Shown here in pieces: positions 1 through 64,000 of a stretch of 64,000 bases of DNA; position 1 is the stretch's first letter; the number at the start of each line of letters is the position of its first letter. Source of the stretch: Chitinophaga polysaccharea (GTDB lineage Bacteria; Bacteroidota; Bacteroidia; Chitinophagales; Chitinophagaceae); contig NZ_CABFVU010000002.1 of NCBI RefSeq assembly GCF_902150045.1, forward strand, positions 1,228,001-1,292,000, in the 5' to 3' direction. The notes beneath the pieces are model-generated. The model was not told the origin of the DNA, made no database searches, and saw only the letters and a list, made by a program, of their open reading frames with translations. Both the position numbers and the translations under genes were made by a program.

Positions 1-897
1 GCAGAAGGCTCGCCGAAACAAACAGTCATTACGCCGGCTACGGTAAAAAACAATTACAATGCCCTGCTGCCTATGCTGCATCTTAAATACAGCATCAACG
101 ACCAGGCTAACCTGCGTGCAGCCTATACCCGTACTTTTATCCGTCCTAACTTCACCGATCTCACCCCGGGTGAATCTGTGGACAATACAGGTTCCAATGT
201 AACCATCACCAAAGGAAACCCTGATCTGCAGCCTACCTTCTCCAATAACTTCGACCTGATGGGGGAATACTATTTTAAAAATATTGGTCTCATTTCCGGC
301 GGTGTTTTTTATAAACAGATCAGCCATGTGATTTTTGCAGATAAAAATTACTATGTGGAGAATGGGGTGAATTATGTGGTAGCACAGGCAAAGAACCTGA
401 ATAATGCTTCCCTGGCCGGACTGGAAGCAGGTATCAACAAACGGTTCGATTTTCTGCCAGGTATCCTCAGTGGGTTAGGCGCAGAGCTGAACTATACTTT
501 TATTAATTCAACCGTTGAAGTGCCGAGAACCATAAGTGGAAATAAGATCACTGATAAAACCAGCTTGCCTAACCAATCGCGCCATCTATTTAACAGTATC
601 CTCTTTTATGAGCGTAAAGGCGTCATGATCCGCGTTGCCGGTAACTATCGCGGCGCTTCGGTGGAAACCATCAACCAGCAGCTGGGTAAGGACTTCTATA
701 TCTGGACAGATAAGAATTTTACTGTAGATGCCTCTGCCACTGTGAACATCACTTCCAAAATACGGGTGTTTGCCGAGCTCAATAATATCACTAACGAACC
801 GCTGAAAACCTATATGGGCGATAAACGGCGTGTAGCCGCAGAAGAATGGTATGGAAGTCGCGGCCAGGCCGGTATCCGCTGGGATATCATCAAATAA
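1..897 (+). CDS. TonB-dependent receptor, C-terminal part (5' end outside window)
   Basis: The reading frame is open from base 1, so the start lies upstream of the window and only about 298 C-terminal residues are seen. The sequence is an alternating beta-barrel pattern. It carries the run typical of TonB-dependent receptor barrels, ending in a GNPDLQPTFSNNFDL stretch followed by a strand-rich tail and the final segment GSRGQAGIRWDIIK. Such proteins import large ligands across the outer membrane using TonB energy. No plug or TonB box is visible here, so the ligand cannot be inferred. The phosphatase gene begins 29 bases downstream on the same strand, so the two are probably cotranscribed. Confidence 0.9.
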   Translation, partial: AEGSPKQTVITPATVKNNYNALLPMLHLKYSINDQANLRAAYTRTFIRPNFTDLTPGESVDNTGSNVTITKGNPDLQPTFSNNFDLMGEYYFKNIGLISGGVFYKQISHVIFADKNYYVENGVNYVVAQAKNLNNASLAGLEAGINKRFDFLPGILSGLGAELNYTFINSTVEVPRTISGNKITDKTSLPNQSRHLFNSILFYERKGVMIRVAGNYRGASVETINQQLGKDFYIWTDKNFTVDASATVNITSKIRVFAELNNITNEPLKTYMGDKRRVAAEEWYGSRGQAGIRWDIIK

Positions 898-926
898 TTC
901 ATCTTTCAAAAAATAACAAACAACAT

Positions 927-1736
927 ATGAAAAAATTAATGTTGGTACTGGCTATTGCCTTACCGGGAGCAACTTTTGCCCAATTAGCCGACAGCGCGCA
1001 ACGGGTAGTGCATATGCAGGGAACTGTGAACTTCCGCGATGTAGGCGGATACAAAACAAAAGATGGTAAAAAAGTAGTGTGGGGAAAAGTGTTCCGCTCG
1101 GCTGATGTAAGCCGCTTGACAGACCAGGATCTTACTGTGCTGGAGCAAAAGCATATCCATACTGTGATTGATTTCCGTGGGGTGAAAGAAGCCGCTGCCG
1201 CACCAGACCACTTGCTGCCCAAAACGGATTACCTGCTCTGCCCGGCGGGAAGCGATAGTCTCCCTGGCGCCGCGCAAATGGGGGAGATCATTAAGAACGG
1301 TAATTTCCTTGAGAAGTTCTATGGCAATACCCAATACCTGGGCGATCGTTATAAACCATTGTTCCAGAAACTGCTGATGCTGCCGGCGAATGAATCCATC
1401 ATGTATCATTGCACCGGTGGCCGCGACAGGACCGGTATGGCCACCGCTTTGTTCCTCTATGCGCTGGGCGTGCCACAGCAAACCATAGAGGCCGATTTTA
1501 CTGCCAGCAATGTATACCTGCTGCCTATGAACAAGCGGATGTTCCAGGGGTTACAACAAAGCACCGGCATGGATGAGGAAACTATCCGTAAAGCGCTGGA
1601 ACTGAGACCAGAGTTACTGCATAGCCTTTTCAACGCTATTAAAGGTAAATACGGTACAGTAGAGAATTTCTTTGAGAAAGAATTGGGTATAGGTGAAAAG
1701 GAGAGGGCTATCCTGAAAGAGAAGTATACTATTTAA
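927..1736 (+). CDS. Secreted tyrosine-protein phosphatase (IphP/Y_phosphatase3-like)
   Basis: 269 residues. The start at 927 is chosen because it gives a clean signal peptide (MKKLMLVLAIALPGATFAQ); an in-frame upstream start would lie inside the receptor gene. The mature protein starts with the NFRDVGG motif typical of the IphP-like tyrosine/dual-specificity phosphatases. It has the phosphatase P-loop HCTGGRDRTG (CX5R nucleophile loop), an upstream FRSADVSRL segment and a conserved VIDFRG strand. It should hydrolyse phosphate monoesters in the periplasm; the substrate could be phosphotyrosine or a small phosphorylated molecule. Its position directly behind a TonB-dependent receptor suggests the receptor brings in the phosphorylated substrate, but that is inference. 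Confidence 0.85.
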   Translation: MKKLMLVLAIALPGATFAQLADSAQRVVHMQGTVNFRDVGGYKTKDGKKVVWGKVFRSADVSRLTDQDLTVLEQKHIHTVIDFRGVKEAAAAPDHLLPKTDYLLCPAGSDSLPGAAQMGEIIKNGNFLEKFYGNTQYLGDRYKPLFQKLLMLPANESIMYHCTGGRDRTGMATALFLYALGVPQQTIEADFTASNVYLLPMNKRMFQGLQQSTGMDEETIRKALELRPELLHSLFNAIKGKYGTVENFFEKELGIGEKERAILKEKYTI

Positions 1737-1740
1737 GGGT

Positions 1741-1769
1741 TTAAGCGGAGGGTGGCTCCCTCCGCTTAA
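1741..1769. terminator. Bidirectional hairpin terminator
   Basis: A perfect 12-bp inverted repeat (TTAAGCGGAGGG, 5-base loop, CCCTCCGCTTAA) fills exactly the gap between the phosphatase stop and the stop of the convergent MFS gene. The T-richer tail on the plus side (TATTCTTTTA) suits termination of the phosphatase transcript. A-rich sequence on the other side allows it to serve both genes. Confidence 0.75.
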
Positions 1770-2924
1770 CTATTCTTTTAATCCTTTAACCAGCGCAACA
1801 ATAGCCAGGCCACACAGGGCCATAATGGCAAAAGACCAGCGCAAACTGGTAGCCTGGGCCACCAATCCTACCAGCGGTGGTACTATCATAAACCCGAGGT
1901 AACCAATAGTGGAAATGGAGGCCAGTGTTTGCCCGCTGTTAGTGCTCTTCGATCTGCCTGCCAGGCTGAACACCAGGGGAACCACGCATGCCACGCCGAG
2001 CCCTGCAAAAATAAATCCTATACCTGCGGTAAACGGATAAGGCAGCACAATGGCCAGCAGTAACCCGGTAAGTATAAACCAGCCGCTGTACATCAGCATT
2101 GATTTAATGCCCAACCTGTTCACGAGCCTGTCGCCAATAAAACGCCCCGTGGTCATGGCCACCATGTATATGCCAAATGCCGCCACAGCAGTAGGTTTAC
2201 TGGCGCCGACAATTTTTTCAAAGTATAAGCCGCTCCAGTCGTACATCGTGTTTTCTGTAGCCATACACGCGAAGCAGATCAGGGAATATTTCAGCAATGA
2301 TTTATCGGGAAGCGCAAAGGCCGCTCTTTTTACCGTTTCCTTTACCGGCTCATCCGGAAGGGTTTTGGGATAATAATACATGGTGAACACCAGCAATAAT
2401 ACACTTACCATCAGCAGGTGATAGGAGGGAGCAACGTTCATGGTCACCATCAGATAGCCGATAGCCGCGCCTGCAAAGCCGGCTACGCTCCAGATCCCGT
2501 GAAACGTGGTCATGATGGATTGAGGAAACAGGTGCTGTACCTGCACCGCCTGCGCGTTCATGGAAAGATTCAGCAGGTTGCGGGCAGAGCCAAAGCAAAA
2601 CAGCACCAGTGCCAACTGCCAGATACTGGTAGTAAAACCGGGCAGGCTCAGTATCAGGTTAAATACCATGGCGCCAAACACCATGATCTTCCTGCTGCTG
2701 AACAACCCCAGCAGTTTGCCGGTAACAGGCATGGTAAGCATCAGCCCGATGGGCAATGCCAGCAGCACCAGCCCGAACTGCGCTTCATTTAAGTGCAACT
2801 GTTGCTTAATGGAAGGGATCCTGGAAGCCCAGGAGGAATAACCTAATCCGGAGATGAAAAAGAAGACGGAAATAGCGATGCGGTATTGCCTGGCATCGGT
2901 TTCATTTTGAATATCTGCTAACAT
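1770..2924 (-). CDS. MFS transporter (FucP/sugar-permease-like)
   Basis: 384 residues with about 12 hydrophobic segments from residue 15 to 380, typical of the major facilitator superfamily. It has the GYSSWASRIPSIKQQL first loop seen in MFS permeases of the YfcJ/YbjJ-like group, and a GRFIGDRLVNRLG loop between the two halves. The substrate cannot be told from sequence. It is convergent to the phosphatase with a shared terminator and is transcribed alone. A candidate -7 element (TAATTTTG, Bacteroidota TAnnTTTG) lies on the minus strand at 2962-2969. Confidence 0.85.
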   Translation of the reverse strand: MLADIQNETDARQYRIAISVFFFISGLGYSSWASRIPSIKQQLHLNEAQFGLVLLALPIGLMLTMPVTGKLLGLFSSRKIMVFGAMVFNLILSLPGFTTSIWQLALVLFCFGSARNLLNLSMNAQAVQVQHLFPQSIMTTFHGIWSVAGFAGAAIGYLMVTMNVAPSYHLLMVSVLLLVFTMYYYPKTLPDEPVKETVKRAAFALPDKSLLKYSLICFACMATENTMYDWSGLYFEKIVGASKPTAVAAFGIYMVAMTTGRFIGDRLVNRLGIKSMLMYSGWFILTGLLLAIVLPYPFTAGIGFIFAGLGVACVVPLVFSLAGRSKSTNSGQTLASISTIGYLGFMIVPPLVGLVAQATSLRWSFAIMALCGLAIVALVKGLKE

Positions 2925-3184
2925 GATCTGCGCTACACACCTGTTTGTGGCATTGACGGTGCAAAATTAGGCAAATCCGGGGAGATTTGACCCGGGAAAT
3001 GTGCGGATTATTGTAATGCTGACACTTATATCGGGCGCAGCGATGTTAAGAATTATGCTTTGTTATATTTAAGTATATAGTATTAAATGATTTATGGTTG
3101 ATGATTCCATTGCGTAGCCATCTATACCCCTTTGAGTGCACGGGAGCTCCGCAGCTTACGTTTTCCATAAGTAAGCAGGAGAAA

Positions 3185-3613
3185 TTATAGCCTGTATCCA
3201 ATGGTAATAGATAAATTCCTGTTCTTATAGTTACGTGAAGAAGATGTAGTGCCCTCTTCTATAGCAGGTGCAATATTTGTCAATCCCAGTTCATAATTAA
3301 CCACCAGTGCAAGTTTTTTAAATCCAACTCCCAGTCCGCCGCTTAACCCGTAGTCTGTTCTTGATAGCCCGGGTTTTGTTTTTCCGAAGGTATCTGTCAA
3401 TGTCTCTTTTCTGTCTGTTTCTTCTGATTGGTGAATGGTTTTGCTCTTTGTTATTTCCTTACCCCCGATTCCAAAGGCGAGATAGGGCCCTGCCTGAACA
3501 AAAAGCCTGTAAACGGGAGTAATATGGTATTGATACCCGGCCAGGAGCGGTAACTGCAGATAGGTTTGCGGGTGGTTATTTTCCGGTAGGTAACCGGTAC
3601 ATTCCGGTGGGTA
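3185..3613 (-). pseudogene. Truncated outer-membrane beta-barrel protein (PF13568-like) remnant
   Basis: An open frame of about 140 codons ends at 3185 but has no credible start: it is bounded upstream by TGA at 3614-3616 and lacks a signal peptide. The translation shows the hallmark pieces of the Bacteroidota porin family: a TYLQLPLLAGYQY strand pair, VYRLFVQAGPYLAFGIGG, a long hydrophilic loop with EITKSKTIHQSEETDRKE, then YGLSGGLGVGFKKL and a C-terminal RNLSITIGYRL strand. The N-terminal third of a normal gene (signal peptide plus first strands) is missing. I read it as the surviving 3' part of a decayed gene. A rare alternative is a start at TTG 3400 for a 71-residue product. Confidence 0.7.
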
Positions 3614-3728
3614 TCTTCAATTGATTGAAATAGTATAAGATTTGGAAAAGAAAGTGTCAGTAAAGTATTGCATACGTCCGTATTTTTATTTAGAGCCGGG
3701 TAGCAGCTGATATCTCTAAATCATATTT

Positions 3729-4377
3729 ATGGAACATACTATGAAGAATGCCACTATACAGGTGGAACAATTACAGGAACAGTATGAACAGCTGATACAA
3801 CGCAGCAATCAGCCTGCAGGTAACTACAATGGCATCTTTAGCCGCTATAAATACCCGGTACTAACGGCAGCGCATATACCTTTTTTCTGGAAATATGACC
3901 TGGATCCACGCACTAACCCAAACCTGCAGGAACGTATTGGCATCAATGCGGCATTGTCCGTACCAGGGACCTGATCGCCTGGGAACGGTTACCGGATCTG
4001 AAAACAAGCTCCCCCTAACAACGTAATGTTGTACTACATCCTGAATGGATAAACGGAAAGTATGCTTTTTATACACGTCCGCAGGATGGCTTTATTGAAG
4101 CCGGTAATGGAGGCGGTATCGGTTTCGGACTGGCAGATGATATCACCAGCGCACAGGCGATGTATCTAATGTATTATTCTCCAATGGCTGGGTAACAGAC
4201 GAAGAGGGAAATATATTTATGTATTACGCGTCGTCTGATACCCGCATGCATGTGGCTACCACTACGATCGACCGGATGCTGGACTATGCCATCAATACAC
4301 CGGCTGATGGGTTTACATCCGACAGCACTGTACGCCAGGTGAGTAAGAACCTGGACTTTATTAAGCTTACTACCTAA
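3729..4377 (+). pseudogene. Decayed GH130 mannosylglucose phosphorylase
   Basis: Three collinear blocks of a GH130 phosphorylase survive in different frames. Block 1 from 3729 gives the N terminus with YKYPVLTAAHIPFFWKYDLD and ERIGINAAL. Block 2 (about 3959-4155) gives RDLIAWERLPDLKTSSP, then an in-frame TAA at 4016-4018 where the family has Gln, then [20 protein letters not shown] and [16 protein letters not shown]. Block 3 (about 4160-4377) gives [30 protein letters not shown] and the C terminus. Compared with the usual length of about 390 residues, roughly 80 and 100 residues are missing at the two junctions. The live enzyme would phosphorolyse 4-O-beta-mannosyl-glucose. A matching GPH transporter and 2-epimerase are intact at 45-48 kb. 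Confidence 0.85.
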
Positions 4378-4445
4378 ATGATTCTGGCTGTAACCGGTCA
4401 TAAAAAAACAACGGGATGTTATCCTGACAATTACTATTTTGTAGG

Positions 4446-4484
4446 GAGAGATGATTACAAACGGGTAATTATTCTCTCTTTTTT
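4446..4484 (+). terminator. Possible hairpin terminator after the GH130 remnant
   Basis: GAGAGATGATTAC and GTAATTATTCTCTC form an imperfect stem with a short loop, followed by TTTTTT. It lies 70 bases after the GH130 remnant's stop and just upstream of the next gene's chosen start. That supports starting the next gene at 4507 rather than at the earlier in-frame ATG at 4378. Confidence 0.5.
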
Positions 4485-4506
4485 GTCAGTTAAATATCCA
4501 CGTGTT

Positions 4507-6582
4507 ATGCGCTTCTTCCTGTATTATGTTAGCTGTTGCTTTTTTTATTTACCTGTTGTGGCGCAGGTATCAATTAACCTGAATGCTTATAAGCCCTCTG
4601 CTGAAACGAAGGTAAATGTGGCCAATAAGCAGCTTACAGCGGTATGGAGCTCCGGCGCCAACCAGCGGGCGCAGATGATACTGGACCTGGAACCGGCGAA
4701 GCCGCTTATCCATAGTCTCAGCTGGAATAATGGCAAGGAAACATGGCAAACAGTGGCTTCAGGTCTGCAGCCGGTATTTTTTCTCACCACCGGTAAACGC
4801 GACCTGGTGTCTCAAAACGGCTGGAATATCTTCTTTGATAAAACAGCAAAATTGCCCCGCACTACCTACCAGGTGCAATTGCAGAAAGACAGTATCGCCG
4901 TTATCACAGATGGTTCACGTACTATTATACGGGTGGCCGGTGCAACGGCAGGGCCTTTCAGCGGGGCGGTAGAAATAACACTGTATAATGGCAGTGGGTT
5001 AATGAATATAGCAGCCGTGATGACTACCCAGAAAGATTCCACTGCAATCCTGTACGATGCAGGACTAACGGCAGCGCATATCCCATGGCAGCAGATCCGC
5101 TGGGCGGATCCCAGGGGCGCTATGCAATCCGCACCAGCGGTGCAAAGCGAACAAAGCACCAACGTGGCAGTAAAGTACCGCACCATTATAGGAGAAAGCA
5201 AAACCGGCAGTCTGGCTTTGTTCCCGGCACCGCACCAGTTCTTTTATCCGCTGGATAACTGCTTTAACCAGTCGTTCACCTGGTACGGGAATAACTATAA
5301 CAGAACAGAACCGGGGTTTGGCATTGGCATACGCCAGGAACCGGAAGGCGATAAAAGATGGGTGCCCTGGTTTAACGCGCCCCCCGGCACCGCACAACGC
5401 CTCCATTTCTTTTGTTTGCTCAGCAATACAACGGCCGGCCAAACATTGCAGGAGGTACGCCGCTATACGCATAGCGACACCTACACGCCGCTTCCGGGGT
5501 ACAAGACCATGAGCAGCCACTTTCACCAGGAACATACCACAGATGTATTGAACAAGGTAGCAATGCCGGAGGTCCCGGCGTTTATACAGGCCTTCCGGGA
5601 AACCGGCGTAGACATTGTTCACCTGGGAGAATTCCACGGGCCTGGCCATCCACGTGGCCCGGAGAACCAGCGTTTCCTTGAACAGCAAACAATGTTCAGG
5701 GAATGTGAGCGTTTATCCAATTCCCGATTCCTGCTACTGCCGGGAGAAGAACCCAATAACTTCTTCGGCGGCCACTGGATGAATATTTTCCCCGAACCGG
5801 TGTATTGGGTGATGGATCGTAAACCCTCACAGCCTTTTGTATCTGATGATCCTGTTTATGGAAAGGTATACCGGGTAAGCAATAAAGAGGAAATGCTGCA
5901 ATTGCTGCAAAAGGAAAAGGGAATGGCCTGGACGGCGCATGCACGTACCAAAGGCTCTACCGGGTTCCCTGATAAGTATAAAGACGAAGCTTTTTTTGCA
6001 TCGCCGCAATTTATGGGTGCCGCCTGGAAAGCTTTACCTGCCGATCTTTCGCAGCCATATCTCGGTAAACGTGCATTAGATTTGCTGGATGATATGAGCA
6101 ACTGGGGTGGGCATAAAACAATGATTGCAGAAGCAGATCTTTTCCGTATTACACCGGAAGATGAATTATATGGGCACCTGAATGTGAACTACCTTCAGCT
6201 GGATCGCCTGCCTTCGTTTAAAGATGGATGGCAACCTGTTCTTGATGCCATGCAGCAGGGAAAGTTTTTTGTTACTACCGGTGAAATACTGTTGCCCGCT
6301 TTTACCGTGAATGGAAAACCTTCCGGCAGCACAATCCCGGCAACCCGTAAAGGAGTTGTGAAAGTATCTGCCAGCTGGACTTTCCCGCTTAACTATGCAG
6401 TGATCATCTCCGGCGACGGGGAGAGAAGCTACAGGGAGAAAATTTTACTGCATGATACAAAGGCATTCGGCGCCCGATCCTTCACTTTTAATATTAACCT
6501 GGAAAAACGCAAATGGGTACGCGTTGAGTTGTGGGATGCAGCAGCCAACGGAGCATTTACACAATGTGTGTGGATAAAGTAG
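4507..6582 (+). CDS. Secreted PHP-like metal-dependent hydrolase, function unknown
   Basis: 691 residues when started at the ATG at 4507, which gives a signal peptide (MRFFLYYVSCCFFYLPVVAQ); the 43 codons upstream cross a probable terminator. The first 320 or so residues look like a beta-sandwich. The second half has PHP/CehA-like metal-site features: HFHQEHTTD near residue 338 (HxH motif), a D-IVHLGEFHGPGH segment, a WTAHARTKGS motif and a late GKFFVTTGEILLPAF strand typical of this fold. PHP domains bind metals and usually cleave phosphoesters or related bonds. The substrate is unknown. It converges on the rubredoxin-fusion gene and their 3' ends overlap by 26 bases. Confidence 0.7.
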   Translation: MRFFLYYVSCCFFYLPVVAQVSINLNAYKPSAETKVNVANKQLTAVWSSGANQRAQMILDLEPAKPLIHSLSWNNGKETWQTVASGLQPVFFLTTGKRDLVSQNGWNIFFDKTAKLPRTTYQVQLQKDSIAVITDGSRTIIRVAGATAGPFSGAVEITLYNGSGLMNIAAVMTTQKDSTAILYDAGLTAAHIPWQQIRWADPRGAMQSAPAVQSEQSTNVAVKYRTIIGESKTGSLALFPAPHQFFYPLDNCFNQSFTWYGNNYNRTEPGFGIGIRQEPEGDKRWVPWFNAPPGTAQRLHFFCLLSNTTAGQTLQEVRRYTHSDTYTPLPGYKTMSSHFHQEHTTDVLNKVAMPEVPAFIQAFRETGVDIVHLGEFHGPGHPRGPENQRFLEQQTMFRECERLSNSRFLLLPGEEPNNFFGGHWMNIFPEPVYWVMDRKPSQPFVSDDPVYGKVYRVSNKEEMLQLLQKEKGMAWTAHARTKGSTGFPDKYKDEAFFASPQFMGAAWKALPADLSQPYLGKRALDLLDDMSNWGGHKTMIAEADLFRITPEDELYGHLNVNYLQLDRLPSFKDGWQPVLDAMQQGKFFVTTGEILLPAFTVNGKPSGSTIPATRKGVVKVSASWTFPLNYAVIISGDGERSYREKILLHDTKAFGARSFTFNINLEKRKWVRVELWDAAANGAFTQCVWIK

Positions 6583-8029
6583 CTGCATGTAAATCCGCTT
6601 CATTGACAGGCTTAAAGGCGTCTAACGGCGACGAACATACGGAGCAGCAGTAATCTGCAGGAAGCTCACAGAATAAAGTACCGGGGGGAACCTGCTGCTC
6701 CGGGTCCCCGGCAATATCATCATATACCGTTAAACATTCCCCGCACTGATGCACGGTTCTTTCCACCGCCGCCACAGTTACGAGTGATTGCTGTTCTGTT
6801 ACGTAATGCTGCAATACATTGGCTTCGCTTTCCCGCTCATAGAACGTTCTGCACAGCGCTACAATGTAAGGCCCGAGGTGTTCCTTGGAAACGCCTTCAC
6901 GGTATAAAAGCAATTGCGCAGAGTTGGCATTGTACCCCGCTGTATAAAGGATATCATAACGTTGCATGTATTTCAGCTTGCTGCCATGCCTGTTTTCCTG
7001 CTTGCGGATCACTACCGTACCAAAAAGACTGGCCGGCCGGTTGATCCTTACACTGAAACATAAGCCATAGGTCCGTACATCAGCGGTATCAAAATAGCGG
7101 ATGATATGCCGCTTCAGTACAAGGCCATCTTCACAGTTGTCTTCCACCTGCCAGTTCAGTTCATTGGCAGCATGACGTACATTGATACCATATTTTCCCA
7201 GTACATAGTCCCATAGCTTGCGGTGGGCTGGCTCAATATTTTTTATGATAAGCGATTTCCACGGCGTGGCATACAACTGCCCTACACGGGTTTCCAGGCA
7301 AATGGTGCATACCTCTCTCAGGAAAGCAATCGGAAAATCTTCATCTCTCCGGTAAATACCTAACCAGTAACTATTGTCGTGCTTGTTGAAACCTTCGTAA
7401 TAGGGTAAATGAAAAGCAGGAAGGTCTGGTTCCTTATCTTTCGGGCGACTGATATATTTCGCTGTCTGCTTTACCTGGTGGTACACTTCTTCCGGCGAAT
7501 CGCCTTCATTAATGCTCTGTTCCAGCTGCCTGCTCATGGCGGCAATATTATTGGTATAAATGAGCTCTGGCCATGCATACAGCTGCTGGCTTCCCGGCAT
7601 ACGGATATAGAGGTACCAGTAATGTAAGCTGTCGGAACTGATCCAGTTGATATGCCCGGTGAACAGTGGCACAAATGTTTGCTGGCTGTCGCATATATTA
7701 ATTTTCAGCGACGGCGTGTAGTCGAACCCGTTAAATACATCTTTATAAATTCCCTCGCTCAGCCAGCTGTCGTGGATAAAAATACCAGCGGCAGGATAGG
7801 AGCTCATAATGTTCGGCTGTGTTGCAATAGGCAACTGTTTCTCCGCGCAGCTATTTTTAAAGGTAGTAAGGCCTTTATCCGGTATATCTATCAGCAGTTG
7901 CTGGCGCAACCCGAAACGTACATGCGTGGCATGTGCAGCGGTAGCTGTATCCAGCAGCTCCAGCAGGTAGCCCGGTGAAATAATGCCACCGGTAAAGTTA
8001 ACGGATAAGGTATGCGTATGTTTCGCCAT
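6557..8029 (-). CDS. Sulfite-reductase-half-domain/rubredoxin fusion in nitrate operon
   Basis: 490 residues from the ATG at 8029 (2 bases after the stop of the nitrate reductase gene; longer in-frame starts lie inside that gene). The C terminus (about residues 420-475) is a rubredoxin domain with HQCGECLTVYDD, the GDPEQQVPPGT turn, ELPADYCCSVC and the terminal SPLDAF; two CxxC motifs would bind one iron. Two upstream stretches (residues 10-50, and around TRVGQLYATPWKSLIIKNI) resemble the ferredoxin-like half-domains of nitrite/sulfite reductases. I see no siroheme/[4Fe-4S] cysteine set, so it is probably not a reductase itself. As the last gene of the operon it likely carries electrons to nitrate reductase; that role is inference. 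Confidence 0.8.
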   Translation of the reverse strand: MAKHTHTLSVNFTGGIISPGYLLELLDTATAAHATHVRFGLRQQLLIDIPDKGLTTFKNSCAEKQLPIATQPNIMSSYPAAGIFIHDSWLSEGIYKDVFNGFDYTPSLKINICDSQQTFVPLFTGHINWISSDSLHYWYLYIRMPGSQQLYAWPELIYTNNIAAMSRQLEQSINEGDSPEEVYHQVKQTAKYISRPKDKEPDLPAFHLPYYEGFNKHDNSYWLGIYRRDEDFPIAFLREVCTICLETRVGQLYATPWKSLIIKNIEPAHRKLWDYVLGKYGINVRHAANELNWQVEDNCEDGLVLKRHIIRYFDTADVRTYGLCFSVRINRPASLFGTVVIRKQENRHGSKLKYMQRYDILYTAGYNANSAQLLLYREGVSKEHLGPYIVALCRTFYERESEANVLQHYVTEQQSLVTVAAVERTVHQCGECLTVYDDIAGDPEQQVPPGTLFCELPADYCCSVCSSPLDAFKPVNEADLHAATLSTHIV

Positions 8030-8031
8030 AA

Positions 8032-11000
8032 TTATACTAGTGCTGCTGCGGTTTTTTGAATAGATTTTTCCAGCAATGCCTTCACTTCCGATTTGCAGCT
8101 GCCGCAACCCAGTCCTGCGCCTGAAGCCTGGCAAAGCTGTTGCAGGTTATCGCAGCCATCGGCTATTTTTTCCATGATATTGCCTTCGCCTACATTGCCA
8201 CAGGAACATACCAGCCTGCCAATCACCGGTGTGCCTTTTTTGCCGGAGCGTAACAGCTCCAGCCGCTTATCCGACAGTTCTATTTTTTGCTGGATAAGGT
8301 CCCTGAATTCAATAAACTCTGATTTATCGCCGATCAGGATGGCTCCCACCAGTTTGTCCTGGTGAATGATACATTTTTTATAGTACCGTTTTGCTTTATC
8401 AATGAACACTACCTCTTCGTATGCCGGGTCTTTGGGTGTTTCTACCATTCCCAGCGAGCAAAGATCAGTACCGTGCATTTTCAGGATGTTCATAAACAGG
8501 GAGCCCTGGTAATAGTTGCTGATATCGCCGTTCAGGTAACGGGCCACCACTTCCGCCTGTTGCTCCGCTGCCGCGGTAATACCGTACAGGGTGCCGTTGA
8601 AAGCTGCAATTTCCCCGATGGCATATATTTCCGGGTCGCTGGTTTGCAGGTATTCATTTACCACCACGCCACGGTTACATTCCAGCTGCGCAGCCTGTGC
8701 AAGCTCTATATTGGGAACCGTGCCTATAGACATTACCACCGCCTGGCAGGGAATATATAAACCACTTTTCAGCTGTATGCCTTCCAGTTGCTCATGCCCG
8801 GAAAAACGGTTGATTTCATCGTTGTAGTAGATGTCAATACCCCTGTCGGTGAGCTCTTCATAAAGAAGCTGTCCGCCAAGTGCGTCCAGTTGCCGGTCCA
8901 TCAGCCGGGAAGTACGTTGTATAACGCCAACGTCTATATTCATTTCTTTGAGAGATGCCGCCAGCTCAATCCCCAATAATCCACCTCCCACTATCATTAC
9001 TTTCCCCCTGGCGGGATCTATATGTTGTTTGAAGGCGTCTGCATCCATCCGGGTGCGCATGGTAAATATGCCTGGTATGGCGGGAATATCGCGGAGAGTG
9101 GCTGCCCGGCTGCCGGTAGCCATCAGCAGTATATCGTACGTATGTACGTTCCCGTTACTGTCTGTAAGTAATTTGTTCGCGCGGTCAATATGCGTAATGC
9201 TCACTCCCCTGTGTAATGTGATATTATAAGCTATTTCTTCCGCACGGGTCATTTTTACCAGCTGCTTCCACTGTTGTGTGCCGCTGATATAGTCCGGCAG
9301 CATCACGCGGTTATAGAACGGGAGATTTTCTTTGCTGAAAACCACAATTTCATCGGAGGTGTTCAGTTCACGGTACGACTTTACAAAGCCGCAGGCTCCG
9401 GCTCCGGCTCCTATTATCATGATCTTCTGTACAGGCTTGCGGTAGCGTTCTACCTGCACGGCTGCATATTTGAAATCCGGCTGTTTGGAAATAGGATCCA
9501 GTATAGTGCTGGTAAGATTGTTGGCGCGGTGCAGATCGTTCTGAAGTATTTTGCCCCAATGCATAGGCAGGAACACCACCCCTTTTTTTATGGTGTTGCT
9601 CAGTTGTGCTTTTACCCGCACCGTACCGCGCCCATTGGTAACGGTAACAATATCATCAGCGGAAATGCCACGCTGCCGCGCATCTTCAGGGTGTATTTCC
9701 AGGAAGGAGGCGGAGATGTGTTGCTTCAGTTTACTAACCTTACCGGTTTTGCTCATAGTGTGCCATTGATCACGGATACGGCCGGTGGTAAGAATTAACG
9801 GCAGTTCGCTGCTAAGTGGCTCCGACTTGTTTTCATCGTCAAAACTATGGATCACAGCCCTTTTATCGGGCGTGTAAAACTGGTGGTCGCGGAACAGCCG
9901 TGGTGTGCCGTTACCGGATTGATAAGGCCACTGCACGCTGCGTTGTGCTTTGATAATATCGTAGTTCAGTTCACTTACATCAATATTGGTACCTGCAGTA
10001 AGACGGCAATGCTCATCATATATCTCAGATGCATTCGTATAATCGAAACCGTGATATCCCATTTTTTGTGCAAACCGGCAAATGATCTCTGCATCGGGCA
10101 GTGCTTCTCCAGGTGCGTCGTTTATCTTGGCAAGATAGCTGATGCGCCGTTCGGCATTGGTCATGGTTCCTTCTTTTTCCGTCCATGCTGCAGCGGGCAG
10201 TACCACGTCCGCATAGCGCAGGGTTTCCGGTTTATTGGATATTTCCTGTACTACCACGTACTTTGCCTTTTGCAGTGCAGCCTCGGCAAAACGTGCATCC
10301 GGTAAGCTAACGAGCGGATTAGTACACATGATCCAGATGGCTTTTAGCCGTCCGTCGTTCAGCGCGGTGAACATTTCTGTAGCGGTAAGACCAGGTTTAT
10401 CTGAAAGTTCCGTACCTCCCCAGAATTCCTGTACTTCCTTGCGGTGTGCGGGATTGTTCAGCACCCGGTGTGCCGGGAGAAGGTTGGATAAACCGCCTAC
10501 TTCGCGGCCACCCATGGCGTTAGGCTGGCCTGTTAAGGAGAATGGTCCGCTGCCGGGCCTGCCGATTTGCCCGGTAATAAGGTGGAGGTTTATAAGGCTG
10601 AGATTTTTATGCACGCCTACTGAGCTTTGATTCAATCCCATTGTCCAGAAGGTCATAAAGCCGGAGGCGTTGCCAATATAATCTGCCGCCCTGTGAATAT
10701 CTTCTGCCGCTACACCGCAAATGGCCGCGGCCTCTTCTATTGTGCGTTCCATCACGGTATCCTTATACCGGTCGAAACCATTGGTGTGCTCTTTTACAAA
10801 GGAGCTGTCGGTATACCCACCGGTAATAAGCGCCCGGCCTATGGCATGATGCAGTACAATATCAGTACCCGGGTTTACCTGCAGGTGCAGGTCGGCCAGG
10901 GCACAGCTCTGCGTAACCCGCGGATCGCTTACAATGATCTTCATGGCGGGATTGGCTGCCCTGGCGGCTTCCACCCTGCGCCACAAAATAGGATGGCACC

Positions 11001-11529
11001 ATGCAGGATTTGCGCCTGCTACAAAAATGCAATCGGCCTGCTCTATATCATCATAGGTGCCAGGCACGGCATCTTCTCCCAAAGCCATCTTATAGGCAAC
11101 CACGGCACTGCTCATACACAGCCTGGAATTTGTATCTATATTATTGCTGCCAATAAATCCCTTGATCAGTTTGTTTACTACATAATATTCTTCTGTAAGG
11201 CATTGCCCGGATGCGTAGAAGGCTACTGCATCCGGACCATGTTTTTTGATAATTGCTGCAAACACCGCGGCGGTGCGCTCCAACGCCTGGTCCCAGGTAA
11301 CCCTTTGCCGTGGAAGGTTACGATGATACCGCATTTCAGGATATAACAATCTGTCTGAAGTATCCATCACCGTATAATGCAGGTTCATTCCTTTGGAACA
11401 AAGCATGCCTTTATTAACCGGGTGTGTTTTATCACCTTCTACATGCAGCTTGCCCTGGCGGTCTTTATGTACCACTATTCCACAGCCTACGCCACAGTAA
11501 CAACAGGTGGATTTGAATGATGCTTGCAT
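8032..11529 (-). CDS. nasC: Assimilatory nitrate reductase, molybdopterin catalytic domain fused to FAD/BFD module
   Basis: 1165 residues. The N terminus has the [4Fe-4S] ligands C9, C12, C16 and C44 of Nap/Nas-type enzymes, and C138 in SRLCMSSAVVAYKMALG is the expected Mo ligand. The bis-MGD domains run to about residue 690, including the dinucleotide-binding region ending in FLPMHWG. A second module (about 705-1090) is an NirB/NasB-like pyridine-nucleotide oxidoreductase with GAGAGACGF and a later GGGLLGIELA NAD(P)H-binding loop. The C terminus is a BFD-type [2Fe-2S] domain (VCSCGNVGEGN and GLGCGSCKSEV). The fusion would let one cytoplasmic polypeptide take electrons from NAD(P)H and reduce nitrate to nitrite. 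It lies 20 bases behind narK. Confidence 0.92.
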   Translation of the reverse strand: MQASFKSTCCYCGVGCGIVVHKDRQGKLHVEGDKTHPVNKGMLCSKGMNLHYTVMDTSDRLLYPEMRYHRNLPRQRVTWDQALERTAAVFAAIIKKHGPDAVAFYASGQCLTEEYYVVNKLIKGFIGSNNIDTNSRLCMSSAVVAYKMALGEDAVPGTYDDIEQADCIFVAGANPAWCHPILWRRVEAARAANPAMKIIVSDPRVTQSCALADLHLQVNPGTDIVLHHAIGRALITGGYTDSSFVKEHTNGFDRYKDTVMERTIEEAAAICGVAAEDIHRAADYIGNASGFMTFWTMGLNQSSVGVHKNLSLINLHLITGQIGRPGSGPFSLTGQPNAMGGREVGGLSNLLPAHRVLNNPAHRKEVQEFWGGTELSDKPGLTATEMFTALNDGRLKAIWIMCTNPLVSLPDARFAEAALQKAKYVVVQEISNKPETLRYADVVLPAAAWTEKEGTMTNAERRISYLAKINDAPGEALPDAEIICRFAQKMGYHGFDYTNASEIYDEHCRLTAGTNIDVSELNYDIIKAQRSVQWPYQSGNGTPRLFRDHQFYTPDKRAVIHSFDDENKSEPLSSELPLILTTGRIRDQWHTMSKTGKVSKLKQHISASFLEIHPEDARQRGISADDIVTVTNGRGTVRVKAQLSNTIKKGVVFLPMHWGKILQNDLHRANNLTSTILDPISKQPDFKYAAVQVERYRKPVQKIMIIGAGAGACGFVKSYRELNTSDEIVVFSKENLPFYNRVMLPDYISGTQQWKQLVKMTRAEEIAYNITLHRGVSITHIDRANKLLTDSNGNVHTYDILLMATGSRAATLRDIPAIPGIFTMRTRMDADAFKQHIDPARGKVMIVGGGLLGIELAASLKEMNIDVGVIQRTSRLMDRQLDALGGQLLYEELTDRGIDIYYNDEINRFSGHEQLEGIQLKSGLYIPCQAVVMSIGTVPNIELAQAAQLECNRGVVVNEYLQTSDPEIYAIGEIAAFNGTLYGITAAAEQQAEVVARYLNGDISNYYQGSLFMNILKMHGTDLCSLGMVETPKDPAYEEVVFIDKAKRYYKKCIIHQDKLVGAILIGDKSEFIEFRDLIQQKIELSDKRLELLRSGKKGTPVIGRLVCSCGNVGEGNIMEKIADGCDNLQQLCQASGAGLGCGSCKSEVKALLEKSIQKTAAALV

Positions 11530-11549
11530 GCTTTAGGTTTTACAATGAT

Positions 11550-12839
11550 TTATGAAACTGCTACCGGTGTTATTACCGGTGCATCCTCAGCAGCAGGTTG
11601 CCGGGTAAAGCGTGTCAGCATTACGATGCAGGAGATAGCTATCACTACATAACCGATATACGTGAACGCCTGTACGTAACTGATGCTGTCTGATTTGAAC
11701 AGGAAGCCGAACAACATGCCGCCCAGGTTACCACCTGCACCAACAATGCCGCTTACCAGTCCTGCATTTTTTTCATTGATAAAAGGCACAATGCCGTAAG
11801 TAGCGCCATTGGCCATTTTCAGGAAAAGCGCAAAGCTCAGCATAGCAATGATGGCCACTATCAGCGAGCCGGCCTGTGCAAATAATAATAAACCAATACC
11901 TTCCGCCAGCAGCATCAGGGCCAATAACCATCCTTTTCCTCTCATGCCAAACCTGGCGCCTGCTTTGTCTGAAATAATGCCGCCCAATGCCCGTGCAAAC
12001 AGGTTCATAAAACCAAAGATGCCGGCCCAGAACCCCGCGCTGCCCTGCGAAAGTTGAAAAGTATCTACAAAATGTAAGGACGCTACGTTGTCGAAAGTGA
12101 TCTCCATTCCGAAACACATGCCATATGCCAGTGTAAGCGCCCAGATGCGCCAGTCGCCCAACACAGACCAATCCGTTTTATTATCTTTCTTATTATAACC
12201 TATCTCATCAAAGTTACCGTTAGGCGTATCTTTTGTATAGCGGTAATACAGGTACGCTACACCCAGCATCATCAAACCCGGCAGTATCATGGCATACCGC
12301 CATGCTTCATGTTTAGTGTAACCAAAACCAACAATCGCAGCAAATATCACCGGCATCACCATGTTGGTAACGCCTCCGCCCAGGTTGCCCCAGCCACCGG
12401 TAATGGCATTGGCGGTGCCCTTGATGGCAGGGGCAAACATAAGGGAGGTGTGAAACTGCGTAATAACGAAAGAACCTCCGATAACGCTGATGGCTAAACG
12501 GAACAGCAGAAAGGAGGTGTAGTCTTTTGATAATCCTACCAGGAATACAGGCAAGGAGCCCAGCAATAGCAGTCGGATAGCGGTTTTGCGGGGCCCCCAG
12601 GTATCACAGAGCCGGCCAATGATCAGCCTTGCTATGATGGTGCCGGATACGGAAGCAATAATGATATTACCTACCTGCGATTTGGTTAATCCGAGATCTG
12701 CACGGATGGTAGGCATCAGCGGCGCTAATCCGAACCAGCCAAAGAAGCAGACAAAGAACATCAGCCACGTAATATGAAACGTGCGCATCTGTATGGTATC
12801 AACACTGAATATTTTTAATTTCTCTAAAGGAGCAGCCAT
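11550..12839 (-). CDS. NarK/NasA-type nitrate/nitrite MFS transporter
   Basis: 429 residues with about 12 membrane segments. The N-terminal half has FFGWFGLAPLMPTIRADLGLT and GRLCDTWGPRKTA, and the middle has the NNP-type FHTSLMFAPAIKGTANAITGGWGNLGGG signature. The second half repeats a GIVGAGGNLGG nitrate-signature loop. NNP-family members carry nitrate in and/or nitrite out across the inner membrane. Its place between an outer-membrane porin gene and the nitrate reductase gene fits nitrate uptake for assimilation. It starts 17 bases after the porin stop codon, so cotranscription is very likely. Confidence 0.92.
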   Translation of the reverse strand: MAAPLEKLKIFSVDTIQMRTFHITWLMFFVCFFGWFGLAPLMPTIRADLGLTKSQVGNIIIASVSGTIIARLIIGRLCDTWGPRKTAIRLLLLGSLPVFLVGLSKDYTSFLLFRLAISVIGGSFVITQFHTSLMFAPAIKGTANAITGGWGNLGGGVTNMVMPVIFAAIVGFGYTKHEAWRYAMILPGLMMLGVAYLYYRYTKDTPNGNFDEIGYNKKDNKTDWSVLGDWRIWALTLAYGMCFGMEITFDNVASLHFVDTFQLSQGSAGFWAGIFGFMNLFARALGGIISDKAGARFGMRGKGWLLALMLLAEGIGLLLFAQAGSLIVAIIAMLSFALFLKMANGATYGIVPFINEKNAGLVSGIVGAGGNLGGMLFGFLFKSDSISYVQAFTYIGYVVIAISCIVMLTRFTRQPAAEDAPVITPVAVS

Positions 12840-12856
12840 GTGTAATGTTTTACAGG

Positions 12857-14179
12857 TTATTTAATCAGGAATTCAGGACGGATGTTAACCGAGATATACG
12901 CCCAGTTACTGTTCGGCGAAGCGTTTTTTACATTTTTAACAGTAGGGGAAGACAGGGTGGCAGTACTCCAGAAGTGGCTGTAGCCTGCTTCTAGTCCTAT
13001 CATCCTGGTAAGCGTGTAATTTGCTGTTACATCTGCTTCCGTTCCAAACTGTTTATTCATGCCGGTTACATCTGCGGCACTGAAAAACTCATGTACATCG
13101 CCGGTTAATGCCCACCTGGCGCCCGGTTTCAATTTTGTTTTTACATAATAATCCTGTAGTCCTTTATTGCCAAAACCGCTGGCTACATAGAAGTAATCCA
13201 TATTACCCCAGAACTTATGCGGTGTGCCGTACAGCGGGTCAAAATCAGGGCTGGTGTAATCTGCTCCTGCGCCTGCGCTGAATACTTTATTCACACTGTA
13301 AAAGAAGGAGCCGGAGAGTAAACTGCCGCTCACCGTTTGTCCGTTCCCGTTGGTACCAAACTGGTGATACGCGGCAGCTGTATAGGTAAATCTGTTGAAC
13401 GCCTGTGTATAAAATAATCCCGTGGTCATGCGGGTGTTCACGGCTCCTTCATAGGTTTTCACCGCTACATGTTCCACGCTGTCGATATGATATTTTGAAA
13501 ACTGGTCGGCCAGGAAAAGAAAAGATAAGTTCCCTTTGTTCAGTTTCCTGGATACATATGCATACTCCAGGCTTTTGTACATATTCCCGCCATTGGTATT
13601 GGCTGTATAGTTGCCCGGAGGTGTAGCATTGTAAATACTGCCGCTGGCATTTTCTTTATTCTGGTTGAAAGCTGCGCCTATGTGGAAGATCCAGGCATTG
13701 CTTTCGTACTTTAATACCGCTGCATCATGCCGGCGACCCTGCTGCAGCCAATCGAGGTTTCCCAACAGGCGGCTGTCGTCGTACACCAGCTCCTGCCGGC
13801 CAATTTTCAGCGAAAGACTTTTATTTTTCACCACTGTGTCTGTCAGTAATATTTCCGCCCACGCTTCATGCAGCATAAACCCGTTGTTATCCGGGGTAGT
13901 GGTGCGGTTAATAGTAGATCCGTCCTGTCCCCAAACGCGTACATCCTGCACCGTTAATCCCAGCTTGATGCGGTAGGCGCTGAATCCGGCCATTAACCGG
14001 GTACGCTGGGAAGTGAAAAAGGCGGGCGCTGCGCCCTCAGGTTGGGGGGACCCTTGTCCGTTACGTAGCTCGGTGCGGGTTCTGAGTTGTGCGCCGAGTG
14101 TGAGCTGGGCATAACCGTACTGCGATAACAACAGTCCGGGTAGTATCAATGATACCTTGCCTGGAAACCATTTTTTCAT
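12857..14179 (-). CDS. Alginate-export-family outer-membrane porin in nitrate operon
   Basis: 440 residues from the ATG at 14179; the upstream in-frame ATG at 14212 would place 11 polar residues before the signal peptide (MKKWFPGKVSLILPGLLLSQYGYAQ). The mature part is a strand-rich beta-barrel with the alginate_exp-type start LTLGAQLRTRTELRNG, RTRLMAGF and the GRQELVYDDSRLLGNLDW segment that marks this family. In this operon alginate is an unlikely cargo. I infer a channel that lets nitrate or nitrite through the outer membrane. It is 85 bases from nirD and 17 bases from narK. Confidence 0.85.
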   Translation of the reverse strand: MKKWFPGKVSLILPGLLLSQYGYAQLTLGAQLRTRTELRNGQGSPQPEGAAPAFFTSQRTRLMAGFSAYRIKLGLTVQDVRVWGQDGSTINRTTTPDNNGFMLHEAWAEILLTDTVVKNKSLSLKIGRQELVYDDSRLLGNLDWLQQGRRHDAAVLKYESNAWIFHIGAAFNQNKENASGSIYNATPPGNYTANTNGGNMYKSLEYAYVSRKLNKGNLSFLFLADQFSKYHIDSVEHVAVKTYEGAVNTRMTTGLFYTQAFNRFTYTAAAYHQFGTNGNGQTVSGSLLSGSFFYSVNKVFSAGAGADYTSPDFDPLYGTPHKFWGNMDYFYVASGFGNKGLQDYYVKTKLKPGARWALTGDVHEFFSAADVTGMNKQFGTEADVTANYTLTRMIGLEAGYSHFWSTATLSSPTVKNVKNASPNSNWAYISVNIRPEFLIK

Positions 14180-14264
14180 GTAACTTTGGTTGATTTTGAA
14201 TGAGCCAATCATCTCAGGTCAGAAACCCGGTTAGCCTGCCAGCTGCCGGGTTTCGTTTATTATA

Positions 14265-14642
14265 TTATGCGCCGGCCATTTCCATCTCAGCTGTTACGCC
14301 TATATATACCATGTCATCCACGATTTTTACAGGGTAGGTAGTGAGGGAACATTCGTGCTCGTCTGACAGGCAACGGCCGTCTTTCAGTGAGAATGTTTTT
14401 TTATGAAAAGGACAGGCTACTTTAGGCTCATCTTTTACGGTGCCGGTCATGCCACGGCTGAGCGCCATCTGCTGGCGGTGCGGGCAAAGGTTCTGGGTGG
14501 CATACCATTCATTTCTGCGGGCAAAAAAGAACAGGGCTATCTGCTCCTCTTTATACTTTACGCAAACGCCGCCATTGGTAGGTACATCTGATGTTTTGCA
14601 GGCAAGGAACCAGCTGATGGTAGTTGTGTGAGTAGTAGACAT
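14265..14642 (-). CDS. nirD: Nitrite reductase small subunit (Rieske-type)
   Basis: 125 residues. The protein keeps a full Rieske [2Fe-2S] motif pair: CPHRQQMALSRG and, 18 residues on, CPFHKKTF. NirD is the small partner of NirB in NAD(P)H-dependent reduction of nitrite to ammonium. Many proteobacterial NirD proteins have lost these ligands, while this one retains them and is expected to bind a cluster. It begins 24 bases after the nirB stop on the same strand, so the two form one transcription unit. No signal peptide is seen, which fits the cytoplasm. Confidence 0.9.
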   Translation of the reverse strand: MSTTHTTTISWFLACKTSDVPTNGGVCVKYKEEQIALFFFARRNEWYATQNLCPHRQQMALSRGMTGTVKDEPKVACPFHKKTFSLKDGRCLSDEHECSLTTYPVKIVDDMVYIGVTAEMEMAGA

Positions 14643-14666
14643 AGCAGTGTATTTTGTGTAAAGAAT

Positions 14667-17165
14667 TTATTTCCATTCCGCAGCCCTTTTCTGGGCGCGC
14701 ATTGATTCAAATTTTACGGTCGGATCTTTGTCGGCCGGGGCATTTACAAAGTGGGAGAAACGCTTGCGCAGCTCAGGGTTTTCCACCACTTCCCTCCATT
14801 CGCATTTGTAGTTATCTACGAGGAACTGCATTTCTGTTTCAAGCTGGGCGGCTATACCAAGACTATCATTCACCACTACATTGCGTAAATAATCCATGCC
14901 ACCGTCCAGTTTGTTGAGCCAGGTGGCTGTACGTGTCAGCGGATCAGCCGTTTTAATATAGAACATCAGGAAGCGGTCTATATATTTGATGCAGGTTTCG
15001 CTGTCGATATCTGAAGCCAGCAATTGTGCATGCTGGGGCTTGGAGCCACCGTTACCGCATACATAAAGGTTCCAGCCTTTTTCGGTGGCAATAATGCCAA
15101 AGTCTTTGGATTGTGCCTCTGCGCATTCGCGGATACAACCCGATACGGCCGATTTAATTTTATGCGGCGCCCGCAGGCCGCGGTAACGTTCTTCTATCCG
15201 GATGGCAAAGCTCACACTGTCGTGCAGTCCGAAGCGACACCAGGTGGAGCCTACGCAGCTTTTTACGGTGCGGAGCGCTTTACCGTAAGCATGACCGCTT
15301 TCAAAACCCGCTGCAATCAGTTCTTCCCAGATATTGGGCAGGTCGCTGAGGTGTGCGCCAAACAGGTCGATGCGCTGTCCGCCGGTGATTTTCGTATAGA
15401 GATTATATTTAGTGCCTATCTGGCCGATCACTACCAGTTTCTCCGGTGTGATTTCCCCTCCCGGTATCCTTGGAACCACGGAATAGGTACCACCTTTCTG
15501 GATATTGGCAAGGTAGCGGTCATTGGAGTCCTGTGCAGTATCATTGCCTTTATCAAGGATCATATCGTTCCACAAACTGGCCAGGATGGAGGCTACCACT
15601 GGTTTGCACACCTCGCAGCCTTCCCCGTCGCCATAATGGTCCAGCACCTCATCAAAGGAACGGAGCGACTTTACCTTAATAAGATCCAGCATTTCCTGGC
15701 GGGAGTAGGGAAAGTGCTCGCACACCACGTTGCGGATATATTTGCCCTGTGCTTTCATGGTGGCGGTGATCAGGTCTTTCACCATAGGAGTGCATCCACC
15801 GCAGCAGGTACCGGCTTTGGTACATTTCTTTACTTCGTCCAGTGTTTCAAATCCGTCGGTTACTGCCTGGCAGATAGTGCCTTTGCTTACACTTTCGCAG
15901 CTGCAGATCATTGCTTCATCGGGAAGGGCTGTAACGCCGGCGCCCGTATCAGCGCTGCCGCTCCTGTTGCCCAGGAGCAGGTCTTCCGGGTTTGCAGGTA
16001 ACGGCAATTTGTTTTTAGTGGTTTGCAGCAGCATGTTGTAAGCCGCTGCATCGCCTATCAGGATGCCGCCCAGGAGGAACTGGCCGTCTGTAGTAATATT
16101 GATCCTTTTATAAGTGCCTTTGAACTTATCTTCAAATACAATGCTGTGGCAGTTTTCAGGATCAGAGAAAGGATCTCCGAAGCTGGCTACATCTACCCCG
16201 ATGAGCTTTAACTTGGTGCTCATATCAAAGCCGATGAAGGCTTTGGCTTCACCGGTGATATGGGAGGCGGCCACTTCTGCCATTTCATAGCCCGGGGCTA
16301 CCAGGCCATAGATCATGTTGTTGTAAAGTGCGCACTCGCCAATGGAATATATAAAGGAGTCGCTTGTCTGCATTTGTTCGTTTACCACGATGCCGCCGCG
16401 CGGGCCAACGGTAAGACCAGCCGCACGTGCCAGTTCGTCGCGCGGTTTAATACCGGCAGACACTACCAGGATGTCTGTTTCCAGGATGGTATCATCGGAG
16501 AACTGTAAGCCGGTTATGGCATCATCACCCAGTACTTCCCGGGTATTTTTGCCTGTTAGTACTTTCAGCCCCAGGCCTGCCAGTTTGTTTTGCAGGATAG
16601 TAGAGCCCTGTTCATCTATCTGGCGGGGCATAAGACGGGAAGAGAACTCCACCACATGCGTGTTATTAATACCGAGGTCAAGGAGGGCTTTGGCGGCTTC
16701 CAGTCCCAGCAATCCACCGCCTATCACGGCGCCGCTGCGGGCATTGGGCGCATAGTCCTTCATCATTTCCAGGTCTTCTATGGTGCGGTAAATAAATACG
16801 CCTTTTTTATCCATGCCCGGTACCGGTGGTACAAAAGCGGCGGATCCGGTGGCAATTACCAGGTAGTCGTAGTTTTCCACAATGCCCTTATAGGACTGTA
16901 CCGTTTTCTGGGTGCGGTCAATCTGTAGCACCGGGTCGCCCAGGTGCAGCCGTATTCCCTGCTCCACGTACCAGTCGGCCGTAGCTAGCAGTAGATCATC
17001 GGCTGTTTTGCCGTCAAACCAGGAAGTAAGATGTACACGATCGTAAGCGGGACGGGGTTCTTCTCCAAATACAACCAGTTCTATCGGGGTATCGGCAGAT
17101 TTGGAAAGGATCTTCTCACAAAATTTGTAGCCCACCATACCGTTTCCTATAACTACTATTTTCAT
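14667..17165 (-). CDS. nirB: NAD(P)H nitrite reductase large subunit
   Basis: 832 residues, the usual length for NirB. Order of domains: FAD/NAD(P)H oxidoreductase at residues 1-400 (MKIVVIGNGMVGYKFCEKI, GGGLLGLEAAKALLDLG), a BFD-like [2Fe-2S] region (ICSCESVSKGTI and CCGGCTPMV) followed by a second cysteine pair (GCEVCKPVV), then the ferredoxin-like and siroheme/[4Fe-4S] halves. The siroheme ligands are in CVGSTWCRFG and SGCIRECAEAQSKDFG. It reduces nitrite to ammonium with six electrons. It is the first gene of the six-gene minus-strand operon and is divergent from cobA, which makes the siroheme precursor. The 185-base AT-rich gap between them should hold both promoters. Confidence 0.94.
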   Translation of the reverse strand: MKIVVIGNGMVGYKFCEKILSKSADTPIELVVFGEEPRPAYDRVHLTSWFDGKTADDLLLATADWYVEQGIRLHLGDPVLQIDRTQKTVQSYKGIVENYDYLVIATGSAAFVPPVPGMDKKGVFIYRTIEDLEMMKDYAPNARSGAVIGGGLLGLEAAKALLDLGINNTHVVEFSSRLMPRQIDEQGSTILQNKLAGLGLKVLTGKNTREVLGDDAITGLQFSDDTILETDILVVSAGIKPRDELARAAGLTVGPRGGIVVNEQMQTSDSFIYSIGECALYNNMIYGLVAPGYEMAEVAASHITGEAKAFIGFDMSTKLKLIGVDVASFGDPFSDPENCHSIVFEDKFKGTYKRINITTDGQFLLGGILIGDAAAYNMLLQTTKNKLPLPANPEDLLLGNRSGSADTGAGVTALPDEAMICSCESVSKGTICQAVTDGFETLDEVKKCTKAGTCCGGCTPMVKDLITATMKAQGKYIRNVVCEHFPYSRQEMLDLIKVKSLRSFDEVLDHYGDGEGCEVCKPVVASILASLWNDMILDKGNDTAQDSNDRYLANIQKGGTYSVVPRIPGGEITPEKLVVIGQIGTKYNLYTKITGGQRIDLFGAHLSDLPNIWEELIAAGFESGHAYGKALRTVKSCVGSTWCRFGLHDSVSFAIRIEERYRGLRAPHKIKSAVSGCIRECAEAQSKDFGIIATEKGWNLYVCGNGGSKPQHAQLLASDIDSETCIKYIDRFLMFYIKTADPLTRTATWLNKLDGGMDYLRNVVVNDSLGIAAQLETEMQFLVDNYKCEWREVVENPELRKRFSHFVNAPADKDPTVKFESMRAQKRAAEWK

Positions 17166-17350
17166 TCGACTATATTTAAGGATCAGAAAACTTGAATTAT
17201 ATTATAATTTATTTAATATAATATTATTTCTTGCTTTGGAGATGATTTTTAGCGGAGGTGTATGATGTTGGTTATAAAATTAAGCGTTTTTGTTTTAATT
17301 TTATGTATGATTCAATGTTAAATCATCACATAATTTTAAATACAATATGT
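17166..17350. promoter_or_regulatory. AT-rich divergent promoter region nirB/cobA
   Basis: This 185-base gap separates the nitrate operon from cobA. It is strongly AT-rich and contains a 9-9-9 inverted repeat at 17196-17222 (ATTATATTA ... TAATATAAT). It also has three copies of a TATGAT-like half site, at about 17270, 17305 and (inverted, AATCAT) 17322. No perfect copy of the palindrome found upstream of the ClC gene is present, so the control sites here are only suggested. Confidence 0.4.
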
Positions 17351-18148
17351 ATGCAGGCATCATATCCATCTTTATCTTTAGTAGGAGCAGGGCCCGGAGA
17401 TCCCGAAATGATCACGCTGAAAGCGATCAACACCATCCGGCAGGCAAACGTTATATTATATGATGCGTTGGTAAATGAATCTTTGCTGACGTACGCCTCG
17501 CCGGGAGCGATAATTAAGTTCGTAGGCAAAAGATATGGTTGCCATGCTTTGTCGCAGCAGGAGATTAACCACCTGATCGTGGAAATGGCACAGGCTCATG
17601 GCCATGTTGTAAGGCTTAAAGGTGGGGATCCCTTCGTGTTTGGCAGGGCGGTAGAAGAAATCGAAGCTGCCCGTAAGCATGGGATCAAGGTAGCGGTGAT
17701 ACCAGGCATCTCCAGTGCGGTGGCCGTACCGGCGTCACAAATGATACCGCTTACCTGCAGGGGGATCGCAGAAGGCTTCTGGGTAACCACCGGTACTACA
17801 CAATCCGGCGATATCTCAAAAGATATAGCGCTGGCAGCCCAATCCACTGCTACTGTAGTGATCCTGATGGCTATGAGTAAACTGGAGGGCATCATGGACA
17901 TTTTCCAGGCGCATGGTAAAGCAAACACTCCGGTAGCCATTATCCAGGACGGCACCACACCGCAGCAGAAAATGGTAACCGGCACCGTAAAGGATATTGC
18001 ATGGCGCGCCCAGGCAGCCGGTATGGGCAATCCTGCTATTATAGTGGTAGGGGAGGTAGTAAAACTGCAATCCCTGCTGGCAAACGAAACATTACAACAA
18101 TTACAAAACAGTAGTATCATACATGAAGAAAGACAAACAGGGCTGTGA
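17351..18148 (+). CDS. cobA: Uroporphyrinogen-III C-methyltransferase
   Basis: 265 residues from the ATG at 17351; the longer open frame upstream runs into low-complexity AT-rich sequence. The family signatures are clear: LSLVGAGPGDPEMITLKA at the N terminus, YDALVNESLL, VVRLKGGDPFVFGRAVEE and VIPGISSAVAVPA. The enzyme adds two methyl groups to uroporphyrinogen III to give precorrin-2, the route to siroheme. It is a stand-alone methyltransferase without the CysG dehydrogenase/chelatase half, so those steps must be encoded elsewhere. Its place beside nirB fits supply of siroheme to nitrite reductase. The last 26 bases overlap the start of the regulator gene, suggesting translational coupling. 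Confidence 0.93.
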   Translation: MQASYPSLSLVGAGPGDPEMITLKAINTIRQANVILYDALVNESLLTYASPGAIIKFVGKRYGCHALSQQEINHLIVEMAQAHGHVVRLKGGDPFVFGRAVEEIEAARKHGIKVAVIPGISSAVAVPASQMIPLTCRGIAEGFWVTTGTTQSGDISKDIALAAQSTATVVILMAMSKLEGIMDIFQAHGKANTPVAIIQDGTTPQQKMVTGTVKDIAWRAQAAGMGNPAIIVVGEVVKLQSLLANETLQQLQNSSIIHEERQTGL

Positions 18149-18815
18149 TGGTAAAACCTGTCTCCTTTGCCGGTTATCCCTGAAAGAATGGGCGCCCGCA
18201 ACAATGCTGCACCGCAAAAATTTTATGCTGAACAAAGGAGAAACCCTGTTTAGAGAAGGTGATAAGGTAGAAGGCATCTACTTTATCTATGAGGGCCGCA
18301 TGAAAGTACATAAACACTGGGGGCCTGATAAAGAGCTTATCGTCCGCTTTGCACAAAAAGGCGATATCGTTGGCCACCGCGGTATAGGCGGCACTGAACA
18401 TTTTTATCCCATCTCTGCTACTGCGTTGGAACCTGTAAAAGTTTGCTTTGTAGAGATGGATTTCTTCCAGGCATCTCTCAAAATCAATCACGACCTGCTG
18501 TACGAGCTAATGCTGTTCTATGCACAGGAACTGCAAACCTCCGAAAAACAGATGCGCAACCTGGCGCATATGTCTGTGAAGGGCCGTATGGCCAATGCAC
18601 TGCTGTTGCTGCAGCAAAAGTTTGGCTTTAACAAGGATGGTTTTATTGACCTGGCGCTCAGCAAACAGGACCTTGCCTCCTATATCGGCGCCACGTATGA
18701 AACCACGTTCCGGGTATTGAATGAATTGATAGAAGAACGAATGGTGGCGGTTTCAGGAAAAAATATCACTATCCTGAATGAAAATAAATTATTGCGCCTC
18801 ACGGAAATCAGTTAG
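18123..18815 (+). CDS. Crp/Fnr-family regulator with N-terminal cysteine cluster (copy 1)
   Basis: 230 residues: a cyclic-nucleotide-type beta-roll (about 30-125), a long dimer helix and a C-terminal winged helix (LSKQDLASYIGATYETTFRVLNEL). The N terminus carries C8, C13 and C16, and C108 sits in VKVCFVEMDFF, the position matching the internal cluster ligand of E. coli Fnr. Four cysteines in this layout could hold an oxygen- or NO-sensitive iron-sulfur cluster; spacing differs from E. coli. The gene overlaps cobA by 26 bases, so it is probably made with it and likely controls the nitrate genes. It is a close paralogue of the convergent gene at 18818-19486. Confidence 0.88.
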   Translation: MKKDKQGCDGKTCLLCRLSLKEWAPATMLHRKNFMLNKGETLFREGDKVEGIYFIYEGRMKVHKHWGPDKELIVRFAQKGDIVGHRGIGGTEHFYPISATALEPVKVCFVEMDFFQASLKINHDLLYELMLFYAQELQTSEKQMRNLAHMSVKGRMANALLLLQQKFGFNKDGFIDLALSKQDLASYIGATYETTFRVLNELIEERMVAVSGKNITILNENKLLRLTEIS

Positions 18816-18817
18816 CA

Positions 18818-19486
18818 TCAGGCGATATATTTGCGCAGCTTCTTCTCGCTTAATATGGTAATGGCACGCCCTTCTACAGTGATCAGTTTCTCTGCAATAA
18901 ACTCCTGCAAATTGCGGTAAATCGTTTCATAGGTAGTGCCTGAAAAAGAGGCCAGGTCCTGCCTGCTGATAGTGAAATGAAGCGCTTTGTGCAAGCGGCT
19001 CAGTTCCAGCAAAGCATCTGCCAGCCTGCTTTTTACATCCATGTGCACCAGGTTGCGCATTTTCCTTTCCGCTTCCTGCAATTCATCTGCATAAAATTGC
19101 ATCAGCTTCAGCGACAGGTTGGGATTTACTTTCAACGACGCTTCAAAGAACGCCAGCTCCGTATAACATACCGTGGTGTCTTCCACAGCGGTAGCCGAAA
19201 CAGTGTACAGGCGCTCCCCACTACCCAGGCCACGATGCCCCAGGATATCGCCCTGTTGCGCAAAGCGGACGATAAGCTCTTTATCAGGCCCCCATTGTTT
19301 ATGCACCTTCACTTTTCCATCATACAAAAAAAAGATCCCTTTCACCGGGCTGCCTTCCTGGAAAATGGTTTCATTTTTCTTAAAAAAAAGATGTTGCCTG
19401 TGATCCGATACTGCCGCAATCCATTCTGGAATACTGTGCTGGCATAAAAAACACGTCTTTAAATCGCAGTTTCCGGCTTTTTTCAT
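18818..19486 (-). CDS. Crp/Fnr-family regulator with N-terminal cysteine cluster (copy 2)
   Basis: 222 residues. Domain layout is the same as its neighbour, with which it shares long near-identical stretches such as VHKQWGPDKELIVRFAQ. Cysteines C7, C12 and C15 and an internal cysteine in TTVCYTELAFF near residue 107 copy the neighbour's pattern. The recognition region reads FTISRQDLASFSGTTYETIYRNLQEF, so the two helices differ in part and may bind related but distinct sites. It ends 2 bases from the other regulator's stop, head to head at the 3' ends. It is divergent from the ClC gene, with a Fnr-type palindrome between them. Confidence 0.88.
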   Translation of the reverse strand: MKKAGNCDLKTCFLCQHSIPEWIAAVSDHRQHLFFKKNETIFQEGSPVKGIFFLYDGKVKVHKQWGPDKELIVRFAQQGDILGHRGLGSGERLYTVSATAVEDTTVCYTELAFFEASLKVNPNLSLKLMQFYADELQEAERKMRNLVHMDVKSRLADALLELSRLHKALHFTISRQDLASFSGTTYETIYRNLQEFIAEKLITVEGRAITILSEKKLRKYIA

Positions 19487-19536
19487 GATTGCAATACTAG
19501 TGTTTTTTTGGGTTTTCGGAATAAAAAATAGGTTTT

Positions 19537-19556
19537 AATATGATTTAGATCATATT
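19537..19556. promoter_or_regulatory. Fnr-type palindromic operator (AATATGATTTAGATCATATT)
   Basis: This is a perfect 8-bp inverted repeat with a 4-base centre. It has the geometry of Crp/Fnr-family sites (Fnr consensus TTGAT-N4-ATCAA; here ATGAT-N4-ATCAT). It sits in the 111-base gap between the copy-2 regulator and the ClC gene and overlaps a -7-like TATTTTTG element at 19553-19560 reading toward ClC. Binding there would be expected to repress ClC, or to autoregulate the regulator. Confidence 0.65.
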
Positions 19557-19597
19557 TTTGCAGTTGAAAAGAATAAATTATCGTCACTTTATATAGT

Positions 19598-21400
19598 ATG
19601 AATCATAAAAAAGAGCAAAAATTTGCCGGGAACATGTCACGGAGAGTATTTTACCTTAGTCTCCAGGCATGTATCAACGCGCTGGCCATCGGCGTAGTGG
19701 CAAAAGCACTGGTGTTGCTTATCAGTCTCATTACCAACCTCTCGTTTTACGGTAAATTTTCATTTGAAGAAGCAGGGCCGGCGGGAAACCAGCTGGGCAT
19801 CCTGGTTATTGCAGTCCCTATCATCGGTAGCCTCCTGGTGGGCGTGATGGCCCGTTTCGGCAGCAAAGCGATCCGTGGCCACGGTATCCCCGAAGCCATG
19901 GAAAACATTATTGACAACGAAAGCAAGATCCCGCCTGTAATCACATTACTAAAGCCTATCTCGGCCGCTATCTCCATCGGCACGGGTGGCCCCTTTGGTG
20001 CGGAAGGCCCCATTATCGCCACAGGTGGCGCTATCGGCTCCTTCACCGGGCAGGTGATCCATATCTCTTCCTCAGAAAGAAAGGTATTGCTGGCAGCCGG
20101 CGCCTGCGCTGGTATGGCGGCTATATTCGGAAGCCCGCTGGCAGCTATCCTGCTGGCCATCGAGCTGCTGTTGTTTGAATTCTCTCCCCGTTCGGTGATA
20201 CCTGTAGCTATTGGCTGTATCACCGGCGCCGGTATGCATATCCTGCTGTTCGACAGCAACCCGGTTTTTGCCATGCCGGATATTCCTGCCGTTACTGATA
20301 TTGCCCTGGTCACCTATGTGCTGATGGGTGCTATAGTAGGTGTGGTGGCCGCTTATGTGTCGAAGTCCGTTTATTTCGTGGAAGACCTGTTCGAGAAACT
20401 GCCCATCCACTGGATGTGGTGGCCGGCGCTGGGTGCCATTGCCGTAGGTGTGATCGGCTACTTTGCCCCGCATACCATGGGCGTTGGCTATGATAATATT
20501 AAAACGTTGCTTACCGGTACTGCGCCAATGGCCCTGCTGGTATCATTATGTGTGCTTAAATATTCCTCCTGGGTGATCTCCCTGGGCAGCGGTACTTCCG
20601 GCGGAACACTGGCGCCCCTGTTCACTATTGGCGGCGCTTTCGGTGCATTGCTGGGCGTAGCGGTTTTGCAGATATTTCCCGGCAGCGGTATCAATATCGC
20701 TACAGCGGCGCTCATAGGTATGGCCGCCATGTTTGCCGGCGCTTCCCGCGCATTGCTCACTGCTATCGTATTTTCACTGGAAACCACCGGGCAAACCCAT
20801 GGCCTCCTGCCGCTCATCGGCGCCTGCACAGCCGCTTATTTCGTGTCGTTCTTCCTGATGAAAGGCAGTATCATGACCGAAAAGATCCGCCGGAGAGGCG
20901 TAGCCACCCCGGAAGAGTATATGCCGGATATGATGCAGCTGATCAATGTGGCTGCCGTAACTGTTAAGCCTGTTGTTATGCTGCAGGAAAACTTTACCCT
21001 GGCGCAGGCTTACCAGCAGCTACAAAGCAACGCTGCCTACAACTACCGCTTCCTGCCGGTAACGGATACGGAGGGGCACTTCAAAGGATATATTAACAGG
21101 CAACAGTTGTCGGCCGCCGGTACTACACCGCTAAGGGAACACCTGGAGCCATCTGCACCTTACCTGTATCCTGCTGATAATATCAGCCTGGTAACTGAGC
21201 TTTTCGACAACTATCCACCGGATATCCTGGCTGTGCTGGGCCCGGAAAAGAAATTAAATGGTATTGTGACCGCAGATGCGGTGTTGAAAACGTACAGCGA
21301 ACGCCGTAAGGCAGCTGAAAAATATCATTCTGCTTTTTATGGTAATACCCGCCTGCTGCGATTAATGGCAAGGGGTAAACGCTTGCTGGCAAGATCTTAA
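19598..21400 (+). CDS. ClC-family anion transporter with C-terminal CBS region
   Basis: 600 residues. The membrane core (about 20-435) has the ClC anion-site motifs: GHGIPEAM at 94-101 (filter position usually Ser is His95), GTGGPFGAEGP with gating/proton Glu at E136, and SGGTLAPLFTIGG. The rest is a soluble CBS-like region from about 445 to 580. Retention of E136 suggests a proton-coupled exchanger rather than a channel. Chloride is the default cargo, but some ClC proteins carry nitrate, and this gene sits beside the nitrate cluster under a Fnr-type site. The substrate is therefore open. A strong terminator follows 26 bases downstream. Confidence 0.88.
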   Translation: MNHKKEQKFAGNMSRRVFYLSLQACINALAIGVVAKALVLLISLITNLSFYGKFSFEEAGPAGNQLGILVIAVPIIGSLLVGVMARFGSKAIRGHGIPEAMENIIDNESKIPPVITLLKPISAAISIGTGGPFGAEGPIIATGGAIGSFTGQVIHISSSERKVLLAAGACAGMAAIFGSPLAAILLAIELLLFEFSPRSVIPVAIGCITGAGMHILLFDSNPVFAMPDIPAVTDIALVTYVLMGAIVGVVAAYVSKSVYFVEDLFEKLPIHWMWWPALGAIAVGVIGYFAPHTMGVGYDNIKTLLTGTAPMALLVSLCVLKYSSWVISLGSGTSGGTLAPLFTIGGAFGALLGVAVLQIFPGSGINIATAALIGMAAMFAGASRALLTAIVFSLETTGQTHGLLPLIGACTAAYFVSFFLMKGSIMTEKIRRRGVATPEEYMPDMMQLINVAAVTVKPVVMLQENFTLAQAYQQLQSNAAYNYRFLPVTDTEGHFKGYINRQQLSAAGTTPLREHLEPSAPYLYPADNISLVTELFDNYPPDILAVLGPEKKLNGIVTADAVLKTYSERRKAAEKYHSAFYGNTRLLRLMARGKRLLARS

Positions 21401-21426
21401 CCTGCCGACATAACGGTTGAAATACG

Positions 21427-21458
21427 GGTCTGCCCTTTTTGGGGCGGGCCTTTTTTTA
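21427..21458 (+). terminator. Rho-independent terminator after ClC gene
   Basis: GGTCTGCCC, TTTTTG-type loop, GGGCGGGCC form a 9-bp GC-rich stem with two G-U pairs, followed directly by seven T residues. It ends the ClC transcript. Confidence 0.8.
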
Positions 21459-21520
21459 TTCGCGGTAAAATATTCCGCTGCGATGCCCGTCTTCGTATAA
21501 AAGCTTCTTAACTTTAATAC

Positions 21521-22537
21521 ATGCAGCGGAAATTATCTTCTATCGAAGAAAGAATACAACAATCGCAGAACTTCCGGAACGGCGCGTTCCAGAACCTCTC
21601 CCTTACGCCTATGAAGCCGGAGAATGTTACCTATTTTACCATGCTGCGTAAAATGCTGCGGCGCCCGGCAAACACAAGACCGCCGGGACCCATGCCTACC
21701 GTGCATACCGACCTCAGGGCATTGTATTCGGAAAAGCCCGTGGTTATCTGGTTTGGCCATTCCTCCTATCTTATCCATGTAAAAGGATTTAATATACTGG
21801 TAGATCCCGTGTTCAGCGGCAGCGCATCGCCCATGTCATTTATGGTAAAGGCATTCCCCGGTGCAGATGTCTATACACCTGCAGATATGCCGGAAATAGA
21901 CCTGATGATCATCACCCACAATCACTATGATCATCTCGATAAAAAAACACTGGCAGCATTGAAACCCCGCACCAGACAAATATATACAGGGTTAGGCGTG
22001 GGCCGCGATCTGCAGCATTGCCTGGCAACGGGCAACAACATCACGGAGATGGACTGGTGGGAAACCCGTGAAATAGCAAAAGAGATCGTTCTAACGGCTA
22101 CGCCTGCACGGCACTTTTCCGGCCGTGGGCTTAAAAGAGGCGGTAGTCTCTGGTCTTCTTTTGTACTGGAAATTTTCGGGTATAAGATTTTTATCGGGGG
22201 AGACTCCGGGTACGACACACATTTCAAAGCCATTGGCGATAAATTTGGTCCCTTTGATCTGGTGATCCTGGAATGTGGACAATACAACGATTACTGGCCT
22301 TTCATCCATATGAAACCGGAAGAAACCGTGCAGGCGGCTATAGACCTGCAGGCAAAAGCCCTGCTACCGGTACACTGGGGCAAATTTGTACTGGCTATGC
22401 ATGCCTGGAACGATTCTCCGGAAAGAGCCACTGCAGCCGGTGAACAAAGAGGCCTGCTGGTAACCACTCCCCGTATAGGAGAACCGGTAACGGTAGGCGC
22501 ACATTATCCGCAGGAACACTGGTGGGCAAACGCCTGA
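21521..22537 (+). CDS. MBL-fold metal-dependent hydrolase (UlaG/NAPE-PLD-like)
   Basis: 338 residues. It has the metallo-beta-lactamase zinc motif HNHYDHLDK (near residue 131), WFGHSSYLIHVKGFNILVDPVF before it, and later histidines/aspartate in ARHFSGRG, GGDSGYDTHF and PVHWGKF, the pattern of the UlaG/NAPE-PLD-like branch. No signal peptide is seen. The family includes lactonases and phospholipases; nothing in the neighbourhood fixes the substrate. A near-consensus -7 element (TAACTTTA) lies about 10 bases before the ATG, which would leave a very short leader. Confidence 0.85.
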   Translation: MQRKLSSIEERIQQSQNFRNGAFQNLSLTPMKPENVTYFTMLRKMLRRPANTRPPGPMPTVHTDLRALYSEKPVVIWFGHSSYLIHVKGFNILVDPVFSGSASPMSFMVKAFPGADVYTPADMPEIDLMIITHNHYDHLDKKTLAALKPRTRQIYTGLGVGRDLQHCLATGNNITEMDWWETREIAKEIVLTATPARHFSGRGLKRGGSLWSSFVLEIFGYKIFIGGDSGYDTHFKAIGDKFGPFDLVILECGQYNDYWPFIHMKPEETVQAAIDLQAKALLPVHWGKFVLAMHAWNDSPERATAAGEQRGLLVTTPRIGEPVTVGAHYPQEHWWANA

Positions 22538-22555
22538 TCCGGAAGCGCAACATCT

Positions 22556-22795
22556 TCACAATATCTTCACCGGGTGCATGAAATAAACGGGTGCTCCCGG
22601 TGAGCTGCTTTCCGGCAGTTTACCCCATAGCAGTGCGGTATCCATTACATCGCACTTAATAAAATCCACCAACAACTTACAGGCATCATTATCTTCATAG
22701 ATCTGCTGCTTTTCCGGGCAGGACGTGGAAAGAACTGTCACTTTCGGAGTCATCCTGAGCTGTACCTGTACTAAAGCTAATATTGCGCAATGCAT
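22556..22795 (-). CDS. Small hypothetical protein, doubtful
   Basis: A 79-codon open frame fills most of the 353-base gap between the MBL gene and aconitase. The protein has a plausible soluble composition with four cysteines (including STSCPEK and IKCDVMD) but no family I recognise, and no ribosome binding site is visible. A second Met at codon 15 (MTPKVTVLS) is an alternative start. An 8-bp inverted repeat (TCACCGGG ... CCCGGTGA, 22567-22603) lies in its 3' part and might instead be a terminator without a T-run for the MBL gene. Keep only as a candidate. Confidence 0.3.
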   Translation of the reverse strand: MHCAILALVQVQLRMTPKVTVLSTSCPEKQQIYEDNDACKLLVDFIKCDVMDTALLWGKLPESSSPGAPVYFMHPVKIL

Positions 22796-22890
22796 AGCTA
22801 TAGCAGGGTTATTTTAATATGAAACGCGCATAAACGGTTCATAATAAGGTATCTTTAATAAACAAAATGGTAGCATCATTGTTTCACTAA

Positions 22891-25635
22891 ATGTCAACAA
22901 CTCAGATTATGCAGCCACGTATCGCATCTCTCAGCAAACTGGAACAGGACGGAAGAAAGATCTCCCGGTTGCCTTTCTCGATCAGGATCTTACTGGAAAA
23001 TGTATTGCGGAACCACGACAATTTCGCCATTACTGATGAGCACCTGGAAACACTGGTGAACTGGGATCCGGCGGGAACAGATAAGGAAATACCTTTTAAA
23101 CCGGCCCGCGTGCTGATGCAGGACTTTACCGGTGTAGCTGCGGTAGTAGACATTGCTTCCATCCGCGCGGAAGTGATCCGTAAGGGTAAAGACGGCGCTA
23201 AAATAAACCCGGCTATCCCGGTGGATCTGGTAGTGGATCACTCTGTGCAGGTAGATTTTTTTGGAACAGACTACTCCTATACGAAAAATGTGGCCTATGA
23301 ATATGAGCGTAATAAAGAACGTTACCAGCTGTTGAAATGGGCGCAACAGGCCTTCGATAATTTTACGGTAGTGCCTCCTGGTATGGGTATCTGCCACCAG
23401 GTAAACCTTGAATATCTCGCGAAAGGAGTGATTAACCGTGATGGCTGGCTGTTTCCTGATACGCTGGTGGGCACAGATTCGCATACGCCTATGGTGAATG
23501 GTATTGGTGTACTTGGCTGGGGCGTGGGTGGTATCGAGGCGGAAGCAGCCATTTTAGGACAGCCGATTTATTTTACCTGTCCGCAGGTGATCGGGCTGCG
23601 CCTCACCGGGCAGCTTACAGAAGGCGTTACGGCTACAGATATGGTGCTTGCCATCACCCAGCGGCTGCGCAAATACGGCGTGGTGGATAAATTTGTGGAA
23701 GTGTTTGGCGACGGGCTGGATTTTCTTTCCGTACCGGATCGCGCTACAATTTCTAATATGTCGCCGGAATTTGGATGCACTGCTACCTATTTCCCGATAG
23801 ACACACAAACGTTGCAATACATGCATCGCACCAACCGCTCCGAAGCCGATATTGCACAGGTGGAAGCCTATTGCAAGGAGAATATGCTCTGGAGGCATGG
23901 CAGCGAACAAATCACTTATACAGATATTCTTGAAGTGGACCTGTCGCAGATACAATCTGCCGTGGCAGGCCCCAAGCGGCCACAGGACCGTATCCTGGTG
24001 CGTGACCTGCACAACGAATTTGAAACCCTGCTCAGCAAGGAGTTCAAACGCATGTATACGCCAGAAGGAAAACGCCGCGACACTGCATGGCTGGCGGAAG
24101 GTGGCTCCGGTACTTCCTTTACATACGAAATACAAAAGCAGGTGGAAGAAGTGGCCGTAGAACTGGATTACCTTAAATCTGTACGCATTAAACTGAAAAA
24201 TGAAGAATATGTACTGAGTGATGGCGCTATCACCATTGCCGCTATCACCAGCTGTACCAACACCTCTAACCCCAGCGTAATGATAGGCGCCGGACTGGTA
24301 GCGAAAAAAGCCATCAGCCGCGGGTTATACGTGAAGCCCTGGGTGAAAACCAGTCTTGCTCCAGGCTCAAGAGTGGTAACGGAATACCTTAAACGATCAG
24401 GCTTACTTTCTGAACTGGAAGCGCTGCGGTTTCATATTGTAGGATATGGCTGTACTTCGTGTATAGGTAACAGTGGTCCGCTGCCGCCGGCCATTGCCGA
24501 AGCGGTAGAGAAAGGCAACCTGGTGGTGGCATCCGTGTTATCCGGCAACCGTAACTTCGAAGCAAGGGTGCATCCGCAGGTAAAAATGAACTTCCTTGCT
24601 TCCCCATTGCTGGTAGTGGCCTATGCTATTGCCGGCCGCATTGATGTGGATATGCTCACGGCCCCGCTGGGCTATGATCCTAACGGAGAACCGGTGTATC
24701 TCCGCGATATCTGGCCCACACAGCAGGAAATCAATGATGCGGTGGCTGCTGCTGTAAAACAGGAAGACTTTGAAAATATTTACAAGGTGATATTCGACGG
24801 CGACGAACAATGGCAGGGGCTACTGGCGCCCTCCGGAACTAATTATCACTGGAGCAACGATTCTACTTATATCCGCGAAGCACCCTTCTTTAAAGGATTG
24901 TCTGAATTTCCACCTCCGGTAGAAGATGTAAAGAATGCCCGCGTTTTACTTAAACTGGGCGACTCGGTGACTACCGATCATATTTCTCCCGCGGGCTCAT
25001 TCAAACAGGATACCCCTGCCGGCAAATATCTCCTGGACCACGGCATCGATCCGAGGTTATTCAACTCTTATGGCTCCAGAAGGGGAAATCATGAGATAAT
25101 GATCCGCGGTACCTTTGCCAATGTGCGCATTAAAAATGAGTTGTCGCCCAAAGAAGGCGGTTTTACCACCATCATTCCATCCGGCATGGTGCTGCCCATT
25201 TATGATGCGGCTCAGCAATACGCTGCTAAAAAGGTACCCCTTATTATATTGGCCGGGAAAGAGTATGGCAGCGGTTCCTCACGCGACTGGGCTGCAAAGG
25301 GCACCAACCTCCTTGGCGTAAAAGCAGTGATCGCGGAAAGTTATGAGCGTATTCACCGCAGCAACCTGGTGGGTATGGGCGTTCTTCCGCTGCAATATAT
25401 GGAAGGTGAAAATGCAGCCACCCTGAATCTCACCGGAACGGAATCCTATACTATCAGCGGTATCTCCAACGGCCTTGTTCCCAATGAGGTACTAACGGTA
25501 ACGGCTATCCCGGCAGAAGGGGAGCCCATTATCTTTAAAGTAAAATCAAAATTGAATTCTCTGATTGAGATTGAATATTACCGCCATGGTGGTATCCTGC
25601 AGTACGTGTTGAGAGCATTCCTCGAAAAAGCGTAG
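22891..25635 (+). CDS. acnA: Aconitate hydratase (AcnA/IRP type)
   Basis: 914 residues, the length of AcnA/IRP-type aconitases. Visible signatures include RPFSIRILLENVLRNHD-like start (here RLPFSIRILLENVLRNHDN), VGTDSHTPMVNGIGVLGWG, the cluster cysteine motifs SCTNTSNPSVM and GYGCTSCIGNSGPL, and the C-terminal swivel domain with GKEYGSGSSRDWAAKGT. It interconverts citrate and isocitrate in the TCA cycle using a [4Fe-4S] cluster. It is transcribed alone, with a TATCTTTA -7-like element at 22850-22857. It faces the antiporter gene, with 23 bases between the stops. Confidence 0.95.
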   Translation: MSTTQIMQPRIASLSKLEQDGRKISRLPFSIRILLENVLRNHDNFAITDEHLETLVNWDPAGTDKEIPFKPARVLMQDFTGVAAVVDIASIRAEVIRKGKDGAKINPAIPVDLVVDHSVQVDFFGTDYSYTKNVAYEYERNKERYQLLKWAQQAFDNFTVVPPGMGICHQVNLEYLAKGVINRDGWLFPDTLVGTDSHTPMVNGIGVLGWGVGGIEAEAAILGQPIYFTCPQVIGLRLTGQLTEGVTATDMVLAITQRLRKYGVVDKFVEVFGDGLDFLSVPDRATISNMSPEFGCTATYFPIDTQTLQYMHRTNRSEADIAQVEAYCKENMLWRHGSEQITYTDILEVDLSQIQSAVAGPKRPQDRILVRDLHNEFETLLSKEFKRMYTPEGKRRDTAWLAEGGSGTSFTYEIQKQVEEVAVELDYLKSVRIKLKNEEYVLSDGAITIAAITSCTNTSNPSVMIGAGLVAKKAISRGLYVKPWVKTSLAPGSRVVTEYLKRSGLLSELEALRFHIVGYGCTSCIGNSGPLPPAIAEAVEKGNLVVASVLSGNRNFEARVHPQVKMNFLASPLLVVAYAIAGRIDVDMLTAPLGYDPNGEPVYLRDIWPTQQEINDAVAAAVKQEDFENIYKVIFDGDEQWQGLLAPSGTNYHWSNDSTYIREAPFFKGLSEFPPPVEDVKNARVLLKLGDSVTTDHISPAGSFKQDTPAGKYLLDHGIDPRLFNSYGSRRGNHEIMIRGTFANVRIKNELSPKEGGFTTIIPSGMVLPIYDAAQQYAAKKVPLIILAGKEYGSGSSRDWAAKGTNLLGVKAVIAESYERIHRSNLVGMGVLPLQYMEGENAATLNLTGTESYTISGISNGLVPNEVLTVTAIPAEGEPIIFKVKSKLNSLIEIEYYRHGGILQYVLRAFLEKA

Positions 25636-25658
25636 GAGACCTTCGGTCAAAATCCGCG

Positions 25659-27899
25659 TTATTTCCCGCGTGAAAATTCCAGTATCTTCCGGCGGTTGCC
25701 CACCAGCCACACTACATCTTCCCATTCGAACTCTGTTTCGGAGGCAGGGTTGAGGATCCGCTCACCGCCGCGGGCAATACCTACTACCAGCGCCTGCGTT
25801 TTTTCCCGGATGCCGGAACCACGGATGGTTTGCCCTTTGAGGCCATTGTGCTCATCCACCACGATGCTGGTAAGACCAATATTTTCATCGGCCACATCAT
25901 CACTTCTCTCTACATTCAGGGTGTTTACAACGCGGTTGAATTCCTCCAGCTGTGCTTCAGTACCAATAGCGGTGAGGATATCATGCGGGAATAGTTTTTC
26001 ATCGCGGGTAGGCGCATAGATGGTTACATTCCCTCTTTTGATGGCGCCTACATTGATGCCGTATTTTTCCCGTAGTTGCAGGTCTATCAGCGGCTTGTCT
26101 ACCAGGGTAGACCATGGGTCTATTTCTATTTCCGAAACCTGTGCATCCCATGGAAGCAGATCAGCCGCAGTGGCTTTATGATTGGCGGCATCAGCGGTTT
26201 CACGGGCATTCAGGTTGGTAAGAAAACGGCTTTCTATGCGGTTGTAATATTTCTGTAATTGTGAGCGCAGTACTATCAACACGCAGGCAAGTATAAAGCC
26301 GGTGCCCAGCAATGCCTGCCAGAAGGGAAAGTACTGGTTCACCAGGAAACCCACCAGCAGCACCGCTACCACGTTGCGCACTACTTCCACAACCACTAAG
26401 GGGCCATGATTGTATTTGGAGTCGAGCCACAACGCTTTATAAGAATTACTGGAGATCTTCTGTACCATCAGCGCCCAGATAAACGGCGACATCATGGCTA
26501 TGCCAATGATCACACTCAACAGCTCAGCAAGGAACAGGTTCTTCACATATTTTATAACAAACGGACCTATATAATACGTATTCAGCAGGATGATGGCCAG
26601 CATAATCACCGCATTAAGTACGATCACTTTCACATAGCTCCGCAACACAATACGCCAGTCGCTTTCCGCCTGCAAGGTTTGGGAACTGGCGCTATACCGG
26701 TTCAGGGCATTCATCCAGCGGGTGGGGATGATCTTCTCCAGCCAGTTATAAAACGGCACGGAAAATTTGATCATGTAAGGCGTGGTAAAAGTAGTGATAG
26801 CCGAAACCCCTACTGCTACGGGAAACAGGAATTCGCTGGTTACACCCAGGGAAAGACCCAGCGTGGCAATAATAAAGGCAAACTCACCTACCTGCGCCAT
26901 GCTCATACCTACCTGTACGGCCTGTTTCAGCGGCTGGCCGGATAGGAGCGCGCCAAGCGCGGTACTGAAAAACTTGCCGGTAATCGTTAACAGTGTTATC
27001 CACAATACCGGCCAGCGGTATTCGATGATCATTTCAGGATTAATGAGCATCCCTACAGATACAAAAAAGATAGCGCCAAAAAGATCTTTCACCGGTTGAA
27101 TGAGATGCTCCACTTTTTCTGAAGAGGTGGTTTCCGCTATAATGGAGCCCATGATAAAGGCGCCCAGCTCTGCAGAGAAGCCCACTTTAGTGGCAAGGAT
27201 CACCATTCCCAAACAGAGCGCTATACTCAGTATCAGCAGGGTTTCTCCATTCATGTAACGCTCTATTTTTTTGAGTGCGGTAGGCAACAGGAAAATCCCC
27301 GCCAGGAACCATACCGCCAGGAAGAACATCAGTTTGGCTATGGTAAACAACATCTCCGTGCCTTCAAACTTACGGCTTACCGCCATGGTAGACAGCAACA
27401 CCATCATGAGGATCACTACGATGTCTTCTATCACCAATACGCCGAATACAATTTTGGTAAACGATTTTTTCTTGACGCCCAATTCCTCAAATGCACGGAT
27501 AATGATGGTAGTAGAGGAACTGGCCAGCAAACCACCGAGGAACAGGCTGTCCATAAAGCCCCATCCCATCAGCTTACCGGTGAAGTAACCGGCTACCGTG
27601 ATAAGTGCTATTTCTACAAACGCTGTAATGGTGGCGGTGCCTCCCACCCGCATCAGCTTTTTGAAACTAAATTCCAGGCCCAGCGAAAATAAGAGGAAAA
27701 TAACGCCGATCTCGGACCATGTTTTGATGCCTTCCGTATCCCCGATAGTGGGGAATAATTTAAAATTGGGGCCCACTATAAACCCCGCGATGATATACCC
27801 CAGCACCATCGGCTGCTTCAGCCTTTTAAACAGTAATGTAATAACTCCCGCCGCTCCTAATATTAAAGCCAGGTCAATGATCAATGATGGTAGATGCAT
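25659..27899 (-). CDS. CPA2-family cation:proton antiporter with TrkA-C domain
   Basis: 746 residues. Residues 1-385 are the Na+/H+ exchanger-like membrane domain (LILGAAGVITLLFKRLKQP, IIAGFIVGPNF, SLGLEFSFKKL, FSAELGAFIMGSIIAET). A second hydrophobic block spans about 425-545, which is longer than in simple Kef proteins. The C terminus (about 640-746) is a TrkA_C-type ligand-binding domain (HDILTAIGTEAQLEEF). The likely role is K+ or Na+ efflux in exchange for protons at the inner membrane. It resembles KefB/C but no TrkA_N NAD-binding (GxGxxG) domain is seen, so glutathione control is not implied. Confidence 0.87.
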   Translation of the reverse strand: MHLPSLIIDLALILGAAGVITLLFKRLKQPMVLGYIIAGFIVGPNFKLFPTIGDTEGIKTWSEIGVIFLLFSLGLEFSFKKLMRVGGTATITAFVEIALITVAGYFTGKLMGWGFMDSLFLGGLLASSSTTIIIRAFEELGVKKKSFTKIVFGVLVIEDIVVILMMVLLSTMAVSRKFEGTEMLFTIAKLMFFLAVWFLAGIFLLPTALKKIERYMNGETLLILSIALCLGMVILATKVGFSAELGAFIMGSIIAETTSSEKVEHLIQPVKDLFGAIFFVSVGMLINPEMIIEYRWPVLWITLLTITGKFFSTALGALLSGQPLKQAVQVGMSMAQVGEFAFIIATLGLSLGVTSEFLFPVAVGVSAITTFTTPYMIKFSVPFYNWLEKIIPTRWMNALNRYSASSQTLQAESDWRIVLRSYVKVIVLNAVIMLAIILLNTYYIGPFVIKYVKNLFLAELLSVIIGIAMMSPFIWALMVQKISSNSYKALWLDSKYNHGPLVVVEVVRNVVAVLLVGFLVNQYFPFWQALLGTGFILACVLIVLRSQLQKYYNRIESRFLTNLNARETADAANHKATAADLLPWDAQVSEIEIDPWSTLVDKPLIDLQLREKYGINVGAIKRGNVTIYAPTRDEKLFPHDILTAIGTEAQLEEFNRVVNTLNVERSDDVADENIGLTSIVVDEHNGLKGQTIRGSGIREKTQALVVGIARGGERILNPASETEFEWEDVVWLVGNRRKILEFSRGK

Positions 27900-28065
27900 A
27901 CAGTTTGAATCGATTTAATGTTTCGTGTGATGTACCTTTATGGCGCTGAAAAATCAGCACACATATGTGTCAGGTGCCAGTTTCCGGATCTTTGAATTAT
28001 TGCTAATATATTGTTTTTCCTGCGGGGAAGCAACATTAAGTTAGGTATAAGGGAACAGGAAGAGG

Positions 28066-28845
28066 TTATCGCTCCTTTTCTGCCTGTATCTGTGCTACAT
28101 ACCTCGATGGTAGTATACCAAACTGTTTCTGGAAATTCTTTCCGAAATTAGTCAGGGATGCAAAGCCGCAAAGCTCCGCCACTTCATTGATCTTGTATGA
28201 TCCAGTTGATAACAGGGATGCTGCTTTCTTCAGCCGTGCAATATTGATCAGCTCATGTGGGGTGAGGTCGGATATCGCTTTTATTTTACGGTAAAAAGTA
28301 GGACGGCTCATGTTCATAAAGTCCGCCAGCTGCTCTACATCGAGGTCAATATTATTGAGGTGCTGGTTAATCAGGTCGTTCAACTTCTCCAGGAATTGCT
28401 CATCTGCACTGGTATACGCCATGCTGCGTAAGTGTACCAGTGGCGTGCTGGCATAGTAGGATTTTATTTTATGACGGTTGCTCAGCAGGCTCGCAATCTG
28501 CGCCTGCAGGAATTCAGGGGAGAAGGGTTTTTCAATGTAGGCATCGGCGCCCAGTTCCAGGCCCTCTATTTTTGACTGCATGGTATTGCGCGCGGTGAGC
28601 AGGATCACAGGAATATGACTGGATACAAAATCAGATTTAATAATACGGCAAAGCTCAAAGCCATCCATTACAGGCATCATTACATCACTGATCACCAGTT
28701 GCACAGGCTGTTCCTGCAATAAAAGCAGGGCGGCCTGCCCGTCGCGTGCAGTGATCACTTTGTATTTATCTTCCAGGTCGTCTGCAATGAAAGAAAGTAT
28801 TTCTTCATTATCATCAACTAGCAGTATCAGTGGTTTGCTTTCCAT
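28066..28845 (-). CDS. Response regulator with AraC-type DNA-binding domain (split HTCS half)
   Basis: 259 residues. Residues 6-120 form a receiver domain (LILLVDDNEEILSF, phospho-acceptor D54 in LVISDVMMPVMDGF, LLTARNT, GADAYIEKPFSPEFL). Residues 160-259 are an AraC helix-turn-helix pair (MNMSRPTFYRKIKAISDLTPHELINIARL and ELCGFASLTNFGKNFQKQFGILPSRY). This is exactly the C-terminal half of a Bacteroidota hybrid two-component system, but encoded separately. Its start overlaps the end of the kinase gene by 19 bases in another frame, so translation is probably coupled. It should activate the polysaccharide locus divergent from the kinase. Confidence 0.9.
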   Translation of the reverse strand: MESKPLILLVDDNEEILSFIADDLEDKYKVITARDGQAALLLLQEQPVQLVISDVMMPVMDGFELCRIIKSDFVSSHIPVILLTARNTMQSKIEGLELGADAYIEKPFSPEFLQAQIASLLSNRHKIKSYYASTPLVHLRSMAYTSADEQFLEKLNDLINQHLNNIDLDVEQLADFMNMSRPTFYRKIKAISDLTPHELINIARLKKAASLLSTGSYKINEVAELCGFASLTNFGKNFQKQFGILPSRYVAQIQAEKER

Positions 28846-31800
28846 TTGCTCAGGTTAAATTCTATTTCCTGGTGAACAGGCAAAGTAAGTGAAAAAACAT
28901 TTAATGTTCCATCAGTGGATATCAACTCCAGGGTGCCCTTATGCAGCAACGTTAAAGACCTTGATAAGGAAAGGCCGATGCCGGTACCCGATTTGTCTGC
29001 AGTTGCCTTTGCGCGGAAGAATGGCTCAAATATTTTTTCCTTCATCTCCGCAGGAATAATATAGCCGTCGTTCTTCACGAGTATGGTAAAAGTAGCGTCG
29101 TTCTCACCAACGGGCATCAGGTGTATGGAAGCCCTTGTAGCAGCATACCTGATAGCATTGTTGATCAGGTTGCCTAATATTTTATGTAAAGCCTCACTGT
29201 CTACATAGGCAAAAAAGTGCAGGCTGGATAATTCTATTTTGAACCGGATGTCCTGCTGCTCTGCAGCCGGCGTAAACCGTAGGTGATTTTCTTTCAGCAG
29301 CTCAGAAATATCAGTGCGCACAAAATTCAGACTGAAACCATTGATCTCAGTTTTGCGGAAGTCGAGCAGCTGGCTGGTAAGCTCCAGTAACCGGTCAGTA
29401 TTACGTTCCATGATGCGCAGGTTTTTGCGGATCATGGGCACTTCATCCGCCTTCCGGATCACCTTTTCCATGGGACCCTTGATTAATGTAAGCGGCGTGC
29501 GGATCTCATGAGCAAGATGCGTAAAGAATTCAATTTTTGCCTGGTATAACTCTTTTTCTTTTTCATGCTCCAGCAACTCCAGCTGCCTTTTTTGTTTTTG
29601 CTGCGCACGCTGGTGATAATAGCGGATAATAAGATACGCGAGGCTAACCAGCAGGATAACATACGCAGCATACGCCCAGTAACTGGCCCAGAAGGGCGGC
29701 AGTATGGTGATGGTAAGCACACGCGGCGTAATGCTCCAGCTGCCGCCGCTGGCAGCTGCTTTTACCATGAACCGGTAAGTGCCGGGCGACAACTTAGTGA
29801 AAAAAGTTTTACGGTTGCTTTCAAGGTAGGTCCAGTCGCGGTCAAGGCCCTCCATCTTATAAGCGTAAGCTGTCATTTCAGGCGACGTATAACTCAGTGC
29901 AGCGAAGCTGATGCTGAACGTGGATTGATCATGCGATAATACGATGGTATCTGTAAGAAAGATGGATTTTTCCAGTATATCGCCCACCAATGCTTCTTTA
30001 TTATACACCTGGAAACCGGTGATATATACGGGGGGCAGGTAACTGTTACGTACAAACGATTCGGGGTTGAAACGGATCAATCCCTTTACACTGCCAAAGT
30101 ACATATTGCCGCAGCTGTCTTTATAAGCAGAATTATAATTAAACTGGTCATTTAACAGGCCGCTGGCTTTGGTGTATACCACTGCGTTTTCCGTGGCTGG
30201 CGTAAAACAGGCAAGCCCTTTGGAAGTGGTTACCCACAGGCGGTCGCTCTGATCTTCCAGGATGCAGAACATCATATTGCTCTGGAAGCCATGCCGTGTT
30301 CTGTACGTGGTAAAGTTATCCCGCTGCCGGTTGTATAAACAGAGCCCGTCGTCTGTGGCCAGCCATAAACGGTGTTTGCTGTCTTCAAAGATCCTGTTCA
30401 CCCTGTTGTTGCTCAGGCTGTTACTGTCGCTGGCATTATGCAGGTAAAGCCCTTTCTTTCCGGTGCGGCGGTTGTAATAATAAAGCCCGTCGCGTACTGT
30501 GCCTAGCCATATAGTGCCTTCACTATCCTCAAAAACAGCCGTATAGAAAATATAATGGGGCACTTCCTTCACTCTGTTAAATTCATCACGGTCATGGATA
30601 TACTCATATAATCCCCAGGTGGTACAAACCAATACATGATCATCGGTTGTGCGCAGCATACTGTAAATAAAGCCGCTGTGCAGCTGGTGGGGGCCATCGC
30701 CCGGTGCATAGTGCCGGATAAATTTCCCGCTGGGAATATCCATGATATCCAGGCCATGCTCAAAAGTCCCTATCCAGAGGGAATCTCCTGAAACCATCAG
30801 CCCATGCAAATTGGTATGTGATAATCCCGGCGCATGTTTGGCTAAAGGCTTAATAGCAGAAAAACTGCCGTCTGCCGGCGTGAATTTGTTCAACCCTCCG
30901 TCTTCTGTGCCTATCCATAAATGGCCATATTTATCGGGATGGATTTCCCTCACTGCGTTACCGCTGAGGGAGGATGAACCGGTTTTCGGAAACAGTTTTT
31001 CAAAATATGTATACGGCTGGGGAAAATAATTGGCGCCGCCAAAATAAGTACCTACCCATATACCGCCTTCTTTATCTTTATAAATATTATAGATGGCATT
31101 ATCAGAAACGGAATAAGGATCATCATAACTTTTTTTCAGGTTGATGACCTTAGCGGTTTTAATATGATAGATGTAAATGCCGGATTCCGTTGCGATCCAG
31201 TATTCATCACTGTTTCGTCGGATAATATCTCTTGCATACAATTCTATGCCCGTGGTATCCCTGGTAAAGAAATCTTCGTAGGTACGTGTCCGTGCATTAA
31301 ACAACTTCAGGCCTTGTCCTGCTGTGCATACCCATACAGTGTCGTTGCCCATAGGCACTATTTTCTGGATGGCGTAAGAATTGGGTTTACCGGAATGGGC
31401 AAACAATGAATAGGTGGTAAAATTATTTTTGTTGTAATTGTAGATGCCCATATTTCCACCGCCGGAGGCCAGCCACACACGTCCCCCGCCATCTACGCAA
31501 ACAGAGGTGGCGTCGGTAAAGCCGGGCACTTCGGTTAAGCTGCCGTTGGCAGGCCGGTAGCGGAACGGGTGCCCTGCGGATACAATCCAGATGTTTCCCT
31601 GCCGGTCTTTTGTAATAGAGCGCACTTCCCCCTGTACTTTCCTGTCCAGTTCATGAAACTGCTCATTGCGCGGGTTATACACAAATACGCCTTTGTCGGA
31701 TCCCACATACAGCATTCCGTCATCGTCCTCGAACAGGCAAAGCACATAATTGCCGCCGATACTTCCAGGCTGCTCTGTTCGCCGGAACACGCGGAAAGTG

Positions 31801-31994
31801 TAGCCATCGAAGCGGTTTAAGCCATATAATGTTCCAAACCACATAAAACCCTGCTTATCCTGTAAGGTGCAGATAACAGCGTTGTGCGACAGGCCGTTCT
31901 CAACCTGGTAATGCACAAAGCCGGGCGACTGCCCGCATAGCGCTTTGCTTGCCAGCAGCAGGATGAACAGTATATAATAACGGACTATTGGCAT
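28827..31994 (-). CDS. HTCS-type sensor histidine kinase (propeller, Y_Y_Y, kinase)
   Basis: 1055 residues from the ATG at 31994, chosen because it opens with a signal peptide (MPIVRYYILFILLLASKALCGQ); an upstream in-frame ATG at 32198 would add 68 residues and overlap the GH43 gene. The periplasmic part has repeated propeller blades (WFGTLYGLNRFDGYTF, WIGTEDGGLNKF, WLGTVRDGLYYYN), then a Y_Y_Y domain (YAYKMEGLDRDWTYLESNRK), one membrane segment (WAYAAYVILLVSLAYLIIRYY), a HisKA box with H829 in HEIRTPLTL and an ATPase domain with N-box and GTGIGLSLSRSL. It should sense an oligosaccharide in the periplasm and pass phosphate to the regulator encoded next. Confidence 0.9.
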   Translation of the reverse strand: MPIVRYYILFILLLASKALCGQSPGFVHYQVENGLSHNAVICTLQDKQGFMWFGTLYGLNRFDGYTFRVFRRTEQPGSIGGNYVLCLFEDDDGMLYVGSDKGVFVYNPRNEQFHELDRKVQGEVRSITKDRQGNIWIVSAGHPFRYRPANGSLTEVPGFTDATSVCVDGGGRVWLASGGGNMGIYNYNKNNFTTYSLFAHSGKPNSYAIQKIVPMGNDTVWVCTAGQGLKLFNARTRTYEDFFTRDTTGIELYARDIIRRNSDEYWIATESGIYIYHIKTAKVINLKKSYDDPYSVSDNAIYNIYKDKEGGIWVGTYFGGANYFPQPYTYFEKLFPKTGSSSLSGNAVREIHPDKYGHLWIGTEDGGLNKFTPADGSFSAIKPLAKHAPGLSHTNLHGLMVSGDSLWIGTFEHGLDIMDIPSGKFIRHYAPGDGPHQLHSGFIYSMLRTTDDHVLVCTTWGLYEYIHDRDEFNRVKEVPHYIFYTAVFEDSEGTIWLGTVRDGLYYYNRRTGKKGLYLHNASDSNSLSNNRVNRIFEDSKHRLWLATDDGLCLYNRQRDNFTTYRTRHGFQSNMMFCILEDQSDRLWVTTSKGLACFTPATENAVVYTKASGLLNDQFNYNSAYKDSCGNMYFGSVKGLIRFNPESFVRNSYLPPVYITGFQVYNKEALVGDILEKSIFLTDTIVLSHDQSTFSISFAALSYTSPEMTAYAYKMEGLDRDWTYLESNRKTFFTKLSPGTYRFMVKAAASGGSWSITPRVLTITILPPFWASYWAYAAYVILLVSLAYLIIRYYHQRAQQKQKRQLELLEHEKEKELYQAKIEFFTHLAHEIRTPLTLIKGPMEKVIRKADEVPMIRKNLRIMERNTDRLLELTSQLLDFRKTEINGFSLNFVRTDISELLKENHLRFTPAAEQQDIRFKIELSSLHFFAYVDSEALHKILGNLINNAIRYAATRASIHLMPVGENDATFTILVKNDGYIIPAEMKEKIFEPFFRAKATADKSGTGIGLSLSRSLTLLHKGTLELISTDGTLNVFSLTLPVHQEIEFNLSKWKANH

Positions 31995-32183
31995 GTGTTC
32001 GTTTAGTGGAAACCCTAAAACTAATGGTTTTTCCGCTAAAACCCACCCTGGTCCGGCCAAAAGCCAAAATGATACAAAAGCGAGAAAAATTGAGATAAAT
32101 GGGCAAACAAGTATCAGGTGGATAGTCTTTCTTTGAGAAGCGTGAAATATACGCTTAAATAAAGCCATCTCTAAATCCATGTT

Positions 32184-33209
32184 ATGAAAGGTAGCCAACT
32201 ACTTTCATTGATATTTTGTCTGTTCATCAGTGGGTTATGCCGCGCAACAACTGCGGATACCACCGGCATGTTCAAGAATCCTTTACTGGGCTCCGGCCCT
32301 GATCCCTGGGTGGTAAGGCACAATGGCGCATATTATTATATGCATACCAACGGCCATAGCCTGGTAATGAGAAAAACAAAGAGTATGTCGGCCCTGGCCC
32401 GGTCATCCGAAATAGTGATCTGGAGGCCGCCGGCAAAAGGCCCCAATGCAAGGGATATCTGGGCGCCTGAACTGCATCGCCTTGATGGGAAGTGGTACGT
32501 ATATTATACCGCCGGTTCGTCCGACAGTATTCATCCCCAGCACACCTTTGTATTGGAAAATACCGCGGATGATCCTGCTACCGGCAACTGGATCGATAAA
32601 GGGCAGATAGCAGATCCTGTTCACCCGGAGCATTTTGCTATAGACGGTACCGTTTTCCCATATAAAGGCCGCAACTACTTCATCTGGAGCGGGCATAATG
32701 GAAAAGACGCGGTACAACGCCTTTATATTGCTCCTATGAAAGATCCATGGACGCTGGCTGCTGAAAAAGTGGAGATAGCCGCACCGCAATATCCATGGGA
32801 ACAAAACGGTATTAATGAGGGCCCTGAAATCCTCCTGAATAAAAAAGGAGAGGTATTCCTTGTTTTCTCCGCATGCGGCTGCTGGACAGAAAACTACATA
32901 CTCGGTATCATGAAATTAAAGCCCGGCGCGGATCCTATGCTGCCGCAAAGCTGGACCAAATCGCCGGATCCTGTACTGAAAAGCAAGCCGGAAAACGGCG
33001 CCTATGCACCAGGGCATAACGGTTTTTTCAAGTCGCCGGACGGGAAGGAAGACTGGATCATCTATCACGCCAACTCCAAACCAAACCAGGGCTGCGGCAA
33101 CCAACGCAACCCACGTATACAAAAGATCAGCTGGAACGCCGACGGCACCCCGTTTTTCGGAGACCCGGTGAAAATAAATACATGGATTAAAGATCCTTCA
33201 GGAGAATAA
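32184..33209 (+). CDS. Secreted GH43-family glycosidase (arabinofuranosidase/xylosidase type)
   Basis: 341 residues with an N-terminal signal peptide. The five-blade GH43 fold shows its three acidic residues: D40 in GSGPDPWVV (base), D154 in AIDGTVFPYKG (pKa modulator) and E212 in GINEGPEILL (acid). Also typical are DIWAPELHRLDGKWYVYYTA and the APGHNGFFKSPDGKEDWIIYHA block. GH43 enzymes remove arabinofuranose or xylose from plant polysaccharides; the exact specificity cannot be read from sequence. It is the first gene of the locus, divergent from the sensor kinase (189 bases), and 19 bases upstream of the GH2 gene. Confidence 0.9.
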   Translation: MKGSQLLSLIFCLFISGLCRATTADTTGMFKNPLLGSGPDPWVVRHNGAYYYMHTNGHSLVMRKTKSMSALARSSEIVIWRPPAKGPNARDIWAPELHRLDGKWYVYYTAGSSDSIHPQHTFVLENTADDPATGNWIDKGQIADPVHPEHFAIDGTVFPYKGRNYFIWSGHNGKDAVQRLYIAPMKDPWTLAAEKVEIAAPQYPWEQNGINEGPEILLNKKGEVFLVFSACGCWTENYILGIMKLKPGADPMLPQSWTKSPDPVLKSKPENGAYAPGHNGFFKSPDGKEDWIIYHANSKPNQGCGNQRNPRIQKISWNADGTPFFGDPVKINTWIKDPSGE

Positions 33210-33228
33210 AATCACTTTAAGAAAATAT

Positions 33229-35076
33229 ATGAAAAAGAAGTACCTATTTTTTGCACTGGCACTTGGATTGGCGAGCAGTACAGCAATAGCGCAACAGCAG
33301 GATTGGAAAATGGTAGGAGGAAGGATCGCTTCTACCTGGAGCGAAAAGGTATCCCCGGCAGCTACTTTGCCGGAATATCCGCGCCCACAGCTGGTTCGCG
33401 GCAACTGGAAAAATCTGAACGGTTTGTGGAATTACGCCATTAAAGCAAAAGATGAAAATCAACCTGCAACCTGGGATGGCAAGATACTGGTACCCTTTGC
33501 GGTTGAATCAGCACTGTCGGGCGTAGGCCGCACCGTTGGGAAAGACAGTACGCTGTGGTACAACACCACACTGACGCTGCCTTCCGGCATGCAGGGGAAA
33601 AGAATACTGCTTCACTTTGGCGCATCCGACTGGCGCACTACCGTATATGTAAATGGCAGGGAAGCAGGCAGCCATGAAGGCGGATTCGATCCGTTTACTT
33701 TCGATATCACCTCCCTGGTAAAAAAAGGCAAGCAGGAAATCGTAGTAAAGGTATGGGACCCCACTGATGATGGCGATCAGCCAAGAGGCAAGCAGGTAAA
33801 GCGCCCGGAAGGGATCTGGTATACGCCTGTAACCGGTATCTGGCAAACAGTATGGGTAGAAGCCGTGGCAGATACCTATATCGCATCTACCAAACAAACA
33901 CCTGATATTGATCAGCAAACCCTCACCGTAGCAGCCAATGTAGAAAACGCAAAAGCAGGCGATGAAGTGAAAGTAACTGCTTACGATGGCGGTACTAAAG
34001 TAGCTGAAAGCGTGATCAGCGGCGATAATGCCGTGCTGAAAATAGCATCTCCAAAATTATGGTCGCCCGAAAATCCTTTCCTCTATAACCTCACCCTTAC
34101 GGTTACACGTAAAGGTAAAGTGATAGACGAAGTGAAAAGCTATTTCGCTATGCGCAAATCTTCTATTGGTAAAGATGCCAATGGAATAGAGCGCATGCTG
34201 CTGAATAATAAATTCGTATTTCAGTACGGCCCACTGGATCAGGGCTGGTGGCCCGACGGTTTATATACCGCACCTACTGATGAAGCCCTGAAATTTGATA
34301 TTGCACAAACCAAAGCCATGGGCTTTAATATGATCAGGAAACATATTAAAGTAGAGCCTGCACGCTGGTACTACTACTGTGATCAGCTGGGCATGCTGGT
34401 ATGGCAGGATATGCCAAGTGGTGATCTGGGCAATGGCTGGGAACCACGCCCCGGTATTATAGGACGCGGTTCCGATCAGAAACGCTCCGCTGAATCAGAA
34501 GGATATTACCGGAAAGAATGGAACACTATCATCGACGAATTATATAACTATCCTTCTATCGTAGTATGGACACCGTTCAACGAGGCATGGGGACAATTCA
34601 AAACCGTGGAAATTGCGGAATGGACCATGAAAAAAGATCCGTCCCGCCTGGTGAATACAGCCAGTGGCGGTAATTTCTATCCTGTAGGACATATCATCGA
34701 CCTGCATAACTATCCCGAACCTGCAATGCCGGATCCGGCTATTTATGGCGACAAGCGCGCTATTGTTCTGGGCGAGTTCGGCGGGCTCGGTTTGCCGGTG
34801 AACGGCCACGTATGGCAGCAGAAAGATAACTGGGGCTACCAGAGCTTCAAAAATGAAGAAGACCTGTTTAAACGGTACAGCGGTTTTACCGATCGCCTGG
34901 AAACGCTCATTAAGCAGGGATTATCTGCCGCCGTGTACACCCAAACCACCGATGTGGAAGTGGAAACGAACGGCCTGATGACCTACGACCGGAAAGTACA
35001 GAAGATGCCTGTAGAAAAACTAAAGGTGATTCATCAGAAGTTATATAATCCGGCTTTGGTAACTATAAAACCATAA
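33229..35076 (+). CDS. Secreted GH2-family glycosidase
   Basis: 615 residues with a signal peptide (cleavage near MKKKYLFFALALGLASSTAIAQ). The order is a sugar-binding jelly roll (NLNGLWNYAI, RILLHFGASDWRTTVYVNG, GGFDPFTFDIT), an immunoglobulin-like domain (WSPENPFLYNLTLTV) and a TIM barrel. Catalytic acid/base E452 is in TPFNEAWGQF and the nucleophile E516 is in VLGEFGGLG. GH2 includes beta-galactosidases, beta-glucuronidases and also alpha-L-arabinofuranosidases. It is shorter than LacZ and close to the short Bacteroidota GH2 group. Two bases separate its stop from the next gene, so the enzymes are made together. Confidence 0.9.
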   Translation: MKKKYLFFALALGLASSTAIAQQQDWKMVGGRIASTWSEKVSPAATLPEYPRPQLVRGNWKNLNGLWNYAIKAKDENQPATWDGKILVPFAVESALSGVGRTVGKDSTLWYNTTLTLPSGMQGKRILLHFGASDWRTTVYVNGREAGSHEGGFDPFTFDITSLVKKGKQEIVVKVWDPTDDGDQPRGKQVKRPEGIWYTPVTGIWQTVWVEAVADTYIASTKQTPDIDQQTLTVAANVENAKAGDEVKVTAYDGGTKVAESVISGDNAVLKIASPKLWSPENPFLYNLTLTVTRKGKVIDEVKSYFAMRKSSIGKDANGIERMLLNNKFVFQYGPLDQGWWPDGLYTAPTDEALKFDIAQTKAMGFNMIRKHIKVEPARWYYYCDQLGMLVWQDMPSGDLGNGWEPRPGIIGRGSDQKRSAESEGYYRKEWNTIIDELYNYPSIVVWTPFNEAWGQFKTVEIAEWTMKKDPSRLVNTASGGNFYPVGHIIDLHNYPEPAMPDPAIYGDKRAIVLGEFGGLGLPVNGHVWQQKDNWGYQSFKNEEDLFKRYSGFTDRLETLIKQGLSAAVYTQTTDVEVETNGLMTYDRKVQKMPVEKLKVIHQKLYNPALVTIKP

Positions 35077-35078
35077 CG

Positions 35079-37139
35079 ATGAAAAAGCGAAAGTTGTTTG
35101 GCTTATTGATGCTTTCCGCTTTTTTGGCTGGTCATATCCCGGCAGGTGCAGCGCATCTGCCGGGCGCCAGTGCCGATACCAATACCAATACCTTTGTAGC
35201 GCCGGTATATACTACGCTACCACTGGGCGCCGTAAAGCCGCAGGGATGGCTGCTGCACCAGCTGCAGATCATGCGCAACGGTACCAGCGGCCACCTCGAT
35301 GAAGTATACGGCAAAGTAAAGAACGATAACGGATGGCTCGGCGGAAAAGGCGACGGCTGGGAAGAAACGCCCTACTGGCTGGATGGCGCAGTGCCGCTGG
35401 CCTACCTGCTCAACGATGCAACATTAAAGAATAAAGTACTGCGCTATATCAACTGGACCCTGGATCATCAGCGTCCCTCCGGTTATTTTGGCCCCATCAC
35501 CAAAGCGGAAAGGGAAAAAAATATACCCATTGGCGTTAGTAATGCTGCGGATGGCGACGACTGGTGGCCAAAGATGGTAATGCTGAAAGTACTGCAACAA
35601 TATTATACGGCCACAAATGATACCCGTGTTTTACCTTTTATGACGCGGTATTTTCATTATCAGCTGGAGGTGCTAAAAACCTGCCCGCTTGGTAAATGGA
35701 CAGAATGGGCTACCTCACGGGGCGCCGAAAATGTAATGGTAGCACAATGGCTGTACAGCATCAATAAGGATAAAAAATTGCTGGAACTGGCAGCCCTGCT
35801 GCAATCACAGGCTTTTACCTGGAGCAGCTGGCTGGGCAACCGCAGCTGGGTAATAGACGCCGCTGCACAGCAAAACGACCAGCACTGGATGCGCCGCCAC
35901 GGCGTGAATGTAGGTATGGGCCTGAAAGACCCGGTGATGAACTACCAACGCACCGGCAACAAAAAGTACCTGCAAGACCTGCATACCGGTTTTGCCGACC
36001 TGATGAACCTGCACGGGTTGCCAATGGGTATTTTTTCTGCAGATGAGGATCTTCACGGTAACGCCCCTACGCAGGGAACGGAATTATGTGCGGTGGTGGA
36101 AGCCATGTTTTCACTGGAAGAGATTATCGGCATCACCGGTGATCCGTTGTACATGGATGCACTGGAGCGAATGACCTTTAACGCATTACCTACACAAACC
36201 ACAGACGATTATAACAACAAGCAATACTTCCAGGTAGCCAACCAGGTGAATATAAAAAGAGGAGTATTCAATTTCTCGCTGCCGTTCGACCGGGAAATGA
36301 ACAACGTACTGGGTATGCGCAGCGGCTACACCTGCTGCCTGGCGAATATGCACCAGGGCTGGACAAAATTTGCCACCCACCTCTGGTATGGCACCGCAGG
36401 CAACGGTTTGGCAGCGCTTACCTATAGCCCGAATGAAGTGACCGCAAAAGTGGGAAAGAATAATACGCCTGTCACTATCCGCGAAGTGACCGGTTATCCT
36501 TTTGAAGAACAGGTGCTTTTTCGTATAACCACGCAAAAAGCGGTTGTATTTCCACTGGAACTACGTATCCCCGCATGGTGCGATGAGGCCACTGTGCTGC
36601 TCAACGGGGAAAAGCTGCGCACCGCAAAAGGTGGACAGGTAATTACCGTAAACCGCAACTGGAACAACAACGACCAACTGGTACTGCAATTGCCCATGCA
36701 GGTGCGTACCTCCAACTGGGGCCGTAACTCACGTACTGTAGAAAGAGGTCCGCTTGTATACGCATTGAAGTTAGAAGAGCAATGGGAGAAAGGGCATGAT
36801 GAAGCAGAAGGAGATTATTTCAGCGTTTACCCCAAAGGAGAATGGAACTACGGTCTGCCGGAAAAGATTATCCGGGAACCGGCTAAATACCTGCAGGTAA
36901 GCAACGTGAAACCTGTAACAGACACATTTGTATGGAACCTGGCAAATGCACCTGTAGCAATTACCACCATTGGCAAACAGATTCCCGAATGGAAACTTGT
37001 AGATGATGTAGCGCCACAACCCGTAACAGACAGGAACGGTGTTTATAAAGGCAAAGTAAGCGATAAAGAAACCAATATTACCCTGGTGCCCTATGGATGT
37101 ACCAAGGTGAGAATTGTAGCATTCCCGGTAGTGAAGTAA
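35079..37139 (+). CDS. GH127-like beta-L-arabinofuranosidase (DUF1680)
   Basis: 686 residues with a signal peptide (MKKRKLFGLLMLSAFLAGHIPAGA). It belongs to the DUF1680/GH127-type (alpha/alpha)6 barrels, with GDGWEETPYWLDGAVPLAYL near the N terminus. The zinc-cysteine site of the family can be recognised: E335 and C337 in GTELCAVVEA and the pair C419-C420 in GYTCCLANMHQGW. These match Glu338, Cys340, Cys417 and Cys418 of the Bifidobacterium enzyme HypBA1 in order and spacing. A retaining glycosidase using Cys as nucleophile is expected, likely acting on beta-L-arabinofuranose, though GH146 or another related family is possible. Confidence 0.85.
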   Translation: MKKRKLFGLLMLSAFLAGHIPAGAAHLPGASADTNTNTFVAPVYTTLPLGAVKPQGWLLHQLQIMRNGTSGHLDEVYGKVKNDNGWLGGKGDGWEETPYWLDGAVPLAYLLNDATLKNKVLRYINWTLDHQRPSGYFGPITKAEREKNIPIGVSNAADGDDWWPKMVMLKVLQQYYTATNDTRVLPFMTRYFHYQLEVLKTCPLGKWTEWATSRGAENVMVAQWLYSINKDKKLLELAALLQSQAFTWSSWLGNRSWVIDAAAQQNDQHWMRRHGVNVGMGLKDPVMNYQRTGNKKYLQDLHTGFADLMNLHGLPMGIFSADEDLHGNAPTQGTELCAVVEAMFSLEEIIGITGDPLYMDALERMTFNALPTQTTDDYNNKQYFQVANQVNIKRGVFNFSLPFDREMNNVLGMRSGYTCCLANMHQGWTKFATHLWYGTAGNGLAALTYSPNEVTAKVGKNNTPVTIREVTGYPFEEQVLFRITTQKAVVFPLELRIPAWCDEATVLLNGEKLRTAKGGQVITVNRNWNNNDQLVLQLPMQVRTSNWGRNSRTVERGPLVYALKLEEQWEKGHDEAEGDYFSVYPKGEWNYGLPEKIIREPAKYLQVSNVKPVTDTFVWNLANAPVAITTIGKQIPEWKLVDDVAPQPVTDRNGVYKGKVSDKETNITLVPYGCTKVRIVAFPVVK

Positions 37140-37218
37140 ACAACAGCCCTGGGCATATTCAACCAAAACGACAGTTATGTAAGACTGATAATTTAAAAAG
37201 ACCACACAAAAACTTGTT

Positions 37219-40200
37219 ATGAAAAAACGATTACGTTTCCGCAATTCAATCCGGAAAGTGATACCAGGCGCCTATTGCCGGCTGCTTACGGTATTGTTGC
37301 TTTCCCTTGGCCTGATGGCCCATGCTGCCCCTGCAGATATGGTGATTACCGGTAAGGTAACAGACGATAAAGGGATACCATTGGTAGGCGTATCAGTCAA
37401 TTTAAAAGGTACCAACAAAGGGACCGCTACTGATGGCGCCGGTAATTACTCCCTCTCTGTTCCTGAAAATAACGCCATACTGGTATTTTCCTATGTGGGA
37501 TTTTTAAAACAGGAAGTACCGGTTGGCAGTAAAAAAGTAGTGAACGTACAACTCGAAACCGATAGCAAAGGATTGGGAGAAGTAGTAGTGGTGGGGTATG
37601 GTACACAGAAAAAAGAATCGCTCACAGGCGCCATCTCCGGCGTTACCAGTAAAGACCTGGAAAGAGTGCATGCCTCTACCGTGAGCGCTACCCTGGCGGG
37701 TAAAATTCCCGGCGTATCTTTCCGTATGCCCGATGGCCGCCCAGGTGCAGGCGCCAACATCCAGATCCGTAACTTCGGAAACGCCCTGTATGTAATTGAT
37801 GGTATACAGAAAGATGCAGGCCAGTTCAATAATATCTCTCCCAACGACATCGAAAGTATTACAGTGCTCAAAGACGCCTCTGCAGCTATTTACGGCGTAA
37901 GGGCTGCAAATGGGGTAGTGGTGGTAACTACGAAGAGAGGTAAAATGGGCGCAGGAAACACTATTAACGTAGACGCCTATACGGGATGGCAGAACTGGTC
38001 GAGGTTTCCCAAAACAGTAAACGCCTACGAATGGATGTTGGGTAAGGCAGATGCAGAAATGAATGATGAAAACCCCCATACGGACATCACCAGGGAAGAA
38101 CTGGAAAAATGGAAAGCCGGAACTGAAAAGGGATACAGGAGCTTCGACTGGTACGACTTTATCATCAAGAAAAATGCCCCGCAGAATTCCATTAACGTAA
38201 ATGCTACCGGCGGTTCTGAGAATATCAACTATTATCTTTCCCTTACCCGCCTGGATCAGAAATCAGTACTGGGAAGGGAGTTTGATTTTAACCGCACCAA
38301 CATCCAGAGTAATGTGGATGCCAAAGTAGCCAAACGTGTAAAAGTGGGCGTACAGATCAACGGCCGTATTGAACAGCGGGATAATCCCGGCGTGCCTGGT
38401 GGCGATGACTACTGGGCGCCCCGTTTTGCCCTGTTCCGCAACAGGCCTACAGAAAGGGCATATGCCAACGACAATCCCCTGTATCCAAACGATATAGGCC
38501 ATAACACCGAGAACTGGGCGGTGCAGTCAAAAGCTATCTCCGGCTACTGGACGGAAGATTGGCGCGTACTGCAAACCAACTTCAACGCAACGTATGAAAC
38601 GCCTGTTAAAGGACTTACACTGAAAGGAATGTACTCGTATTACTTCGCTGACAAGCTGATGAACGGTCACGAATATACGTATGATACCTACACATACCAG
38701 GAAGCCACTGATACCTATCTGCGTACCGGCGGAAGCTCCAACCCATGGCGGGAAAGGGGCACACATAAAGTACTGGAAAATGTGCTGCAGGGCCAGATCA
38801 ACTATAACAACACTTTCGGCAAACATACCATTGGCGCCACGCTGGTGTCTGAACGTATCAAACGCCGGGAACTGGATGTATGGGCGCATGCCGTACCAAA
38901 AAGTAACGTGCTGCCGCTGATCCAGTTTTCCGATATGGACACCTACAATGATAAAGACTGGACAGAAGCCCGCGTAGGGTACATTGGCCGTTTGAACTAT
39001 GGCTTCGCCGATAAATACTTCCTGGAAATTGCCGGCCGTTATGATGGCTCCTGGAAATTTGCCCCGGACAGAAGATGGGGCTTCTTCCCATCTATCTCCG
39101 GAGGTTGGAGAATCACAGAAGAGCCCTTCTTCAAAAGCTGGATCGGCAGGAATTCTATTCTTACAGAATTAAAGCTGCGCGCTTCTTATGGAGAACTGGG
39201 TGATGATGACATCGGTATCGGGGCATACGACTACCTGCCCGGATACACCTACGGCACTTCCACGGTGATCCTTGATGGTACGGTGATAAGAGGCTCCCGG
39301 GATAAAGGTGTTCCCAACAACCGCCTCTCCTGGTTTACTAGTAAAATTGCCGACGTAGGATTGGACTACCAGTTGTGGAACGGTAAAATATCCGGTGCGC
39401 TCGACTTCTTCAACCGTAAACGCTCCGGCTTACGGGGCCGCAAATATGATGTGCTGGTGCCAAGTGAGATCGGCTACAACCTGCCGGATGAAAATGTGAA
39501 CAGCGACTCACAGAGAGGTGGCGAGTTTTCCGCAGCTTACAACGGCCAGGCCGGCAAAGTAAGCTTTATGGTAGGAGGTAACGTATCCTATTCCCGCAGC
39601 AGGTTCCTGGAAAGCTACAAACCCATATGGGGCAACTCATGGGATCATTACAGGAACTCTATCGAAGACCGCTGGAATAATATCTTCTGGGGATATGAAG
39701 CTATCGGCCAGTTCCAGTCGCAGGAAGAGATCAACAAATACCCGGTTAACGTCGACGGGCAGGGTAACAAAACTTTATTGCCCGGAGACATTATCTATAA
39801 AGATATGAACGGCGATAACGTGATCAACGATTACGATCAGCGCCCCATCGGCTACCAGACAACCGGTAACCCTACCGTTAACTTCGGTTTGAACTTCGGC
39901 GTAAGATGGAATGGATTCGACTTTACAGCCGACTTCTCCGGCGGTTCCATGTATTCTTATAACCAGAACTGGGAAATGAGATGGCCTTACCAGAACGGCG
40001 GTAACCTCCTGAAACAATTCTACGACGACCGCTGGCACCGTGAAGATCCCTTTGATCTGAACAGCAAATGGATCCCTGGTAAAAACCCGCCGTTGCGGTT
40101 TAACAAAGGTGGTCACAGCAACTATAACAAACCATCCACCTTCTGGCTGCAGAATGTGCATTATCTGCGGTTGAGGACAATGGAGATCGGATACTCTATT

Positions 40201-40380
40201 CCACAGCAGATACTGGACAGGATTAAGTTTAAGAAAGTAAGGGTATATGTAAATACTTACAACCTGTTCTCCCTGGATAATGTGAAAGACCTTGGAATAG
40301 AACCGGAAATAGCAGATGAGAACGGATTGCAATACCCGCAGAATAAGCTGGTGAATGTTGGTTTGAACTTTACTTTCTAA
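37219..40380 (+). CDS. SusC-type TonB-dependent outer-membrane glycan transporter
   Basis: 1053 residues. After a signal sequence there is a carboxypeptidase-like regulatory domain (ITGKVTDDKGIPLVGVSVNLKG), the TonB box region (GEVVVVGYGTQKKESLTGAIS), a plug domain (ISPNDIESITVLKDASAAIYG, ANGVVVVTTKRGK) and a large barrel ending in LVNVGLNFTF. SusC proteins import oligosaccharides with their SusD lid. The gene is 79 bases behind the GH127-like gene and 19 bases before susD. The order enzymes first, then SusC/SusD, means the enzymes are not downstream products of a susC promoter. Confidence 0.95.
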   Translation: MKKRLRFRNSIRKVIPGAYCRLLTVLLLSLGLMAHAAPADMVITGKVTDDKGIPLVGVSVNLKGTNKGTATDGAGNYSLSVPENNAILVFSYVGFLKQEVPVGSKKVVNVQLETDSKGLGEVVVVGYGTQKKESLTGAISGVTSKDLERVHASTVSATLAGKIPGVSFRMPDGRPGAGANIQIRNFGNALYVIDGIQKDAGQFNNISPNDIESITVLKDASAAIYGVRAANGVVVVTTKRGKMGAGNTINVDAYTGWQNWSRFPKTVNAYEWMLGKADAEMNDENPHTDITREELEKWKAGTEKGYRSFDWYDFIIKKNAPQNSINVNATGGSENINYYLSLTRLDQKSVLGREFDFNRTNIQSNVDAKVAKRVKVGVQINGRIEQRDNPGVPGGDDYWAPRFALFRNRPTERAYANDNPLYPNDIGHNTENWAVQSKAISGYWTEDWRVLQTNFNATYETPVKGLTLKGMYSYYFADKLMNGHEYTYDTYTYQEATDTYLRTGGSSNPWRERGTHKVLENVLQGQINYNNTFGKHTIGATLVSERIKRRELDVWAHAVPKSNVLPLIQFSDMDTYNDKDWTEARVGYIGRLNYGFADKYFLEIAGRYDGSWKFAPDRRWGFFPSISGGWRITEEPFFKSWIGRNSILTELKLRASYGELGDDDIGIGAYDYLPGYTYGTSTVILDGTVIRGSRDKGVPNNRLSWFTSKIADVGLDYQLWNGKISGALDFFNRKRSGLRGRKYDVLVPSEIGYNLPDENVNSDSQRGGEFSAAYNGQAGKVSFMVGGNVSYSRSRFLESYKPIWGNSWDHYRNSIEDRWNNIFWGYEAIGQFQSQEEINKYPVNVDGQGNKTLLPGDIIYKDMNGDNVINDYDQRPIGYQTTGNPTVNFGLNFGVRWNGFDFTADFSGGSMYSYNQNWEMRWPYQNGGNLLKQFYDDRWHREDPFDLNSKWIPGKNPPLRFNKGGHSNYNKPSTFWLQNVHYLRLRTMEIGYSIPQQILDRIKFKKVRVYVNTYNLFSLDNVKDLGIEPEIADENGLQYPQNKLVNVGLNFTF

Positions 40381-40399
40381 GTAATAAATAAGTTTCGTT

Positions 40400-42352
40400 A
40401 TGAAAAAAAGTTTGTTATATATAGGTCTTTGTGCACTCGTTTTAAGCACGGCTTGTAACAGAGATAAAGAATTTCTCAATGTACCTCCCACTGATATCCT
40501 GCAGAATGAACAGTTATGGAATGATGAAGGATTGATCCTGTCTGTACTGGCAGATCTGTACGACCGTTATCCCGACAGGCAAACAGATGTCAATAATTCC
40601 CCTATCCCTTCTATGGTGGTACAAACCATTGATAACTGGGGCGAGTTTGCCCGGTTTGATGAAGCCTTTGCCTCTGAGAACGGCCAGTACTGGCGGCATA
40701 GCTTTGTTGACTATCCATACGTGTTCCCGGGCATGATTATTAAGGGTGGCGCGGAAGTAACCTATTGGGATTATGCCTACATCAGGGAACTGAATATCTT
40801 CATTGAAAAATGTGCTGCCTCTACAAAGCTGAAACAGGAAGTGAAAGACCGCTTTGTAGCAGAAGCGCGTTACCTGAGAGCAGTAGTATATTTTGAAGAA
40901 GTGAAAAGAGTAGGAGGCGTGCCATTGATCCTTAAAGCGATGGAATACGACTATAAGAACGATCCTTCCTACCTGCAAAGCCCCCGCGCAAAAGAATCTG
41001 AGATCTATGATTTTGTGATCAGCGAAATGGATACGGTAAAGAAATATGTGCCCGCAAGCCCCATCAGCAAAACCCGTGTTACCGTAGGACTGGCGCTGGC
41101 CACCAAAACCAGGGCAGCGCTGTATGCCGGCTCTATTGCAAAGCATGGCGCTGAAACACCGCAGGTAACACTGCCAGGCGGAGAAGTAGGTATTCCCGCG
41201 TCAAAGGCCGCCGCTTATTATAATACTGCCTTACAGGCTGCACAGGAACTGATAGCTACCGGAAGCTATTCTTTGTATAAAAAGAATACCGATAACCTTA
41301 CACAGAATTTCATCAGCCTGTTTATAGATAAAGGCTCCAACCCGGAAGTGATATTTGCAAAGGATTATAAGCTGCAAAGCGGAAGGGTACAACCCTGGAC
41401 CTTATGGAGTCAGCCCCGTTCCAATGCAGAAGAACAACAGGGTGGCCGTTTGAACCCATCACTGAATCTCGTACAGTCGTTCGAGTTACTGGACAACACC
41501 TTTGCGCCGTTGCCGATCAATACTGCCGGTGGAGACTATATTTACTATAATGATCCGCTCGACCTGTTCGCCAACAGGGATCCGCGTTTAGCCGCTACTG
41601 TTATGCTGCCTGGATCTGAGTTCAAAGATAAGAAAGTGGATATCTGGGCCGGCTATATTAAGAAAGACGGCAGCATTGTTACCGGTGATAACTTTGGCGC
41701 GAAGGCAAAGCTGGAGCCAGGTGGCCCGGATGTGCAGGTAGTGGGTTTCGACGGGCCGGTAAATAACCTGGAATTCAGTGCGCAATCCGGCTTTATTATC
41801 CGCAAATATATGGACCCCACTGTTGGCTCCGGCCGTATTGGTACCCAAAGCGAGGTATGGTGGATCCGCTACCGCTATGCTGAAGTATTGCTGAATGCGG
41901 CGGAGGCAGCGTTTGAACTGGGACAGGCAGGCGTGGCTGCAGGCTATATCAACCAGGTACGTGAAAGGGCCGGATTTACCATCCCGCTCACCGCTGCACA
42001 AATCACCTTCGACCGGATCGTACATGAAAGAAAAGTGGAACTGGCCTTTGAAGGGCACGAGTTCTGGGATATGAAACGCTGGCGTTTGGCGCATAAGATA
42101 TGGAATGGCGCTAAAGTTCCGCTCACTACTACCCCTGGAAGCGCTACCGCTGTGAGCACCCGTGTATTTGGCCTGTGGCCGTATAAGGTGTATAACCCCG
42201 GAAGCCCCAATAACGGGAAGTATGTATTTAAACAGGTATTGCCGGGAGCAGTTACTTCTGCACACCTGTTCCGTTTTGGAAATTATTATGCTTTTATTGA
42301 TGAAGGTATCCGGAGCAATAATCCAAAGATAGTTAAGAATCCTAACCAGTAA
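40400..42352 (+). CDS. SusD/RagB-type glycan-binding lipoprotein
   Basis: 650 residues. It has a lipoprotein signal peptide (lipobox LSTACN, Cys20), the typical KEFLNVPPTDILQNEQLW start, tetratricopeptide-like helices (VAEARYLRAVVYFEEVKRVGGVPL) and the C-terminal hallmark ERKVELAFEGHEFWDMKRWRL. It binds oligosaccharide at the cell surface and closes over the SusC barrel. At 650 residues it is somewhat longer than average for the family, owing to the middle region (about 330-450). Confidence 0.95.
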   Translation: MKKSLLYIGLCALVLSTACNRDKEFLNVPPTDILQNEQLWNDEGLILSVLADLYDRYPDRQTDVNNSPIPSMVVQTIDNWGEFARFDEAFASENGQYWRHSFVDYPYVFPGMIIKGGAEVTYWDYAYIRELNIFIEKCAASTKLKQEVKDRFVAEARYLRAVVYFEEVKRVGGVPLILKAMEYDYKNDPSYLQSPRAKESEIYDFVISEMDTVKKYVPASPISKTRVTVGLALATKTRAALYAGSIAKHGAETPQVTLPGGEVGIPASKAAAYYNTALQAAQELIATGSYSLYKKNTDNLTQNFISLFIDKGSNPEVIFAKDYKLQSGRVQPWTLWSQPRSNAEEQQGGRLNPSLNLVQSFELLDNTFAPLPINTAGGDYIYYNDPLDLFANRDPRLAATVMLPGSEFKDKKVDIWAGYIKKDGSIVTGDNFGAKAKLEPGGPDVQVVGFDGPVNNLEFSAQSGFIIRKYMDPTVGSGRIGTQSEVWWIRYRYAEVLLNAAEAAFELGQAGVAAGYINQVRERAGFTIPLTAAQITFDRIVHERKVELAFEGHEFWDMKRWRLAHKIWNGAKVPLTTTPGSATAVSTRVFGLWPYKVYNPGSPNNGKYVFKQVLPGAVTSAHLFRFGNYYAFIDEGIRSNNPKIVKNPNQ

Positions 42353-42363
42353 AGTGATTTATT

Positions 42364-43065
42364 ATGAGAACTAAAATTCAGTATGCTATATTCATTGCGT
42401 TAGGTATATTCTCTGCCTCCTGCAAGAAAGATAATTATAAAGCGCCGTCCAGTACTTTTAACGGCAGGCTGGTATACCAGGGCGAGCCCATTAATGTGAG
42501 CTATAATGACGTGTATTTTGAATTATGGGAATCAGGCTGGGGAACAAGAACGCCTATAATCGTGAATGTTAGCCAGGACGGATCGTTTTCAGCATTGCTG
42601 TTCAACGCTGCCTATAAGCTGTTGATCCCGTCTTCCCAGGGACCATTCATCTCTATCCCGGACAAAACAACCAATACAGATACCATACCGCTGACTATTT
42701 CCGGCAACCTGCGCCAGGACATTGAGGTAATGCCATATTACATGATCCGCTCCCCGAAATTTACAGCAGTGGCCAGAAAGCTTACTGCTACTTTCAGCGC
42801 GGAAAAGATCATCAAGGATGTAAACGCCCGCGATATTGACCGGGTATTCCTGTATGTGAGCAAAACCCAGTTTGTGGATAACAGGAACAGTATCAAAACA
42901 GCTGAACTGGCAGGTGGGGATATTACCAACCCCGCTAATATCAGTTTACAGCTGGATATCCCGGATGTGCAGCCTGCGCAGGCTACCGTGTTTGCCAGGA
43001 TTGGCTTAAAGATAGCCGGCGTGGAAGATCTGCTGTTCTCCCCGGTACAGGAGATCACGCTGTAA
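42364..43065 (+). CDS. DUF3823 surface lipoprotein of the SusCD locus
   Basis: 233 residues with a lipoprotein signal (Cys20 in SASCKK). Two beta-sandwich regions are likely; the first contains YKAPSSTFNGRLVYQGEPI and FELWESGWGTRTPIIVNV, the pattern of DUF3823 proteins that commonly follow SusD. The family is thought to be a surface glycan-binding accessory, but no activity is established here. It starts 11 bases after susD and is the last gene of the operon, as shown by the terminator that follows. Confidence 0.88.
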   Translation: MRTKIQYAIFIALGIFSASCKKDNYKAPSSTFNGRLVYQGEPINVSYNDVYFELWESGWGTRTPIIVNVSQDGSFSALLFNAAYKLLIPSSQGPFISIPDKTTNTDTIPLTISGNLRQDIEVMPYYMIRSPKFTAVARKLTATFSAEKIIKDVNARDIDRVFLYVSKTQFVDNRNSIKTAELAGGDITNPANISLQLDIPDVQPAQATVFARIGLKIAGVEDLLFSPVQEITL

Positions 43066-43090
43066 AGAATGATGAACAGATTGTTAACAT

Positions 43091-43118
43091 GCCCGCCGGT
43101 TCCCCGGTGGGCTTTTTT
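43091..43118 (+). terminator. Rho-independent terminator of the SusCD operon
   Basis: GCCCGCCGG-TTCC-CCGGTGGGC followed by six T residues: a 9-bp GC stem with one wobble pair. It closes the GH43-to-DUF3823 operon. Confidence 0.88.
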
Positions 43119-43151
43119 ATGTTGTTTAAAGTTTAGTTTTAAATGCTGCAA

Positions 43152-43182
43152 TTTGAAAATCTATGAAATCACCCTAAATTTG
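43152..43182 (+). promoter_or_regulatory. Bacteroidota promoter of the tautomerase gene
   Basis: TTTG at 43152-43155 and TAAATTTG at 43175-43182, separated by exactly 19 bases, match the Bacteroidota TTTG / TAnnTTTG promoter. It lies 34 bases before the tautomerase ATG. This is the best promoter I can see in the window and is an internal marker for the phylum. Confidence 0.75.
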
Positions 43183-43216
43183 AATCAAAACAACTTCATA
43201 AATAATTAATTAAGTC

Positions 43217-43597
43217 ATGCCCTTTATACAGATCTACCTGGGAAATCATCTTTCCCAACATAAAAAAGATATTTCACTCGCTGTTCATCAAAGCCTGGTG
43301 GATATCTTCAACGTCCCGTTAGATGATTACTTCCAGGTGATCCATTCTATGGAACCAGGTGATATTCTTTACCCTGAAAGCTACTTTGATGTACCACACA
43401 CGGACAATCTGATCTATATCCGTATTACATGCAAAGCCGGCAGAACGCCGGATATGAAGAAGGCGTTGTATGAAAAAATTTCATCCCGTATTGCCGCGGC
43501 TACGCCGGTAAGTATTGATGATGTTGTGATTATCCTGGTGGAGAATGAATTGGCCGATTGGTCATTTGGCCGCGGTATTGCACAGATGATCCAATAG
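43217..43597 (+). CDS. Tautomerase-family protein
   Basis: 126 residues with Pro directly after the initiator Met (MPFIQIYLG), the catalytic N-terminal proline of the tautomerase superfamily. The double-length beta-alpha-beta pattern, with NVPLDDYFQVIHSM and DDVVIILVENELADWSFGRG, fits the larger tautomerase_2 group rather than the 62-residue 4-oxalocrotonate type. The substrate is unknown. It has its own promoter. The DNA after its stop is a stretch of decayed genes. Confidence 0.88.
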   Translation: MPFIQIYLGNHLSQHKKDISLAVHQSLVDIFNVPLDDYFQVIHSMEPGDILYPESYFDVPHTDNLIYIRITCKAGRTPDMKKALYEKISSRIAAATPVSIDDVVIILVENELADWSFGRGIAQMIQ

Positions 43598-43600
43598 GCA

Positions 43601-43776
43601 TGTTACCTGGAATAATGCTCCCCAATGCTACCGGTATTACATGGATAATCATTTCATCGATGAGATTAGCTTCCAGGAGTGCACCATTCAACTGCCCACC
43701 GCCAACCAGTCAGTTTTTCCATCATGGTAAGCAATAAATCCAGGCTAACGGCGATATATGCCTTCAGTTTCTTCAT
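43601..43776 (-). pseudogene. RibD-type (dihydrofolate reductase-like) remnant with internal deletion
   Basis: On the minus strand an intact start gives MKKLKAYIAVSLD, the N terminus of the small DHFR/RibD-like reductases. After a short divergent stretch (LLLTMMEKLT) and a frame change, it resumes with LVGGGQLNGALLEANLIDEM and IIHVIPVALGSIIPG, the C-terminal conserved block. About 90 central residues are gone and the frame is broken. It runs toward the tautomerase gene without a stop of its own. The intact family acts as NADPH-dependent reductases of varied substrates. Confidence 0.75.
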
Positions 43777-43868
43777 GTTTTTTCATGGAAATATGAGGAT
43801 TGAACAGTAAAGGAAATTGTGCAAAATTTCCTTGTATTTGATAATTACAGGATCAGAATAATAGGATG

Positions 43869-43897
43869 AAAAAAAATATCTGTGGAGATATTTTTTT
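43869..43897. terminator. A/T-flanked hairpin in decayed region
   Basis: AAAAAAAATATCT-GTGG-AGATATTTTTTT is a perfect 12-bp stem with A and T runs, able to end transcription in either direction. It is now stranded between the RibD-like and AraC remnants and may belong to one of the lost genes. Confidence 0.55.
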
Positions 43898-44058
43898 GCT
43901 CTTTATGAAGATATTACATTTGATAAATAATGACACATAGAGCAGGATACTTTTCAACAATTGCCAACCAGGTTTGATGCTTTGGAGCGAAGGATGGAAG
44001 CAATATTGTTGAAATTAAATGTGATGGAAACAGGATTTGATAGACGAACACCTGACCT

Positions 44059-44184
44059 TTACAGAGCAGTATCAAATATCACATTAGGAAACGTTGCATG
44101 AGTGAGTCCCCGCTGCACCGCGTATTTATATTTTGACGGCGTTATCCCCGTAAATGATTTATGTATAACGGCATCCATGAATAG
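44059..44184 (-). pseudogene. C-terminal fragment of an AraC-family regulator
   Basis: About 40 codons on the minus strand end at a TAA and read FMDAVIHKSFTGITPSKYKYA and onward. The F-x4-GITPSKYK pattern is the end of the second AraC helix-turn-helix. Nothing upstream continues the domain in any frame I followed: it runs into the BrkB gene. I read it as a relic. Together with the RibD-like relic it shows that the 630 bases between the tautomerase and BrkB genes carry no intact gene; bases 43900-44058 show no recognisable feature. Confidence 0.45.
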
Positions 44185-44230
44185 CCAAAGGTACAGATAA
44201 AGGAAATTAATCTGTAAATTGGGCGCAGGT

Positions 44231-45157
44231 ATGGATAACGTTACAACAGGAAAACAATTACCACGCTGGCAGCTTTTTCTGCTTTCCTTCAAAGAGGCAT
44301 ACAAGGCATTACAGGCCGCCGATCCGCTGCGGATGGCCGGTGCTACTGCTTTTTTCACCACCTTTGCATTACCCGCCATCCTCATCATTATCATCCAGCT
44401 GCTGCGTATTATTTTCCGGATCCAGCACCCTGGTCAGCGTTTGATGAAGCAACTGGAAAATATGTTTGGACAGGAAACAACCGAAGCCATCCTTGGAACA
44501 TTGAAAGCGTTCCGCAGCATTGCACAAAACTGGATCATTGCCATTGCAGGGTTTATTTTCCTGCTGTTCGTAGCTACCACGCTCTTTAAAATCATTAAAG
44601 GATCCCTGAATGAACTATGGAAAATAAGGCCCATCCATAAAAGCAGCTTTGGAGAGATAATGGTATCCCGACTCAAAGCTGTACTGGTGATCGTTTTTGC
44701 AGGCGTTCTTTTTATCATCGACCTGGTAGCGGAAACTGCGCGCATCTTTCTTGGGAAATACATAGACCAGTACCTGCCTGCCCTGGGCAGTTATTATAAC
44801 GGCACCCTTAATTACGTAATTTCTGTCATCATTGTTACCATCTGGTTTTTCCTGGTATTCCATTTTCTGCCGGATGGGCGCCCCCGCTGGCGGGTGGGTA
44901 TTACCGGTGCACTGGTAACCAGTATCCTGTTTAATATGGGGAAAATGGTATTGAAAGTGATGCTCACCTACAGCAGTATCAACAGTATCTATGGAGCCTC
45001 TGCCTCTACAGTGCTGTTGCTGTTGTTTATGTTTTATTCTTCCCTGATCTTTTACTTCGGGGCCTGTTTTACCTATGCCTGGGGCACGCTTACCAACCGC
45101 CCGGTGGAACCGCTGCCTTATGCCGGCAGGTTTGAGATCACCCCTGCGGATGACTGA
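44231..45157 (+). CDS. YihY/BrkB-family inner-membrane protein
   Basis: 308 residues from the ATG at 44231 (a TTG 12 bases earlier is less likely). Six hydrophobic segments and the family landmarks are present: LRMAGATAFFTTFALPAILII near the N terminus, VVATTLFKIIKGSLNELWKI-like segment, FHFLPDGRPRWRVGITGALVT and a final GASASTVLLLLFMFYSSLIFYFGA. The family is widespread in the inner membrane; a transport role has been proposed but is not established. It is transcribed away from the relic region and 70 bases before the GPH symporter. Confidence 0.88.
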   Translation: MDNVTTGKQLPRWQLFLLSFKEAYKALQAADPLRMAGATAFFTTFALPAILIIIIQLLRIIFRIQHPGQRLMKQLENMFGQETTEAILGTLKAFRSIAQNWIIAIAGFIFLLFVATTLFKIIKGSLNELWKIRPIHKSSFGEIMVSRLKAVLVIVFAGVLFIIDLVAETARIFLGKYIDQYLPALGSYYNGTLNYVISVIIVTIWFFLVFHFLPDGRPRWRVGITGALVTSILFNMGKMVLKVMLTYSSINSIYGASASTVLLLLFMFYSSLIFYFGACFTYAWGTLTNRPVEPLPYAGRFEITPADD

Positions 45158-45227
45158 TACTTCAGCTTGATAACAAGGCGCCCTGAATGGATAAATAATG
45201 CTATTTTACAGGGATCGTATTCCGCCT

Positions 45228-46607
45228 ATGAATAACAAAATTTCGTTAAAGGAAAAAATAGGGTATGGCTTTGGAGATATGGCTTCTTCCATGTTCTGGA
45301 AGTTATTCGGGATGTACCTGTTATTTTTTTATACAGATGTAATGGGCATTGCTGCCGCAGCAGTAGGCACCATGTTCCTGATCACCCGTATATGGGATAC
45401 CTTTTTTGATCCGGTGGTAGGAACGTTATCGGACAGAACCCATTCAAAATGGGGGAAGTTCCGGCCTTACATTTTATACATGGCGGTACCTTTCGGTATC
45501 ATCGGTATACTCACTTTTACCACACCGGGCTACAACGCCACGGGCAAGCTGGTATACGCTTACATTACCTACTCCGCCATGATGATGATCTATTCACTGA
45601 TCAACGTGCCTTATGCTTCGTTGCTCGGTGTAATCTCCGCAGATGGAAAGGAGAGGAATACACTGGCCTCTTTCCGTATGGCTTTTGCGTTTGGCGGCAG
45701 CCTGATAGCACTGGCTTTGATAGAGCCCCTGGTTAATTTATTCAGTAAAGCCGGCGGAAAGGAGAACCTGCAAGCCGGCTGGCAGCTGGGGGTAGCAGTA
45801 ATAGCGGTTATCTGCGTAATTTTATTCCTGTTGTGCTTTGCATGGGTAAAGGAAAGGGTGCAACCTATCAAAGATGAACAACCGTCCCTGAAGGAAGATA
45901 TAAAGGATCTTTATAAGAATAAGCCCTGGTGGATATTGCTGGGAGCAGGTGTTGCAGCGCTTATTTTCAATTCTATACGTGATGGCGCCACCCTTTACTA
46001 TTTCAAATATTATATCCGTGATATGGATGCTTTTAAACTGGGCGGTATGAGCATCACCTGGTCCACCTTGTACCTGGTACTGGGCCAGGCGGCGAATATA
46101 GCGGGCGTCATCCTGGCCTCTCCCTTAGGCAATAAAGCAGGCAAGAAAAATACCTACCTGGGGGCTATGGTAATAGCTTCGGCACTTAGTATAGCGTTTT
46201 ACTGGCTTGGAAGGGAACAGCTTACACTGATCTTTGTATTCCAGTTCCTCATCAGCATTTGTGCGGGGATCATTTTCCCGTTGCTATGGTCAATGTATGC
46301 CGATATCGCAGACTACTCCGAATGGAGGAACGGGCGCCGTGCTACAGGGCTCATCTTCTCGTCTTCGTCCATGTCGCAGAAATTCGGATGGACCATCGGT
46401 GGTGCGCTCACCGGTTGGTTGCTGGGCGCCTTTGGTTTTAAAGCCAATGAGGTGCAGGCGGATGCCGCACAGAATGGCATCCTGTTAATGCTTAGTTTTT
46501 TACCGGCTATAGGTTCGGTATTGTCTGTCATATTTATTGCCATGTACCCGCTTTCTGAAGAGCGTATCGCTATTATATCAGCGGAACTGGAACAAAGAAG
46601 AAAATAA
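45228..46607 (+). CDS. GPH-family sugar:cation symporter
   Basis: 459 residues from the ATG at 45228 (an ATG 30 bases upstream precedes a polar tail and is less likely). It shows the glycoside-pentoside-hexuronide symporter motifs: LKEKIGYGFGDMASSMFWKL, FLITRIWDTFFDPVVGTLSDR, KWGKFRPYILYMAVPFG and, near the C terminus, WSMYADIADYSEWRNGRRATGL. Twelve membrane segments are expected. Its stop overlaps the next start (TAATG), so it is coupled to the 2-epimerase. This pair is the inner-membrane and epimerisation part of known beta-mannan routes, so manno- or cellobiose is the likely cargo (inference). Confidence 0.88.
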   Translation: MNNKISLKEKIGYGFGDMASSMFWKLFGMYLLFFYTDVMGIAAAAVGTMFLITRIWDTFFDPVVGTLSDRTHSKWGKFRPYILYMAVPFGIIGILTFTTPGYNATGKLVYAYITYSAMMMIYSLINVPYASLLGVISADGKERNTLASFRMAFAFGGSLIALALIEPLVNLFSKAGGKENLQAGWQLGVAVIAVICVILFLLCFAWVKERVQPIKDEQPSLKEDIKDLYKNKPWWILLGAGVAALIFNSIRDGATLYYFKYYIRDMDAFKLGGMSITWSTLYLVLGQAANIAGVILASPLGNKAGKKNTYLGAMVIASALSIAFYWLGREQLTLIFVFQFLISICAGIIFPLLWSMYADIADYSEWRNGRRATGLIFSSSSMSQKFGWTIGGALTGWLLGAFGFKANEVQADAAQNGILLMLSFLPAIGSVLSVIFIAMYPLSEERIAIISAELEQRRK

Positions 46608-47785
46608 TGCAACAGGAATTAAAAACAGCACTGGAAAAAGAGCTCGCAGCTATCCTTAATTACTGGATGAAGTATACACCGGATAAAGTATACGGAGGTT
46701 TTTACGGGAAGCTGGGAAATGATAATATTCCTGTACCGGAAGCGGCAAAGGGAGCTGTATTAAATGCCCGTATTTTATGGACATTTGCCGCTGCCTGCAA
46801 TCATACGCTCAATCCTGTATACCTTGCAACAGCAGACCGTGCATACCGTTATTTTAATGCGCACTTTATTGATCATACTTATGGAGGCGTATACTGGACG
46901 GTAGACTATACCGGGCGGCCGGCGGAAACAAAAAAACAGGTATATGCCATTGCCTTTGCTTTGTATGCCTATAGTGAATACTATAAAGCGACTGCGCATC
47001 CGGAAGTGCTCACAACAGCTATCTCTCTTTACAACAGTATTGAACAGCACAGTTTCGACCCTGTGCATGATGGCTACTTTGAAGCCTTTACACGCAACTG
47101 GCAGGAAATAGCAGACCTTCGCCTCAGCGCAAAAGATGCCAACGAAAAGAAAACGATGAACACCCATCTGCATGTGGTGGAAGCATACGCCAACCTCTAC
47201 ACCGTTTGGCCGGATCAGCAATTGCGCGTCCAGATAAAACGCTTATTGCAATTATTCCATGATAAGATCATCGATCAGAAAAGCGGGCATCTGCATTTAT
47301 TTTTTGATGAACAATGGCAGGTAAAAGGCAATAACATTTCCTACGGGCACGACATTGAAGCCAGCTGGCTGTTGCTGCAGGCAGCGGAAATCATTGAAGA
47401 CGCCGCCCTCATCACTCTCTACAAAAAACTGGCCCTGGTGATCACCAACCTCACCCTGCAGGAAGGAACCGATAAAGACGGCGGTCTCTGGTATGAATAT
47501 GAAACCGCCCAACAACATATGGTTGCTGAAAAACACTGGTGGCCGCAGGCCGAAGCACTGGTAGGGTTTGTCAATGCCTGGCAACTACAGCCACAGGGGC
47601 CTTACCTGCAGCATGCACTGAACACCTGGCACTTTATTGAAAAGCACATCATTGATAAAACCAACGGCGAATGGTTCTGGGGTGTGTATAAAGACTACTC
47701 CATCAAACCGGAAGACAAAGCAGGGCTCTGGAAATGCCCCTACCACAATGCGCGCGCCTGCCTCGAAGGGATAAAGCGGTTGTAG
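46607..47785 (+). CDS. Cellobiose/mannobiose 2-epimerase (AGE family)
   Basis: 392 residues, the usual length for the AGE (alpha/alpha)6-barrel epimerases. Landmarks include GGFYGKLG, LNARILWTFAAA, GGVYWTVDYTGRP, MNTHLHVVEAYANLY, ISYGHDIEASWLLLQAA and KHWWPQAEALVGF, carrying the conserved His residues of cellobiose 2-epimerases. It would convert the reducing-end glucose or mannose of a disaccharide to its C2 epimer. In mannan use it makes mannosyl-glucose, the substrate of GH130 phosphorylase. The only GH130 gene in the window is dead (3729-4377), so another copy elsewhere or another disaccharide route would be needed. Confidence 0.88.
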   Translation: MQQELKTALEKELAAILNYWMKYTPDKVYGGFYGKLGNDNIPVPEAAKGAVLNARILWTFAAACNHTLNPVYLATADRAYRYFNAHFIDHTYGGVYWTVDYTGRPAETKKQVYAIAFALYAYSEYYKATAHPEVLTTAISLYNSIEQHSFDPVHDGYFEAFTRNWQEIADLRLSAKDANEKKTMNTHLHVVEAYANLYTVWPDQQLRVQIKRLLQLFHDKIIDQKSGHLHLFFDEQWQVKGNNISYGHDIEASWLLLQAAEIIEDAALITLYKKLALVITNLTLQEGTDKDGGLWYEYETAQQHMVAEKHWWPQAEALVGFVNAWQLQPQGPYLQHALNTWHFIEKHIIDKTNGEWFWGVYKDYSIKPEDKAGLWKCPYHNARACLEGIKRL

Positions 47786-47794
47786 CAGCGGAAA

Positions 47795-47978
47795 TTGTCT
47801 TGGAACACTGATTATGATGATTTTGATGATTACGCTGATGTTATTTTTATTTTTTTGAATAATTATTATGAGAGATAGAAAGTAAAATCGAATACCCGCT
47901 TATATCTCTCTTAATAATTATTCAAAAAATAAAGTCAAAGTAATCATCAAAATCATCATAATCAGTGTTCCAAGACAA
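47795..47978. repeat. 184-bp imperfect inverted repeat (arms about 83 and 76 bp)
   Basis: The left arm (47795-47877) begins with TTGTCTTGGAACACTGATTA and runs through a GATGATTTTGATGATTAC segment. The right arm (47903-47978) is its reverse complement with only small gaps. The centre is 25 bases. It would form a very long RNA or DNA hairpin directly after the epimerase gene and is not a simple terminator. The outer TTGTCTTGGAACA sequence also occurs at 57194-57206 (inverted), which suggests a dispersed family. Confidence 0.85.
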
Positions 47979-48095
47979 ATCCCGCGTCGCCGAAGGCGAC
48001 CCCCACCAATACGGAATTCGCATTTTTTAATTTGTATTTAGCAAATCGCTCCCACCAGCTTCCGGTGCATCACTATTTTATATATCTTGATGCAC

Positions 48096-50540
48096 ATGAA
48101 CTGCAAGATATATTCCACGCTGCAAGCCGCATTTTTATTGGGCGCCCTTACTTTATCGGCGCAATCTGATGTAACCGTACGGTTCAGTGAACCGGCCCGG
48201 CATTTCACAGCTTCCGCCCCGCTGGGTAATGGTCGCATGGGCGCTATGGTGTTTGGAAACACCAACAGGGAACGGATTGTACTGAATGAAATATCCATGT
48301 GGGCCGGCGGTGTACAGGATGCCGACAGTAAAGAGGCCGGCAACTACCTGCCACAGATCAGAACATTATTGCTGGAAGGAAAGAATATTGAAGCGCAGAA
48401 AATGCTGCAACAGTATTTTGTTTGCAAAGGTCCGGGAAGCAGTGGTGGCGCTAACGTGAAGTTTGGCTGCTACCAGACATTGGGCGATCTTTTTATCCAG
48501 TGGAAAGATACTACATCGGCTATAAGCAACTACCAGCGGTGGCTGCGGTTGGACAGTGCCCTGAGCACTGTAAGCTGGGAAAGGAACGGAACCGGTTTTA
48601 AGGAAGAAGTACTGGTGTCTGTCCCGGGGCAGGTAGCGGTGGTACGTCTCACCGCCAGCAAACCCGGCAGCCTTTCTTTCACTACAGGATTGTACCGTAA
48701 GGAACGCGCCGCACTGAAAGTGGTAAACGGTAACCTGGAAATGAGCGGTACACTGAATGGCGGTAACAATGATCCCGGCGTGCAATATGCGGCCATACTG
48801 AAAGTTATCTCCAACGGCGGTACCCGCTCAGAAAGTAATGATCAGATCACTATTAGCAACGCCAATGAATGCCTGTTACTGGTGGCAGCCCGCACCAATA
48901 TGAACTGGCCGGCAGTGGAAACGCCTGGCCCGGCGCCTATGCCCCAAACGGTGGCTGATATCAGTAAAGCAGCGGCGGTTCCCTGGCAGGGATTACTGCG
49001 GGCCCACGTGAAAGATTATACGTCGTTCTTTAACCGTTGCCGCCTTTCATTTGCAGATAACAGTAATGATGAGGTAAGGTCCCTTTCTACCATCGACCGG
49101 CTCCAACGCCTGCACGATGGCAATAAAGATGCCTCCCTGGCTTCACTGTATTTTAACTTTGGCCGTTACCTGCTCATCAGCTCTTCCCGCAATGGCGGCA
49201 TGCCGGCCAACCTGCAGGGCTTATGGGCGGAAGAATACCAAACGCCATGGAATGCAGACTACCACCTGAACATCAATGTACAGATGAACTACTGGCCGGC
49301 GGAAGTTACCAACCTGTCTGATTGCCACCAGCCTTTATTTACATTGGCAAAACAAATGGCCAAATACGGACAGCGCACTGCACGCACCTACTATAAAGCC
49401 GATGGCTGGGTGGCGCACGTGATCAATAATCCCTGGGGCTTTACCTCTCCCGGTGAAGGGGCCGACTGGGGCTCTACGCTAACGGGCGGCGCCTGGGTGG
49501 CCACTCATCTCTGGAAACACTACCAGTATACCAACGATAAAAAATTCCTGAAAGAAATATACCCTGTGCTCAAAGGCGCGGCTGTTTTTTATAAAGATAT
49601 CCTGATCACGGAACCATCGCATCAGTGGCTGGTCACAGCGCCTTCTAACTCCCCGGAAAACGCATATATCCTGCCCAACGGGCAGCAGGGGCAAACCTGT
49701 ATGGGACCTACCATGGATATGCAGATAGGCAGAGACCTCCTCAAAGCTAACCAGGAAGCCGCTCGCATCCTGCAAACGGATAAGGCCTGGGCGGATAGCC
49801 TGCAGATAGTGCTCGGTAAACTGGCGCCTAACCAGGTAAGCCCGTCTACCGGCGGTATCCAGGAATGGCTGGAAGACTACAAGGAGGCAGACCCGCATCA
49901 CCGCCATGTATCGCCTTTGTATGGCTTATATCCTTACGATGAAATTACTCCCTGGGATACACCGGAACTGGCGGCTGCAGCAGAGAAAACACTGCTCAGG
50001 AGAGGCGATGGCGGTACCGGTTGGTCACGTGCCTGGAAAATCGCTTTCTGGGCCCGTTTAGGCAACGGTAACCACGCCTATAAAATGCTGCAGGAATTGC
50101 TGGCGCCTGCCGCAGCCACCAGCGAAATCAGTATGCGCTCCGGCGCAGGCACTTATGCCAACCTGTTCTGCGCACACCCGCCTTTCCAGATAGACGGTAA
50201 CTTGGGCGCTGTAGCCGGTATCGCGGAAATGCTGCTGCAAAGTCATGGTGGCGATAACGTGATCCGCCTGCTGCCTGCACTCCCGGATAATCCTGAATTT
50301 GCAGCCGGACAGGTACAGGGCCTCTGCGCTATCAATGGTTTTGTAGTGGATTTCAGCTGGAAAAATAAAACTGTGCACGAGCTCAGCCTGCTTTCCAATA
50401 CAGGTGCGGAATGCCGCCTGTTACTGCCGGAAAGCGCTGTGGTAAAGGACCGTAGCGGAGCGGTAGTGCCGCATCAGTACAAAGATGGCGTGCTGCGCTT
50501 CGCTACAAAGAAAGGAATGAAGTATCGCATTACAGTATAA
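48096..50540 (+). CDS. Secreted GH95-family alpha-L-fucosidase-like enzyme
   Basis: 814 residues from the ATG at 48096, which opens a signal peptide (MNCKIYSTLQAAFLLGALTLSAQ); a Met two codons upstream is equally possible. The N-terminal domain has FTASAPLGNGRMGAMVFGN and ERIVLNEISMWAG. The (alpha/alpha)6 catalytic domain has GLWAEEYQTPWNADYHLNIN and NVQMNYWPAEVTNL, then HHRHVSPLYGLYP and the C-terminal GNLGAVAGIAEMLLQS. These are GH95 hallmarks; the family acts on alpha-L-fucosides and also alpha-L-galactosides. It stands alone, with a terminator downstream. Confidence 0.9.
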   Translation: MNCKIYSTLQAAFLLGALTLSAQSDVTVRFSEPARHFTASAPLGNGRMGAMVFGNTNRERIVLNEISMWAGGVQDADSKEAGNYLPQIRTLLLEGKNIEAQKMLQQYFVCKGPGSSGGANVKFGCYQTLGDLFIQWKDTTSAISNYQRWLRLDSALSTVSWERNGTGFKEEVLVSVPGQVAVVRLTASKPGSLSFTTGLYRKERAALKVVNGNLEMSGTLNGGNNDPGVQYAAILKVISNGGTRSESNDQITISNANECLLLVAARTNMNWPAVETPGPAPMPQTVADISKAAAVPWQGLLRAHVKDYTSFFNRCRLSFADNSNDEVRSLSTIDRLQRLHDGNKDASLASLYFNFGRYLLISSSRNGGMPANLQGLWAEEYQTPWNADYHLNINVQMNYWPAEVTNLSDCHQPLFTLAKQMAKYGQRTARTYYKADGWVAHVINNPWGFTSPGEGADWGSTLTGGAWVATHLWKHYQYTNDKKFLKEIYPVLKGAAVFYKDILITEPSHQWLVTAPSNSPENAYILPNGQQGQTCMGPTMDMQIGRDLLKANQEAARILQTDKAWADSLQIVLGKLAPNQVSPSTGGIQEWLEDYKEADPHHRHVSPLYGLYPYDEITPWDTPELAAAAEKTLLRRGDGGTGWSRAWKIAFWARLGNGNHAYKMLQELLAPAAATSEISMRSGAGTYANLFCAHPPFQIDGNLGAVAGIAEMLLQSHGGDNVIRLLPALPDNPEFAAGQVQGLCAINGFVVDFSWKNKTVHELSLLSNTGAECRLLLPESAVVKDRSGAVVPHQYKDGVLRFATKKGMKYRITV

Positions 50541-50550
50541 GGTGGCGGAA

Positions 50551-50589
50551 TTTTGTCTTGCCCGGTGTATACCGGGTAAGACAAAAAAA
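50551..50589 (+). terminator. Rho-independent terminator after GH95 gene
   Basis: TTTTGTCTTGCCCGGT-GTAT-ACCGGGTAAGACAAAAAAA forms a 16-bp stem with one wobble pair and A/T ends, able to work in both directions. It lies 11 bases after the stop. Confidence 0.85.
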
Positions 50590-50618
50590 TCGCATCTTTA
50601 TCTTTCATAACAACTCAT

Positions 50619-51320
50619 ATGGAAGATCTGAAACAAATGGCTGCCAGGGCAGCACTGGATTATATACAATCCGGTCAAACCATCGGACTGGGTGCAGGCA
50701 GCACCATCGCTCACCTGGTGAACTACCTGAAAAGCGAAGAAGCGTTGTTTAAAAATATTACTACCGTCACTTCTTCCTATAACACCTTACAACAACTGCG
50801 GGAACACGGATTCAATATTAAACAACCCGGAGATGTATCCCGGCTGGATATTTATTTTGATGGATGTGATCAGTTTGATTACCAGCTGAACGCATTGAAA
50901 AGCGGCGGCGGTATTCATACACAGGAGAAATTGCTGGCGGCAATGGCCGATAAATTTATTTTGATTGGCGACGGAGCCAAATATGTAGCACAGTTGTATA
51001 CTACTTTTCCCGTGGTGATAGAAGTGATACCCGAAGCGATTCCCTTTGTAATGAAACAGCTGAAGAAAATATTTTCGCTCGCAAATCCCGAGTTGCGGCT
51101 TAGTAATAAAAAAGACGGGGCGGTAATTACTGAGCATGGCAACCTGCTCATTGATATCTGGTTCCGTTCCTTCCCGCCATTAGACAGCCTCAATCATCGT
51201 TTAAAGGAGATCCCGGGCGTACTCGAAACCTCGCTTTTTTATAATATGGCGCATGCTGCCATCATAGCGGGAAAGAAGGGAGTGGAATTTATTCTTAAAG
51301 ATCCGGCTTACCTGATCTGA
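50619..51320 (+). CDS. rpiA: Ribose-5-phosphate isomerase A
   Basis: 233 residues. It has the RpiA signature order: GQTIGLGAGSTIAHLV, TSSYNTLQQLREHG, DIYFDGCDQFD (family DGADEID), ALKSGGGIHTQEKLLA (family GGGaA..REKi), DGAKYV and EHGNLLIDIWF with a VLETSLFYNMA end. It interconverts ribose 5-phosphate and ribulose 5-phosphate in the pentose phosphate pathway. The active-site motifs deviate from the textbook form (Cys-Gln in place of Ala-Asp/Glu, and IHTQEK in place of AALLREK), so this belongs to a divergent branch. Its 3' end overlaps that of the GH78 gene by 13 bases. Confidence 0.85.
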   Translation: MEDLKQMAARAALDYIQSGQTIGLGAGSTIAHLVNYLKSEEALFKNITTVTSSYNTLQQLREHGFNIKQPGDVSRLDIYFDGCDQFDYQLNALKSGGGIHTQEKLLAAMADKFILIGDGAKYVAQLYTTFPVVIEVIPEAIPFVMKQLKKIFSLANPELRLSNKKDGAVITEHGNLLIDIWFRSFPPLDSLNHRLKEIPGVLETSLFYNMAHAAIIAGKKGVEFILKDPAYLI

Positions 51321-54058
51321 AACTCTCTTGTACCAGCGGTTACATGATATTGTAATCCCTTCCCGGTGTTTTGTGTTATCACAGGTTTACCGTTTTCATA
51401 TATTTTTTGTGTAGGGGAGATATGAAAGAAGATATCTGCCCCGGCATTTGCAGGCACTGTTACACAGTAGGTGATGGCAGCGCCGTTTCTTTTCCAGGAA
51501 GAAATGATGGTACCGTACGGGCTGTCGTGACTTCCTTCAAAATGATCCAGTCCTTCCACGAAGTTGGGCGTGAGTAAAATGTTTTTAAACCCTGGCGCAT
51601 TTTCATCAGGCCTGATACCGGCCACGCCTTTATACATCCACGCGCCTATTTCACCGAACATAATGTGGTTGCGGGAAAGATCCGAGGAGGCATTGATATC
51701 CCAGTTTTCAAAAAGGGTAGTGGCGCCGTTCATGATCCACCAGCCCCAGGATGGGAAAGTGCGTTGGGCGGCCAGCTTCCACGCCACATCTGCATACCCG
51801 TTTTCACTAAGCGCATTCAGGATACTTTTGGTGCCAAGCAGGCCCACATCCAGGTGGAAGTTGTCTGCCGCCACTCTCTTTGCAAGATTGGCGGCTACCT
51901 TGTTTTTCATGGAATCCGGTACCAGGCCCCAATACAGCGCCACACTTAGCTCTGTTTGTACGCCTTCTCCATAAATGCCTGTTTCTTTATTGAGATATTT
52001 CGCATTAAAGGCAGTTTTGATCTTTGCTGCCAGTGTACTGTATTTCGTATAGTCGGCGGTTTTGCCAAACAGTTTGGCTGCTTTGGCAAGTATCATTGCA
52101 TCGGCGTAGTAGTAGGCAGAAGAGGTGAACTCCACCGGCGATTTTGATTTAACCGGCACCCAATCGCCCAGGCCCCAGGTAGTTAACCCTGAAGGACTGA
52201 TAGCGGTGATCCTGTCTACATACCTGCGCATATTGTCATACGAGGCGGAGAGGAGCGTGGTATCCCCGTAAAAAAGATAGATGTTCCATGGAATGATGGC
52301 AATAGTGCTGGTCCAGTCGGGGCCGTTACCCCATTCATATCCCCAGCCGCCGGTTGGGATAATGGAAGGCAGCACACCGTTGGGTTGTTGCTCATCGCGA
52401 TGGTCTGCCAGCCATTTTTCGTAGATGGTGATACCATCGTAGCTGTACAGTCCTGTTTCAATGGCAATTTGCGCATCCCCGGTCCAGCCGTTCTTTTCAC
52501 GTTGGGGGCAATCTGTAGGATAGCCGAACAGGTTGGAGAGATAGGCGTTATTGGTGGCGGCGAACAGTTTATTGATCATGGTATCTGAGCCATGGATGTG
52601 CCCCGCAGGAGGCACATTACTGTGCATGAAGTAGCCGGTGAGACTTTCCTTATGAAGTTGTACCGGCTGGCTGCTCGTCACTTCCACATATTGGAATCCT
52701 TTATAGTTAAAGCGGGGCATAAAGGTTTCCTCTCCTTTTCCGCTGAGAATAAAAATATCTGTCTGGAAAGGATCGGTATCATCTGTAGGGCGGTAATGCA
52801 CTATAATATTGGAGAGATCCACAAAGCCTTTTTTATCCAGTTGTTCCCCGTGTTTCAGTTTAAGCACCGTGCCTGCCGGGCCGCTTACGCGGATCCTGCT
52901 TACGCCGGCAATATTCCTGCCCAGGTCGTATATCCAGGTGCTGTCGTTGGGATGGGCAACACTGGCGGCAGGAATTTCCTCTACGTTCTCGATAGGATAC
53001 AACTGTTGTGAAACAATGTGCTGTGAAGGCGCTGCGCGATAAATAACATCTTTCCATTTGCTGTCATCGAAATTAACCGTATTCCATCCTGGTTGTTCTT
53101 TGCGGGCGTCGTAATGTTCGGCAGTATAGATGCTGTTGAATACAACAGGCCCCAGTGCTGTTTTCCAGTCTTTCCCCGAGCTGATGGTTTCCACGCTGCC
53201 ATCGGTATAGGTAACCCGCAGATCGAGGCAAAAAGCGGGTCTGCCGCGCCAGGGCGCTTCGTGGAAGTTCCATACGGCGGTAGACTGGTGATTGTACCAG
53301 CCATTGCCCAGCATTACACCAATGGCGTTCCTGCCTGATTGCAGGAGGGTGGTAACATCATAGGTAACATACAGGGTACGGCGGTCGAAACGGGTGTACA
53401 TGGGATCGAGGCGGTGATTGCCTGCTTTGGTTCCGTTGATATACAGTTCGTACAGGCCGGCCACCGCAATATAGGCGCGTGCCGATTTCACCTGTTTAGT
53501 AGCGGTAAAAACTTTTCTGAAATTGGCGGCGGGCTTTAGCCGGATATCGTCGCCATCGCTGATCCACGCGCCTTTCCAGTTGCTTTGCTGCAACATGCCC
53601 GTTTCAAACCAGGAACGGCCGGGAGTGGTTTTCACGCCGTCTTTATCCCATACTTCCACGCTCCAGTAGTAGCGGGTAAATGGTTGCAGCGCTTTCCCGG
53701 GGAAGCTGGTCATGATGTCTGCACTGTTGATTTTACCGGAAGTCCATAGCGGGTGGGTATCCAGGGTCATAGAATCAGTGGATACCCGGATTTGATAGGC
53801 CGTTTGTTGCGCGCCGTTGCGGTTATCGCCCAGTTGCCACGATAGTCGCGGATGAGCGGCATCGACACCAATTGGTGTTACCAGGTGCTCACATTTCAGG
53901 CCGGTGACTGTAGCGGGCGAAGCGGCACTTGCAGTTACCCCCGTATGGCGATAGCCGGCAGGCATAGGAGCGGTTTTTACAAATACGGGTTTGCCCACCA
54001 ACACGACAGGCCATAAAAGGAACAGGTAAATAAACAGTTTCCGGAATATTAAATACAT
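51308..54058 (-). CDS. Secreted GH78-family alpha-L-rhamnosidase
   Basis: 916 residues from the ATG at 54058 (signal peptide MYLIFRKLFIYLFLLWPVVLVG). N-terminal beta-domains with GLKCEHLVTPIGVDAAHPRL and PRLSWQL, then YTRFDRRTLYVTYDVTTLL and YDARKEQPGWN, are the usual start of bacterial GH78. The (alpha/alpha)6 barrel has FGYPTDCPQREKNGWTGDAQ, GWGYEWGNGPDWTSTIAIIPW and WGWWIMNGATTLFENWD, which hold the acidic catalytic residues. It removes alpha-L-rhamnose, for example from rhamnogalacturonan or glycosides. It stands alone on the minus strand, divergent from the TetR gene. Confidence 0.92.
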   Translation of the reverse strand: MYLIFRKLFIYLFLLWPVVLVGKPVFVKTAPMPAGYRHTGVTASAASPATVTGLKCEHLVTPIGVDAAHPRLSWQLGDNRNGAQQTAYQIRVSTDSMTLDTHPLWTSGKINSADIMTSFPGKALQPFTRYYWSVEVWDKDGVKTTPGRSWFETGMLQQSNWKGAWISDGDDIRLKPAANFRKVFTATKQVKSARAYIAVAGLYELYINGTKAGNHRLDPMYTRFDRRTLYVTYDVTTLLQSGRNAIGVMLGNGWYNHQSTAVWNFHEAPWRGRPAFCLDLRVTYTDGSVETISSGKDWKTALGPVVFNSIYTAEHYDARKEQPGWNTVNFDDSKWKDVIYRAAPSQHIVSQQLYPIENVEEIPAASVAHPNDSTWIYDLGRNIAGVSRIRVSGPAGTVLKLKHGEQLDKKGFVDLSNIIVHYRPTDDTDPFQTDIFILSGKGEETFMPRFNYKGFQYVEVTSSQPVQLHKESLTGYFMHSNVPPAGHIHGSDTMINKLFAATNNAYLSNLFGYPTDCPQREKNGWTGDAQIAIETGLYSYDGITIYEKWLADHRDEQQPNGVLPSIIPTGGWGYEWGNGPDWTSTIAIIPWNIYLFYGDTTLLSASYDNMRRYVDRITAISPSGLTTWGLGDWVPVKSKSPVEFTSSAYYYADAMILAKAAKLFGKTADYTKYSTLAAKIKTAFNAKYLNKETGIYGEGVQTELSVALYWGLVPDSMKNKVAANLAKRVAADNFHLDVGLLGTKSILNALSENGYADVAWKLAAQRTFPSWGWWIMNGATTLFENWDINASSDLSRNHIMFGEIGAWMYKGVAGIRPDENAPGFKNILLTPNFVEGLDHFEGSHDSPYGTIISSWKRNGAAITYCVTVPANAGADIFFHISPTQKIYENGKPVITQNTGKGLQYHVTAGTREFQIR

Positions 54059-54135
54059 GCTAAGCGCTTGATTATTTGTCAACAAGATAGAATATGCTTC
54101 ACTTTTTTTTCCTGTTTTATAAAAAAACCAGAAAA

Positions 54136-54170
54136 AGATAGATCGATCTGTCTATTTATTCTTATCTTTG
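54136..54170 (+). promoter_or_regulatory. TetR operator and -7 element upstream of tetR
   Basis: AGATAGATCGATCTGTCT at 54136-54153 is an 18-bp palindrome with one mismatch. It is followed by TATCTTTG at 54163-54170, a match to the Bacteroidota -7 box TAnnTTTG. The ATG starts only 4 bases after this box. The operator sits where the -33/-7 spacer would be, which fits autorepression. The same palindrome, inverted, occurs at 54767. Confidence 0.75.
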
Positions 54171-54174
54171 TTCC

Positions 54175-54717
54175 ATGAAGAAGAAAACAGGTGATCCGAA
54201 ACAGCGTTTACTTGAAACGGCTACAACGCTTTTTTATAACCAGGGCTATCATGCTACGGGCATTAACCAGGTGATTGAGGAGGCCGGCGTGGCGAGGGCC
54301 AGTTTATACCTGCATTATGAATCAAAGGAATCTTTATTGCTGGCGTTCCTGCACCAGCGGCATATCGATTGGATGAACGGATTGAAAAGCTATACCGGCG
54401 AGGTAAGTAAAACGAAGGAGAAAATTGGGGCGGCGTTTGATTTCCTGTTTGATAATAATGAGAAGGAGCATTTCAGGGGTTGTGCTTTTTTGAATATCCT
54501 GTCGGAAACAACAGATAAGGATACTGCTGTATTGAGTGTAATACAGGATCACAAAAAAGATCTGCGTGCCTTCCTGGCAGAAATCCTCACTCATGAGAAG
54601 CAGGCTGTAAAGGACCATGTGTACTTACTGTTTGAGTCGGCCATCGTGGAAAGCCAGCTTTACCGGAACCAGTGGCCGGTACAGGAAGCGAAGAAAATGG
54701 CGCTGGGGTTGCTGTGA
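54175..54717 (+). CDS. TetR/AcrR-family repressor
   Basis: 180 residues. The N-terminal helix-turn-helix is clear: RLLETATTLFYNQGYHATGI and NQVIEEAGVARASLYLHYESKESLL. The C-terminal ligand domain (residues 60-180) has no recognisable ligand pocket. The paired identical operators, one before this gene and one before the DUF1348 gene, make these two genes its direct targets. A hairpin terminator follows, so the DUF1348 gene has its own promoter. Start choice is firm because the next Met is inside the ligand domain. Confidence 0.92.
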   Translation: MKKKTGDPKQRLLETATTLFYNQGYHATGINQVIEEAGVARASLYLHYESKESLLLAFLHQRHIDWMNGLKSYTGEVSKTKEKIGAAFDFLFDNNEKEHFRGCAFLNILSETTDKDTAVLSVIQDHKKDLRAFLAEILTHEKQAVKDHVYLLFESAIVESQLYRNQWPVQEAKKMALGLL

Positions 54718-54733
54718 GTCAGACAAAATACGC

Positions 54734-54752
54734 ATCGCCGCAGGCGATTTTT
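54734..54752 (+). terminator. Short terminator after tetR
   Basis: ATCGCC-GCA-GGCGAT followed by TTTT forms a 6-bp stem with a three-base loop, 16 bases after the tetR stop. Confidence 0.6.
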
Positions 54753-54766
54753 ATTTACGCAAATAA

Positions 54767-54786
54767 TAGACAGATCGATCTATCTA
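54767..54786. promoter_or_regulatory. Second TetR operator (TAGACAGATCGATCTATCTA) before DUF1348 gene
   Basis: This 20-bp near-palindrome is the reverse complement of the site upstream of tetR over 19 of 20 bases. It lies 31 bases before the ATG of the DUF1348 gene. Two copies of one site around the regulator gene are strong evidence for the TetR protein's target. Confidence 0.8.
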
Positions 54787-54817
54787 ATCATGTTTATCAT
54801 TTTCAAACCTCTTTATC

Positions 54818-55258
54818 ATGGAAAAAAAATTCCCCCTCCCTCCGTTTACAAAGGAAACCGCCCTGCAGAAAGTACAAATGGCTGAAGATGCCTGGAATAG
54901 CCGCGATCCGCAAAAGGTTTCAATGGTGTACACACCTGACACGGTATGGCGCAACCGCGACCAGTTTATCAATGGCCGGGAAGAAGTAGTGGCATTTCTT
55001 ACAAAGAAATGGCAGAAGGAGCTGGACTACCGCCTCAAAAAAGAGCTCTGGAGCTTTACAGACAACCATATTGCCGTATGTTTTGAATATGAATGGCATG
55101 ATCATGCCGGCAACTGGTTCCGCTCTTACGGTAATGAGCTGTGGGAATTTAACGCCGATGGGCTGATGCAACGCAGGCTGGCGGCCATTAACGATGTGCC
55201 CATTAAAAGCAGCGAAAGGAAATTCCGGGAACCGGAAGATTTGGTATTAGCCTGTTAA
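54818..55258 (+). CDS. DUF1348 / nuclear-transport-factor-2-like protein
   Basis: 146 residues in one NTF2-like alpha+beta fold. The family markers are [44 protein letters not shown] and [25 protein letters not shown]1348 proteins are small, cytoplasmic and of unsettled function; members often sit under TetR control with stress or detoxification genes. Here it is the only gene downstream of the second operator, so it is probably what the repressor controls. Confidence 0.88.
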
Positions 55259-55271
55259 AACATAACAACAG

Positions 55272-55304
55272 ATTATTGTGGTTACCCCCGGTAATCACAA
55301 TAAT
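55272..55304. terminator. Inverted repeat between DUF1348 gene and araC
   Basis: ATTATTGTGGTTACC-CCC-GGTAATCACAATAAT is a 15-bp stem with one mismatch. It begins 14 bases after the DUF1348 stop and abuts the -33 box of the next promoter. The T-run is weak, so a regulatory role at the araC promoter is also possible. Confidence 0.5.
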
Positions 55305-55333
55305 TTGTTCATGGTGTGAATTTTGTAACTTTG
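55304..55333 (+). promoter_or_regulatory. Bacteroidota promoter of the araC gene
   Basis: TTTG at 55304-55307 and TAACTTTG at 55326-55333 with an 18-base spacer match the phylum consensus. Only 4 bases separate the -7 box from the ATG, so the transcript may be leaderless, as at tetR. Confidence 0.65.
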
Positions 55334-55337
55334 CGGG

Positions 55338-56240
55338 ATGAATAAAACAGAATCACTCCGGGAATTTTACGAACATAAGTTCCAGGCCGTACCAGATAAA
55401 TTGCAACAGGATATAGGGCATTTTAATGTATTCCGGCTGGAAGATTGTGTGGTGGATGGCCGCTCTACGGTTAGTTACAGTCGTCGCGACTTTTACAAGG
55501 TAAGCCTGCTGAGGGGAGGCAATATCTTCCATTATGCTGATAAAACCACGGAAGTAAAAGGCAGTGCGCTCGTCTTTTTTAACCCCCAGGTGCCTTATGG
55601 CTGGGAGCCACTGTCGGCCGACAATAGCGGTTATTTCTGCATCTTCAGGGAATCCTTTTTTACAGGAGCCACCCGCGGCAACCTGCACGATCTGCCCATG
55701 ATGATGCCCGGCGGTATTCCTTCTTACCAGCTAACGAAGGCCCAGGACAAAGAAGTATCACAACTCTTTAAAAAGATGCTGACGGAAATCAATTCCGACT
55801 ATGTGTATAAATACGACCTGTTGCGCAGCTATCTTACAGAGATCATTCACTACGCGTTAAAGATGCAGCCCTCCGAAACCCTGTACCAGCATGCAGATGC
55901 GAAGTCGCGCATCACAGCGGTATTTACCGACCTGCTGGAGCGGCAATTCCCCATTGAATCGCCGTCGCAGCGTTTTGTAATGCGCTCCGCCAACGACTTT
56001 GCCAAACAGCTTTCCGTTCATGTGAACCACCTGAACCGCGCAATCCGCGATACCACGGGTAAAACCACCACCACTCACATTGCGGAGCGCATTACCGCCG
56101 AGGCAATGGCTTTACTAAAGCATACCAGCTGGAACGTGGCAGAGATCAGCTATGCCCTCGGGTTTGAAGAACCTGCTCATTTCAGTAACTTTTTTAAAAA
56201 ACAAACCAGTATCACTCCCGGTGCTTTCCGCGCTGTTTGA
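55338..56240 (+). CDS. AraC-family transcriptional regulator
   Basis: 300 residues: an N-terminal cupin-like sensor half (SRRDFYKVSLLRGGNIFHYADK, FFNPQVPYGWEPL) and a C-terminal helix-turn-helix pair (ANDFAKQLSVHVNHLNRAIRD and NVAEISYALGFEEPAHFSNFFK, ending KKQTSITPGAFRAV). It is 82 bases upstream of, and in line with, the SDR gene, and AraC regulators of this subtype commonly control the adjacent SDR or aldo-keto reductase. The inducer is unknown. Confidence 0.9.
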   Translation: MNKTESLREFYEHKFQAVPDKLQQDIGHFNVFRLEDCVVDGRSTVSYSRRDFYKVSLLRGGNIFHYADKTTEVKGSALVFFNPQVPYGWEPLSADNSGYFCIFRESFFTGATRGNLHDLPMMMPGGIPSYQLTKAQDKEVSQLFKKMLTEINSDYVYKYDLLRSYLTEIIHYALKMQPSETLYQHADAKSRITAVFTDLLERQFPIESPSQRFVMRSANDFAKQLSVHVNHLNRAIRDTTGKTTTTHIAERITAEAMALLKHTSWNVAEISYALGFEEPAHFSNFFKKQTSITPGAFRAV

Positions 56241-56322
56241 TTTTTGCAATTATTGGTTTGATTGATGTAACAACCGGCAGCAATCCCTGGTCTACTTTTG
56301 TGAGAACAAAAACACAAAGATC

Positions 56323-57159
56323 ATGGACAACAAAAAAGTATGGTTTGTAACCGGCGCCTCTAAAGGATTAGGCCGCTCCCTCGTAAAACAGTTATTAAGC
56401 AAAGGATATAAAGTAGCCGCCACTTCCCGCAATATTGAGGATCTCCGTAAAGTAGCAACAGGCGATGATTTCCTGCCGCTTGCCGTAGACCTGAAAACAG
56501 AAAGCAGCGTACACGCGGCGGTAAAAGAAACCATCAGCCGTTTCGGACGTATAGATGTACTGGTAAACAACGCCGGCTACGGACAGGTAGGTAGTATCGA
56601 AGAGTTATCGGATGCTGAATCACGTAGTAACTTTGATGTGAACGTATTTGGCCTGCTTAATGTAACCCGCAGTATACTGCCCTATATGAGGGCACAACAG
56701 GCGGGGCATATTTTAAACATTTCCTCTATTGCCGGCTTTACCGGTGGCTTCCCCGGTTTCGGCATCTATTGCGCTACCAAATTTGCTGTAGACGGTTTAT
56801 CAGAATCACTGGCTGCCGAAGTAAAACCATTTGGCATTTCAGTGACCATTGTATCTCCCGGTTATTTCAGAACCGATTTCCTTACTTCAGGCTCTCTCGG
56901 TGTGCCAGCAAACCAGCTGGATGCCTACCAGTCTGTTCGCGCTACGCAACAGGTGCACCAGGAAGAGATCAACGGTAACCAACCGGGCGATCCCGAAAAA
57001 GCGGTAGCCGCCATCATCGATATTGCAGCTGTGGAAAACGCACCGCTTCACCTCTTCCTCGGAGAAGACGCGTACAACCTCGCCTACCAGAAAATAGCAG
57101 CTATAGAATCCGACCTGGAACAGTGGAAAGAAGTAACAGTAGGTACTGCTATCGTGTAG
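56323..57159 (+). CDS. Short-chain dehydrogenase/reductase
   Basis: 278 residues, classical SDR. The NAD(P)-binding motif is TGASKGLGRSLV, followed by NNAGYGQVG, catalytic Ser in NISSIAG and the YCATKFAVDGLSES (YxxxK) site. A Ser-Arg after the second strand (AATSRNIEDL) favours NADPH. It begins 82 bases after the AraC stop and has its own -7 box (TACTTTTG, 56293-56300). The substrate is unknown. Confidence 0.92.
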   Translation: MDNKKVWFVTGASKGLGRSLVKQLLSKGYKVAATSRNIEDLRKVATGDDFLPLAVDLKTESSVHAAVKETISRFGRIDVLVNNAGYGQVGSIEELSDAESRSNFDVNVFGLLNVTRSILPYMRAQQAGHILNISSIAGFTGGFPGFGIYCATKFAVDGLSESLAAEVKPFGISVTIVSPGYFRTDFLTSGSLGVPANQLDAYQSVRATQQVHQEEINGNQPGDPEKAVAAIIDIAAVENAPLHLFLGEDAYNLAYQKIAAIESDLEQWKEVTVGTAIV

Positions 57160-57229
57160 AGGCGCTGCTGTATCGCCTCCGGCACGCGGAATTTGTTCCA
57201 AGACAAAACCCGCTACAATCCCCCCTGCG

Positions 57230-59347
57230 CTAGGAGAGGGTTACATTAAAGTCGGCTCCCAGCTCCAGCTTGCCTTCCCGCTCTTCATTGCTGCCCGGAA
57301 TTTTAAGACCTTTGATCTTGCTGGTTTTACCTTTGGTGAGCAGGTCGGTAATATGTTTATCAGTAAGCTTTTTGCCAAGTATTTCAAAAGGCAGCTTGAA
57401 GCCGCATACCGTGAAATTTGCACAGCCATAAGCGGTATTGCCTTTTTTAAGCGGGTGCGTTTTGCACTTCGGACATTGCAGCTCTTCTATTACAATTGCC
57501 TTTTTAGGCTTTGGCTCTTTTTTGGGTTTCTCTTTTTCTTCCGGCACTGGTAGCGGATCAGGCGCAATGGTAATAAATTTGTAGCTGGCGGTTTTCACTT
57601 CTTTGGTAAGATCTACCACCATCTGTATCAGCTCATCTTTAAAGGTATCCATGGCGTACTCGCCTTTTTCTATAAGGCGTAGCTTCCGTTCCCACTGGCC
57701 GGTTAATTCAGCACTTTTAAGCAGCTCTGTTTGTATGGTATCTATCAGGTCAATACCGGTTTGGGTGGCATAGATATTCTTCTTTTTCTTCTCGATATAT
57801 TTTCTGCGGAACAGTGTTTCAATGATATTGGCGCGGGTAGATGGACGGCCTATGCCATTGTCTTTCAGCAGTTCCCTCATTTCTTCATCATCCACCTGTT
57901 TACCTGCGGTTTCCATTGCTCTCAGCAAAGTGGCTTCTGTAAAGGCTTTGGGCGGAGAGGTTTTACCCTGGTGGATGCGTGGGGTATGCGGACCGCTTTC
58001 ACCCACTTCAAAATGAGGTAGTATTTTCTCTTCTTCTTCCCCTTCTTTTTTCTCTTTTACATCGTTGGCATATACCTCCTTCCAGCCAGGCTCTATGATC
58101 TGTTTACCGGTCACTTTAAAAGGTACCTGCCCTACCTTACCGAGTACGGTGGTATTGGAGATCTTACATTCCGGGTAAAAGGCCGCGATAAAGCGACGGG
58201 CTACCAGATCGTAGATCCGTTTTTCTTCCAGGGGAAGTCCGCCGGGATGCTGGCCGGTAGGGATAATAGCGTGGTGGTCTGTTACCTTCTTGTCATCGAA
58301 AACGGTTTTCAGCTTTGGAATAGGATTCGCCAGCAGCGGGGCGGTGAGCGCGCTATAGGGCGTCATATCCTGCAGGATGCCGGCAATTTTCGGATGCAGG
58401 TCTTCCGAGAGGTAAGTGGTATCTACTCTGGGGTAGGTGGTCAGTTTTTTCTCGTAAAGATTCTGTATATATTTCAACGTATCATCCGCGGAGAACCCGA
58501 ATTTTTTATTGGCTTCCACCTGCAGGGCGGTGAGGTCAAACAGGCGTGGGTTCCCTTCTTTCCCGTCTTTCTTTTCGAAGGAGGTCACTTCAAACGGGTG
58601 CTCCTTGAGATAGGCAAGTCCTTTGGCGGCTTTATCAGGCGTTTTAAGCCGGTCGATGGCCGCGGTGAACTCCGTTTCCCGGTAAATAGTTTTCAGCTCC
58701 CAGTAGTCTTCCGATACGAAGGCATTGATTTCTTTCTGCCGCTGCACAATCATAGCCAGGGTAGGTGTTTGCACCCTGCCGATCGATAACACTACCTTAC
58801 CCTGTGCAAATTTTTTGGTGAACAGGCGGGTAGCGTTCATCCCCAGGAGCCAGTCGCCTATAGCGCGTGCGCTGCCTGCTGCATACAGGTTATTATATTG
58901 TTCCGCCGCTTTCAGGTGCTGAAACCCATCGCGGATAGCCTCCACCGTTAGTGACGATATCCACAACCTTTTAACAGGCGCGGTGCATTTTGCTTTCAAC
59001 AGTACCCAACGCTGTATCAGTTCTCCTTCCTGGCCGGCATCCCCGCAGTTGATCACCTCTTCACAGGCCTGTACCAGGGTTTCTATAATTTTAAACTGTT
59101 TCTGTACGCCGGAATTTTCAATCAGTTTGATACCAAAGCTGGGAGGGATCATCGGGAGATCTTCCAGTCGCCAGAACTTCCATTGCTCATAGTAATCGTG
59201 CGGCTCTTTAAGGGTACAGAAATGTCCGAAAGTCCAGGTAACCTGGTAGCCATTGCCCTCATAGTAGCCCTCTTTGCGTTGGTTCGCACCGATCACTTCT
59301 GCAATATCCCTTGCCACACTTGGTTTTTCAGCAATGCAAACTTTCAT
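57230..59347 (-). CDS. topB: DNA topoisomerase III
   Basis: 705 residues. The TOPRIM domain starts the protein (MKVCIAEKPSVARDIAEVIG) with CGDAGQEGELIQRW. The catalytic tyrosine lies in KKLTTYPRVDTTYLSEDLH. Further marks are GIGRPSTRANIIETL and RPTRARI-like elements, and a C-terminal zinc-finger-like tail (LQCPKCKTHPLKKGNTAYGC). It is the type IA topoisomerase that decatenates replicating DNA. TopB copies in Bacteroidota are also carried on mobile elements, but this one has no conjugation genes beside it and its composition matches its neighbours, so it looks chromosomal. Confidence 0.93.
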   Translation of the reverse strand: MKVCIAEKPSVARDIAEVIGANQRKEGYYEGNGYQVTWTFGHFCTLKEPHDYYEQWKFWRLEDLPMIPPSFGIKLIENSGVQKQFKIIETLVQACEEVINCGDAGQEGELIQRWVLLKAKCTAPVKRLWISSLTVEAIRDGFQHLKAAEQYNNLYAAGSARAIGDWLLGMNATRLFTKKFAQGKVVLSIGRVQTPTLAMIVQRQKEINAFVSEDYWELKTIYRETEFTAAIDRLKTPDKAAKGLAYLKEHPFEVTSFEKKDGKEGNPRLFDLTALQVEANKKFGFSADDTLKYIQNLYEKKLTTYPRVDTTYLSEDLHPKIAGILQDMTPYSALTAPLLANPIPKLKTVFDDKKVTDHHAIIPTGQHPGGLPLEEKRIYDLVARRFIAAFYPECKISNTTVLGKVGQVPFKVTGKQIIEPGWKEVYANDVKEKKEGEEEEKILPHFEVGESGPHTPRIHQGKTSPPKAFTEATLLRAMETAGKQVDDEEMRELLKDNGIGRPSTRANIIETLFRRKYIEKKKKNIYATQTGIDLIDTIQTELLKSAELTGQWERKLRLIEKGEYAMDTFKDELIQMVVDLTKEVKTASYKFITIAPDPLPVPEEKEKPKKEPKPKKAIVIEELQCPKCKTHPLKKGNTAYGCANFTVCGFKLPFEILGKKLTDKHITDLLTKGKTSKIKGLKIPGSNEEREGKLELGADFNVTLS

Positions 59348-59740
59348 AATCGCTTAAAATTGGGTAACAAAGGTCGGATAAAAAGTTGTAACCAGGGAAG
59401 GGTAAAGTATTTAATCTTCTCCTTTCCATATCCAATGTAAAATTACAAACCGCAGGAATACCGGGAAAATAATCCCGCCGTTTTTGCCGCTTTTTGCAGA
59501 GAAATGCATGCACTAAGCATTGAAAGTGCATTATTAGCTCGTGTTGACCGTATGAAGAGTATATAAGGACTGTATAGTAAGTACTACACATAGACGACTC
59601 CTAAGTATGCGGTAAGTATCGGAGACCTATACTGGAAGTAACTGCAAACCGTAAAATAATCAAGCACATATTTTAACTTTTTGGGTGCAAAAATACCTGT
59701 TAATTTAAGGGAGATTTGAAACAGAAAATCCTTTTTCCTT
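59348..59740. other. 393-base intergenic stretch with unusual TA-rich block
   Basis: No gene is supported between topB and the S41 peptidase. Bases 59540-59640 form a distinctive block in which ATAC, TTAC and TTAG-like words recur on the minus strand. It has no open frame of note and no clear hairpin. Near 59507-59530 a TGCACT ... AGTGCA repeat occurs. The peptidase promoter probably lies near 59690-59730, but I could not define its boxes. Confidence 0.5.
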
Positions 59741-61933
59741 ATGCGCTTTCCGGCCCTTGTATTATTGTTCTCCTTATCTCTTCCCGCTGCAGCCCAATCC
59801 CCTGCTGCTTTTGATGGAAGTTTTGAAAGTAAAGGCCCCGGGTTACCTTCCGGTTGGATCAACTGGGGCGGCAATTACCAACTTGATGTGGATACCAGTA
59901 CCAGTTATGAAGGACATAGTGCGCTACGTATTGCCCCCGCAGGAAAAACAGGCAACCGCGATTTTGGTTGTGCCGTTAAACGTATCCCGGTTACGTTCGC
60001 AGGGAAAACGGTTACCCTCAATGGCTATCTGAAGCTGGATTCGGTAGCCGGTGGTTATGGCGGACTGTTTATGCGTGTGGATAACCGGTCAGGCGCGGTG
60101 TACAAAATGGATAATATGCAAAAGCAGCGGTTGCAGGGAACCACCGGCTGGCAAGAATACAGTATTACCCTTTCCCTGCCTGATGGTGGCGGCACTGTAT
60201 ACGTTGGCGCTATTAACAGCAGCAGTGGCAGAGTATGGGCAGATAACCTGGAAGTGCTGGTAGATGGAAAGCCGTTGAAAGATGCGTCGCCGCTGCGCGT
60301 GTTTAAGGCAGACAGTGATCATGCCTTCGACGCCGGATCAGGGATAAATATTCCCTCTCTTACCGCCCTGCAGGAAAAACACCTGGAAGTACTGGGGAAA
60401 GTGTGGGGCTTCCTGAAATATTATCACCCTGCCGTAATGGCCGGGGAATATAACTGGGATTATGAACTGTTCCGCATCTTGCCGGATGTACTGAACAGCA
60501 ACAGCGAAACAGCCAGGAATGAAGTGCTGCTTCGTTGGGTGAACCGGCTTGCCGCCCCGGGAGAAGTCCCGCGTGCGCATAACAGCAAGCAAACGATCAA
60601 ATTCAAAGCCGACCTCGACTGGCTTTCAGATGAAAAAACATTAGGCCCGGCATTGTCCGCATCACTGAAAAAAGTGGAAGCCCTGAACCGGGCCGACTTC
60701 AATTACTACCTGGGAATGGAGCCCGCCGGTAACCCTGCTTTTACAAATGAACAGGCATACAACAACATGCCATACCCCGATGCCGGTTTCCGGCTGCTGG
60801 CACTGTACCGCTACTGGAATATCATACAATACTGCTTCCCATACAAACACCTCATCACCGAAGGCTGGAACAATAAGCTGGCGGAGTTTATTCCTGCCAT
60901 GGTAAATGCGGCAGATACCGCTGCTTATCAAACTGCGCTGCTGCGGCTGATTGCAGGCATTCATGATTCCCATGCCGGTATATCAGGCCCTAACCTGTTG
61001 ATCCGTGGAGCAGATAGATTTAAAACATTGCCGGTACGTATCCGGTTCGCAGAAGAAAAGGCGGTAGTGATGAAAGTAGCCAATGAAAAATACGGATTAC
61101 GCAAAGGAGATGTTATTACTGCCATCAATAAAGAACCGGTTACTGCCATAGTTAAAAGACTGCTGCCGCTTACCTCTGCCTCCAATTACGCCACGCAGCT
61201 GAACAGGATTGAACGCACGCTGTTTCAAACCCGCGACAGCTCCCTGCTGCTCGACTATGAAAGGGATGGCGCCACCGGCAGCGTAACAGTGCCCGCAGTA
61301 ACCTACAAAGAGGCGATGGTGATATATGATCCGCCGGTTGCTTCCTGGAAAATGATCGGCGAAGACGTAGGCTATGTATACCCCGGCACTTTTAAGAATA
61401 CACAAATGGATACAGTAAGAGAGGCTTTTAAAAATACAAAAGGAATGGTGATAGACCTGCGTTCCTACCCGGCGGATAACCTGCTGCAATCACTCATAAA
61501 ATATGTACTGCCATCACCTGCACCCTTTGCGAAATTTACAGTAGGAAGCATACGGCAGCCAGGCCAGTTTGCAATGACAGGTGAAATGGAGGCCGGCTCC
61601 AAGAATAAAGATTATTACAAAGGCAAGGTAGTGATCCTTGTAGACGCTACTACCCAAAGCAATGCAGAATTTGTAACAATGGCGCTGCGGCTGGCGCCAC
61701 GTGCGGTAGTACTTGGCAGCACTACCGCCGGTGCCGATGGGAATATATCCTTCTTTTCACTGCCTGGTGGCATACAAACACTGATCACCGGCATTGGCGT
61801 GTACTACCCCGATGGGAGGGAAACACAACGCACCGGCATTGGCCCCGACATTGTTATGGAACCAACGGTAAAGGGTATACGTGAAAACAGGGATGAGCTG
61901 CTGGATAAGGCCCTGGCTATTATCAGGGAATAA
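59741..61933 (+). CDS. S41-family peptidase (C-terminal processing protease-like)
   Basis: 730 residues with a signal peptide (MRFPALVLLFSLSLPAAAQ). Residues 25-185 are a carbohydrate-binding-like beta-sandwich (WINWGGNYQLDVDTSTSYEG). A helical region (KVWGFLKYYHPAVMAGEYNWD) and PDZ-like part (LRKGDVITAINKEPV) come before the S41 core. The catalytic Ser is in TTQSNAEFVTMAL, preceded by VILVDAT, and GIGPDIVMEP closes the domain. It is a secreted serine protease of the C-terminal-processing or tricorn-core branch. Its stop is one base from the end of the convergent AsmA-like gene. Confidence 0.85.
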   Translation: MRFPALVLLFSLSLPAAAQSPAAFDGSFESKGPGLPSGWINWGGNYQLDVDTSTSYEGHSALRIAPAGKTGNRDFGCAVKRIPVTFAGKTVTLNGYLKLDSVAGGYGGLFMRVDNRSGAVYKMDNMQKQRLQGTTGWQEYSITLSLPDGGGTVYVGAINSSSGRVWADNLEVLVDGKPLKDASPLRVFKADSDHAFDAGSGINIPSLTALQEKHLEVLGKVWGFLKYYHPAVMAGEYNWDYELFRILPDVLNSNSETARNEVLLRWVNRLAAPGEVPRAHNSKQTIKFKADLDWLSDEKTLGPALSASLKKVEALNRADFNYYLGMEPAGNPAFTNEQAYNNMPYPDAGFRLLALYRYWNIIQYCFPYKHLITEGWNNKLAEFIPAMVNAADTAAYQTALLRLIAGIHDSHAGISGPNLLIRGADRFKTLPVRIRFAEEKAVVMKVANEKYGLRKGDVITAINKEPVTAIVKRLLPLTSASNYATQLNRIERTLFQTRDSSLLLDYERDGATGSVTVPAVTYKEAMVIYDPPVASWKMIGEDVGYVYPGTFKNTQMDTVREAFKNTKGMVIDLRSYPADNLLQSLIKYVLPSPAPFAKFTVGSIRQPGQFAMTGEMEAGSKNKDYYKGKVVILVDATTQSNAEFVTMALRLAPRAVVLGSTTAGADGNISFFSLPGGIQTLITGIGVYYPDGRETQRTGIGPDIVMEPTVKGIRENRDELLDKALAIIRE

Positions 61934-61934
61934 G

Positions 61935-64000
61935 CTATTTTTTGGGCAGGGAATATTTCTTTGCCAGTTTATTATATTTCTTCAGGTACTTCCGGTCTTT
62001 TTTAACACCCACAGCTGTTAGAATACCGGAAGTTTCTGCTTTTACCCAATAGTTGAAAATGAATTTTTCCCGGTCCCGTTCAAAGAACATCCGCGTGGGC
62101 CGCTGATGACTGTTCCTCAGTAAAAGGTTCGCCAGCGAGGTAAATACACGGGCTTTAAAATCCTGGCGCGTGGAGTCTTTCTTATTCAGTACCTGCACAT
62201 TCAACTGGCGATAGTAAAAGTTCATGACGCCCAGTGTGGCATATTTATTCCCCGACCATTGTGAAAAGATGGTATCTGCATAGCCGCGTCTTACTTTTAC
62301 GGCAGCCATGGGGATGGCTACTGCATTAAAATCCTGCAGGTTCATTGGCGCCAGGCGACTCTCCGCAGTAAACCCGGAAAGAGAATCACCATAGGATTCA
62401 TGATAGGAAAAGTACCGGATGGGATTTCCCAGCAACTTACCACTGGCCTGCACCAGCAAGCTGTCGCTGCTGCCGTAGGTGTTACCGAAATGAGTGATCA
62501 GTGCGTTAATATCAGTAATAGGTACAACCGACCATTTGTTGGTAGACTTAGACGATTCATTCACCGTTACCGCCGATTGCCGCATCACGATGGAATCTAC
62601 CTGCAGGGCAAATGGAATGGTACGGATCAATTTTGCAGGCATCCTTTTTTCTATGCCATGCTCAAACGGAGTTCGTTTATCCCTGGCCGTAGTAAGCAGT
62701 GTATTATCTACCGTAATCTTCCTGATGGCAATAGTGGTGTCGCCATCCTGGTGACGCATATTGATGCCGCTGATCTGAAGGGATGCTCCCTTTACAGTGA
62801 TGTAATCGCGCTGCCAGCGCGCAATGCGGAAGGTTTCTTCTGCGGTAAGATTGGGCGCTGCTTCAAAATTACTCAGACGGAATGTTTGGGTGGCAGGGTC
62901 CAGCGTAAAGTTCTCTGCATGGGCATGAAGCTGTTTGTTGCGGTATTGCATACCGCCCTGGCTGATGGTGATATTGCTGATAAACGATGCCCATTTCAGC
63001 TGATGCCCCTGGCTCCAGGAGAAGGCGGCATCGTTAAACATACCGGATAGCCGCTGCAGCGTTAGTTCCATCGTATCTGCGCGGTGCATGGATAACTGCG
63101 CATCCTGCCATTGTAGGGCTACGCCGGAGCGTACCGCCAGGTGGCCGGACTTATCTTTATGCAATGTACCCTTATGCAGTTGCAGCTGTAGCTGCGGCAT
63201 TGTAAACTGTGTAGTGGTATGGTTAAAAGCCAGCGACGATAACTCCAGGTTCATATCATCATACTGCAAATGGAGCTGTTTACCGGTATGCAGTACAATC
63301 CCGGTACCGCTTAGCTTCGCCTGTGTTTCCAGGCTGCTGCTGTCTTTCCCTTTGATGCTGGTATGTGAAATGGTAGCTGCAGCTATGGACAGCTGTGGAA
63401 TAACGGTTTTGCTGAAATCCGTGCTGTGAATATTGGTTTGAATATCGGCAGAAGGGAGATTTATTTTAGTATACCCGTTACTGTTATGTAGTGTTGCACC
63501 TGCAGCTGTAATATACGTATGCCCGTTGCCGTTAAACTGCACATGGCCTGCGGCTATATCTATTGCTTTGCTGTGATGGCTGATGTGATGAAGCAGCCCT
63601 GTGGCCGATGCCCAGGTAAAGAAGCGCTGTCGCGTGCGTATATCTTTCAAAGCTATTTTATCTGCCTGGAAACTGCTCTGCTCACCCGGCCCTTCACTGC
63701 TGAACTGCACCTTGCCGATGTTCAGGCGGGCGATACGGATTACCGGGAGGTCTTTTGCAGGCGCTTCTTTTTTAGCGCCATCGTGATGTGCCTGTATATT
63801 CACGGCGCCTATTCTTAATACATCTACCTGTATATCTTTTGATTGCTGGTAAACGTCCCAGTCGAACACTTCCCAGTAAAGGTCCTTTGCGGTGATAAGC
63901 GTGCCGTTTAACAGCGATACGGTTGCTTTGGCAGCTTTATTGTGCCGCTGGGTGCCGTCGAAGGTATAATTGTTCATGGTGATTTCAGCTTTGGGCAATA
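61935..64000 (-). CDS. Large AsmA/DUF748-like protein, 3' part (start outside window)
   Basis: The frame is open to the right edge, so only the C-terminal 688 or so residues are seen; a TTG near 63998 is not a credible start. The sequence is beta-strand-rich with long Ser/Thr/His-rich repeats (LHNSNGYTKINLPSADIQTN, HKGTLHKDKSGHLAVRSG). A C-terminal block contains SLSGFTAESRLAPMNLQDFN and QWSGNKYATLGVMNFYY, and the end is basic (KKYNKLAKKYSLPKK). The pattern fits AsmA/TamB-like lipid-bridge proteins of the envelope, but I do not recognise a named family with certainty. Confidence 0.6.
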   Translation of the reverse strand, partial: LPKAEITMNNYTFDGTQRHNKAAKATVSLLNGTLITAKDLYWEVFDWDVYQQSKDIQVDVLRIGAVNIQAHHDGAKKEAPAKDLPVIRIARLNIGKVQFSSEGPGEQSSFQADKIALKDIRTRQRFFTWASATGLLHHISHHSKAIDIAAGHVQFNGNGHTYITAAGATLHNSNGYTKINLPSADIQTNIHSTDFSKTVIPQLSIAAATISHTSIKGKDSSSLETQAKLSGTGIVLHTGKQLHLQYDDMNLELSSLAFNHTTTQFTMPQLQLQLHKGTLHKDKSGHLAVRSGVALQWQDAQLSMHRADTMELTLQRLSGMFNDAAFSWSQGHQLKWASFISNITISQGGMQYRNKQLHAHAENFTLDPATQTFRLSNFEAAPNLTAEETFRIARWQRDYITVKGASLQISGINMRHQDGDTTIAIRKITVDNTLLTTARDKRTPFEHGIEKRMPAKLIRTIPFALQVDSIVMRQSAVTVNESSKSTNKWSVVPITDINALITHFGNTYGSSDSLLVQASGKLLGNPIRYFSYHESYGDSLSGFTAESRLAPMNLQDFNAVAIPMAAVKVRRGYADTIFSQWSGNKYATLGVMNFYYRQLNVQVLNKKDSTRQDFKARVFTSLANLLLRNSHQRPTRMFFERDREKFIFNYWVKAETSGILTAVGVKKDRKYLKKYNKLAKKYSLPKK

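Follow-up and report, generated by a model that had tools for sequence, protein, structure and literature searches.

A long intergenic hairpin in Chitinophaga polysaccharea, probably a gene-less member of a dispersed family of palindromes linked to a GxxExxY nuclease gene

The window element and its setting

The window analysed here is a stretch of 64,000 nucleotides of Chitinophaga polysaccharea, from a genome of 7.6 Mb in 8 contigs (G000). A long palindromic element lies between two host genes that point in the same direction. Its parts and neighbors are as follows.

46607 to 47785, + strand: upstream host gene, GlcNAc 2-epimerase (PF07221); the element starts 2 nt past its stop codon
47788 to 47848, + strand: left outer arm of 61 nt, made of GCGGAAA, the tip TTGTCTTGGAACAC and TGATTnnnn units as in the consensus of the copies; 90% complementary to 47925-47985
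47795 to 47800, + strand: tip hexamer TTGTCT, the first part of the conserved end, common to the listed copies
47851 to 47880, + strand: left half of the inner hairpin, 30 nt, 93% complementary; a copy of the GGGAGATA...TATCTCCC core that is frequent among copies
47900 to 47929, + strand: right half of the inner hairpin, from the repeat search
47925 to 47985, - strand: right outer arm, which mirrors the left one and has AGACAA and ATCCCGC at its end
47987 to 47999, no strand: mini-hairpin TCGCCGAAGGCGA adjoining the right end, of a kind present at 20 of 38 fetched copies
48087 to 50540, + strand: downstream host gene, GH95 (PF22124, PF14498, PF21307), outside the element

The repeat search places the inverted repeat at 47788-47985. 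Measured from tip to tip (TTGTCT at 47795, AGACAA at 47973-47978), the element covers 47795-47978, exactly the span that an earlier reading of the sequence alone had given for a long inverted repeat. That sequence-only reading had set the repeat after an epimerase gene, in agreement with the PF07221 match of the gene that ends at 47785, and the repeated GATGATTTTGATGATTAC-like segment that it described is a run of 9-bp TGATTnnnn units. Its arm lengths (83 and 76 bp around a 25-base centre) were near but inexact: we find outer arms of 61 nt and inner arms of 30 nt, and the halves of the inner hairpin enclose a 19-nt centre.

Folded as single-stranded DNA, the element reaches -68.9 kcal/mol against a shuffle mean of -15.84 (sd 2.86). 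With a z of -18.55 and none of 200 shuffles as low, the hairpin is far beyond chance. A scan of 47500-48300 for intrinsic terminators (a G+C-rich stem followed by a T run) found none, and an intrinsic terminator was rejected as the identity of the window copy. A known RNA family was likewise rejected, as an Rfam search of six loci gave five matches, all below the gathering score and at chance level.

Copies in this genome and in its congeners

The window repeat has 103 BLAST matches in its own genome, counting both strands together. A short pattern that combines the tip with the units has 206 exact matches there (107 and 99 on the two strands), and the reversed control has none. The sequence-only reading had proposed a search for copies in this and related genomes; many exist, since besides these matches the TGATT pattern occurs in 8 of 79 congeners. 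The unique occurrence that it had named as the sign of a one-off duplication is ruled out by the dispersed copies.

We fetched 38 loci from the genome besides the window copy. The copies are built of GCGGATT, the tip TTGTCT, which leads into TGGAACAC or GACTCAG, several 9-bp TGATTnnnn units, a T-rich stretch and the mirror image of all this; the inner hairpin GGGAGATA...TATCTCCC usually lies between the T-rich stretch and the mirror half. Across the 38 elements, self-match at a lag of 9 is 0.625; the remaining lags between 5 and 14 give 0.22-0.44. A mini-hairpin, TCGCCnnnGGCGA, adjoins one or both ends of 20 of the 38 fetched copies (L009-L046), and five of its seven exact matches in 0.8 Mb of the genome are near an element. 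Hairpin copies are tandem or nested at L029, L044, L045 and L046. At L032, L036 and L042, the left and right tips belong to different sub-dialects, as if by exchange between copies.

The copies tend to lie where genes end. In this genome, a tip lies no more than 30 bp from 48 of 57 gene 3' ends (median 14). The genes on either side converge at 20 of 40 distinct elements, point the same way at 17 and diverge at 1, with the last 2 elements at an edge; the corresponding figures for 121 background gaps of at least 100 bp are 23 convergent, 68 same direction and 30 divergent. Counter-selection elsewhere, a preference for 3' ends or a structural use of 3' ends could each be sufficient to produce this placement. 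Because of where the copies sit, a role for the hairpins at transcript 3' ends is possible.

Comparison with congeners reveals both empty and filled sites. At the window site, the flanking genes are joined by 12 bp in G166 and 10 bp in G168, compared with about 220 bp in the window's genome, and neither congener retains a remnant. In a third congener, G149 (C2 near 2959000; L081), the same site is occupied by unrelated sequence, an insert of about 620 bp. A collinear 0.8 Mb contains 21 elements in G000 and 10 in G166. Eight of the 21 sites have no counterpart in G166, eight are filled in both genomes and the remaining five were placed in neither class; two of the eight G166-empty sites (920819 and 1201578) keep end-like letters in G166 and may be losses. 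No target duplication was seen in the empty-site comparisons, in which the flanks are only 75-87% identical, and no excision product was seen in the congener site comparisons. The sequence-only reading had offered a non-autonomous mobile unit, a transcript-stabilising hairpin or a small RNA source; the first of these is now the best supported, by the dispersed copies and by an empty orthologous site in two congeners.

The two arms of an element resemble each other more than they resemble the arms of other elements. Within one G000 element the arms differ by 5.08 mismatches over 36 positions, compared with 14.12 between elements, and none of 5000 random pairings was as low. At seven of the eight sites filled in both G000 and G166 (1132404 was skipped), this 36-nt comparison shows 42 columns changed alike in both arms and 16 that were not. 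A 55-nt comparison, which includes distal out-of-register positions, is noisier, with 52 symmetric and 91 asymmetric columns. Since near-identical arms are frequent among the elements, only 12 of the 38 have their own right arm as the best match of the left one in this longer comparison. Mismatches inside the arms comprise 13 transitions and 13 transversions. Transitions are not in excess, which gives no hint of G-U tolerance, and RNA wobble selection on the arms was rejected.

The GxxExxY gene and the dialects of its arms

The genome encodes one gene only of the GxxExxY family (PF13366/TIGR04256, PDDEXK_3), and this gene sits between the same arms as the hairpins (left at L047:1287-1359, right at L047:1885-1942). 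Its product is a full member by both the TIGR04256 and PF13366 models, above the curated cut-off and with its active site intact. The motifs GxGxxExxY, D, ExK and QxxxY are invariant in an alignment of 17 relatives. The nearest fold to its AlphaFold model (pLDDT 91.7) is 4ic1, SSO0001 (E 6.6e-5), which we take to be Cas4, followed by LHK-Exo and lambda exonuclease; a sequence search of the PDB with the GxxExxY alignment gave no match. The catalytic residues and the modeled fold thus suggest a likeness to Cas4, lambda exonuclease and RecB-like nucleases, although the protein here is a stand-alone one of 129 residues with no Cas or helicase partner seen in its locus. No other gene-bearing version of the hairpin was found among the tips listed for this genome (100 of 206). 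The right arm beside the gene (region L047:1860-1960) can be read in frame as the signal peptide of the next gene, which encodes a CBM9-like protein.

In G000, G168 and G174, the nuclease gene lies at one orthologous place, next to a gene for an M13 peptidase and directly past its stop codon, and each has its own symmetric arms. With this single orthologous place, the gene is not seen hopping in these genomes. Just the gene tail remains at the nuclease locus in G166 and G149, which have 95 and 5 tips. Pairing of the G166 elements, without the nuclease, is 0.927 (n = 8), equal to that in G000 (0.927, n = 38).

Two arm languages occur in the genus, the TGATT pattern in 8 of 79 genomes and a CGCAAAG pattern in 24 of 79. 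We called a genome hairpin-rich if it had at least 10 tips of either kind. PF13366 is present in 13 of 15 hairpin-rich genomes of the genus compared with 9 of 64 others (p = 1.5e-7, ignoring kinship), or 8 of 64 if G181, a weak partial match among the 22 gene carriers, is omitted. The association has exceptions in both directions: two hairpin-rich genomes, G166 and G204, lack the gene, and 9 of the 22 carriers are not hairpin-rich. The dialect of the arms matches the dialect of the tips. Four genomes with TGATT-armed GxxExxY genes have 91-232 TGATT tips, and the 12 genomes with CGCAAAG-type arms at their GxxExxY genes have no TGATT tips, while eight of these have 13-239 CGCAAAG tips. The second language reaches 140-239 tips per genome in G220, G159, G176, G185 and G219, where its CGCAAAG units accompany a different GxxExxY clade.

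Arms also flank GxxExxY genes far outside the genus. When reference genomes were scanned with the protein, 80 loci were obtained; most are from Bacteroidota, and a few are named as Cyanobacteria, Chloroflexota, Nitrospirae, Poribacteria and others. An inverted-repeat score of at least 18 was reached by 25 of 75 usable GxxExxY loci and by none of 259 other ORFs in the same loci; flanks shuffled between different GxxExxY loci reached it in 37 of 375 pairs, because arms are alike across loci. A tip motif resembling GTCTGAAC flanks the gene on either side at 40 of 74 loci, compared with 2 of 1055 control places, and matched units are present on both sides in 102 of 123 loci (outward in 13 of the 102) and at 37 of 532 random places, both patterns having been chosen after the arms had been seen. 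Six of 74 loci across the phylum lack recognised units. The tip and unit counts and the tree exclude the short loci L053 and L071, the partial or weak loci L128-L130, and those 6 among the 80 that are near contig ends. Among 30 GxxExxY genomes from outside the genus, the GTCTGAAC-type pattern occurs in 21, with the reversed control at zero in all; four genomes have 14-22 matches, most have few and nine have none. At the family level, 96 of 147 genomes carry GxxExxY.

Mapped on a tree built from 86 of the 123 proteins, arm dialect needs 6 changes compared with 22.4 after shuffling, with none of 200 shuffles as low. The tree sets a TGATT-armed clade (44 of 45 labelled rows) apart from one with GCAAAG and CACAGAG arms. 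The dialect therefore follows both the nuclease clade and the genome, which indicates that gene and arms travel or evolve together. Co-variation of gene and dialect would also be expected from co-inheritance of the gene with its flanks.

A REP/RAYT-like family and the alternatives

We propose that the window repeat is probably a solo copy, without a gene, from a dispersed family of palindromes associated with the GxxExxY (TIGR04256/PF13366) nuclease gene, in an arrangement like that of REP/RAYT. According to the REP/RAYT papers, the enzyme gene lies between inverted copies of a palindrome, enzyme and palindromes co-vary, and abundance follows the gene (PMC2817692, PMC3116915); REPs are given there as 20-40 bp long (PMC3733652). 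The family described here resembles REP, BIME and REPIN elements and their RAYT (TnpA-REP) in its high-copy extragenic palindromes, in an enzyme gene flanked by two inverted copies, in palindrome abundance that correlates with the gene, in co-variation, and in a single, apparently domesticated gene copy. However, the arms here are at least 60 nt of 9-bp units rather than REPs of 20-40 bp, and the linked enzyme is a PD-(D/E)XK nuclease whose fold resembles those of Cas4 and lambda exonuclease, whereas RAYT is a Y1 HUH transposase. The Y1_Tnp profile (PF01797) has no match in G000, although in a control it matches in 5 of 14 genomes, and membership in REP/RAYT through a Y1 transposase was rejected. 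The anatomy agrees and the enzyme does not; thus the family works like REP/RAYT but is not a member of it.

We infer that the GxxExxY nuclease moves or multiplies the copies. The nuclease would recognise the TTGTCT tip and the TGATTnnnn units of an extruded hairpin, either as single-stranded DNA or as a cruciform, and would cut there, which would aid the copying or insertion of hairpins at new 3' ends. Hairpin-templated repair and conversion between copies would then keep the two arms symmetric and give each genome its own dialect. More tentatively, GxxExxY proteins in general may be the enzymes of widespread, undescribed mobile palindromes, in which a stand-alone, Cas4-like PD-(D/E)XK nuclease rather than a transposase multiplies dialect-matched hairpins, places them at 3' ends and keeps their arms symmetric; we regard this wider claim as a real possibility that falls somewhat short of probable. 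Neither a link of GxxExxY to repeats or palindromes nor a described function for the family was found in the open-access literature, where a passage names the family in passing. GxxExxY is a common family without known function, and the palindrome reading offers it a concrete and testable job. If true, a second enzyme class, of Cas4 type, would join the few enzymes by which palindromic repeats are spread. Moreover, the palindrome system explains a large share of the long intergenic hairpins in this genus, and the symmetric rewriting of arms at orthologous sites provides a clean natural case for the study of palindrome repair.

The strongest alternative is that the hairpins serve transcript ends, as host-useful 3'-end structures (bidirectional terminators or mRNA stabilisers) under selection, with the GxxExxY gene as a passenger or as the user of a safe harbour. 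This would account for the closeness of tips to 48 of 57 gene 3' ends, for the excess of classified copies between convergent genes (20 of 38, against 23 of 121 background gaps) and their scarcity between divergent ones (1 of 38 against 30 of 121), for arms that remain paired as their sequence changes, and for the eight sites filled in both G000 and G166. We nevertheless consider it unlikely. The terminator scan finds no such site in the window copy, the even split of transitions and transversions gives no sign of G-U tolerance, and clade-specific arms at GxxExxY genes across many phyla are left unexplained. Furthermore, tips of the two dialects are present in just 24 and 8 of 79 congeners, so any host need is not general. 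Could the hairpins instead be an ordinary MITE family carried by a DDE or HUH transposase of the classical kind that is encoded at another place in the genome, with the GxxExxY gene as captured cargo? Like the MITEs of bacterial insertion sequences (IS), they are short, gene-less and dispersed, with terminal inverted repeats and empty orthologous sites, and one DDE transposase gene (PF13751, PF01609) in G000 lies between two identical tips 1.9 kb apart, the longest pair among the listed tips. That transposase, however, is bounded inside the hairpin arms by different ends of its own (GCTGTCTCATAAATA at L307:1335, with the complement at 3092), which suggests an IS that inserted into a hairpin copy (L307:1271-3180, G000 C1). 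It is the sole transposase between the tips listed for G000 (100 of 206), and as a parent IS of the hairpins it was rejected.

Other features make the MITE explanation doubtful, more so than a service to transcript ends, and the lack of a Y1_Tnp match in G000 counts among them. The hairpins also differ from MITEs in arms that take up almost the entire element and change in a symmetric manner; site comparisons across flanks of 75-87% identity showed no target duplication, and the listed tips revealed no parent IS. Among adjacent plus- and minus-strand tips less than 2 kb apart listed in G166 and G168, 37 of 38 pairs span under about 250 bp, and the sole longer pair holds the GxxExxY gene. Across phyla, the arms track the nuclease clade. 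A quite different account is that the hairpins are old and mostly vertically inherited, such that apparent new copies are losses elsewhere and the likeness of arms comes from conversion and template switching within palindromes. The sites shared with G166 (8 of 21) agree with this account, as do the end-like remnants in G166 at two of its other eight sites, 920819 and 1201578. We judge it the least probable of the alternatives, since the window site is empty and free of remnants in both G166 and G168. In addition, 71 of 79 congeners have no TGATT-dialect tip, and vertical inheritance would therefore need many losses.
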